NCBI GenBank assembly: GCA_002839645.1
Contig: PGYL01000021.1
Location: 26,962 to 62,888, forward strand
From: Methanomicrobiales archaeon HGW-Methanomicrobiales-2
GTDB lineage: Archaea > Halobacteriota > Methanomicrobia > Methanomicrobiales > Methanoculleaceae
DNA: 35,927 bases
Direction: 5' to 3'
Numbering within the stretch: position 1 is the first letter of the stretch; each line of letters begins with the position of its first letter. The translations under genes were made by a program, and so were the position numbers. This document shows, piece by piece, positions 1 through 35,927 of the stretch. The notes below the pieces were generated by a model that did no database searches, was not told the origin of the DNA, and saw nothing but the letters and a program-made list of their open reading frames with translations.

Positions 1-1
1 G

Positions 2-1231
2 CAGATCGCAGAACTCTTCCTGACACTGACCATCCTTGCGATGATCGACAAGTCCATGGCCCGGGGCAGACAGGCGTTTCTCATGGTCACCTTCGGCTTT
101 GCCATGATCGTCTCGCATTACGGTCTCTCATACATCTACTTCTTCTCGCTTGTTCCGGCATGGCTGCTGCTCGTCGTCCCCGAGCGCCTGGGACCCTGGC
201 TGCCGGAGAGGCTCACCGGAATATCGGGTTTCCTGAAGTCCGACCCGCTCGCTCCGTCGGGAACCGGCGGCGGGGGGGTGCCGGTCAGGACGCTCGTCCT
301 CCCTTACATCCTCGTTTTTGCCGCCCTCGCCTATCTCTGGTACTCGATGGTAGCCGAAGGCACGGCGCTTGCTACCGTCACCGGCATCGGGGACAGGATC
401 TGGAGCACCCTCTTTGCGGACTCATTCAGCCCGACAGCCGCCCAGGGGATGCATATCCTCACCAGCCAGTCCGTCACGCCCCTGCACGGCCTGGCAAAGC
501 TTGTTCATATCGCCACCCAGGGACTGATCGCCGTGGGACTGCTTGCAACCCTGGCAAGGCGCGAGCGGTGGCGCATCGAGCCCGAGTACCTCGCCATTTC
601 GCTCGTCTTCCTCCTCATCAACGTAGCCGGCATCGTCGTCCCGTTCTTCGCGAGCTCGCTCAACACCAGCCGGCTCTACCACATCACCCTGATCTTCCTT
701 GCCCCGTTTGCAATCATCGGTGGCATAGCACTCTACGAGGCATTGGCGGAGAGGGTGCGTGCGATCGCGGCCGCCCCGCTCATGGGAACGGCCTATAAGT
801 CATTATCGGCATTCCTGGTCGTGTTCTTCCTCTTCAACAGCGGGCTCATCTATCAGGTCGTGGACGACAGCCCGACATCGATGGCGCTCGAGACTACGGG
901 AGACAAACCGGTCTTCAACGGCAAGGAGGTGCAGGGGGCGAGGTGGCTCTTCTCGGAAGGGAACGAGCGCCCCATCTACGTCGACGGCACACGCTGGTGG
1001 CTCCTCCAGGGATTCGACCCGCGCCGTCAACGATACATCCCGGCAAATGCGTCGCTGCTGGAGCCGAACACGTACCTCTACTTCGGCGCGTATAACCTCG
1101 CACAGGATAGCGTCCGGATCGAGGCGCGGGAGCACGCAGTCACTACGGCAGACTACGTTGATGCAGGGCGGTTCATCCAGAATCAGCATAAGGTCTACGA
1201 TAATGCCGGCTCCACCATCTACTACCGGTGA
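2..1231 (+). CDS. Polytopic membrane protein, C-terminal part (5' end outside window)
   Basis: The reading frame is open from base 2, without a stop before the first ATG at 41, so the gene almost certainly starts upstream. The visible ~409 residues hold several hydrophobic segments (around TFGFAMIVSHYGLSYIYFF, TLVLPYILVFAALAYLW, LIAVGLLATLA, YLAISLVFLLINVAGIVVPFF, ITLIFLAPFAIIGGIAL and SLSAFLVVFFLFNSGLIY), followed by a soluble tail of about 125 residues rich in Trp and Tyr. The pattern resembles the large DUF2206-like membrane proteins of methanogens, often found beside surface-glycan genes. That family call is from memory of the pattern, not a search. The gene converges on a flippase 70 bases away, which fits an envelope polysaccharide locus. 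No enzymatic motif is visible. It could instead be a GT-C-like glycosyltransferase tail. Confidence 0.7.
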   Translation, partial: QIAELFLTLTILAMIDKSMARGRQAFLMVTFGFAMIVSHYGLSYIYFFSLVPAWLLLVVPERLGPWLPERLTGISGFLKSDPLAPSGTGGGGVPVRTLVLPYILVFAALAYLWYSMVAEGTALATVTGIGDRIWSTLFADSFSPTAAQGMHILTSQSVTPLHGLAKLVHIATQGLIAVGLLATLARRERWRIEPEYLAISLVFLLINVAGIVVPFFASSLNTSRLYHITLIFLAPFAIIGGIALYEALAERVRAIAAAPLMGTAYKSLSAFLVVFFLFNSGLIYQVVDDSPTSMALETTGDKPVFNGKEVQGARWLFSEGNERPIYVDGTRWWLLQGFDPRRQRYIPANASLLEPNTYLYFGAYNLAQDSVRIEAREHAVTTADYVDAGRFIQNQHKVYDNAGSTIYYR

Positions 1232-1301
1232 AGAGCGGATGGCGGCCCCCGCATGACCGGAGACGGAACTCCTCCCGCGTATGCAGCAGCCCGAAGAAGC
1301 G

Positions 1302-2543
1302 TTATACCCACCCCTTCTTCTTCAGGATTATCCCGACAAGGAACGTTCCTGCCACATACGTGCCGAGCCACGCATACCCCATGCCGATGAGGCCGAACCG
1401 GTTCATCAGGGTGTAGCCGAGCGCGAGGAGGGCAACGCTGATGAAACTGCTCAGGATGATGAGGCTCCGGATATCGTTCCTGACCTTTGCAATCGATATG
1501 AAGGTCTGGCAGACGGAGACGAACAGGGCGGATGCGGCAAGCACCTGGAGCAGGGCTATTCCTTCGACGTAGTCCTTGCCGATCAGGTTGAGGATCTGCT
1601 CCCCGAAGAGAGAGAGCCCGATGGTTGCAGGTATGAGCAGGGCAAACATGCTCGCGAGCGTCCGGAGCACGCTCTTCTTCATCTCCCCCCCGTGGCTTCC
1701 CTCGACAAAGAGCGAGGTCGTGAACGCATACGGTATCATGAAGAGTATCGAGACGATCGCGTAGGTGATGTAGTAATTGGCGGTGCTCTCCGCCCCGAGC
1801 ACGTGGAGCACCATGATTGGAATGACCATGTTCGGAGCGGACATCAGTATCCCCGCGATGTATGCGCCGGCAGAGAACTGCCATGCCTCCCGCAGGAAAA
1901 CCCGGTCCACACCCAGTGCCGGCCGCACGGAGCACCGGGCGAGGAGGACGAGGGCGAGGATGAGCCCGAGGACGAACGAGAGACCAAAGGCACTGAAGAT
2001 GCCCATTGCTCCGAGGAAGACCAGGGGAACCAGGAAGAGGATCCTTGTTCCGTAGAGCAGGTTCAGGGTGAAGTAGTGTTCGGACTTGCGCAGTGCATTG
2101 AACGCGCCCTCAAGAACCCAGGTGATAGAGTAGGCTCCGAGGAAGATGAGGTAGAGGGGTGCGACCGTCCTGACGATCGTGAGCTCGGGAGATATGACGT
2201 CCACTGCGGCGATGAAGAGCACCCCGGCACCAAGCGCCACTGCCGTCGGCACGAGGATGGCGGTCCCGAGAACCTTGTTCTTGTCGCGCAGGGGAAAGAA
2301 CCGGATCACCGACTGATCCAGGCCGAGCCGGGAGATGAGGATGAGGAGTCCCATGGACGACATCAGGGCGGTTGCAATACCCACGTCCGCCTGCGAGTAG
2401 AACCGGGCTGCGATCATCCAGAAGAAGAACCCAAACCCCGCAGCGACGAACGATGACGCCATGATGAAGAACGAATTCCGAATAAGCGGCTCCTGTAAGT
2501 GCCTTCTAACCTCGCTGAAGTTTTTTGGGAGTGCTACTGCCAT
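1302..2543 (-). CDS. Polysaccharide/oligosaccharide flippase (MATE/Wzx-like)
   Basis: 413 residues with hydrophobic helices throughout, matching the Wzx/RfbX branch of the MOP exporter superfamily, which flips lipid-linked glycans across the membrane. Family-like features are the start LIRNSFFIMASSFVAAGFGFFFW, followed by ARFYSQADVGIATAL and the conserved-looking GLDQSVIRFFP. The length is slightly below the usual 430-480, so 12-14 helices are expected. The ATG at 2543 is supported by a TATA-like box at 2567-2577 on the same strand, about 25 bases upstream, implying a leaderless or nearly leaderless mRNA. It converges with the large membrane protein upstream of it in the window. The substrate cannot be read from the sequence; a surface glycan or N-glycan precursor is the obvious guess. 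Confidence 0.85.
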   Translation of the reverse strand: MAVALPKNFSEVRRHLQEPLIRNSFFIMASSFVAAGFGFFFWMIAARFYSQADVGIATALMSSMGLLILISRLGLDQSVIRFFPLRDKNKVLGTAILVPTAVALGAGVLFIAAVDVISPELTIVRTVAPLYLIFLGAYSITWVLEGAFNALRKSEHYFTLNLLYGTRILFLVPLVFLGAMGIFSAFGLSFVLGLILALVLLARCSVRPALGVDRVFLREAWQFSAGAYIAGILMSAPNMVIPIMVLHVLGAESTANYYITYAIVSILFMIPYAFTTSLFVEGSHGGEMKKSVLRTLASMFALLIPATIGLSLFGEQILNLIGKDYVEGIALLQVLAASALFVSVCQTFISIAKVRNDIRSLIILSSFISVALLALGYTLMNRFGLIGMGYAWLGTYVAGTFLVGIILKKKGWV

Positions 2544-2566
2544 CGGTCGCCAGTATCGGATAGCAC

Positions 2567-2577
2567 CTATATAGATG
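2567..2577 (-). promoter_or_regulatory. TATA box of the flippase gene
   Basis: The minus strand reads ATCTATATAGG here, centred close to 28 bases before the start codon at 2543. That spacing puts transcription start within a few bases of the ATG, so the transcript is probably leaderless. Pattern reading only. Confidence 0.55.
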
Positions 2578-2680
2578 TATCCACCGCTCCGACCCCCTCA
2601 GGCCTGCAGGATAGAGGGGAGCGACTCTTCCGGCCAGCAGGGCCCGGAGTGAACCCGGGCGGAGTTCACGGGAAGCAGAA

Positions 2681-2732
2681 GGAAGTTTTCTGGAGAAACG
2701 TTACTGGAAGGAAGGTTTCGAAGAGGAACGTT
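2681..2732. repeat. Two imperfect direct repeats in the gap before the flippase
   Basis: GGAAGTTTTCTGGAGAAACGTT-type (2681-2702) and GGAAGGTTTCGAAGAGGAACGTT-type (2710-2732) copies, period about 29 bases, within the 2544-2818 gap. They are downstream of the dockerin gene and upstream of the flippase promoter. Too few copies for an array. Confidence 0.35.
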
Positions 2733-2818
2733 TCGCAGACCGTATCAGCGGAATGCAGGACAATAGAGATTAAAATAAACGGGAGGCAGGCAAATTGTCC
2801 CGACTCCCGGTACAGGTG

Positions 2819-5440
2819 CTACAGGGAGGAAGTTCTGCCGAAGAAGACGTCGGTCAGCAGGGCAACGTCTTTCCAGTCCACGATGCCGTTTCCATCGAAG
2901 TCGACAGCGGTATTGGACGGAGTGCTTCCCTGTGCCATCCCGGCGGCGATCGTCACGTCGGCCCAGTCGACTTTGCCATCTTCGTTGAGGTCTCCCCTGA
3001 CGGGAACCCGGATGGTTCCGACGACGATCTGCTTGCTCATAACGTTGTTGGTTTCATCGCTTTCTGCAATCCGGTTGACATCATCCACATTGGCCTTCAC
3101 GGTGTGAGTGCCCTCGATGGCTTTCCAGGTTGCACCGGCCGACCCGCCGCTCGCGGTCAGCGTAACGGATGCACCTGCGGCGATAGCCGTGGTGTGGGTG
3201 TCGGACCAGACCCCGGGACCCGCAGCCCCGTCATCAAACGTGAAGATGATGCCGTGCTTCGCGCCCGCAGGCGTGGGAGCGGTTCCCTGGTTCTTGACGG
3301 TTGCCTTCAGGGTCACCGGGTTTCCCGTAGTCGGGTTTGCCGGTTCCCAGGAGATACCGGTCACCACAAGGTCAGGCTTCCCGGAGGGAGCCGGTGTGGT
3401 AGTCGGGGTAGAAGTGGGTGTCGGGGTGGGCCCCGACGCGGTCTTTGAGACCGTGATCTGTTCTGTTCGGACGTTGTTCGCCTCGTCGCTCTCGGCGATC
3501 CGGTTAACGTCGTCCACGGTGGCCTTCACGGTATGAAGGCCCTCGACGGCTTTCCAGGTTGCACCGGCTGAGCCGCTGTTCGCGGTCACCGTGACCCATG
3601 CACCCGGAGCGATCGATCTGGTGTAGGTATCCGACCAGACACCCGGCCCGGCAGCACCGTCATCAAACGTGACGATGACACCGTGCGTCGCGCCCGCAGG
3701 CGTGGGGGCATCTCCCTGGTTCTTGATGGTTGCCTTCAGGGTCACCGCACTCCCGGTAACCGGGTTTGCCGGTGCCCAGGAGACATCGGTCACCACGAGG
3801 TCCGGCTTCCCGGAGGGAGCCGGTGTGGTGGTGGGGGTCGGGGTAGCCGGTGCCGGTGTGGTGGGCACCGGAGTGGCCGGAACGGTCGGGGTAGGTGCCG
3901 GCGATCCGGTGGACGTCACTTTCACGTTCTGGAGGGTCGCCTGACCGGCCGGAACCGTGCCGACGATGGTCACACCGGGGGACCCGGCAGGGAGGGTCTT
4001 GGAGACGATCTCCATATCCTTCACAAGGACGTTTTTGGTCCTGTAACCCTCAACCACGAACGGCTTCGCGGCATCGGAGACGATCTGACCGGAGAAGACG
4101 GTATTTACGTTCTCCTTCGCCCATACGAGCGTCTCCACGCGGTTTCCGGACGCATAGATGCTCACCTCGGAGTTGTCGAACTGGCCGTTCGTGCCGCCGA
4201 GGCTCGAGCCCTTGCCGTTGTACCCGACCGGATCGATCAGGTGGAAGTTCCGGATCTTGACGTTGTTCGCGAGGTCGACCTGGAGGCCGAAGGCACGCGA
4301 GTTGATGCTCGTGCAGTTCTCCATCACCGTGGAGGGGTTGACCGAGCGGGAGGGGACACTGTAGTAGCCGGCGGGCACCCGGTAGGAGAAGTCGGTTCTC
4401 CCGATGCCGGTGTCCTTCTCGACGCAGTTGTAGAGTTTACCACCGTTCGTCGTGTAGAACCCGTTCATGGAGTTGCCCTCCGCCGTGCAGTTGATGAACG
4501 TCACGTCACAGTTCGGGGCGTAGTAGCCGGACCCGAAATAGTGGGTGGACATGTCATTTACGTTGTAGGCCTTCGTCGGGAAGGGCTTCTGCCCGTTGTT
4601 CCTGCTCACGCAGTTCTCAAGGACAGCATTCGTCACTTTCGGGTCGAACTCGAAGTGGAACCCGGACTCGGTAGTGCCTTCAGCGAGGCAGTTCGTCACC
4701 CGGAGGCCGTCCATGTCGTTTAACTCCGCAAAGTCGAACCCGGTGATCCAGGGATTGAACTGCCCGAACTTGCCGCAGTTGATCGCGGCGCAGTTGTCGT
4801 AGCGGACGTTCTTGATCACCATGTTCGTCGAGCCCCAGGCGTTGTGCAGGAACCCGTAGGTCCCGGTGTCCACGGCCTGGCAGTTGATGAACTCGACATC
4901 CTCGAGGGTGGGGGCGTAGACAGTAGGATCATGGACCAGGAGGTAAACCGCCTGAATGCTTGCATCCGCGGTACCCGTGATGTTGTGGATCTTCGCGTGG
5001 CTTGCCCGGATGTTCATTACGCCGAGCCACTTGACGCCACTGCTGTAGCCACTGCCCTGGATGTGGAACCCGTCCACCGTAATGTACTCACGGTCGACGT
5101 TGATGCGTCCATCGTTGGTGAACTTCAGGAATGTTGTCGATTCACCTTCCCCCATGAGAGTGGAGCTTGCTCTGGGAGCAATGATTCCCGCACAGTTGTA
5201 TGTTCCGCTGGTGAGGAGGACAACACCGCCGGATGATGGCAGGGCGTTCAGTGCTGCCTGAATCTCCACATGATCGTTGACCCCGTCACAGACGTAGGCA
5301 GCCGATGCTTTATCGGCCGCACTGCTGTCGCTTGCCGCGACAATTGTGTTGGGGGTCGCCTCGAGTGCTCCGACGATCGGGATCAACCCGACGATCAGGA
5401 ACACTGCGATTAGAAGCTTCGTTGTCCGTTTATCTCGCAT
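2819..5440 (-). CDS. Secreted beta-helix protein with two CARDB domains and a C-terminal dockerin
   Basis: 873 residues. The start at 5440 has a GAGGTGA ribosome-binding site five bases upstream; the frame stays open to 5764 but that extension has no signal. Order of parts: signal peptide 1-26; right-handed parallel beta-helix about 35-510 (pectate-lyase-3-like entry with CDGVNDHVEIQAAL, then repeated short strands with INC/ENC/TNC turns); Pro/Thr linker 511-545; CARDB domain 546-665; second linker 667-687; second CARDB 688-806; type-I dockerin 815-870 with two calcium loops (DLNEDGKVDWADV and DFDGNGIVDWKDV). CARDB domains are adhesion-type Ig-like folds; dockerins bind cohesins. The protein is therefore probably exported and docked on the cell surface or on a partner. 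No catalytic residues are evident, so glycan binding or adhesion is as likely as lyase activity. It is the last of three tandem paralogues. Confidence 0.9.
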   Translation of the reverse strand: MRDKRTTKLLIAVFLIVGLIPIVGALEATPNTIVAASDSSAADKASAAYVCDGVNDHVEIQAALNALPSSGGVVLLTSGTYNCAGIIAPRASSTLMGEGESTTFLKFTNDGRINVDREYITVDGFHIQGSGYSSGVKWLGVMNIRASHAKIHNITGTADASIQAVYLLVHDPTVYAPTLEDVEFINCQAVDTGTYGFLHNAWGSTNMVIKNVRYDNCAAINCGKFGQFNPWITGFDFAELNDMDGLRVTNCLAEGTTESGFHFEFDPKVTNAVLENCVSRNNGQKPFPTKAYNVNDMSTHYFGSGYYAPNCDVTFINCTAEGNSMNGFYTTNGGKLYNCVEKDTGIGRTDFSYRVPAGYYSVPSRSVNPSTVMENCTSINSRAFGLQVDLANNVKIRNFHLIDPVGYNGKGSSLGGTNGQFDNSEVSIYASGNRVETLVWAKENVNTVFSGQIVSDAAKPFVVEGYRTKNVLVKDMEIVSKTLPAGSPGVTIVGTVPAGQATLQNVKVTSTGSPAPTPTVPATPVPTTPAPATPTPTTTPAPSGKPDLVVTDVSWAPANPVTGSAVTLKATIKNQGDAPTPAGATHGVIVTFDDGAAGPGVWSDTYTRSIAPGAWVTVTANSGSAGATWKAVEGLHTVKATVDDVNRIAESDEANNVRTEQITVSKTASGPTPTPTSTPTTTPAPSGKPDLVVTGISWEPANPTTGNPVTLKATVKNQGTAPTPAGAKHGIIFTFDDGAAGPGVWSDTHTTAIAAGASVTLTASGGSAGATWKAIEGTHTVKANVDDVNRIAESDETNNVMSKQIVVGTIRVPVRGDLNEDGKVDWADVTIAAGMAQGSTPSNTAVDFDGNGIVDWKDVALLTDVFFGRTSSL
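3020..3813 (-). repeat. Tandem 429-base repeat encoding two CARDB units
   Basis: The two CARDB-plus-linker units of the dockerin protein recur with a 143-residue (429-base) period; both units begin with SGKPDLVVT. Aligning 3241-3300 with 3670-3729 by eye gives 51 of 60 identical bases. The units look like an internal duplication and could expand or contract by recombination. Confidence 0.85.
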
Positions 5441-5949
5441 TATCTCACCTCTTGGGAGATACTGCATTATCTGACAACCGTAATTTAAAAGGTTTTTTAA
5501 ATTAATTAGGCAATACAGATTATTTAAAATTACAAACAGGCAGTGTTTTTCAGCCATAATTGCTAGTATCCACCATTCTAAAAACTTACATAAAAATAGG
5601 AAGATATAAATATTACACCAAACTTTAGCGCAGATCCCGCAGGGAATACCCCCCTTGATCGCAGATTGCAGTTGACAGTCCGGACGGGCAAACAGACCCT
5701 GAATCAGGAATATTATTCTGCAAAGCGCATAAAATCCAGGAATATCCGGGATCGTCACTTGCAATCGACCGGGCGGCAGTCACCCCCTGCCGCACCCCAA
5801 AGAGGCCGGGAGAATACCTGCAACACCGCCTCCGCGCAATAACCCCATCACGCAGGATCGGCCGGAGAACGCCATTCATTACCAGAATATAGCCGGATCC
5901 AGCAAATCGTTGTCGACCGGGGTTAGCCGCCGGGATGCCGGGACCATGC
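5441..5949. other. Long AT-rich leader/promoter region between beta-helix paralogues 1 and 2
   Basis: No gene is seen. About 5480-5625 is strikingly AT-rich compared with the GC-rich surroundings. On the minus strand there are TATA-like boxes at about 5604-5613 (TTTATATCTT) and 5521-5532 (TTTTAAATAATC), giving candidate leaders of about 60 to 140 bases for the dockerin gene. The rest (5640-5949) is GC-rich and shows no convincing coding sequence. Confidence 0.55.
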
Positions 5950-6001
5950 AGGCGCCGTCATCGAACGGAGAGAGGAGACCGTGCTTCACGCCCACAGGTG
6001 G
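5950..6001 (-). pseudogene. Decayed CARDB fragment in frame behind the stop of paralogue 2
   Basis: Reading on past the TGA at 6004-6002 in the same frame gives PPVGVKHGLLSPFDDGA, which aligns with TPAGAKHGIIFTFDDGA in the CARDB domains of the neighbouring dockerin protein. DNA similarity to 3228-3280 is plain. Similarity stops near 5950. The simplest reading is that the gene once carried a CARDB tail, now lost by internal deletion and truncated by the stop codon. Confidence 0.75.
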
Positions 6002-7654
6002 TCACCGCGTCTCCGAGGTGACCGCCACATTCTCAAACGTTACCGCCCCGGAAGGCACCGTATTTGCGAGGATCACACCGTTGGTGAACGGCGCGAGGCT
6101 TGCGGAGACGATCTCCATATCCTTGATCCGGACATCCCTGGTGCGAACGCCCTCGATCACAAACGGCTTCGCCGTGTCGGAGACAATCTGCCCCGAGTAC
6201 TCGACATTCTCGTTATTCCTGGCCCATATCAGCGTTTCAGCCCGGTTACCCGACGCGTAGATGTTTACTACGGAGTTGGCCAGCGGTCCCCCCTGCGAGC
6301 CTCCGAGGTTTGTTGCCTTGCCGTCGATCCCGGCCGGGTTCTCCAGGCGGAAGTTCTTGATCAGAACATCGCTTGCGAGGTCGATATGGAGGCCATAGCC
6401 GTGCGAATCGATGCTCGAGCAGTTCTCGAGCACCAGCGACGGCGTTATCGACCGGGTCGGGGCCGCGTAGAATGATGCCGGCTGGACGATCCGGTAATCG
6501 GTCTTCCCGGCACCGACGTTTTGGTCGACGCAGCTGTAGAGTTTTCCGCCGTTGGTGGCATAGAACCCGTGGCGGCTGTTCCCCTCAGAGTAACAGCTGA
6601 TGAAGGTGATGTCACCCCGGGGGGCGTAGTACCCGCACCCGAAGTAGTGGGTGGACATATCGTCCTCCAGGTAGGCCTTCGTCGGGTAGGCTTTCTGCCC
6701 GTTATCCTTGCTGATGCAGTTCTTGAGGATGCAGTCCCGCTTCTCGGGGTCCCACTCGAAGTGGAACCCGGACTCCAGGTTACCTTCGGCAAGGCAGTTC
6801 GTCACGCGGAGACCCTCGATGTCGTTTAACTCCGCAAAGTTAAACCCGGTCACCCAGGGGTTGAACGCACCTTCGCTCCCGCAGTTGATCGCGGCGCAGT
6901 TCTCGTATCGGACATCCCGGATCACCGTGTTCTCTGTCCCCCAGGCGTTGTGCAGGAACCCGTAGGTTCCGGTATCCACGGCCCGGCAGTTGACGAACTC
7001 GATGTCTTCCAGGGTGGGAGCGTAGACTTCCGGGTCGTGCATCAGGAGAAAGACCGCCTGGGTGGTCGCATCGGCGGTCCCCTCGACCTCCAGGACCTTC
7101 GCGTGGCTCGCATAGATGGTGACCACGCCGAGCCAGAGGTCGGGCTCGACCTTCGGGTATCCGGTGCCCCTGACGTGGAAGTTGTAGAGCGTGACGGATT
7201 CCCGGGAGACATGGAGCCTCCCGTTTTTGCTGAACTCGAGGTATGTCGCATTCGGTCCCTCCCCCCGGAGCATGGAATTTGCGCGGGGGTAGATGCTTCC
7301 AGCGCAATTGAACGTGCCTTCCGTCAGGGCGACCGTGCCACCCGACGAGGAGAGTGCATCGAATGCCTCCTGGATGTCGCGCTGGTCATCGGTACCGTCG
7401 CACAGGATGTCAGCCCGGGTTTTCGACGCGACGCTGCTGTCGCTTGCCGCGACGACGACCGTCGGCCCGGAGATCTCCGGGGACACTGCCGGCGTCGTGG
7501 GAATGGGGGTGATCGGCGGAGGAGGGGGAGGCGGGGGCACCGGGCCCGGATAAAAGTGCATGACCAGCACAACGGCGACGATAACCGAGAGTATGATCGC
7601 AATGGCGATGAGGATGCGTCTGCCTCCGGGTCCCAGTTTTGGTCTTGCCGACAT
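6002..7654 (-). CDS. Membrane-anchored beta-helix surface protein (paralogue 2)
   Basis: 550 residues. Start at 7654 has GAGGTC about nine bases upstream. Residues 14-34 form one hydrophobic helix after a basic start (GPGGRR), followed by a run of eight prolines (40-47) and a Thr/Pro stretch, then the beta-helix from about 66 to the end. The helix shares CDGTDDQRDIQEAF, VDTGTYGFLHNAWG and LEDIEFVNC-type strands with its neighbours. An uncleaved N-terminal anchor with a proline spacer would hold the helix outside the membrane, unlike paralogue 3, which has only a signal peptide. It lacks CARDB and dockerin domains; a CARDB remnant lies directly behind the stop. The function is probably surface binding or polysaccharide processing; no catalytic motif was recognised. 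Confidence 0.88.
   Translation of the reverse strand: MSARPKLGPGGRRILIAIAIILSVIVAVVLVMHFYPGPVPPPPPPPPITPIPTTPAVSPEISGPTVVVAASDSSVASKTRADILCDGTDDQRDIQEAFDALSSSGGTVALTEGTFNCAGSIYPRANSMLRGEGPNATYLEFSKNGRLHVSRESVTLYNFHVRGTGYPKVEPDLWLGVVTIYASHAKVLEVEGTADATTQAVFLLMHDPEVYAPTLEDIEFVNCRAVDTGTYGFLHNAWGTENTVIRDVRYENCAAINCGSEGAFNPWVTGFNFAELNDIEGLRVTNCLAEGNLESGFHFEWDPEKRDCILKNCISKDNGQKAYPTKAYLEDDMSTHYFGCGYYAPRGDITFISCYSEGNSRHGFYATNGGKLYSCVDQNVGAGKTDYRIVQPASFYAAPTRSITPSLVLENCSSIDSHGYGLHIDLASDVLIKNFRLENPAGIDGKATNLGGSQGGPLANSVVNIYASGNRAETLIWARNNENVEYSGQIVSDTAKPFVIEGVRTRDVRIKDMEIVSASLAPFTNGVILANTVPSGAVTFENVAVTSETR
6731..6868 (-). repeat. Block nearly identical to 8626-8763 (paralogues 2 and 3)
   Basis: 138 bases align without gaps to 8626-8763 with four mismatches (about 97%). 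On either side the two genes are clearly more diverged. The block encodes the FNPWVTG-FAELNDIEGLRVTNC and FHFEWDPEKRDC region of the beta-helix. Confidence 0.85.
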
Positions 7655-7950
7655 GAGACTATGACCTCTTCGACGTTGCCGGTGTAACTCGTACGGGACC
7701 GTCCGGACCCGGGATCGAGAGGGGCCGCAACGCCTTCTGCCTGGCTCATACCCCTATGGCGCAGAAGTACCATTTAAGGGTTTAGCCGACCTGATCTCCT
7801 CGAAGGGTTCGGCCCGGAACCCCGGGGAGCAATCCCGGGATCTCCGACCCCGGGCAGGTTAAAAATTCACGCGTGATGGTTTTTCGGAACCGGAGAATCT
7901 GAAGCAGGGGAATCCGGGAGACGCCCGATCGCGATGCAGCCGTCAGGATG

Positions 7951-9462
7951 CTATGCCGTGCTGTTGGCCGGCAGCACCTCGAGGCCGGAGAGGTCCACAC
8001 CCCCTGCCCGGGTCCACTCGACCACCACCGGCCGGGCAGCATCGGAGAAGATCTGGCCGGAGTACGTGACGTTCCTGTTATTCACGATGTATATCAGTGT
8101 CTGTGACCGGTCTCCCGATGCGACAAGATCGATGGTCGAGTTGGAGATGCCCGCATCGATCGTCGAGTTCACCGGGGGTTCCATGGGGGAGCACCCCAGT
8201 ACTGCCCCGATACCGTCGACGCCCGCCGGATCGGTCAGGATGAAGTTCCTGATGAGCGCGTTCTCCGTGCCGCAGACGAAGAGGCCCCAGCCGTTCGAAT
8301 GAAGACTCCAGCAGTGCTCCATCACGATTGACGGGTTCGCCGGGACCGGCATGGACTGGAGGATACAGTACGAGATGGGTTTTCGAGAGGTCCCGGGGGT
8401 CGGGACGCGCCCGGTCCCGCTCTCGGTACAGTTGTACAGGAGCATACCGCCCGGGTTGATGACCAGGAACCCGAACGCACTGTTCTCCTCGGCCCGGCAG
8501 TTTATCAGGGACACCTGCCCTCCCGGGAGGTAGAAACCGGACCCGAAGAAGTCGGGATCACCCACCAGATAGTCTTCTGGATAGGGTTTCTGCCCGTTGT
8601 TTCTGCTCGAACAGTTGATGAAGACGCAGTCCCGCTTCTCTGGGTCCCACTCGAAGTGGAACCCGGACTCCAGGTTACCCTCTGCAAGGCAGTTCGTCAC
8701 GCGGAGACCCTCGATGTCGTTTAACTCCGCAAAGTCAAACCCGGTCACCCAGGGGTTGAACGCCCCGTACCTGCCGCAGTCGATCGCGGCGCAGTTCTCG
8801 TAGCGGACGTTTCGGATCGTCCTGTTCTCCGACCCCCAGGCGTTGTGCAGGAACCCATACGTCCCGGTGTCCACGGCCCGGCAGTTGACAAACTCAACGC
8901 CTTCGAGGATGGGGGCGTAAACATTCGGGTTGTGGAGCAGGAGAAAGACTGCCTGGATGCTCGCGTCGGCAGTACCCGTGATGTTGTAGACCCGGGTGTC
9001 GCTCGCATAGATGGTGAGTACGCCAAGCCACTGGTCGAGGTCGAGGGTCGTGCTCGTACTCGTATTCACGTAGCCGGACCCCGTGATGCGAAACCCGTCC
9101 AGGGTAACATGCTCCTTTGAGACGTTGAGGATCCCGTTCCGGCTGAACTCGAGGAAGGTTGCTTCCGGGCCCTGGCCGAGAAGCGTCGCCCCGGCGGCGG
9201 GAACGACGCTTCCCGAGCAGTTGAACGTGCCGTTGGAGAGAATGACCGTGCCGCCTTCCGGCAGTGCCGCGAGCGCCGCCTGGATCTCCACGTGGTCGTC
9301 GAGGCCGTCGCAGGTGTAGTTCGCCTGTACTTTTGCTCCGGGACTGCTGTCGCCTGCCGCCACAAGAAGCGACGTCACCGGTGCTGCAGCAGCACTCTGG
9401 ACGAGCAGGAGGCCGATAACTACGCCAGCCAGGAGAATGATCGAGGGGTGTAACCGGGGCAC
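7951..9462 (-). CDS. Secreted beta-helix protein (paralogue 3)
   Basis: 503 residues. Residues 1-27 are a typical signal peptide (hydrophobic core LLAGVVIGLLLV, Ala-rich cleavage region). The rest is the parallel beta-helix with the same landmarks as the two downstream paralogues: CDGLDDHVEIQAAL, RAVDTGTYGFLHNAWG and FHFEWDPEKRDC. No C-terminal anchor, CARDB, dockerin or sorting signal is visible, so it is probably released or held by a partner. The start is GTG at 9462; nearby ATGs (9472, 9475) are out of frame. A TATA box at 9482-9490 on the same strand would begin transcription within a few bases of the GTG, suggesting a leaderless message. It is first in the minus-strand series, with about 300 bases to the next member, so each probably has its own promoter. 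Confidence 0.87.
   Translation of the reverse strand: MPRLHPSIILLAGVVIGLLLVQSAAAAPVTSLLVAAGDSSPGAKVQANYTCDGLDDHVEIQAALAALPEGGTVILSNGTFNCSGSVVPAAGATLLGQGPEATFLEFSRNGILNVSKEHVTLDGFRITGSGYVNTSTSTTLDLDQWLGVLTIYASDTRVYNITGTADASIQAVFLLLHNPNVYAPILEGVEFVNCRAVDTGTYGFLHNAWGSENRTIRNVRYENCAAIDCGRYGAFNPWVTGFDFAELNDIEGLRVTNCLAEGNLESGFHFEWDPEKRDCVFINCSSRNNGQKPYPEDYLVGDPDFFGSGFYLPGGQVSLINCRAEENSAFGFLVINPGGMLLYNCTESGTGRVPTPGTSRKPISYCILQSMPVPANPSIVMEHCWSLHSNGWGLFVCGTENALIRNFILTDPAGVDGIGAVLGCSPMEPPVNSTIDAGISNSTIDLVASGDRSQTLIYIVNNRNVTYSGQIFSDAARPVVVEWTRAGGVDLSGLEVLPANSTA
8626..8763 (-). repeat. Partner of the 6731-6868 near-identical block
   Basis: Second copy of the 138-base segment shared by beta-helix paralogues 2 and 3, with four mismatches. 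Paralogue 1 is only about 85% similar by eye in the matching part (around 4640-4770). Confidence 0.85.
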
Positions 9463-9481
9463 GACCAGACATCATCACGGG

Positions 9482-9490
9482 ATTATAAAA
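9482..9490 (-). promoter_or_regulatory. TATA box of beta-helix paralogue 3
   Basis: The minus strand reads TTTTATAAT, about 24 bases before the GTG at 9462. It supports this non-ATG start and a leaderless transcript. Confidence 0.5.
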
Positions 9491-9703
9491 ATCGATGGGT
9501 GAGAAAAAAGGGTCATACCCCCTAAGAAGCCAGGTTTCAGAGCTCAGGGGCAACGACCGGCAGCGGCTTCGCCTGCACGGCGGTATTGCCCCGGATCCCA
9601 CGGGGAGGAGCCCCCTGATAGCCGGCCTATGGGCCGGATACAGAAGATGAAAACGGGAGCCGGACGGACCGAATGGCGGGGCGATGCCGGCCGCCGGTGG
9701 AAT

Positions 9704-9713
9704 TGTATATAAT
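9704..9713 (+). promoter_or_regulatory. TATA box of the zinc-ribbon gene
   Basis: TGTATATAAT lies about 29 bases before the ATG at 9738. The expected transcription start is close to that ATG and downstream of the earlier in-frame ATG at 9729, which favours 9738 as the true start. Confidence 0.55.
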
Positions 9714-9737
9714 GGAATACAATATTTAATGGAATAT

Positions 9738-10385
9738 ATGTCCAGCAAGAAGGAAGTCACCATCGGGATCACCATCAACCTCGAGAACTACGAAAACCTC
9801 CGCCTCGAGGTCGAGGGGGATGTAGAGACCCATGAGGATGTAGACGACCTTATCACGTTCCTTGACGGGATGCTTGCCCGGCTCGGGCGCGGTGATCAGG
9901 CGACCGCCGAGCGTGTGGATGCATACCGGCGGCGCGTTCTCGCGGTCAGACCTGCGGAGCCGCGAGCACCGGCCGCAAAACCGGTGCCGGAGGAGAAGGC
10001 TGCCGGCCCGGAGGCACCAGAGACCCCCGAAACGGAACCGGCACACGAAGGGGAGGGGAGAACCTGCCCTTCGCCCGACGTCATCGAGGCAGCTATTCCT
10101 CCGGCGCCGGAACACCCGGAGCCACCCCGGATCCCCCAACCACCCGTAAAATTGGAAGAGAAGGTTCCGGCAGAACCGGAGGCAGCCGCGGAACCGGTAC
10201 CATCGGAACCGGTACTATCGGAACAGGCACCACCGGCGCAGGAACCAGTCGCCGCAAAGCCACCCGCCGCTCCGGGAGAGGAGGTCTGCGAGATGTGCGG
10301 AGCAGGAGTGACGAAATCTCAGGCAAAGCTCTCTCAGCTCTTCATGAGCAAAACCCTCTGCAAGAAATGCATGGAACAGCCGTAA
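9738..10385 (+). CDS. Zinc-ribbon protein with acidic proline-rich middle, unknown function
   Basis: 215 residues from the ATG chosen by promoter spacing (9729 is an alternative). Three parts: an N-terminal folded region of about 65 residues (VTIGITINLENYENLRLEVEG, then an acidic helix-like stretch through DAYRRRVLAV); a long low-complexity middle rich in Pro, Ala and Glu (about 70-180); and a C-terminal CEMC-x(n)-CKKC zinc ribbon in the last 35 residues, including TKSQAKLSQLFMSKTLC. No known enzyme motif. The flexible linker between two small domains suggests a tethering or binding role. It sits 75 bases upstream of cdc6, which has its own TATA box. A nucleic-acid link would be inference only. 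Confidence 0.82.
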   Translation: MSSKKEVTIGITINLENYENLRLEVEGDVETHEDVDDLITFLDGMLARLGRGDQATAERVDAYRRRVLAVRPAEPRAPAAKPVPEEKAAGPEAPETPETEPAHEGEGRTCPSPDVIEAAIPPAPEHPEPPRIPQPPVKLEEKVPAEPEAAAEPVPSEPVLSEQAPPAQEPVAAKPPAAPGEEVCEMCGAGVTKSQAKLSQLFMSKTLCKKCMEQP

Positions 10386-10427
10386 GCCCTCCAGGATCCC
10401 GGGGATGATGAAATAACAACATGGAGG

Positions 10428-10435
10428 TTATAAAT
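10428..10435 (+). promoter_or_regulatory. TATA box of cdc6
   Basis: TTATAAAT is 25-33 bases before the ATG at 10461. An AGAGGA stretch at 10448-10453 could serve as ribosome-binding site if the leader is slightly longer than the spacing predicts. Confidence 0.55.
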
Positions 10436-10460
10436 ACTACTGTTACCAGAGGATTGTATA

Positions 10461-11603
10461 ATGAAGAAGAACCTGCTCATGTGGGAGGAGACGCTTTTTC
10501 GAGACCCGGAAGTCTTCGAGATCGATTACGTCCCTGAGCAGTTCAATCATCGTGATGCCCAGATCCGGGAACTCGCTTTTCAGGTCCGGCCGGGCCTCCG
10601 GGGAGTGAGGCCCCAGAACACCATCTGCCGGGGCCTTCCGGGGACGGGGAAGACGACAAGCGTCAAGAAAGTCCTCGCCGAGATCGAAGAGGCCACGAAG
10701 AAACTCGTCCCCGTCTATATCAACTGCCAGATCGACAACACCAAATTCGCCATCTTCTCGCAGATATACCGCCGGATCACCGGGCACCCACCGCCGGCGA
10801 CAGGCACATCGTTCAAGCAGGTCTTCGATGCCATAGCCCGGGTCCTGCAGCGCGAGGAGCAGGTGCTTTTAGTGGCGCTCGACGACGCAAACTACCTCCT
10901 CTACGAGAACGAGATCAACCAGGTGCTCTATCCGCTGCTGCGCTCTCACGAGGCCTATCCGGGCGTCCGGATCGGTGTGATTGCCATCGTCAGCGACATG
11001 TCCGTCAGCCTGCAGAGCGAGGTCGACGCCCGGGTGGCATCGGTCTTCCGGCCCACCGAGGTCTATTTCCCTCCCTACTCAGGCGAGGAGGTCCACGACA
11101 TCCTTGAAGAAAGGGTCCAGCAGGGGCTCTACCCGAATGTCCTCCGGCCCGAGATGCTGGATCTCGTGGTGGAGCAGACGATGAAGAGCGGCGACCTCCG
11201 CGTCGGTATCGACCTTCTCAAACGGGCAACCCTGAACGCCGAGAAGGAGGCACGCCGTTTTGTCGAGCGCGAGGACGTCTGCAAGGCGTACGAGGTTTCC
11301 CGATATCTTCATCTTTCGTTCTCGCTTCGGGCGCTCAAGGCCGAGGAGAGGGAGGTGCTCGGCAGGATCGCCGAGATGGCGGCTCGCGACGACCTGGAGA
11401 TGAACGCCGGCGACGTCTACCGTTTCGTAAAAGAACAGGTGGCGGTCAGCTACACTAAGTACTATGAGATGATCCAGAAATTTGACGCGATGCGACTCTT
11501 AAATCTCCATTACCGCCAGGGGAGGGGGCGGACCCGGCTGATCAGTCTCCGTTACGATCCCGGGCGCGTGCTGGAGCACCTCCGGCAGGAGCAGACGATT
11601 TGA
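10461..11603 (+). CDS. cdc6: Orc1/Cdc6-type replication initiator (AAA+ ATPase)
   Basis: 380 residues, normal for archaeal Orc1/Cdc6. Walker A is GLPGTGKTT (58-66). The Walker B strand reads LLVALDDAN, with DDAN instead of the usual DDE/DEAD form. A sensor-like strand (VRIGVIAIVSD), an arginine-containing lid region (KSGDLRVGIDLLKRA) and a C-terminal winged helix (about 300-380) follow in the expected order. Family members bind origin recognition boxes and load the MCM helicase. No clear origin recognition box was seen in the 75 bases upstream or in 9463-9737, so an adjacent origin is not claimed. The altered Walker B acid suggests a divergent paralogue (Orc1-2-like) that may bind ATP but hydrolyse it poorly; that is inference. 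Confidence 0.9.
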   Translation: MKKNLLMWEETLFRDPEVFEIDYVPEQFNHRDAQIRELAFQVRPGLRGVRPQNTICRGLPGTGKTTSVKKVLAEIEEATKKLVPVYINCQIDNTKFAIFSQIYRRITGHPPPATGTSFKQVFDAIARVLQREEQVLLVALDDANYLLYENEINQVLYPLLRSHEAYPGVRIGVIAIVSDMSVSLQSEVDARVASVFRPTEVYFPPYSGEEVHDILEERVQQGLYPNVLRPEMLDLVVEQTMKSGDLRVGIDLLKRATLNAEKEARRFVEREDVCKAYEVSRYLHLSFSLRALKAEEREVLGRIAEMAARDDLEMNAGDVYRFVKEQVAVSYTKYYEMIQKFDAMRLLNLHYRQGRGRTRLISLRYDPGRVLEHLRQEQTI

Positions 11604-11652
11604 TAATCCTTATCTGTTCGTCCACCGTTTGTACTCTGATGAGGTTTTCCAC

Positions 11653-12600
11653 ATGCTCAGCGTAAACGAACTGGCACTGGATATTTTTGAAGAACTCTTC
11701 GAATACGCCGAAGAGTTCCATGCCGTCCCGCACGAGCTCGACAATGGCGCACGCGTCGTAGACTGCGGCGTCAGCACGACCGGCGGGTACCTGACCGGGA
11801 GACGGTTCACCGAGATCTGCATGGGCGGACTTGGCGAGGTCAACGTAACGATGGGCCAGATCAAGAACGTCCCGATCCCCTTCGTCGAGGTCAGCACCGA
11901 CTTCCCGGCCATTGCATGCCTCGGCGCCCAGAAAGCGGGCTGGACGGTCAACGTCAACAAGTACTTCGCCATGGGCAGCGGCCCCGCACGGGCGCTCTCC
12001 TTAAAGCCCAAGCACACCTATGAGGTCATCGAGTACGAAGACGAGTTCGATTACGCGGTCATCTGCCTCGAGAGCGACCACCTCCCGAACGCCGCCGTGA
12101 TGGAGAATATCGCCGAGGCCTGCAACGTGGACGTCGCCAACACCTGCGCGGTCGTCGCCCCCACGGCATCGATCGTCGGCTCGGTCCAGGTCGCCGGTCG
12201 CTGTGTCGAGACCGCGGTCTACAAGTTAAACGAGCTCGGCTTTGACACGAGGAAGATCACCGCCGGTATCGGCCATGCCCCGATCGCCCCCGTCAAGAAG
12301 GACGGCACGAAGGCGATGGGCAGCACCAACGACGCCACGATCTACCACGGCAGTATCATGCTGACGATGAACGCCCCCGAGATCAAGGACTACCTGGATC
12401 GGCTCCCGAGCAACAAGTCCAAGGGATACGGAAAACCGTTCTACGAGATCTTCAAGGAAGCCAACTTCGACTTCTACCAGATCGACACCTCGCTCTTCTC
12501 GCCGGCCGAGGTCGTCATCAACGAGCTCTCCGAGGGTGTCGTCTACCACGTGGGAGCCGTCAACCCCGATGTGACGCTGAAGTCCTTCGGGTTCATCTAA
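11653..12600 (+). CDS. mch: Methenyltetrahydromethanopterin cyclohydrolase
   Basis: 315 residues, the usual Mch length. The enzyme interconverts 5,10-methenyl- and N5-formyl-tetrahydromethanopterin, a cytoplasmic step in methanogenesis from CO2. Recognisable stretches are the N-terminal LSVNELALDIFEEL, CGVSTTGGYLTGRRFTEICMGGLG, GSGPARALSLKPK and GIGHAPIAPVKKDGTKAMGSTNDA, plus the C-terminal YHVGAVNPDV. The ATG at 11653 is preceded by GAGG at 11641-11644 at good spacing; a TTG 24 bases upstream keeps the frame but has no such support. It follows cdc6 by about 50 bases and is followed by a T-rich terminator. It is the clearest marker that the window comes from a methanogen or close relative. 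Confidence 0.97.
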   Translation: MLSVNELALDIFEELFEYAEEFHAVPHELDNGARVVDCGVSTTGGYLTGRRFTEICMGGLGEVNVTMGQIKNVPIPFVEVSTDFPAIACLGAQKAGWTVNVNKYFAMGSGPARALSLKPKHTYEVIEYEDEFDYAVICLESDHLPNAAVMENIAEACNVDVANTCAVVAPTASIVGSVQVAGRCVETAVYKLNELGFDTRKITAGIGHAPIAPVKKDGTKAMGSTNDATIYHGSIMLTMNAPEIKDYLDRLPSNKSKGYGKPFYEIFKEANFDFYQIDTSLFSPAEVVINELSEGVVYHVGAVNPDVTLKSFGFI

Positions 12601-12605
12601 CCCAA

Positions 12606-12613
12606 TTTTTTTT
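12606..12613 (+). terminator. T-tract terminator of mch
   Basis: Eight consecutive T residues start six bases behind the mch stop codon, the usual form of an archaeal intrinsic terminator. Confidence 0.6.
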
Positions 12614-12689
12614 GCAAGGCGCCTATCCGAAACCTCCGGTAGGCAACACGTTTATCCGTCACGGTGCAAAACACTATAAGGCATCCACA

Positions 12690-12763
12690 GGGCTTGTGGT
12701 CTAGCTGGTTATGACGTCGCCCTTACACGGCGAAGATCCCCGGTTCGAATCCGGGCAGGCCCA
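12690..12763 (+). tRNA. tRNA-Val (anticodon UAC)
   Basis: 74 bases fold into a complete cloverleaf: acceptor stem GGGCTTG/CAGGCCC (one G-T wobble), a 4-bp D stem with GGTT in the loop, anticodon stem TCGCC/GGCGA with loop CTTACAC (anticodon TAC, reading GTA), a 5-base variable loop and T stem CCCGG/CCGGG with TTCGAAT. The discriminator is A; CCA is not encoded. A TATA-like element at 12649-12657 (CGTTTATCC) could start transcription near 12680. No intron. Confidence 0.96.
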
Positions 12764-12870
12764 TCGATTCCGTCTGTTTTCAAGATCGAAACTAACCAGG
12801 GGTATTCCCGAGATAGTGTCTCCAGTTCAGATTTTCCGTCCAGTTTATGCAGAGTTGCTCCAGAAACCTC

Positions 12871-14514
12871 TCAGGCGGACTCAAGAGAGTTAAAAACAAA
12901 GGGAGCAGGGCTGGACCATCCCCCCCGCCGAACCCCAACCACCACCAGCAGCCCCACCAGCACCAAAACAACCCCAAACCCGGGTGCCTCCGCCGCCGCA
13001 GGGGTCGATGCAGGAGCCGCAGCCGCAACGACCGTAGGCAGATCGGGCGCCGGCGAGGGTGCCGCGACCTGCAGCTCGATCGTCCGGTTCGTCTTCTCCA
13101 CGAGGGCCCCGGTCGTATTGTAGGCGCTCACGGCAAGCAGCCATGTCCCCGCCGGCATCGCCGCGGTCTTTGTAAATGCATGCCCGAACTCGTAGTTGGC
13201 ACTCCCAAGATACCCGCCCTCGAACTCGCGCACCAGGCAGCCGGTGAACGTGAACCGCCCCAGCGTCTCGCTCTCGTAGACGTAGGTGACAATCTGGTCG
13301 TCGGGGATGTAGCGGTAGGCGCTGCCGGCACCCGTCAGCGTCGTTGCGATCGGCCGTGTCACCCCATAGAACGTCAGGTTCTCCCCCTGCACGATCGTCA
13401 CCTGCACCGGGGTCGTATCGACAGTCTTTCTGCTGTCGTTCACGACCGTGCTGAAGTAGTTCTCACGCACCGGCTCATCCGTGATCTCCGCACGGGTGTA
13501 CACGACCCGGGTCTCAGGAGGGTGCGCCACCATCTTCCCGGTTGCCGACGCGGCCGTGCCGGTCGCTCTGTCCATCCACGCCATCGAGGGTTCGCCGATA
13601 TCGTAGTGCGTGAACGCCGTATGGTCGGCGTCTAAAAGACCGTTCGCTAGAATCGCGGCAAGTTCGACCTGCAGGGTCGCGGAGGTGTTGCCTATGTTAT
13701 AGATGAGGCAGTCGTTCTCTGCGGCGGCGATGGTGTCGATCGCCGTCCCCGGGAGGTTGTTTGCCACCTCGATGGCGTTGTTCGCCTGCCACCGGTCCGG
13801 AATCTCATACCCGGCGTCGCCAATCCGGAAGTATCCCGGGAACCAGTCGAGGTAGACACGCAGCGGCGGCGTCCGGTTCTCTGCCCAGTTAATCACGTTC
13901 TGTTTATTCACCTCGGGGCGGAACGTACCGAGCGACGCGTGGGTCGTCCCGAAGGCGATCCCTTTCTCCACCCGCTCTCCGGCAACATCCCCGTCCAGCC
14001 CTTCTACCACCAGCGTGTAGGTTCCGGCAGTCAGATCCCGCGTGATCGGCTCCAGAGTCCCGCCGCTGACATCGGTGTAACTACCCATCCCCCGGGTTAC
14101 GCCGCCCTGCACCAGGGCAAGGTAGTAGGTATGGGTCACCAGCAGCTTGTTGCTGCCGTTCGTAACTCCCCCCGGCGTGGTGATCGCGTCCGGGGCTAAC
14201 AGCCCTCCCCATTTTTCCGGAACAAGGCTCATCTCCACCGAACTCTCCGGCGTAACACCGGTCTCATTGACGCTGCTCATCACCGTGCGGAGAACAACGC
14301 CGCTATCGTCTTTGAGTAAGACCCGGATGTTTCCGGGGTGCTCCAGCAGTTCGGGGAAGACTCCGTAGACGTAGAAGTCCCGCATCTCGGCAAAGGCGGC
14401 CTCGTTTACGGAAGGCTCCGTGATAGTGAGGTTCCCGGCAGTTACAGCAGGTATAGCCAGAGATACAGAGATGAAGAGGATTATGACGGTCCACACCGGT
14501 TTTATCAGGCTCAT
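12871..14514 (-). CDS. Secreted surface protein with PGF-CTERM-like C-terminal signal
   Basis: 547 residues. Signal peptide 1-26, then a long beta-rich extracellular region with several N-glycosylation sequons (NLT, NGS, NRT, NDS, NTS, NTT). It ends in an Ala/Pro/Ser-rich stretch (485-509), APGFG (510-514), a hydrophobic helix (515-528) and RR (529-530). This tripartite tail is the PGF-CTERM type recognised by archaeosortases, but 17 more residues (GGWSSPAPFV and on) follow the arginines, where family members normally stop within a few residues. The start at 14514 has an AAAGGAT stretch upstream and a TATA box (GATAAATA, 14551-14558). No enzymatic motif. Tentatively an S-layer-associated or ligand-binding surface protein. 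Confidence 0.87.
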   Translation of the reverse strand: MSLIKPVWTVIILFISVSLAIPAVTAGNLTITEPSVNEAAFAEMRDFYVYGVFPELLEHPGNIRVLLKDDSGVVLRTVMSSVNETGVTPESSVEMSLVPEKWGGLLAPDAITTPGGVTNGSNKLLVTHTYYLALVQGGVTRGMGSYTDVSGGTLEPITRDLTAGTYTLVVEGLDGDVAGERVEKGIAFGTTHASLGTFRPEVNKQNVINWAENRTPPLRVYLDWFPGYFRIGDAGYEIPDRWQANNAIEVANNLPGTAIDTIAAAENDCLIYNIGNTSATLQVELAAILANGLLDADHTAFTHYDIGEPSMAWMDRATGTAASATGKMVAHPPETRVVYTRAEITDEPVRENYFSTVVNDSRKTVDTTPVQVTIVQGENLTFYGVTRPIATTLTGAGSAYRYIPDDQIVTYVYESETLGRFTFTGCLVREFEGGYLGSANYEFGHAFTKTAAMPAGTWLLAVSAYNTTGALVEKTNRTIELQVAAPSPAPDLPTVVAAAAPASTPAAAEAPGFGVVLVLVGLLVVVGVRRGGWSSPAPFVFNSLESA

Positions 14515-14817
14515 GATTGAAGGAAGATCCTTTCGGGTATTAAATTGTCGTATTTATCGGGCACCAGAGAGCACAGAGAATTGAAATATATGCGATTTAC
14601 GCACCGGAAGACAATAAATTGGCTGCAAAGCGCGGCTCCGGGACCGTGCGGAACCGCCAGGCTCCTCCGGTCCCCCGTGGAGGAGCGGAGGCCCTCGAGT
14701 GGATGGTTTTCCCGTTATCATTTCGTAAAATACTAGATATGCCCCGACAAACAGCATGCAGGGCATACACCGGGGGAGGCGCCCGACGACTTCCTCCGAT
14801 CATTTCAGGGTTCAATC
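14515..14817. other. Divergent promoter region
   Basis: This gap serves two genes. The minus-strand promoter of the surface protein lies at 14551-14558. For the plus-strand hydrolase a TATA-like TAAAATACT lies at 14726-14734, giving a leader of about 60 bases. No gene or repeat is evident in the rest. Confidence 0.45.
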
Positions 14818-15840
14818 ATGTCAGGCAACAGGTTCTTGGGATATCCCATGCTGCTTCTCGTATTTACCGTTGCAGCGGTGCTGTTCGCACTCTGCACCAC
14901 GACCGACCAGAAGAACGCCACATCAGGCGTCTCCATAACAAAAACCGAGGGTGATACCCACGAGGGCTACATCAACGTCACCGGCGGCCGGGTCTGGTTC
15001 CGCATCGTTGGTGCAGACAGCCCCGGTACACCCCTTCTGGTCCTCCACGGGGGACCGGGGGCGACACACGATTACCTCGAGCCGCTTGAGGCCCTCGCGG
15101 ATGAGAGGCCGGTCGTCTTCTACGACCAGCTCGGGTGCGGGAACTCCGATCATCCAGACGACCCCGCTCTCTGGACGGTGGAACGGTATGTCGGGGAAGT
15201 CGGCGAGGTCCGGGATGCGCTCGGGCTCGACCGGGTGCACCTTCTCGGGCAGTCCTGGGGAGGCGCGCTCGGGACCGCATACGTGCTTGATGCAGAACCC
15301 GACGGTGTGGAGAGCCTGATCCTCTCCGCGCCGCTGCTTGACGCGAACCGGTGGGTTGCCGACCAGCGGGCGCACCTTGCGGCGTTCCCCGAAGGGATGC
15401 AGGAGGTTGTCCGGGAGGCGGAGTCGACCGGGAACTTCGATTCTCCCGAGTACCAGGAAGCCATGATGACGTACTACTCCCGGCACGTCTGCCGCCTCTC
15501 CCCCTGGCCCGAATGCCTGAACCGGTCCTTTGAGAGACTCACCGTACCGATCTACCTGCAGATGTGGGGACCGAGCGAGTTTACCTGTACGGGAACGCTC
15601 CGGACGTTCAACGTCACCGACCGGCTGGGGGAGATCCCGGCCCCGGTGCTCTTCACCTGCGGGGAGCACGACGAAGCATCGCCGGCGACCATGGCACACT
15701 TCCAGGGCCTGGTGCCGGGGTCGGAGCTGGCGGTCTTCGAAGGCGCCTCGCACGAGCATCACCTGGAAGAGGCCGATGCATACCTCGCGGCCGTGCGGGG
15801 GTTCATGCACTGTGCGACGGGCCGAAGGGCCGGAGCTTGA
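14818..15840 (+). CDS. Membrane-anchored proline-iminopeptidase-like alpha/beta hydrolase (S33)
   Basis: 340 residues. One N-terminal hydrophobic helix (about 8-26) is followed by a Thr/Ser-rich spacer, so the enzyme is probably outside the membrane; FALC is a poor lipobox, so lipoprotein processing is doubtful. The catalytic domain has the family's oxyanion motif HGGPG (77-81), the YDQLGCGNSD strand, the nucleophile elbow GQSWGG with Ser146, the acid Asp285 (GEHDEAS) and His312 (GASHEHH). This set and order are typical of proline iminopeptidases, which remove N-terminal proline from peptides. The cap domain (about 180-260) carries two cysteine-containing stretches that could form a disulfide in an exported protein. 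Exact substrate unknown. A short perfect hairpin begins immediately after the stop codon. Confidence 0.88.
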   Translation: MSGNRFLGYPMLLLVFTVAAVLFALCTTTDQKNATSGVSITKTEGDTHEGYINVTGGRVWFRIVGADSPGTPLLVLHGGPGATHDYLEPLEALADERPVVFYDQLGCGNSDHPDDPALWTVERYVGEVGEVRDALGLDRVHLLGQSWGGALGTAYVLDAEPDGVESLILSAPLLDANRWVADQRAHLAAFPEGMQEVVREAESTGNFDSPEYQEAMMTYYSRHVCRLSPWPECLNRSFERLTVPIYLQMWGPSEFTCTGTLRTFNVTDRLGEIPAPVLFTCGEHDEASPATMAHFQGLVPGSELAVFEGASHEHHLEEADAYLAAVRGFMHCATGRRAGA

Positions 15841-15859
15841 GAAAACGCTTCGCGTTTTC
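15841..15859 (+). terminator. Perfect 8-bp hairpin directly behind the hydrolase stop
   Basis: GAAAACGC-TTC-GCGTTTTC, directly after the TGA. The T-run inside the 3' arm could assist termination. It may also be a dispersed palindromic repeat, which one window cannot decide. Confidence 0.5.
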
Positions 15860-16037
15860 GAGTTGCGACGCCTCGTAGGTGCAAGTTGGACGTTTTTACC
15901 AGTTGTGCAGGCCGGGGGCACAGCAGGCGCCACCGCTTATCCCTCATCCCGGAACCCATAACTGCAGGCGGCATCGCCGGCACTCCCGGACAGGCGAAAG
16001 GATGCCCACGACCACACCGGGGTTTCGGGTATCGAAA

Positions 16038-16047
16038 CCTATATAGC
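16038..16047 (+). promoter_or_regulatory. TATA box of the Mop gene
   Basis: CCTATATAGC lies 32-41 bases before the ATG at 16079, consistent with a leader of only a few bases. Confidence 0.5.
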
Positions 16048-16078
16048 CCGGATGGCCGGACTACAGTCGCGGTGTATC

Positions 16079-16288
16079 ATGAAATTAAGTGCAAGAAACC
16101 AACTTCCAGGAAAAGTAAAGGCAGTTAATGTGGGCGTGGTCACCGCTGAGGTCGTCATCACACTGGACGGCGGCGGCGAGCTCATCTCAGTCATCACGAA
16201 AAAATCCGTGGAGAATCTCGGGCTTACCGTCGGAAAGAAGGTCTATGCCGTGGTCAAGTCGACCGAGGTCATGGTCGCCATCGACTGA
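16079..16288 (+). CDS. Molybdate-binding Mop/TOBE protein
   Basis: 69 residues forming a single Mop (TOBE) domain: SARNQLPGKVKAVNVGVVTAEV, then VITLDGGGELISVITKKSVENLGL, then VGKKVYAVVKSTEVMVAID. These are the hallmarks of molbindins, which oligomerise and hold molybdate or tungstate in the cytoplasm. Stand-alone proteins of this length act as metal-oxyanion stores or sensors. The ATG is fixed by promoter spacing and because the domain begins right there. The modC-like ATPase elsewhere in this window lacks the TOBE tail that many ModC proteins carry, so this protein might supply that function; the two genes are about 9 kb apart and the link is inference. Confidence 0.93.
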   Translation: MKLSARNQLPGKVKAVNVGVVTAEVVITLDGGGELISVITKKSVENLGLTVGKKVYAVVKSTEVMVAID

Positions 16289-16329
16289 GGGACACTCACC
16301 CTATTTTAATCCCGGGCAGGGTGGCAACG

Positions 16330-16337
16330 CATAAATA
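16330..16337 (+). promoter_or_regulatory. TATA box of the small exported-protein gene
   Basis: CATAAATA predicts transcription start near 16360, leaving a leader with GAGGGAG at 16369-16375 before the ATG at 16387. Confidence 0.5.
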
Positions 16338-16386
16338 CGCCGGCAACCGTTCTGCTGGCATACCCATTGAGGGAGTACCGGCACCC

Positions 16387-16896
16387 ATGGTACGAGAATA
16401 TCCCCCCCTGCTGATCGCGGCCCTCATCTGCGTCATACTCACCGGCACCGCCATCGCCTACGGCCTCCTCATGGAGGGGGGCGCACCCCCTCCCGAACAA
16501 TCCGGCCTGCCTCCGGCTCCGACCAGAACACCAGGAACACCGGTGGCGACGGGAGCCCCGGTGCAGGTTGCTTCCCGCTCGTTCTCCATCAGCGTCACCC
16601 CCGCAGCCGCCACGGTTCGGCCCGGCGATACCGTCAGGTTCACGCTCATGGTGCACCCCGAAGGCGGCTTTTCTGCGCCCGTGCATGTCGTGGTCACCGC
16701 TACGGCACTCGGGGGCGTTTTCCGCGACAGCCATGACCTCGGCACGGCCTCACCACCCTACCCGCCGCTCACGTACGACGTCGTGGCGCCCGACCTCCCG
16801 CCCCTCGTCTCCACCGCGACCGTGGACGCCACGGTCACAGCGACCGGAGGGGGCACTGTCCGGACAGAGCAGGTGCAGCTGGTCATCCGGCGCTAG
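16387..16896 (+). CDS. Membrane-anchored exported protein with one Ig-like domain
   Basis: 169 residues from the ATG with a GAGGGAG ribosome-binding site; a GTG at 16321 keeps the frame but lies upstream of the TATA box and cannot be used. Residues 6-28 form one hydrophobic helix, followed by a Pro/Thr/Gly-rich spacer (32-60) and a beta-sandwich-like domain (about 62-169) with alternating hydrophobic strands, for example FSISVTPAAATVRPGDTVRFTLMV and STATVDATVTATGGGTVRTEQVQLVI. This resembles the Ig-like repeat domains of archaeal surface proteins. No catalytic motif and no named family recognised. An inverted repeat at 16954-16988 may end its transcript. Confidence 0.75.
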   Translation: MVREYPPLLIAALICVILTGTAIAYGLLMEGGAPPPEQSGLPPAPTRTPGTPVATGAPVQVASRSFSISVTPAAATVRPGDTVRFTLMVHPEGGFSAPVHVVVTATALGGVFRDSHDLGTASPPYPPLTYDVVAPDLPPLVSTATVDATVTATGGGTVRTEQVQLVIRR

Positions 16897-17344
16897 AACT
16901 TCGGCACGGCCTTTGCAGGGAGAACCCGGGATGCTCCGGGCAATATCCCCGCCATCATGTCCCCGCGTTCCGGATGGCCCGACATGATTTCCCAAAATTG
17001 TCCGTTAATCCCAAAAAATCCTTCAAACTGAAAGACGTTTCTGAGCCATCCGCAGGCCCGCCAGGACGGCTACAGGGGTCGACAAACATTACGGGCGATC
17101 GAGAGAATCTCTACGATTAGGGGAGATTATCGCAAACCCCTTGATTTCCACTAGAGATCCCGGCGCGCACCCTGCAGCGGCCCGGGAGGTCCGGGGCACT
17201 GCCCCCGCCCCCGGTTCCGCTGGTAAACACCGCTGCTCCTCCGGCAGCAACCGCGCTCCGCCGCCTCCGTGGGAGCGAACCGCCGCGAATACAGGTGTTA
17301 CGGTGACGGGTGTGCCGCCCGAACATAGAGATGATGAAGAGAAC
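16897..17344. other. 448-base non-coding stretch between convergent genes
   Basis: Holds an 8-bp inverted repeat (ATCATGTC at 16954-16961, GACATGAT at 16981-16988, 19-base loop), possibly a terminator for the upstream gene, then an AT-richer patch around 16990-17030. Some frames are open here but show no domain, start signal or sensible composition. Nothing else was recognised. Confidence 0.4.
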
Positions 17345-17770
17345 TCACTCCGCCACCACATCGAACCAGACGGGGTCGGGGCAGTCGGGCCGACCACCGT
17401 AGTTGATGGTGATCTCCTCCCCTCTTGCGATGGGATGGTGAGCATAGATCCGGATCTCGCCCCGGGGAACGTCGCGGACGTGGTCCGCGTTCGCGTGGTA
17501 GGAGTGGTTGTAGAGCGACCCGCAGCCCAGCGCCACGGCGGCCAGTTCCTCGCGCTCCCCCCATGCAAAGTAGTAGTCGAAGAGGCGTGTCCGGTCCAGG
17601 AGTTCCTGCTCATCCGCTCCCCCGAGCACGATCACCGGGCAGACTTCGATCACCTCACCGGCCACGAGACCCCTGCGGGCGAATACTCCCCGCCCGCGGT
17701 TATTCGTCGAACTGACATACACAGTCTCGGAAGGGTAGACGACCCTGCCTGTCTCTGCACTCTCGGTCAT
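17345..17770 (-). CDS. Small SET-domain protein (putative protein-lysine methyltransferase)
   Basis: 141 residues from the ATG at 17770; an in-frame ATG 129 bases upstream adds a region without family character. The protein is essentially a bare SET domain: NRGRGVFARRGLVAGEVIEV (24-43), an insert with a Tyr/Phe-rich helix (FDYYFAWGERE), the pseudoknot motif YNHSYHANA (87-95) and GEEITINYGG (118-126, matching the usual EELTIDYG). SET enzymes transfer methyl groups from S-adenosylmethionine to lysine side chains. The cysteine-rich post-SET motif is absent apart from one Cys. Archaeal members are proposed to modify chromatin or other abundant proteins; the target here is unknown. It diverges from the ABC exporter genes. 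Confidence 0.85.
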   Translation of the reverse strand: MTESAETGRVVYPSETVYVSSTNNRGRGVFARRGLVAGEVIEVCPVIVLGGADEQELLDRTRLFDYYFAWGEREELAAVALGCGSLYNHSYHANADHVRDVPRGEIRIYAHHPIARGEEITINYGGRPDCPDPVWFDVVAE

Positions 17771-17961
17771 GGTATCGCTGTAACTCCACCGTGTGTGAAT
17801 GAGAGTAGTGGGCTCTCTGTCGGCAAAAAGGATACCGGGGCTCCTGGCCGGAATTATCGTCTCCCGGCCCAATCCGCCGGAACGGGGAGCATGCAGCACC
17901 CTGGAAACCGCCTGCGCGGAGCGGGTTTTACCCCTCCGGAGCAGGATGGGCGAGCGAAAGA

Positions 17962-18918
17962 ATGTTGTATTCGCACGACTCTACTGACCCATCAGGAGGA
18001 ACGATCATCGGAGATGTCATTGTAGCACACGACCTGGAGAAGCGGTTCGAGGACCTCGTCGCGGTCGACCGGATCACCTTCCAGGTCAGGGAAGGAGAGG
18101 TCTTCGGGTTCTTAGGCCCAAACGGGGCGGGAAAGACGACGACCATGAAGATGATCCAGTGCACCTCCCCTAAGACCGGCGGCACCCTCGAGGTCCTTGA
18201 CATGGACGTGAATACCCACCAACGGGAGATTAAGGGCCACCTCGGCGTGGTGCCGCAGGAGACCAACCTCGACCCGGATTTTTCAGCCTACCGGAACCTT
18301 CTGGTCTACGCCCGTTACTTCGGCATCCCGAAACGAGAGGCGGAGCAGCGGGCGGAAGAACTCCTGGCGTTCATGCAACTCGAAGAGAAACGGGACGTCC
18401 TGATCGACAAACTCTCGGGCGGGATGAAACGACGGCTGATCATCGCCCGGGCCCTGATCAATACACCGGAACTGCTCATACTCGACGAACCCACCATCGG
18501 GCTCGACCCACAGGCACGGCACCTGATCTGGGAGACGCTCCGGAGGCTCCAGGCAGAAGGAAACACCCTTGTCCTGACCACGCACTACCTCGACGAAGCG
18601 GAGCGCCTCTGCGACCGGCTGGTGATCATGGATCACGGGAAGATCCTCGTCGAGGGCGCCCCGGCAGACCTCATCCGCGAGCATGCCGGGAGCGATGTCG
18701 TCGAAGTCGAACGGACAGAAAAGGTGATCGCTCACCTGACCGGGCTTGGCGTGAAGTACGACCTTGCCGGCGGTCTGCTCCAGATCTTCACGGACCGTCC
18801 CCACGACGTGGCGCGCGAACTGATCGAGGTCTGCCAGCACGAGGCGGCGGTGACGGTTCGCCCGGCAACCCTTGAGGACGTCTTTCTGCGGCTGACCGGC
18901 CGGAGACTGCGGGAGTGA
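17962..18918 (+). CDS. ABC-2 type exporter, ATP-binding subunit
   Basis: 318 residues of the DrrA/NodI-like class that energises drug, lipid or polysaccharide export. Walker A GPNGAGKTT (52-60), Q-loop VVPQETNLDPDFSAYRNL, signature LSGGMKRR, Walker B ILDEPTIGLDP and the switch His in LTTHYLDEAERLCDR are all present. The C-terminal 80 residues match the extension seen in this class, ending ATLEDVFLRLTGR. The start is uncertain: ATG 17962 gives an atypical 20-residue lead (HDSTDPSGG), whereas a strong GGAGGA lies inside the frame at 17995-18000 with only ATC codons in frame behind it. The permease gene follows after three bases, forming a two-gene operon. Confidence 0.92.
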   Translation: MLYSHDSTDPSGGTIIGDVIVAHDLEKRFEDLVAVDRITFQVREGEVFGFLGPNGAGKTTTMKMIQCTSPKTGGTLEVLDMDVNTHQREIKGHLGVVPQETNLDPDFSAYRNLLVYARYFGIPKREAEQRAEELLAFMQLEEKRDVLIDKLSGGMKRRLIIARALINTPELLILDEPTIGLDPQARHLIWETLRRLQAEGNTLVLTTHYLDEAERLCDRLVIMDHGKILVEGAPADLIREHAGSDVVEVERTEKVIAHLTGLGVKYDLAGGLLQIFTDRPHDVARELIEVCQHEAAVTVRPATLEDVFLRLTGRRLRE

Positions 18919-18921
18919 GCG

Positions 18922-19689
18922 ATGCTCGACATCTCCGGCAGGGTCTGGAGCGTCTGGCGGAGGAACTGGGACGCCTTCCTCAGGACCTACCGGGTAAACT
19001 TCATCCCGCCCTTCGTCGAACCGGTGCTCTACCTCCTGGCGCTGGGGTTCGGCCTCGGGACGTATATCGAGGCCGTCGACGGCATACCCTATCCCGTCTT
19101 CATCGCACCGGCGCTTGTCTCGATATCGGTGATGTATTCGGCCTTCTTTGAATGCACCTACTCGTCGTTCGTCCGGATGTACTACCAGAAGACGTTTGAT
19201 GCCATCATTGCAACGCCGGTCAGCATCGATGAGGTGATCGCCGGGGAGATGCTCTGGGGCGCCACCCGGGGAATGATCTACGCGGCACTGATGCTCCCGG
19301 TGCTCCTTCTCTTTAACGTCGTGACCATGCCGTCGTCCCTGCTCCTCATCCCCTTCGCGTTCCTTGCCGGGCTCCTCTTTGCGGGCATCGCGATGTGTTT
19401 CACGGCGATAACACCGAGCATCGACGCGCTGAACTACCCATCCTTCCTCTTCATCACGCCGATGTTCCTCTTCTCGGGGACGTTCTTCCCGCTCGACCTG
19501 CTTCCGCAGCCGATCCAGTACTTCGCCCTTGCGGCGCTCCCGCTCACGCACGTTGTCAGCATCAACCGGGCGATCACGCTTTCGGCGTTTTCACCGTTCA
19601 ACCTCTTTAACCTCGCCTGGATCGTGGTGGTGACTGCGCTCTTCTTCGTGCTTGCTATCAGGCTGATGAAGAGGCGGCTTATCGTGTGA
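18922..19689 (+). CDS. ABC-2 type exporter, permease subunit
   Basis: 255 residues with about six hydrophobic segments and the ABC-2 arrangement: a cytoplasmic amphipathic start (RNWDAFLRTYRVNFIPPFVEP), helix 1 with YLLALGFGLG, the FECTYSSFVRMYYQKTFDAIIATPVS segment, paired helices in the middle, the re-entrant stretch FLFSGTFFPLDLLP and a final helix with basic end MKRRLIV. It pairs with the ATPase directly upstream to form the exporter. Substrate not deducible; no biosynthetic or resistance gene lies adjacent. The next genes downstream are on the opposite strand. Confidence 0.92.
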   Translation: MLDISGRVWSVWRRNWDAFLRTYRVNFIPPFVEPVLYLLALGFGLGTYIEAVDGIPYPVFIAPALVSISVMYSAFFECTYSSFVRMYYQKTFDAIIATPVSIDEVIAGEMLWGATRGMIYAALMLPVLLLFNVVTMPSSLLLIPFAFLAGLLFAGIAMCFTAITPSIDALNYPSFLFITPMFLFSGTFFPLDLLPQPIQYFALAALPLTHVVSINRAITLSAFSPFNLFNLAWIVVVTALFFVLAIRLMKRRLIV

Positions 19690-19766
19690 CCGCTCCGCGC
19701 GGCCGGTAACGTAGAGTAGATGCTGCGGGCAGCGCAATTACGAAAGGGCACCATACGGGCGCGTGC

Positions 19767-19773
19767 AAAAAAA
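19767..19773 (-). terminator. T-tract terminator behind the zinc-protein pair
   Basis: Seven A residues on the plus strand (seven T on the minus strand) lie three bases beyond the stop of the 19777-19953 gene. Confidence 0.5.
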
Positions 19774-19776
19774 GGG

Positions 19777-19953
19777 TTAGAATCTGGGTTTTCTGTACTT
19801 CGGGAGGCAGTCACGGCAATAGACAGGCCGACCCTCGGTAGGCTTGAAAGGAACTTCGCACTCTTTGCCGCAGTCGGAACAAACGGTCTTTGTCATTTCG
19901 CGGGGGCGGTCGTCGAACGAACGGGGGCCCCTGCTTGGGTATCTCTCTTCCAT
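19777..19953 (-). CDS. CxxC-x17-CxxC zinc-binding small protein, copy A
   Basis: 58 residues, found by translating the minus strand by hand. It begins MEERYPSRGPRSFDDRPREM, carries CSDC (Cys25, Cys28) and CRDC (Cys46, Cys49) with exactly 17 residues between pairs, plus an extra Cys32, and ends PKYRKPRF. This is the pattern of the CxxC-x17-CxxC family of tiny proteins common in archaea and candidate bacteria; the role is unknown, though the basic ends and zinc knuckle suggest nucleic-acid binding. A TATA-like element at 19974-19984 on the minus strand is about 25 bases before the ATG. The neighbouring gene at 19994-20170 is a close duplicate. Confidence 0.9.
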   Translation of the reverse strand: MEERYPSRGPRSFDDRPREMTKTVCSDCGKECEVPFKPTEGRPVYCRDCLPKYRKPRF

Positions 19954-19993
19954 TGGAATTCACTCACTTTGTTGGATTATATTCACAGACGAC

Positions 19994-20170
19994 TCAGTAA
20001 CGGGGTTTCCTGTGCTTCGGGAGGCAGTCGAGGCAGTAGACCGGCCGACCCTCCGTGGGCTTGAAAGGAATCTCGCACTCTTTGCCGCAGTCGGAACAGA
20101 CTGCCTTGTGGAACTCGCGGGGGCGATCCTGGAACGAGCGGGGACCCCGGCTCGGATATCTCTCATCCAT
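19994..20170 (-). CDS. CxxC-x17-CxxC zinc-binding small protein, copy B
   Basis: 58 residues, begins MDERYPSRGPRSFQDRPREF and ends PKHRKPRY, with the CSDC/CLDC pairs at the same positions as copy A. The two share most of their residues without gaps, and the DNA is also similar, so this is a recent tandem duplication. Positions 19-22 (EFHK versus EMTK) and the first acidic residues differ. Upstream are TATA-like elements (20217-20226) and a perfect inverted repeat (20182-20198) that may be an operator. Function unknown; presumed zinc-ribbon, possibly RNA- or DNA-associated. Confidence 0.9.
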   Translation of the reverse strand: MDERYPSRGPRSFQDRPREFHKAVCSDCGKECEIPFKPTEGRPVYCLDCLPKHRKPRY

Positions 20171-20181
20171 TTACTTCAACC

Positions 20182-20198
20182 ATGCAGATAGTCTGCAT
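20182..20198 (-). promoter_or_regulatory. Perfect inverted repeat before zinc-protein copy B (candidate operator)
   Basis: ATGCAGA-TAG-TCTGCAT, a 7-bp perfect palindrome with a 3-base centre, 12 bases before the start codon at 20170. It lies at the expected transcription start for the TATA box at 20217-20226, the position of a repressor site. The binding protein is unknown. Confidence 0.5.
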
Positions 20199-20286
20199 AT
20201 ACACAACTACCTACCGGCATATATAGATGCGTCTCGCAGATCACGGGCAGCAAAATTCCCCGTGTCGGCCCGCCTTGCCCGGCCCG

Positions 20287-20333
20287 GGCCACGCACCGGG
20301 CGGCACAGGACCCTGCATCCCCGGTGCGTGACC
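20287..20333. other. Long GC-rich stem-loop
   Basis: CACGCACCGGG (20290-20300) and CCCGGTGCGTG (20320-20330) are perfect 11-bp arms; two more pairs form beyond a mismatch. The 19-base loop itself contains CAGG-AC-CCTG. It lies between divergent genes, so it terminates neither. It could be a structured leader, a small RNA or a repeat element. Confidence 0.5.
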
Positions 20334-20442
20334 GGGTCTCATCCAGCAAGGAAATCCCCTGCAATGCGGCCGTTTATCCCGGCAGGGAGAACCGTGACAC
20401 AACGCTTTTATCGATACTATCCTACCAAATGATCATCCAACT

Positions 20443-20511
20443 ATGGCAGACGATGACCAATCTCTTTTGCAATCCGGCAGAACGCCGGTCCTATCCCGGA
20501 GACGGGAGTAG
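20443..20511 (+). other. 22-codon open frame ending in TAG, in frame with the fusion gene
   Basis: ATG at 20443 opens 22 codons (MADDDQSLLQSGRTPVLSRRRE) to TAG at 20509. The next in-frame ATG is the start of the fusion gene at 20527, after five sense codons. A TATA-like element near 20407 would start transcription just before this ATG. It may be a leader peptide or the lost N terminus of the larger protein; translation is unproven. Confidence 0.35.
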
Positions 20512-20526
20512 GGGGAATGGCTCAGC

Positions 20527-22518
20527 ATGACCGACGATATCCAGACAGACGAACCCCCTGATAGCAGAACCAAAGGAAAACACCGGGACAGGAGGACGAT
20601 CGGTCCGGTCCCGAACCTTGAAGAGTATGTGAAACCCGACTGGTGGAGGGGCATCTTCAATCGCCTCTACTTAAAGACCGACGGCGATGTCGTCGACGAT
20701 CAGCATATCACCGAGAGTGAGATCGACCGGATCACTCAGGTCTTAAACCTTCAGTCCGATGCGAAGATCCTCGACCTCTGCTGCGGCCAGGGAAGGCACA
20801 CCCTCGAACTCATGCGCAGGGGTTACAACGCCGAAGGCCTCGACCAGTCACACTACCTGATCCAGCGGGCACGGTCGACCGCGAAGAAGGAGGGGCTCTC
20901 GGTCCGGTTCCGGGAGGGAGACGCGCGCCGTCTGCCGTACCGCACCGACACCTACGATGTCGTCCTCGTCCTCGGGAACAGCTTCGGCTACTTTGATTCC
21001 GTTGAGGAGGACCTGCGGATCCTCACCGAACTCCGGCGCATCTTGAAACCCTGGGGCCGGGTGCTCCTGGATGTGGCCGACGGCGAGTACTTAAAAGAGC
21101 ACTTTCAGGCGAGGTCGTGGGAGTGGATCGACGATGCGATGTTCGTCTGCCGCGAGAGATCCCTTTCGCTCGATGAACAGCGCCTGATATCCCGGGAAGT
21201 GATCACCGATGTCGAGAAGGGCGTCGTAGCTGACCAGTTCTATGCCGAACGCCTCTACACCCCCGAGGCACTCCGGCGGCTCCTTGAGAAGGCGGGCTTC
21301 TCCGGTATCACCTTCCACAAGATCGACACCGAGTCGCAGCGAAACCAGGACCTCGGCATGATGGAACGCCGTCACATCGTCACCGCGGTCCTCAAGAAGG
21401 AGTGGTCGACGACGAAGACGAGAGGTCAGGAGAGAGCAAAACACGTCGCGGTGATGCTCGGCGACCCGGCCAAGCCCGACGCCTTAAAACCATCCTGCAC
21501 CTTCGACGACGACGACTTCTACACCATCGACCAGATGAAGGCGGCCCTCCGGGAACTGGCGGGATACCGGTTCACGTTCCTCTGCAAGCACGACACAATG
21601 ATCCAGGACCTCCCGAAACTGAAGGGGAAGGTGGACTACGTCTTCAACCTCTGCGACGAGGGTTTCAACAACGACCCGAGGAAAGAACTCCACGTCCCGG
21701 CGCTCCTGGAGATGTTCGATATCCCGTACACGGGGTCCGGACCGCAGTCGCTTGCGTTCTGCTACGACAAGTCGCTCGTGCGCGGCGTCGCGAAAGAGAT
21801 GGGGATCCCGGTGCCCGACGCCTGCTTCATCACTCCCGGAGACCGCACCTACGATGTCGGGATGAAACTCCCGGCGATCGTCAAACCAAACGCAGGCGAC
21901 TCCTCGTACGGCATCACGCAAGAGAGCATCGCCCACACCATCGAAGAACTCTCCGATGTCATCAACACGCTCCGGACGAAGTTGGGATACGACCGCTCGC
22001 TCCTTGTCGAGGAATTCCTCACGGGAAAAGACATCAGCGTCGGCATCATCGGGAACCCGGCGGGATACTGCACGGTGCTTCCTATCATCGAGGAGGACTA
22101 CTCCGCGCTGCCCCCGGAACTTCCCCGGATCTGCGGCTACGAAGCAAAGTGGCTCCCGGACTCGCCGTACTGGAAGATCGTATCGAAGCCGGCGGAGCTC
22201 CCCGAGGAGATCGAGAAAGTGATCGTGCAGTGCTGTCTTGCACTCTTCAAGCGCCTGGAGTGCCGCGACTACTGCCGGTTCGACTGGCGCTTAGACGAGC
22301 ACGGCAGTCCGAAACTCCTTGAGGTCAACCCGAACCCCGGCTGGTGCTGGGACGGCCACCTCGCAAAGATGGCAAAGTACGCGGGCCTCTCATACCCCGA
22401 GATGCTCGGCCGGATCCTCAAAGCCGCGGAAGAACGGTTCGGTATGGAGCAGGAGACCGGTGCGCGGGAGGGCGAGAAGGATCCTCTCCCGTTCGACCTC
22501 ACCCGGCAGGAGGCCTGA
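20527..22518 (+). CDS. Fusion of SAM methyltransferase and D-Ala-D-Ala-ligase-like ATP-grasp enzyme
   Basis: 663 residues in two enzymes. Residues about 40-290 are a class I methyltransferase: SAM motif LDLCCGQG (82-89), acidic end of strand 2 (GLDQSH), GDARRLPYRTDTYDVVL and the post-motif RILKPWGRVLLDVADG. Residues about 305-640 match D-alanine-D-alanine ligases: a Rossmann-like start (HVAVMLGDP), YTGSGPQSLAFCYDK, KPNAGDSSYGI, VEEFLTGKDISVGIIG and the metal-binding DWRLDEHGSPKLLEVNPNPG. Such ATP-grasp enzymes join a carboxylate to an amine through an acyl-phosphate. This archaeon should have no murein, so the substrate is unlikely to be peptidoglycan; a methylated dipeptide, osmolyte or cofactor is conceivable. 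ATG 20527 has AGGGGG twelve bases upstream. No obvious operon partner. Confidence 0.92.
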   Translation: MTDDIQTDEPPDSRTKGKHRDRRTIGPVPNLEEYVKPDWWRGIFNRLYLKTDGDVVDDQHITESEIDRITQVLNLQSDAKILDLCCGQGRHTLELMRRGYNAEGLDQSHYLIQRARSTAKKEGLSVRFREGDARRLPYRTDTYDVVLVLGNSFGYFDSVEEDLRILTELRRILKPWGRVLLDVADGEYLKEHFQARSWEWIDDAMFVCRERSLSLDEQRLISREVITDVEKGVVADQFYAERLYTPEALRRLLEKAGFSGITFHKIDTESQRNQDLGMMERRHIVTAVLKKEWSTTKTRGQERAKHVAVMLGDPAKPDALKPSCTFDDDDFYTIDQMKAALRELAGYRFTFLCKHDTMIQDLPKLKGKVDYVFNLCDEGFNNDPRKELHVPALLEMFDIPYTGSGPQSLAFCYDKSLVRGVAKEMGIPVPDACFITPGDRTYDVGMKLPAIVKPNAGDSSYGITQESIAHTIEELSDVINTLRTKLGYDRSLLVEEFLTGKDISVGIIGNPAGYCTVLPIIEEDYSALPPELPRICGYEAKWLPDSPYWKIVSKPAELPEEIEKVIVQCCLALFKRLECRDYCRFDWRLDEHGSPKLLEVNPNPGWCWDGHLAKMAKYAGLSYPEMLGRILKAAEERFGMEQETGAREGEKDPLPFDLTRQEA

Positions 22519-22687
22519 CCCGCCCACCTTTCCCGTGGAGCGGGAACAGTCCTGACCGACACCCCCGTCTTCCTGAGCGGATCCACGACGCCCCAAACAC
22601 CCGGGCCGGAAGAGCCCGGCGGGCAGCGCGTGGAACCGGTCGAGCGGACCATACAATATGAGTGCCGCCTTCCGGCCGTTACCCATC

Positions 22688-22697
22688 AGTATATAAC
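22688..22697 (+). promoter_or_regulatory. TATA box of nifB
   Basis: CAGTATATAA, centred about 31 bases before the ATG at 22724. This predicts a leaderless or nearly leaderless message and an independent promoter after the fusion gene. Confidence 0.55.
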
Positions 22698-22723
22698 ATC
22701 CTCTGGCGCATAGATCTGGTTAT

Positions 22724-23638
22724 ATGGCCGATGAATCGTATCGGACCGCAACGGTCCAGGGCAGGGAGGTCCCCTACGATCCGGAGCAGTTACGGAAGAT
22801 CAGCGAGCACCCGTGCTACTCCGATAAAGCGTGCCACTCCTTCGGGCGGTGCCACCTCCCCGTCGCTCCGAAGTGCAACATCCAGTGCAACTACTGCATA
22901 CGCGACTTCGACTGCGTGAACGAGAGCCGGCCGGGCGTGACGAGCAGGGTTCTTCCTCCGGAGGAGGCGCTCGGCCTTGTGCGGAAGGTCATGCAGGAGC
23001 ACCCGTACGTGAAGGTGATCGGCATCGCAGGACCGGGCGAGCCGCTTGCAAACCCCGAAACGTTCGAGGCGTTGCGGCTGGTCCACGAGGAGTTTCCGCA
23101 GTTGATCATGTGTCTCAGCACGAACGGCCTCATGCTCCCTGAGTCGATCGAGGAACTGGCGAAGTACGATGTCGGGAACGTCACGGTCACGCTCAACGCC
23201 ATCGACCCTGCGATCGGGGAGAAGATCTACTCCTGGGTCGAGTACAACGGGAAGAAATACCACGGACGCGAGGCGGCGGAACTCCTCCTCTCCCAGCAGT
23301 TGAAAGGGATCGAGATGGCGGTTGCAAAGAAGATGCTCGTCAAGATAAACACCGTCTACATCCCCGGGGTCAACGACGAGCACATCCCCGAGATCGCAAA
23401 GAAGGCCGGCGAGATGGGAGCGTTCACCTTCAACGTCATCCCGCTCATCCCGCAGTACAAGTTCGCCTCCATCACCCCGCCAACGCCAACGGAGAAACGG
23501 GAGATGCAGGACCGGTGTGCTCAGTACATCAAGCAGATGCGTCACTGCGCACGCTGCCGGGCGGACGCGATCGGGAAACTCGGTCAGGACGTTCAGTCCT
23601 GTGTCTACCAGCAGATGAAGGATGAGAAGGCAAAGTAA
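22724..23638 (+). CDS. nifB: NifB-type radical SAM protein
   Basis: 304 residues, the length of stand-alone archaeal NifB. Signature parts: HPCYSDKACHSFGRCHLPVA (29-48), the radical-SAM cluster CNIQCNYC (Cys51, 55, 58), FDCVNESRPGVTS, GIAGPGEPLANPETFEA, LCLSTNGLMLPE-type strand, VTVTLNAIDPAIGEKIY, and the C-terminal CARCRADAIGKLG (Cys275, Cys278). In nitrogen fixers NifB fuses two 4Fe-4S clusters and inserts carbide to make NifB-co, the precursor of the nitrogenase cofactor. The extra N- and C-terminal cysteines that hold the substrate clusters are all present, so it looks functional. No nifHDKEN lies in this window; in some archaea nifB is unlinked. A T-tract at 23646-23651 follows. Confidence 0.88.
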   Translation: MADESYRTATVQGREVPYDPEQLRKISEHPCYSDKACHSFGRCHLPVAPKCNIQCNYCIRDFDCVNESRPGVTSRVLPPEEALGLVRKVMQEHPYVKVIGIAGPGEPLANPETFEALRLVHEEFPQLIMCLSTNGLMLPESIEELAKYDVGNVTVTLNAIDPAIGEKIYSWVEYNGKKYHGREAAELLLSQQLKGIEMAVAKKMLVKINTVYIPGVNDEHIPEIAKKAGEMGAFTFNVIPLIPQYKFASITPPTPTEKREMQDRCAQYIKQMRHCARCRADAIGKLGQDVQSCVYQQMKDEKAK

Positions 23639-23645
23639 CCAACTC

Positions 23646-23651
23646 TTTTTT
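23646..23651 (+). terminator. T-tract behind nifB
   Basis: Six T residues start eight bases after the nifB stop, within the 33-base gap before the glycosylase gene. Some read-through into the glycosylase is possible. Confidence 0.4.
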
Positions 23652-23671
23652 ACCCGTCGGTGCCGCCGGCC

Positions 23672-24529
23672 ATGACAACGATCACACTTCGGGCCGACCA
23701 GCCGTTTGACCTCGACCGGACGCTCTCCTGCGGGCAGGCCTTCCGCTGGGAGAAAACGGAGGAGGGGTGGCAGGGCGTCGTCGACGGCCGGACCGTCCGG
23801 ATATGGCAGGAGAGAGACCTTCTCGCGTTTACCGGGACGGATGCGAAGTTCGTCCGCGACTACTTCCGGCTCGACCAGGACCTCCCCGCCATCCTCTCGT
23901 CGATCGACCGCGACCCGGCGATCGGTGCCGCAATCAGGGAGTGCCGGGGTCTCCGTCTCGTCAGGCAACAGCCATGGGAGTGCCTGGTCTCGTACCTCTG
24001 CGCCACGAACACGAACATCCCGGCGGTGAAGCGGCGGGTCGCGCTCATGGCGGAGCGCTACGGGAAGCCGATAGACGGGCCGTCCGGCACGACGTATGCG
24101 TTCCCGGAGCCGGCGACGCTCGCGGAGGTCTCCCACGGAGACCTGTGGGACTGCAAACTCGGCTATCGAACGGATTATGTCCGGGAGGCTGCCGCATTCG
24201 TGGCGGAGCACCCGGACTGGGCGGAACAGGTCGCCACCCTTCCCTTCGAAGAGGCACGGCAGGCACTGATGCGATTTCGCGGCATCGGGCCGAAGGCGGC
24301 GGATTGCGTGCTCCTCTTTGCGTTCGGGTTCTTCGAGGCGTTTCCGGTCGATGTCTGGATACACCGGATCGTGGCGGAGGCCTACCTCTCCGACCTTGCA
24401 GGAAGAAGTTGCACCCCGGCGGAGTACGACCGGATCCGGCGATTTAGCCGGGACTACTTCGGGGAATATGCCGGGTATGCGCAGGAGTACCTCTACTGCG
24501 CCCGGGGCCCGGCACGCCGCCCGCAGTGA
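23672..24529 (+). CDS. 8-oxoguanine DNA glycosylase/AP lyase (OGG1 family)
   Basis: 285 residues from the ATG at 23672; an upstream in-frame GTG adds four residues. It has the OGG1 N-terminal beta domain (LSCGQAFRWEKTEEGWQGVV) and helix-hairpin-helix GPD core: FRGIGPKAADCVLLFAFGFFEAFPVDVWIHRI, with catalytic Lys208 and Asp227 in the expected places. Such enzymes excise 8-oxoguanine opposite C and cut the strand. Archaea carry OGG1-like, Ogg2 and AGOG types; the presence of the N-terminal domain and CGQAFRW supports the OGG1-like kind. It ends three bases before the convergent gene. Confidence 0.92.
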   Translation: MTTITLRADQPFDLDRTLSCGQAFRWEKTEEGWQGVVDGRTVRIWQERDLLAFTGTDAKFVRDYFRLDQDLPAILSSIDRDPAIGAAIRECRGLRLVRQQPWECLVSYLCATNTNIPAVKRRVALMAERYGKPIDGPSGTTYAFPEPATLAEVSHGDLWDCKLGYRTDYVREAAAFVAEHPDWAEQVATLPFEEARQALMRFRGIGPKAADCVLLFAFGFFEAFPVDVWIHRIVAEAYLSDLAGRSCTPAEYDRIRRFSRDYFGEYAGYAQEYLYCARGPARRPQ

Positions 24530-24532
24530 GGC

Positions 24533-24967
24533 TCATTCTTTCCGGTTACGGACCTGCTTCAGGGCAAACCAGGCTACCGCGAGCAGGATGAGGGTGCCGA
24601 TCCCAAACAGAGCCAGGATCCCGGGCCCCACCTTCCCGGCGTCGCCGGGCGAGGCGATGCCGATTGCGACCTGTTTCCCGGGAGGTACAAACGTCACGTT
24701 GTTGCAATCCAGGTGCCGGGACATCGGCATACCGTAGACGTGCGCCCTCACCTCCGGGGGCATGCCCTCCAGAAATGCGGGGCAGGCCTGCTCGTAGTAC
24801 TCGCCGAGGGATGCGTTCTGCTCCAGCATCCGCTCGTATATCTCTGAATGCGACTCGTTGAACGAGTACTCGCAGGGGAGATCCCCTGCGACCGATCCCG
24901 GCAGAAGTGCAGCAACCGCGAGCAGTGCCAGGAATAGCACGTAGCCTTGCTTCTTCATGGTCGTCAT
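24533..24967 (-). CDS. Exported single-span membrane protein, last gene of the mod operon
   Basis: 144 residues, not a family I recognise. Signal peptide 1-28, an external domain of about 85 residues with three cysteines (32, 62, 88) and Tyr/Glu-rich helices (SEIYERMLEQNASLGEYYEQ), a Gly/Pro hinge, then a membrane helix (114-136) ending in basic KQVRNRKE. It is thus a type I membrane protein facing outward. The start ATG (24967-24965) overlaps the modC stop TGA by one base, so translation is coupled to the transporter; a second ATG three codons on is an alternative. The position suggests a transporter accessory or unrelated envelope role; an effect on molybdate uptake is inference. Confidence 0.85.
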   Translation of the reverse strand: MTTMKKQGYVLFLALLAVAALLPGSVAGDLPCEYSFNESHSEIYERMLEQNASLGEYYEQACPAFLEGMPPEVRAHVYGMPMSRHLDCNNVTFVPPGKQVAIGIASPGDAGKVGPGILALFGIGTLILLAVAWFALKQVRNRKE

Positions 24968-25755
24968 CAGAGGGGCCGGGAGTCCGGCGGCCCCTGGCTA
25001 TGACCTGTAATGGGCGGCGGGGTATAAGGTCGTTCCGAAACCCGCGGCCCGGCAAAACTCGCGATAAACCCGTTCTCCTGCATCCCGAGCACCTCCTCCG
25101 GCGTCCCGTCGGCCGCCACCCGCCCTTCCTCAATGAGGCAGAGGCGGTCTCCGAGTTCGAGGGCATCGCGGGGGGTGTGGGTGACGATGATGCAGGGGAT
25201 GCCGGCATTCCGGATCCGGTCGCGGAGTTCCCTGCGCATCGCAGCTTGAGCCCGCATATCGACGGCGGCGAGCGGCTCGTCGAGGAGGAGGAGTTCCGGC
25301 TCGAGCACCAGCGCACGGGCGAGAGCCACCCGCTGCCGCTGGCCTCCCGAGAGCCGGCCGACGTTGACGCCGGATAGGTCGGAGAGGTTCATTGCGCGAA
25401 GTTGCTCCGCCACGGTGTCGGCTATCTCCTGTCGCGGGACCTTCCGGCACCGGAGGCCGAACGCCACGTTCTCGAAGACCGTCATGTGCGGGAAGAGGGC
25501 GTAGGACTGGAAGAGGTGGCCGATGTTCCGGGTCTCCGCGGGGACGTCGATCAGTTTCTCACCCGAGAAGAGCGTCCTGCCCGCGAGGGTGATCTCGCCC
25601 CCGTCAGGCGTGAGGATGCCGGAGATCAGGTTCAGCACTGTGGACTTGCCCGCCCCGTTCTCCCCGACGAGGACAAGGGTCTCCCCGCACCGAACCGAGA
25701 ACGTGATGTCGAGGACGAAATCACGCAGTTGCCGGACGGCATGGACGGAGAGCAT
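24967..25755 (-). CDS. modC: Molybdate ABC transporter, ATP-binding protein (short ModC)
   Basis: 262 residues. Walker A GENGAGKST (31-39), Q-loop LFQSYALFPHMTV (81-93), signature LSGGQRQR (135-142), Walker B LLLLDEP (155-161) and switch His193 are intact. The C-terminal regulatory Mop/TOBE domain of longer ModC proteins (about 350 residues) is missing; instead there is a Pro-rich tail of about 35 residues. Gene order with modA and modB and direct overlaps identify it as the energising subunit of molybdate import. The first codon overlaps the modB stop by one base. Tungstate transport (Wtp/Tup type) cannot be excluded from this subunit alone. Confidence 0.92.
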   Translation of the reverse strand: MLSVHAVRQLRDFVLDITFSVRCGETLVLVGENGAGKSTVLNLISGILTPDGGEITLAGRTLFSGEKLIDVPAETRNIGHLFQSYALFPHMTVFENVAFGLRCRKVPRQEIADTVAEQLRAMNLSDLSGVNVGRLSGGQRQRVALARALVLEPELLLLDEPLAAVDMRAQAAMRRELRDRIRNAGIPCIIVTHTPRDALELGDRLCLIEEGRVAADGTPEEVLGMQENGFIASFAGPRVSERPYTPPPITGHSQGPPDSRPL

Positions 25756-26597
25756 CAGATGTTCCTCCGGGTGACGATCTGCACCGCAGCAATCACAGCA
25801 AACGATATCACGACAAGGACGATTGCAAGGCTGATTGCGGCGGTGAGGTCACCCTGCATCGTCGTATAGATCGCAAGCGGCATCGTCTGGGTCCGGCCCT
25901 GGAAGTTCCCGGCGAACATGATCGTGGCACCGAACTCCCCGAGCGCCCGGGCAAACGAGAGTATCGCCCCGGAAACGAGCCCGCTCCACGCGAGCGGGAT
26001 AGTGATCCGGAGGGCGACGGTCGTGGGGGATGCACCGAGGGTCCGTGCCGCGTCCTCGTAGAGACGGTCGATCGCCTCGAAACTCGCCCTCGCCTGCCTG
26101 ATGTAGAACGGCGAGGCCACAAAGACCTGGGCCAGGATCACCGCGACCGTGGTGAAGGCGACGGGGATACCAGACCCGTCGAGGTACTGCCCGACCACGC
26201 CCCGGCGGCCGAAGGCCATCAGCAGCGCGATGCCCGCCACTGCCGGCGGCAGGACGATGGGGAGGTCGGTGAGGGTATCGACGATCTCCCGGCCGCGGTA
26301 GTCACACCGGGCGTTCACCAGGGCAAGCGGCGTCCCGAAGAGGACGACGATCACCGTGCTCACCGTCGCGGTAGCAAGGGAGAGGACCAGGGCGTCGAGC
26401 ACCACCGGGTCGGCAAGCGAGCGGAAGAACGCCTCCGGCGATATGCGCAGGAAGAGCGAGGCGACCGGCAGCGTGACGAAGAGGAGAAAGAGCGCAAGAA
26501 GGACGGTGAGGAGGAGGGTGAGGGGCGCCCTCCAAAACCGCGCCCGACCGGCGTGCCGGAGCACTTCACGTTCATGCCAAAATCGGGTCAAAACCAT
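25755..26597 (-). CDS. modB: Molybdate ABC transporter, permease
   Basis: 280 residues with about six membrane helices. The ABC-permease coupling loop is EDAARTLGASPTTVALRITIPLAWSG, and ALGEFGATIMFAGNFQGRTQTMPLAIY is the strongly conserved ModB/CysT-type segment. DLPIVLPPAVAGIALL is another typical stretch of this group. It overlaps the end of modA by 26 bases and modC by one base, so the three are translated together. The protein forms the homodimeric membrane channel through which ModA delivers oxyanion. Confidence 0.94.
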   Translation of the reverse strand: MVLTRFWHEREVLRHAGRARFWRAPLTLLLTVLLALFLLFVTLPVASLFLRISPEAFFRSLADPVVLDALVLSLATATVSTVIVVLFGTPLALVNARCDYRGREIVDTLTDLPIVLPPAVAGIALLMAFGRRGVVGQYLDGSGIPVAFTTVAVILAQVFVASPFYIRQARASFEAIDRLYEDAARTLGASPTTVALRITIPLAWSGLVSGAILSFARALGEFGATIMFAGNFQGRTQTMPLAIYTTMQGDLTAAISLAIVLVVISFAVIAAVQIVTRRNI

Positions 26598-27393
26598 ATT
26601 CCGTCAGGATGGCGCTGCCGTCCGGGCCCCGGACGAATGCTATGAACGACTCTGCTTCGGTCTTGCCCGGTGACTCCGCAAGGATGCCGAGCGGATAGGT
26701 GGCCATGACGTTGTACTCGGACGGGATATCGATCCGGGTCACCTTCGTCAGGTCGTCTTTTGAGACGTCCGATTTGTAGACGATCGCCGCATCCGCCTCG
26801 CCGAGCGCCAGCTTGGGCACCACGGAGCTCACTGCTGTCTCCTCGGAGACAACATTGGCCATCACGGCATCCTTGTATGCCTGACCGTAGGCTGGATCGG
26901 CGGCCATCTTCTCGAGCATCTGCCGGGTATAGTCGCCGAAGGGGACGTCTTTGGTGCCGATGACGATCTTTGTGCCCGGCTTTGCCAGGTCGGCGAGACC
27001 GGCGATCCCTGCCGGGTTATCGGCCGGAACGATCAGGGCCAGACTGTTCCCGAGGAACGGCGTCACGGTATCGTTGTCCATGAACCCGGCGTCCTGAAGA
27101 GCCTGCATGTGCTTTGTACTCGCGGAGACGAAGATATCGGTGTTCGCTCCCTGCTCGACCTGGGTGCGGAGGGTCTGCGAGCCGTCGAAGACGAAGTCGA
27201 CCTTGATGTTCTCGTTCTGTGCCTCGTAGGCTTTGCCGATATCCGTGAAGGCTCCCGTGAGCGATGCGGCCGTAAAGACGGTCAGGGTTGTCTGCTCAGG
27301 GACTTCGACGGCGGTTGTACATCCGGTAACGAGAAGACCGGCGATGATCAGAAGGCATACGGCAACAAGCGTTGTCGGGGTTGACGTTTTCAT
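26572..27393 (-). CDS. modA: Molybdate-binding lipoprotein of the ABC transporter
   Basis: 273 residues. N-terminal signal with lipobox VTGC (Cys25), then the periplasmic-binding fold: TVFTAASLTGAFTDIGKAYE, VDFVFDGSQTLRTQVEQGANTDIFVSAS, and the later segments DVPFGDYTRQMLEKM and ADAAIVYKSDV, all characteristic of ModA rather than the WtpA tungstate proteins. It captures molybdate (or tungstate) outside the membrane. Start at 27393 has AGAGGTG six bases upstream. The promoter holds a TATA box at 27426-27436 and an inverted repeat at 27440-27454. Mo or W is needed by formylmethanofuran dehydrogenase, formate dehydrogenase and nitrogenase. Confidence 0.94.
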   Translation of the reverse strand: MKTSTPTTLVAVCLLIIAGLLVTGCTTAVEVPEQTTLTVFTAASLTGAFTDIGKAYEAQNENIKVDFVFDGSQTLRTQVEQGANTDIFVSASTKHMQALQDAGFMDNDTVTPFLGNSLALIVPADNPAGIAGLADLAKPGTKIVIGTKDVPFGDYTRQMLEKMAADPAYGQAYKDAVMANVVSEETAVSSVVPKLALGEADAAIVYKSDVSKDDLTKVTRIDIPSEYNVMATYPLGILAESPGKTEAESFIAFVRGPDGSAILTEYGFDPILA

Positions 27394-27425
27394 TACAACA
27401 CCTCTCTCAGAGGATTAAGGCTTTT

Positions 27426-27436
27426 GATATATAATT
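27426..27436 (-). promoter_or_regulatory. TATA box of the mod operon
   Basis: The minus strand reads AATTATATATC, giving a transcription start near 27403 and a ten-base leader with the ribosome-binding site of modA. Confidence 0.6.
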
Positions 27437-27439
27437 TGG

Positions 27440-27454
27440 TGTACTTTGCGTACA
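27440..27454 (-). promoter_or_regulatory. Inverted repeat TGTAC-N5-GTACA upstream of the mod promoter
   Basis: A perfect 5-bp inverted repeat with a 5-base centre, four bases upstream of the TATA box on the modA side, where it would overlap or flank the TFB-recognition element. It is a good candidate operator for a metal-oxyanion regulator; the regulator is not in this window and the call is inference. Confidence 0.5.
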
Positions 27455-27711
27455 TATTAGCTAAAATTTATTTACCTTCGCCGACAGTATTAAAAAGGCG
27501 TGGTGGTGCCGTGGCGAGGACGGAGCCCGGGGTCCCGGGTCAGGAGGGTGGGCCTGCCGGCCGGAAATCTGTCGGGGGTGCGGCAGCCCGCAAGGCCGTT
27601 CCCGAACCTCCCCGGACGACGGTTACGCGCAGGTTGAGCGGCGACGGATCCGGATCAGGCACGTCGCCGCTTCACTTCATCCGGGAGCTCGCGACGGACT
27701 CCCGTAACGAT

Positions 27712-27717
27712 AAAAAA
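27712..27717 (-). terminator. T-tract behind ahcY
   Basis: Six A residues on the plus strand (T6 on the minus strand) about ten bases after the ahcY stop, consistent with a T-rich archaeal terminator. Confidence 0.4.
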
Positions 27718-27727
27718 GGAGGGGTGA

Positions 27728-28954
27728 TTACGTCCCGATCGTCCAGCTGCTCATATATGTTTCCTGTTCAGGCGTCAGCCGGTCGATCGAGATACCGAGT
27801 GTGGCAAGCTTCAGCCGCGCTATCCCCTCATCGATGGCGGACGGGACGTCGTGCACACCGGGCGCGAGTTCACGACCGTGCTTTGCGATGAACTCGGCGG
27901 AGAGCGCCTGGACGGCGAAACTCAGGTCCATCACTTCGACGGGGTGGCCCATCCCCTTCGGCGTCGCAAGGTTCACGAGCCTTCCTTCGGCAAGGACGTG
28001 GACGGCCTTCCCGCCAAGCAGGTAGGTGTCGATACCGTCCCGGTGGACGGTGGAGTCCGCGTGCGACGCGAGCCACTCGACGTCGATCTCCACATTGAAG
28101 TGGCCGGCATTCGCAAGGATAGCCCCGTCCTTCAGGTCCGGGAAGTGCCGCTCCGTGATGATGCCCGCATTGCCGGTGGTGGTGACGAAGATGTCGCCAA
28201 GGGGTGCTGCCTCGCCCATCGTCATGACGTCGAACCCGTCCATGTGCGCCTGCAGTGCCCGCCGGGGGTCCACTTCGGTCACGATGACGCGGGCGCCGAG
28301 GCTCCGGGCCTTCTGCGCAAGCCCCCGGCCGCAGTAGCCGTAACCGGCGACGACGAACCTTTTGCCGGCGATGAGAACGTTTGTCGTGATCATGATCGAG
28401 GCAAGCGCACTCTCCCCGGTGCCGTGAACGTTGTCGAAGAAGTGCTTCATCGGGGTATCGTTGACGGCGACGACCGGGAACTTGAGCGCTCCGTCTCGTG
28501 CCATCGCGCGGAGCCGGTGAATGCCGGTCGTGGTCTCCTCGCACCCGCCGATGACCGAGTCCAGCACCTCCTGCCGCTCGGTGTGGATACGGAAGATCAG
28601 GTCCATGCCGTCATCGATGGTGATCGCAGGGCGGGCGTCGAGCACCCGGTCGATGGCCGCGTAGTACTCTTCGACGCCGGCTCCCCGCCGGGCATAGGAG
28701 TGAATCCCTTCCCGGGTGTTGAGCGCCATCGCTACGTCGTCCTGAGTCGAGAGGGGGTTGCACCCCGTGATGTGCACCTCCGCACCGCCTGCCGCCAGGG
28801 TCTCGACCAGCACCGCAGTTTTTGCCTCGACATGGAGGGCCATACCGACAGTCATGCCCGAGAACGGCTTCTCCTCGATAAACCGCTTCCGAATGGACGA
28901 GAGTACCGGCATATACTGCCGCGCCCACGCAATTTTTAGATCTCCAGACTCCAT
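27728..28954 (-). CDS. ahcY: Adenosylhomocysteinase (possibly S-inosylhomocysteine hydrolase)
   Basis: 408 residues. The protein hydrolyses S-adenosylhomocysteine left by methyltransferases; in some methanogens the homologue acts on S-inosylhomocysteine instead. Visible: [23 protein letters not shown], the active-site region [31 protein letters not shown]-binding [18 protein letters not shown] with acidic EVDP, and GHFNVEID followed by the C-terminal substrate region. NAD is expected as tightly bound cofactor. Start at 28954 has GGTGAT upstream. It diverges from hisF. Its length is that of archaeal enzymes, shorter than eukaryotic ones. Confidence 0.95.
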
Positions 28955-29047
28955 AATATCACCAGACCGGTTTCCTGCCCGGAAATTCCCCCGGTTTGTC
29001 TGTAAAGGTATCTTTCAGGATTACTTAAACATGAGGGAGTTGTGTGG

Positions 29048-29111
29048 TTTTGGGGTGCGACCGTTGGAAGGACAGGAGCATGAGAAACCCTCATCATCTC
29101 CCGCCCCAAAA
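29048..29111 (+). promoter_or_regulatory. Potentially structured 5' leader of hisF
   Basis: TTTTGGGGTG (29048-29057) can pair with CGCCCCAAAA (29102-29111), nine Watson-Crick pairs and one G-T, ending nine bases before the hisF ATG. A small hairpin (ATGAG 29080-29084, CTCAT 29090-29094) nests inside. The same CCCTCAT (29088-29094) could instead pair with ATGAGGG at 29031-29037, which is mutually exclusive with the first fold. A TATA-like TTACTTAAA at 29021-29029 would start transcription near 29048. Regulation is inference. Confidence 0.4.
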
Positions 29112-29120
29112 ATCCTACTT

Positions 29121-29927
29121 ATGGTTCTGACGAAACGGATCATCCCCTGCCTGGACCTCAAGGACGGGCGGGTAGTCAAGGGCACGCACTTCGTCGGGCT
29201 GCGCGATGCGGGCGATCCCGTCGCGCTGGCCCAGCGCTACAACGAGCAGGGCGCGGATGAGGTGGTGTTCCTCGATATCACCGCCACCAGGGAGAACCGG
29301 GGCACCATCGTCGACGTCGTGCAGCGGGCGGCTGACGAACTCTTTCTCCCGCTCACCGTCGGCGGCGGCATCCGGACGCTCGACGACATGAAACAGATCC
29401 TCCGGGCGGGTGCGGACAAGGTGAGCATCAACTCAAGCGCCGTCGCCGACCCGGAACTGATCTTGCGGGGCGCAGAGCGGTTCGGCACCCAGTGTATTGT
29501 CGTCGCCGTCGACGTCAGGCGGAACTACGAGATGACGCCGGAAAAGACTCCCATCGCCCTTCCCGACGGGCGGGAGTGCTGGTACGAGGTCGTGACCCAC
29601 GGCGGGAGCAAGCCCACGGGGCTTGACGCTATCGCCTGGGCAGGAGAGGTCGAGGAACGTGGGGCCGGCGAGATCCTGCTCACCAGCATGGAGACCGACG
29701 GGACGAAGGAAGGGTTTGACATCCCCGTCACCAGAGCGATCTCGGCGGCGGTCGGCATCCCGGTGATCGCAAGCGGCGGCGTGGGCACGCTCGATCACTT
29801 CTACGACGGGTTTACAGAAGGGAAGGCTGACGCCTGCCTCGCGGCAAGCGTCTTCCACTACGGGGAGTACACCATTCGCCAGGTCAAGGAGTACCTGGCG
29901 GGACGGGGTATCCCGGTACGGCTGTAA
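29121..29927 (+). CDS. hisF: Imidazole glycerol phosphate synthase, cyclase subunit
   Basis: 268 residues, a (beta/alpha)8 barrel. Catalytic Asp12 ([12 protein letters not shown]) and Asp131 (VAVDVRR) are present, as are phosphate-binding GGGIRTLDD and VIASGGVG. With HisH it makes imidazole-glycerol phosphate and AICAR in histidine synthesis; hisH is not in this window. The start is set by the family's usual N terminus ([11 protein letters not shown]). An in-frame ATG at 29031 would add 30 residues unlike any HisF. The last 44 bases overlap the convergent pheT. Confidence 0.96.
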
Positions 29928-31524
29928 GGTCGAGTGCGAGCGCCGCTACCGGGTGCTCGAGGTCGAACGCATTCAGGACGGTCGGGTGGATCTCCCCGAA
30001 AACCCCTGCTATTTTCCCGTCAACGATGATATCTCCGCGGCGGCCGTCGAGGAATGCGGGGTCGACCGACTCGGCGACCGTGTAGGAGAGCGAGAGCTCC
30101 CGGCAGAGGACGTCCGCCGCCGCATACGCTTCAGAAAAGTCGGCCGCCGGGTGGATGCTGACCCCGGCCACCTTCTGATACGTGACGCAGTCCACGACCA
30201 CGTCGCCGACCGCGAAGAGCCGTTGCGGGAGCTCGCGGTGCTTGTTTGCCTGGAGCAGTTCCATCAGCAGGGGAAGGAGGTCGGTCCGGACCACCGTCTG
30301 CTCCTCGCTGATCGGGTGGAGCACCCGCAGGGTCCCCGGAGCAGGCTCCCGCTGCATGTTCGTATAGAGCACCCGCTCATTCGTGAGGGTGAACGGGATC
30401 GCCTCAAGGTATCCGAGACCGGTCATCACCGACCGGACCGCACCCGCGATAGCGGTGATCGGGTGCTCCTGCGCGACGGTGTCGGTGGCCGGGAGGACGG
30501 CATCGAAGTTCTCGACGCCGTGGGCGATCGCCACGTCCTCGAAGATGTCCCAGTCGTGGAGGATGTCCGCCCGGTAGCAGGGGACGAGAACCCTGACCCG
30601 GGAGTCCCCGTCGGGTTCGGCGCCAAAGCGCATCCGGCGCAGGTGTTGCGCCATCTCCTCCGGCGTGAGGGAGAGGCCGAGGAGGCGGGAGCACTCCGCG
30701 ACCGAGACCGTCCGTTCTGCGGGGGCAAGCGTGGGCATCTCCTGCCCTTCGACGGTGACTGTCTCGATCGTCGCCCCGGCCTCGGCAAGGGCGGTGCAGA
30801 TGATGTTCACCGCAATCATCACCGCTTTCCTGTCGGTCCCGGTGCAGTCGAGCAGGATGTTCTTCGTCTCGGTCGTCACCCGTGTCAGCTCGCCGTTGAT
30901 GATGGGCGGGAAGGAGAGCACCCGGTCCCGGGCATCGACGATGAGCGGGAACCTCTGGAAGTTCTCCACCAGGTGCGCGTAGTCGCGGCCCTTCGGGTGG
31001 CCGGCGAGGATCTCCTCCATCGTCATCTCTTCTTCGAAGTCCAGCGGGACGAAGGAGCGGTCCCGCGGCGAGGCGATGTAGCGGAAGGGCGGCGTCACCG
31101 CGTCGAGGTCGTGGACCCCGATCGCCACCTTGCCCCGTCCCCGCCCGACCGCCCAGTGGAGGGCCTCCTGGAGGCTCATCAGGCTCTCGATCGCCTCTTC
31201 GTCGAAACTGACGTTGCGGATAACCGCCGAACCGAGGAACGGCCGGATCCCGGCAAGGCCCGGGTCGATCGTGAAGGTGATGCCGGAGGGGCGGACGGTG
31301 TAGGCCGGGAGACCCTCCTCGATCCCGAGGAACCCGCGCATCGCCCGGGCGACGCCTTCGGGAGAGTAGAGGTCCGGCCGGTTCGGGAAGAACTCGACGT
31401 CCACGTGGTCTTCCTCGATCCGCTCGATGTCGGCCCCGATCATCGGAATACGGTCGATGAGCGTCTGCCGGTCGGTCCCGGCCAGTCGCTCCAGGTACCG
31501 GTAGGGTAACGTAATTATCGCCAT
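29884..31524 (-). CDS. pheT: Phenylalanyl-tRNA synthetase, beta subunit
   Basis: 546 residues, the archaeal short form that lacks the N-terminal tRNA-binding insert of bacteria. Recognisable parts: [25 protein letters not shown], the B3/B4-like editing region with [18 protein letters not shown], the B5 domain [25 protein letters not shown], then the catalytic-like domain with [20 protein letters not shown] and [14 protein letters not shown]. With PheS it forms the heterotetramer that charges tRNA-Phe. It follows pheS after one base and its end overlaps hisF on the other strand. Confidence 0.96.
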
Positions 31525-31525
31525 C

Positions 31526-32971
31526 TCACCGCCTCCCGCCGTAGGTGGGCGTCTCGCGGACCCACTCGACGTCGCTTTTGTAGAGTTGCCGGAGATCCCG
31601 CAGACCGAGCCGGAGCATCGCCACCCGGCTGATCCCGAGGCCCCACGCGAGGACCGGGTAATCGATGCCGAAGGGTGCGGTCACCTCCTGCCGGAAGATG
31701 CCGGACCCGCCGAGCTCCACCCAGCCAAGGCCCTCGACGTAGACTTCCGGCTCCACGGAGGGCTCGGTGTAGGGGAAGTAGCCGGGACGGAACCGGACCT
31801 TCTCAAAGCCCATCTTCCCGTAGAACTCCTTTAAGAACCCGAGGAGGTGGCGGAAGTTGACGTCTTCGTCCATGACGATGCCCTCGAGCTGCTCGAACTC
31901 CGCAAGGTGCGTGGGGTCGATCGCCTCCCGCCGGTAGACTCTGCCGATGCAGAACGCCTTCACCGGGGGTTTAGGGTGCTCCGCCAGGTGCTGGATGGAG
32001 AGGCTCGTCGTATGGGTCCGGAGCACGCACTGCTCCGCCTTTGCAGCGCTCCAGGCACCTCCCCACCCGGTGGATGAGGTCTCGCCGCCGTGCTCGTGCA
32101 TATCGCGGACGCGCTCGAACCCTTTCGGGAGCGGCCAGCGTTCGCCGAGGAAGAAGGTGTCCTGCATCTCCCGCGCCGGGTGGTCCTGCGGCTGGAAGAG
32201 GGCATCGAAGTTCCAGAACGAGCTCTGCACGATCCCGCCCGCCATCTCCTCAAAGCCCATATCGAAGAGGATGCGGCGCATCTCGTCGATGATGCGCTGG
32301 TAGGGGTGAACCTTCCCCGGGTAAGCGCGTTTCGGGAGTTTCGTGACGTCGTAGCGCCGGAGAGGGAGGTTCTTCCATGCGCCGGAGAGGATCTGGTCGC
32401 GGGTGAGCGTGCCCACCTCCTCCTGCAGGTCAAGCCCTCCGGCGAGGAGCTGGCGGCCGAAAGACGTGATCGAGACCGTGTAGGCGACGGTCTCCTCCTC
32501 CTGCACGAGCCCGCGCTTTATGAGGTCGGCGACCCCAACGCCATCCTCGACCGAACCGCTCTCACTCGCCCGGGCAAACGCGACTTCGTCGGGTCCCGGA
32601 GCGGTGGTGCCGGTCTTCTGCACGACCCCGTCCTTGATGGCGATCCAGTTCTTCTTGCGCATCCACCCGATCGCGATCTTTGCAAGCGGGTGGCTCTGGA
32701 GGTCCCGCATCGGGATTGTCTCCCCGAAACTCTCGAGCACCTGCCGCTCCGGGAGGCCCTTCCCGATGTAAGCCTGTCCTTCTTCGGTCGGGGTATACCG
32801 CCGGGAGACGCGCTTCTCCACGTCCACAAGCCCCCGCTCGCCGGCGAGGTTCGCATACTGTACCACCGCCTCCCGGCGGGTTTCCATCAGGTCCGCGAGA
32901 TCGGCCGCGTCGGCCGACCCCACCGGTCCCAGGGCGACCAGGAGTTTCTTCTCATTCAGTGTCAGTTCCAC
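31526..32971 (-). CDS. pheS: Phenylalanyl-tRNA synthetase, alpha subunit
   Basis: 481 residues. The N-terminal third is winged-helix-like ([39 protein letters not shown]). The catalytic class II domain has [22 protein letters not shown], the motif 2 region [31 protein letters not shown] and motif 3 [31 protein letters not shown] binds the substrate side. The start overlaps the end of trpS by ten bases. Part of the endA-trpS-pheS-pheT operon. Confidence 0.97.
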
Positions 32972-34230
32972 CGTACCGCCTCCTCTGCCAGATGTTCGAC
33001 TGCATCCATCTTATCCCGCAATTCCTTCAGGAACATCTGCACGCGCTCCAGCGTCTCCTTCTTGCACTGCCCGCAGGTGAGTTCGCCGCTCTCGCACCGC
33101 CGCGCGAGGTCGGAGAGTTCCACATCGTCCTCGAGCATGTGGAAGAGGTTTAAGAGGTAGACCGAGCACTGGCCCGGCTCGCCGCCAAGACGCCTCTGCT
33201 CCTCAAGCGTCATGCGCCCCCCGGTCAGCGCCCCCATAACCTTCTTCCTGACCGACTTATCGGCTTCGTAGAACCCGAACGAACTCTCAGGCACGCTGCT
33301 CGACATCTTTCCGCCCTGGAGCCCGGGCATGAAGATGTGGTAGGTCGACGAGGGCAGGTAGAACCCGAACCCCCCGTGAGCGATCTCGATCTCCCGGACG
33401 GTCTCCTCGACCCGGTTCATCGGGAGGCCGGTGACGTCCACATGGCCCGCGTACTTCTTTGACCCCGGGAACGCCCGGAACACGGCTTCGAGGGCTTCCT
33501 GTGGGGCGTTCTTCGACCGGACACTGATATGGTCACCGCGGTCCTCGACCGTGAACATCCGGAGTTTGTAGGCCACGTCCCGGGTGAGCCGGATATGCGG
33601 GTCCTGGTCGAGGCCGACCGGGACGATCGTAGGAGCAGGCCCGGCATCGAGCTGCGGGAAGAGGATATCGCCCACCTGGGTGATGACGCTCATGGCGTGG
33701 GAGAGCGAGGTCTCGGGCCCGAACCCGTATATCGCCGACATCTCCGAGAAGTTCACCTTCGTGGACGCCTCGAACGCGAGGTCCTTTAAGCGCTCGTTTC
33801 TGCTCTGGTAGTAGGTTGTGCCCTCGAATCCAAGGGCATAGAGAGCCTTGAGGTATTCCTTCCCGAACTCGCGGCACTTCTCCCACGAGATGCCGCGGAC
33901 TGCGTGCGCCTCCCGGTCGGCGATGGCCACATAGCCGTTTCCGCCCTGCCGGACGTGCCAGACCACCTCCTTCATGACCATCAGGTGCCCGAGGTGCGGG
34001 AGGCCTGAGGGCATGAACCCGGTCAGCACGTGAAACGGGGTTTTGTTCCGGATGGCATCGACGACCAGGTTGTAATCCCGGTGTCCGACGACAATTCCCC
34101 TGCGCATAAATGGCGGTACCTCGGGAAGCCTTCGTGCGACCTCACCGATCGGCTCGATGCCGAAGTCGGCAAAGAGTCGATCCACATCGACGGTCTGGTT
34201 ATTCGACCACGGGTTCATTTCGGAATGCAT
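32962..34230 (-). CDS. trpS: Tryptophanyl-tRNA synthetase
   Basis: 422 residues, class I synthetase with the HIGH-type motif HLGH (SGLPHLGH) and the KMSKS-type motif GGKMSSSVPES. The archaeal/eukaryotic TrpRS features VPVGLDQDPHIRLTRDVAYKL and DAGPAPTIVPVG are present. The C terminus has CESGELTCGQCKKE, with cysteines that may hold a metal. The start at 34230 is ten bases after the endA stop; a second ATG four codons on is an alternative. It activates tryptophan and charges tRNA-Trp. Confidence 0.95.
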   Translation of the reverse strand: MHSEMNPWSNNQTVDVDRLFADFGIEPIGEVARRLPEVPPFMRRGIVVGHRDYNLVVDAIRNKTPFHVLTGFMPSGLPHLGHLMVMKEVVWHVRQGGNGYVAIADREAHAVRGISWEKCREFGKEYLKALYALGFEGTTYYQSRNERLKDLAFEASTKVNFSEMSAIYGFGPETSLSHAMSVITQVGDILFPQLDAGPAPTIVPVGLDQDPHIRLTRDVAYKLRMFTVEDRGDHISVRSKNAPQEALEAVFRAFPGSKKYAGHVDVTGLPMNRVEETVREIEIAHGGFGFYLPSSTYHIFMPGLQGGKMSSSVPESSFGFYEADKSVRKKVMGALTGGRMTLEEQRRLGGEPGQCSVYLLNLFHMLEDDVELSDLARRCESGELTCGQCKKETLERVQMFLKELRDKMDAVEHLAEEAVRWN

Positions 34231-34240
34231 GTACTGACAC

Positions 34241-35254
34241 TCACAGTTTCATTCGGGCGAATTCGACGTATCTGATATCGGTATTGTATATGCAGGCAAA
34301 CAACATCTTCTTTTTGACGCTGTGAGCAAGCCTCACCGAGCGGGAAACGCCGCTCATCGGCGTGGAGGTCCCGGACGGAACGGCGTGGACGAGCATCTCC
34401 GAGTGGGTCTTCTTCCCGGAGTAGACGCGGAAGTGGTGGCCGAACTTGTACCCGGTTCTCGGGATGTAGCCCTTCTCCCGGAGGTCGGTAAAGACCCGTT
34501 CTTTCCCCATGATCTCGACGTCCTTTTCCGCCGCTGCATCGAGGAACTGCTCTGCGGTCATCGGTTCGCCGTCCTGCGTGATCGAGAGGCACTCCCGGCG
34601 CATGAGAAAGATCGACTCGACCGGGCGGAGCAGCAGCCGTTCGGTATCGAGCCGTTTGCCGTACCAGTCCTCCTCGAGCGGGGTTCCCGGCGGCAGGTGG
34701 GCGAGCGCATAGGTCCCGAAGAGAGAGGCCTCTACCGGCGGCATGTTGCACCCGGCCGGCTCCCCGACCGCGGGAAGGTCCTGCACCCGCACCTCGTAGT
34801 AGGTCAACTCATCCTCGTCGTCCACGACCGCAAGGAGGTACTGTTTGCGCATATTGACCGCAGCAAGCACGTCCTGGCTCAGCCGATCGAAATCGACGAG
34901 GTCCCTCTCAGAGAGGACCCGGATCAGGTACTGGGACTTTCCGACCCCGGGCTTGTGGCCGCGGCGGAAGACGCGGAAATCCTGGGGACCGGGCTGAACG
35001 ACATACCCCCGCTCGCGGATATCGCGGTAGACGAGATACCTCCGGACAAAGTTCGGCTGGCCGGCGAAGAGACCGAGCAGGGTGTCAAAGCCGAAGTCCT
35101 TGATGTCGATCTTGCTCCTTTCCATGAGGTAGAGAGCCTCTTCAGGAGAGAGCCGGAGGCCGGTTCCCTCCAGCCTCCCGTAGCCGCCCTGCTCGTAGAG
35201 CGTGCGTCCCTCGCCGCTGAGGCGCACCCAGGTTCCGTCGAATATCGCCAACAC
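34241..35254 (-). CDS. endA: tRNA-splicing endonuclease (two-unit alpha2 type)
   Basis: 337 residues, twice the length of the alpha4 enzymes: an N-terminal degenerate unit (about 1-165) and a C-terminal catalytic unit (about 170-337). The catalytic triad is in the second unit: Tyr in RTGYKFGHHFRVYSG, His in KTHSEMLVHAVP and Lys in SVKKKMLFACIYN. It cuts bulge-helix-bulge introns from tRNA and rRNA precursors. The start is GTG at 35254 (TTG follows as the next codon). A TATA-like CCATATAG at 35264-35271 lies too close for that start, so the exact 5' end is uncertain. First gene of the synthetase operon. Confidence 0.93.
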   Translation of the reverse strand: MLAIFDGTWVRLSGEGRTLYEQGGYGRLEGTGLRLSPEEALYLMERSKIDIKDFGFDTLLGLFAGQPNFVRRYLVYRDIRERGYVVQPGPQDFRVFRRGHKPGVGKSQYLIRVLSERDLVDFDRLSQDVLAAVNMRKQYLLAVVDDEDELTYYEVRVQDLPAVGEPAGCNMPPVEASLFGTYALAHLPPGTPLEEDWYGKRLDTERLLLRPVESIFLMRRECLSITQDGEPMTAEQFLDAAAEKDVEIMGKERVFTDLREKGYIPRTGYKFGHHFRVYSGKKTHSEMLVHAVPSGTSTPMSGVSRSVRLAHSVKKKMLFACIYNTDIRYVEFARMKL

Positions 35255-35352
35255 GTGCTCAAACTATATGGAAGTTCACGTTCATTAATGGATTGCCGGG
35301 GGGCGGAACCACTACGCTTTTTGTGTGCCGCACCGCACCAGTGATCGATTTC

Positions 35353-35927
35353 ATGACAAAAAGATACCGAACCATCTGGCAGCCAGGGATGATCCTGGCG
35401 GTACTGCTCATCGCGGTGGTGCTGCCCGCGGGAGTTGCCTCTGCGGCAGAGATTGCTCCGTCGGTCGCCTGGAACGCGACGTTCTCGCCGGAGAACAACA
35501 GCAAGTTCGATGCCGTTGCACCCACCGCGGACGGGGGATACATCGCTCTCGGCTCTACCCTCACGCAGGTCTTCGGGGGCAGGGAAGACCTTCTGCTCGT
35601 AAAGACCGACAGCCAGGGCAACGAGGTCTGGATGGAGAGGTTCCCCGACATGGTGGCAGCCTCGGTTGCCGAGACCGCAGACGGAGGGTACGTCATCGGC
35701 GCCTACAACATCTCCACAACCAGCACAGACCAGAACCGCGTTTACCAGGGTTCTTCGTTCCTGATCACGACCGACGCCGCCGGAAAGGAGGAGCGGCGGC
35801 AGGTCCTGCCGGGGGAGAAGGTCTCGGCCGTCCGGCTGACCGCTGACGGCGGGGACAACGTCGTCGGGGGGGTCCGGGAACCCGCCCGGGCGGGGGACGA
35901 CACGACGACGGGCATCACCAAGAACCA
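35353..35927 (+). CDS. Secreted repeat protein, N-terminal part (cut by window edge)
   Basis: No stop before the window ends; 191 codons are visible. A signal peptide (about 1-31, core MILAVLLIAVVLPAGV, cleavage near ASA) is followed by repeats of about 45-60 residues, each built on a T-ADGGY-I-LG motif: TADGGYIALGS then LLLVKTDSQGNEVWMERF; TADGGYVIGAY then SSFLITTDAAGKEE; TADGGDNVVGG. This is the beta-propeller-like repeat common in archaeal surface proteins. ATG 35353 is preferred; a GTG at 35341 keeps the frame. No ribosome-binding site is obvious. Function unknown, probably extracellular. Confidence 0.85.
   Translation, partial: MTKRYRTIWQPGMILAVLLIAVVLPAGVASAAEIAPSVAWNATFSPENNSKFDAVAPTADGGYIALGSTLTQVFGGREDLLLVKTDSQGNEVWMERFPDMVAASVAETADGGYVIGAYNISTTSTDQNRVYQGSSFLITTDAAGKEERRQVLPGEKVSAVRLTADGGDNVVGGVREPARAGDDTTTGITKN

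Follow-up and report, generated by a model that had tools for sequence, protein, structure and literature searches.

A single-chain methyltransferase and Ddl-like ATP-grasp ligase of methanogens and diverse bacteria, a candidate source of a small methylated metabolite

What might a ligase that resembles the D-Ala-D-Ala ligases (Ddl) be doing, joined in one chain to a SAM-dependent methyltransferase, in a methanogenic archaeon that is expected to lack murein? The question is raised by a gene in the window, by which we mean the whole stretch of 35,927 nucleotides analysed here (contig PGYL01000021.1 of Methanomicrobiales archaeon HGW-Methanomicrobiales-2). A sequence-only reading of this DNA had described one chain in which both halves keep their full motif sets, and that description holds: the open reading frame lies where it was placed and the motifs quoted for it were all found, as laid out below.

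20527..22518, + strand: fusion gene, 663 aa, with an ATG start; N-terminal SAM methyltransferase and C-terminal Ddl-like ATP-grasp ligase
20510..20516, + strand: putative ribosome-binding site AGGGGGA, 10 bases 5' of the ATG, predicted from the sequence
20590..21414, + strand: methyltransferase domain with cap, residues 22-296 (Pfam, AF2 model, PDB neighbours, invariant residues)
20770..20793, + strand: SAM-binding motif LDLCCGQG, residues 82-89
21415..21438, + strand: variable linker with 0 invariant residues, its length near-constant across homologues
21439..22446, + strand: Ddl-like ATP-grasp ligase domain, residues 305-640 (Pfam, Foldseek, invariant residues)
21883..21915, + strand: ATP-grasp loop KPNAGDSSYGI, residues 453-463
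22150..22152, + strand: W542 in YEAKW, at the position of E. coli DdlB Tyr216; invariant in 85 homologues
22315..22359, + strand: LLEVNPNPGWCWDGH, residues 597-611, with the Mg ligands E599/N601; Gly610 replaces Ddl Ser281

The ATG is preceded by a comparable G-rich stretch in most of the seven homologues of the genus that are shown. Pfam matches Methyltransf_25 at residues 81-177 (72 bits against a cut-off of 27) and Dala_Dala_lig_C at residues 423-631 (91 bits against a cut-off of 24), and the LLEVNPNPG motif occupies residues 597-605. The AF2 model of the methyltransferase domain has a pLDDT of 91.4 and a pTM of 0.88; the full-length model has a pTM of 0.55, at which the relative placement of the two domains is uncertain.

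A join created by sequencing or assembly, which the sequence-only reading had named as a possible refutation, can be rejected, as the same single frame recurs across hundreds of genomes (at least 507 candidate loci). It is open, with no internal stops, in 29 of the 35 genomes of the genus, the exceptions being a few copies at contig edges or with frameshifts, and the fusion layout is retained in all full-length homologues among the matches listed. An alignment of 85 homologues contains 112 invariant positions, 48 of them in the methyltransferase and the other 64 in the ligase; the linker has none. Between W293 and V309 the gap measures 13-16 residues in 84 of the 85. Both halves are under purifying selection, with dN/dS ratios of ~0.06-0.15 in each within the genus. 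Decayed copies exist as well: G023 has a frameshifted copy, G687 and G697 probably have frameshifted ones, and the copy in G047 has an internal deletion. Two 205-aa frames in genomes of the genus (G026:C20:41219-41827 and G028:C58:8340-8948) retain only fusion residues 1-174 and 628-663 and share one join, that is, a common internal deletion remnant. The frameshifted, deleted and remnant copies lead us to regard the gene as useful but dispensable. Copy number can also rise, as in the methanogen genome G128, where two full copies (L067 and L068) lie ~18.7 kb from each other and a third one, which is split, is found at G128:C1:8771-9771.

The C-terminal half had been taken for a Ddl-type D-Ala ligase, an identification that did not survive comparison with Ddl. 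The fold is that of Ddl (Foldseek TMt ~0.8 to Ddl structures), and so are the residues that handle ATP, Mg and the acyl phosphate, K97, K144, K215, R255, D257, E270 and N272 in E. coli DdlB numbering: in the 85 homologues of the fusion K415, K453, K541, R584, D586 and N601 are invariant and E599 is nearly so (E in 84, D in 1). The D-Ala pocket, represented in E. coli DdlB by E15 of the ERExSL motif, H63, Y216 and S281, is replaced in 85 of 85 homologues at all four of the positions compared. The ERExSL motif with its E15 is absent, NLCDEG stands where Ddl has LHGxxGEDG (the H63 loop), and W542 and G610, the latter likewise invariant in the 85, take the places of Y216 and S281. Scores against the NCBIfam Ddl models fall far under their cut-offs (132 bits against 243, and 121 against 246). 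Careful tree building places 16 of 16 fusion ligases in one clade with support of 100/100, apart from 11 separate Ddl (100/100) that were taken from the same bacterial genomes, and this clade groups with stand-alone Ddl-like ligases; a second match exists in 12 of the 16 carrier genomes, of which the 11 bacterial ones entered the tree. On these sequence comparisons we judge that the ligase half is not a D-Ala-D-Ala ligase.

The source genome agrees with the expectation that the archaeon lacks murein. Searches that included positive controls gave no match in the window's genome to the Mur ligase middle domain (PF08245) or to the alanine racemase C-domain (PF00842), and a search of it for a second Ddl-like protein found none, the other PF07478 matches being weaker; neither Mur ligases nor a supply of D-Ala, as marks of a murein or pseudomurein setting, came to light. 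A true D-Ala-D-Ala (or D-Ala-D-X) ligase that serves a cell-surface polymer, itself a target of the methyltransferase, might be argued from the Ddl fold, the Pfam match and the shared K, R and Mg-site residues, but the lost pocket, the separate clade, the low scores, the separate Ddl of the 11 bacterial carriers and the lack of any Alr or Mur match in the window's genome make it highly improbable, and the Ddl/murein reading was rejected. With it the puzzle of an archaeal murein disappears, and a broader one takes its place: what is the product of a near-invariant two-in-one enzyme in the microbes of anoxic habitats?

That puzzle is not peculiar to archaea or to methanogens, as had been supposed, since bacteria carry the fusion alongside their own Ddl and account for the majority of the non-Methanoculleus homologues among the matches listed. 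Within the order, ligase matches occur in 54 of 232 genomes, including 29 of the 35 of the genus, and sit in frames of 600-750 aa except in G106 and in a small number of copies that are broken or fragmentary; named Methanoculleus records are ~80-91% identical to the fusion protein. The G106 locus (L077:697-2844) encodes a related Ddl-like ligase with an M20-peptidase-like domain fused at its C-terminus. The fusion is also present in 51 of 112 genomes of the Methanosarcinaceae, an assignment that rests on PylS matches over the cut-off in 8 of 8 members tested. A scan of 84,980 species genomes yielded at least 507 confirmed relatives or candidate loci. Among the matches listed the carriers are mostly uncultured bacteria and archaea of more than 20 phyla, and identity in other phyla is typically 60-68% across the full length. 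Eighty of the at least 507 relatives include Planctomycetota, Thermodesulfobacteriota, Atribacterota, Zixibacteria, Cloacimonadota, Hydrogenedentota, Nitrospirota, Spirochaetota, Chloroflexota, Asgard archaea, Jordarchaeia and Methanophagales; some taxon names depend on the binning of MAGs and could be erroneous, those of the Nitrosotalea and Patescibacteria rows being examples. A quick tree puts most Methanomicrobiales together in a single clade (16 rows, support 98). Eight sequences, mostly from a different family of the order, make up a second clade far from the first, and the remaining phyla for the most part lie on short, poorly resolved branches, a shape that fits repeated horizontal transfer. 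Carriage by viruses was rejected: phage matches cover the ligase part only, at <30%, and a search for relatives in viral contigs found none. A link to mercury methylation, prompted by the spread through anaerobes, was likewise rejected: the hgcA cap-helix motif is found mostly in a family (f5) that has no copy of the fusion, and it hardly occurs in the genus.

Whole families and genera of methanogens lack the gene, and the fusion is therefore not a step in the synthesis of a methanogenesis cofactor. The sequence-only reading had taken consecutive ligation and methylation on one substrate as a possible new peptide-like metabolite or cofactor step; we still prefer the two reactions on one small metabolite, and a core cofactor step has to be given up.

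The methyltransferase half offers the more specific chemical clues. It has the Rossmann fold of a class I methyltransferase with the SAM site intact (D83, C86, G87, G89 and D106 are invariant). Its closest sequence in the PDB is 9ri2, with 106 bits over profile positions 15-239 against 79 bits for the next, and of the five printed PDB alignments only this one extends through the cap. Foldseek names 9ri2 as NmbA, the bacillithiol N-methyltransferase, which is thus the closest solved relative with the cap aligned, at ~23% identity. The other near folds (CypM, CcbJ, GSMT and TylM1) are mostly N-methyltransferases, and the C-methyltransferases SeMT and PsmD fall in the same fold group. N-methylation is the most likely chemistry, as judged from relatives at ~20% identity. 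As a separate observation, the PADLOC model mad2 (the methyltransferase part of MADS defence) matches residues 42-205 of the fusion protein, in its methyltransferase half, at 2.8e-18, a match that probably reflects only the shared methyltransferase fold.

The methyl group that NmbA transfers goes to the nitrogen of the cysteine in bacillithiol (PMC12719100). NmbA is defined there by >=25% identity, >80% of the length, a similar length and bshA-C in the genome, and the fusion protein lies outside that definition at ~23% identity and 663 aa as against 266 aa. The product might still be an N-methylated low-molecular-weight thiol, made when the ligase adds a thiol amino acid, such as cysteine, for N-methylation by the methyltransferase, much as NmbA methylates bacillithiol. 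The cap-inclusive match to NmbA would suit such a thiol, as would the wide occurrence of the fusion in anaerobes and the absence of the BSH pathway from Archaea (PMC12719100). We nonetheless consider it unlikely, since a cysteine-specific residue was not found in the fusion, identity to NmbA is only 23% and NmbA-like methyltransferases may take other acceptors (PMC12719100).

Gene neighbourhoods contribute little. No neighbouring gene family is common to the sampled loci, Pfam finds no family in more than three of 143 immediate neighbours, and the proportions of immediate neighbours that share the strand of the fusion (34 of 76 upstream, 47 of 81 downstream) carry no signal, for which reasons an inference from operons or neighbours was rejected. 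The usual clue to a pathway is thereby removed, and the fusion looks like a one-gene pathway that draws on common precursors. In the window the gene is followed directly by a NifB-like radical SAM protein (22724-23638, + strand; 374 bits, above the nifB cut-off), whose downstream position is common to some Methanomicrobiales only, and then by a modABC-like transporter (24970-27393, - strand); upstream are a NodI/NodJ-like ABC exporter pair (17962-19689, + strand) and a 114-aa ORF (19720-20064) that matches no family. A CitMHS-type transporter precedes the fusion in Methanosarcina-like loci and is close by in one other archaeal locus.

Some ATP-grasp ligases tag macromolecules, and a RimK-like scheme, in which the ligase would tag a protein, peptide or RNA with an amino acid and the methyltransferase would modify the same macromolecule, could also appeal to CypM and the daptide methyltransferases, whose substrates are peptides. 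The neighbourhoods examined contain no linked precursor peptide or partner, and both sequence and fold point to Ddl and Ddl-like ligases as the nearest ATP-grasp relatives; we hold this scheme to be improbable. A compatible solute or metallophore (an N-methylated dipeptide or a betaine amide) would accord with the betaine-making GSMT of Methanohalophilus among the methyltransferase fold neighbours and with a patchily distributed, dispensable gene. It too seems a rather unlikely product, since no neighbouring transporter or regulator is conserved, the CitMHS-type transporter being restricted as described, and the fusion is not bound to a single habitat.

The nearest stand-alone ligases, at 33-38% identity, occur as tandem pairs. 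Such pairs of Ddl-like ATP-grasp ligases are found at L178:8321-11989 (G459) and L177:7262-10918 (G588), and further ones in G328, G396, G362, G393, G267, G491 and G624. Both L177 and L178 have a KamA-type (lysine 2,3-aminomutase-like) radical SAM aminomutase ahead of the pair, one ligase of L178 is fused to a GNAT acetyltransferase, and a plasmid relative sits among 2,3-diaminopropionate genes. The tandem pairs look like an undescribed two-ligase pathway, perhaps to an acetylated beta-amino-acid peptide. By analogy, these settings of amino-acid ligases with unusual amino acids hint at the substrate class of the fusion.

We favour, with a probability of roughly 0.6, a self-contained bifunctional enzyme that combines amide formation on an amino-acid-like substrate with N-methylation in the making of one small metabolite. 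The ATP-grasp domain would use ATP to phosphorylate the carboxylate of an amino-acid-like substrate and then join the resulting acyl phosphate with an amine to form a dipeptide or amide, with neither substrate expected to be D-Ala; the N-terminal domain would move a methyl group from SAM, most likely onto an amine in that substrate or in the product. The result would be an undescribed N-methylated peptide-like compound, obtained from ordinary precursors through a single gene and useful, though dispensable, to organisms of anoxic habitats. We infer the amide formation, the methylation at N rather than at O or C, the action on one molecule and the order of the steps, and it is the fusion that suggests consecutive reactions on one substrate; ligation and methylation could act on different molecules. 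A search of the full-text literature (subscription papers and preprints lay outside its scope) found no characterised homologue, and the review of fusions PMC11237513 does not mention a D-Ala ligase. Since the fusion is kept nearly unchanged in hundreds of carriers and no characterisation of it was found, its product is probably an undescribed small methylated molecule. More tentatively, and as a possibility that we do not expect to hold in full, the gene might be a one-gene route to an undescribed N-methylated amide, perhaps a low-molecular-weight thiol or a redox- or metal-binding compound, that has spread horizontally among anoxic-habitat microbes of more than 20 phyla.

An identity of ~65% across methanogens, Asgard archaea, planctomycetes, deltaproteobacteria and atribacteria must reflect a specific role of the enzyme, yet the searches turned up neither a function nor a pathway or product for it. 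As the enzyme would be self-contained, a single purified protein could reveal a metabolite common to much of the anoxic subsurface, and the presence of the fusion in a genus identified as Methanosarcina, which is genetically tractable, makes gene deletion possible. Labels of "D-alanine--D-alanine ligase" in archaea should not be read as proof of D-Ala or murein.

Among known systems, Ddl (TIGR01205) shares with the fusion the ATP-grasp fold, the Lys, Arg and Mg-site residues and the YEAK loop, whereas the fusion has the E15/H63/Y216/S281 pocket replaced, stands in a clade of its own, has a methyltransferase partner and coexists with true Ddl in bacteria. The stand-alone Ddl-like pairs (L177, L178) resemble it in ligase sequence (33-38% identity) and in the NxAEG and (Y)ExKW motifs, but consist of two tandem ligases with GNAT or other fusion partners, in a clustered pathway and with no methyltransferase. 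Glycine sarcosine N-methyltransferase of Methanohalophilus (PDB 5gwx/5hij) has the methyltransferase fold, N-methylates an amino acid and occurs in a methanogen, yet it lacks a ligase, is ~20% identical and differs in the cap. NmbA (PDB 9ri2) is likewise a class I methyltransferase, can be followed in sequence through the cap at ~23% identity and has in common with the fusion a likely methylation of an amine; it is a single domain that acts after BshA/B/C, whereas the methyltransferase of the fusion is joined to an ATP-grasp ligase.
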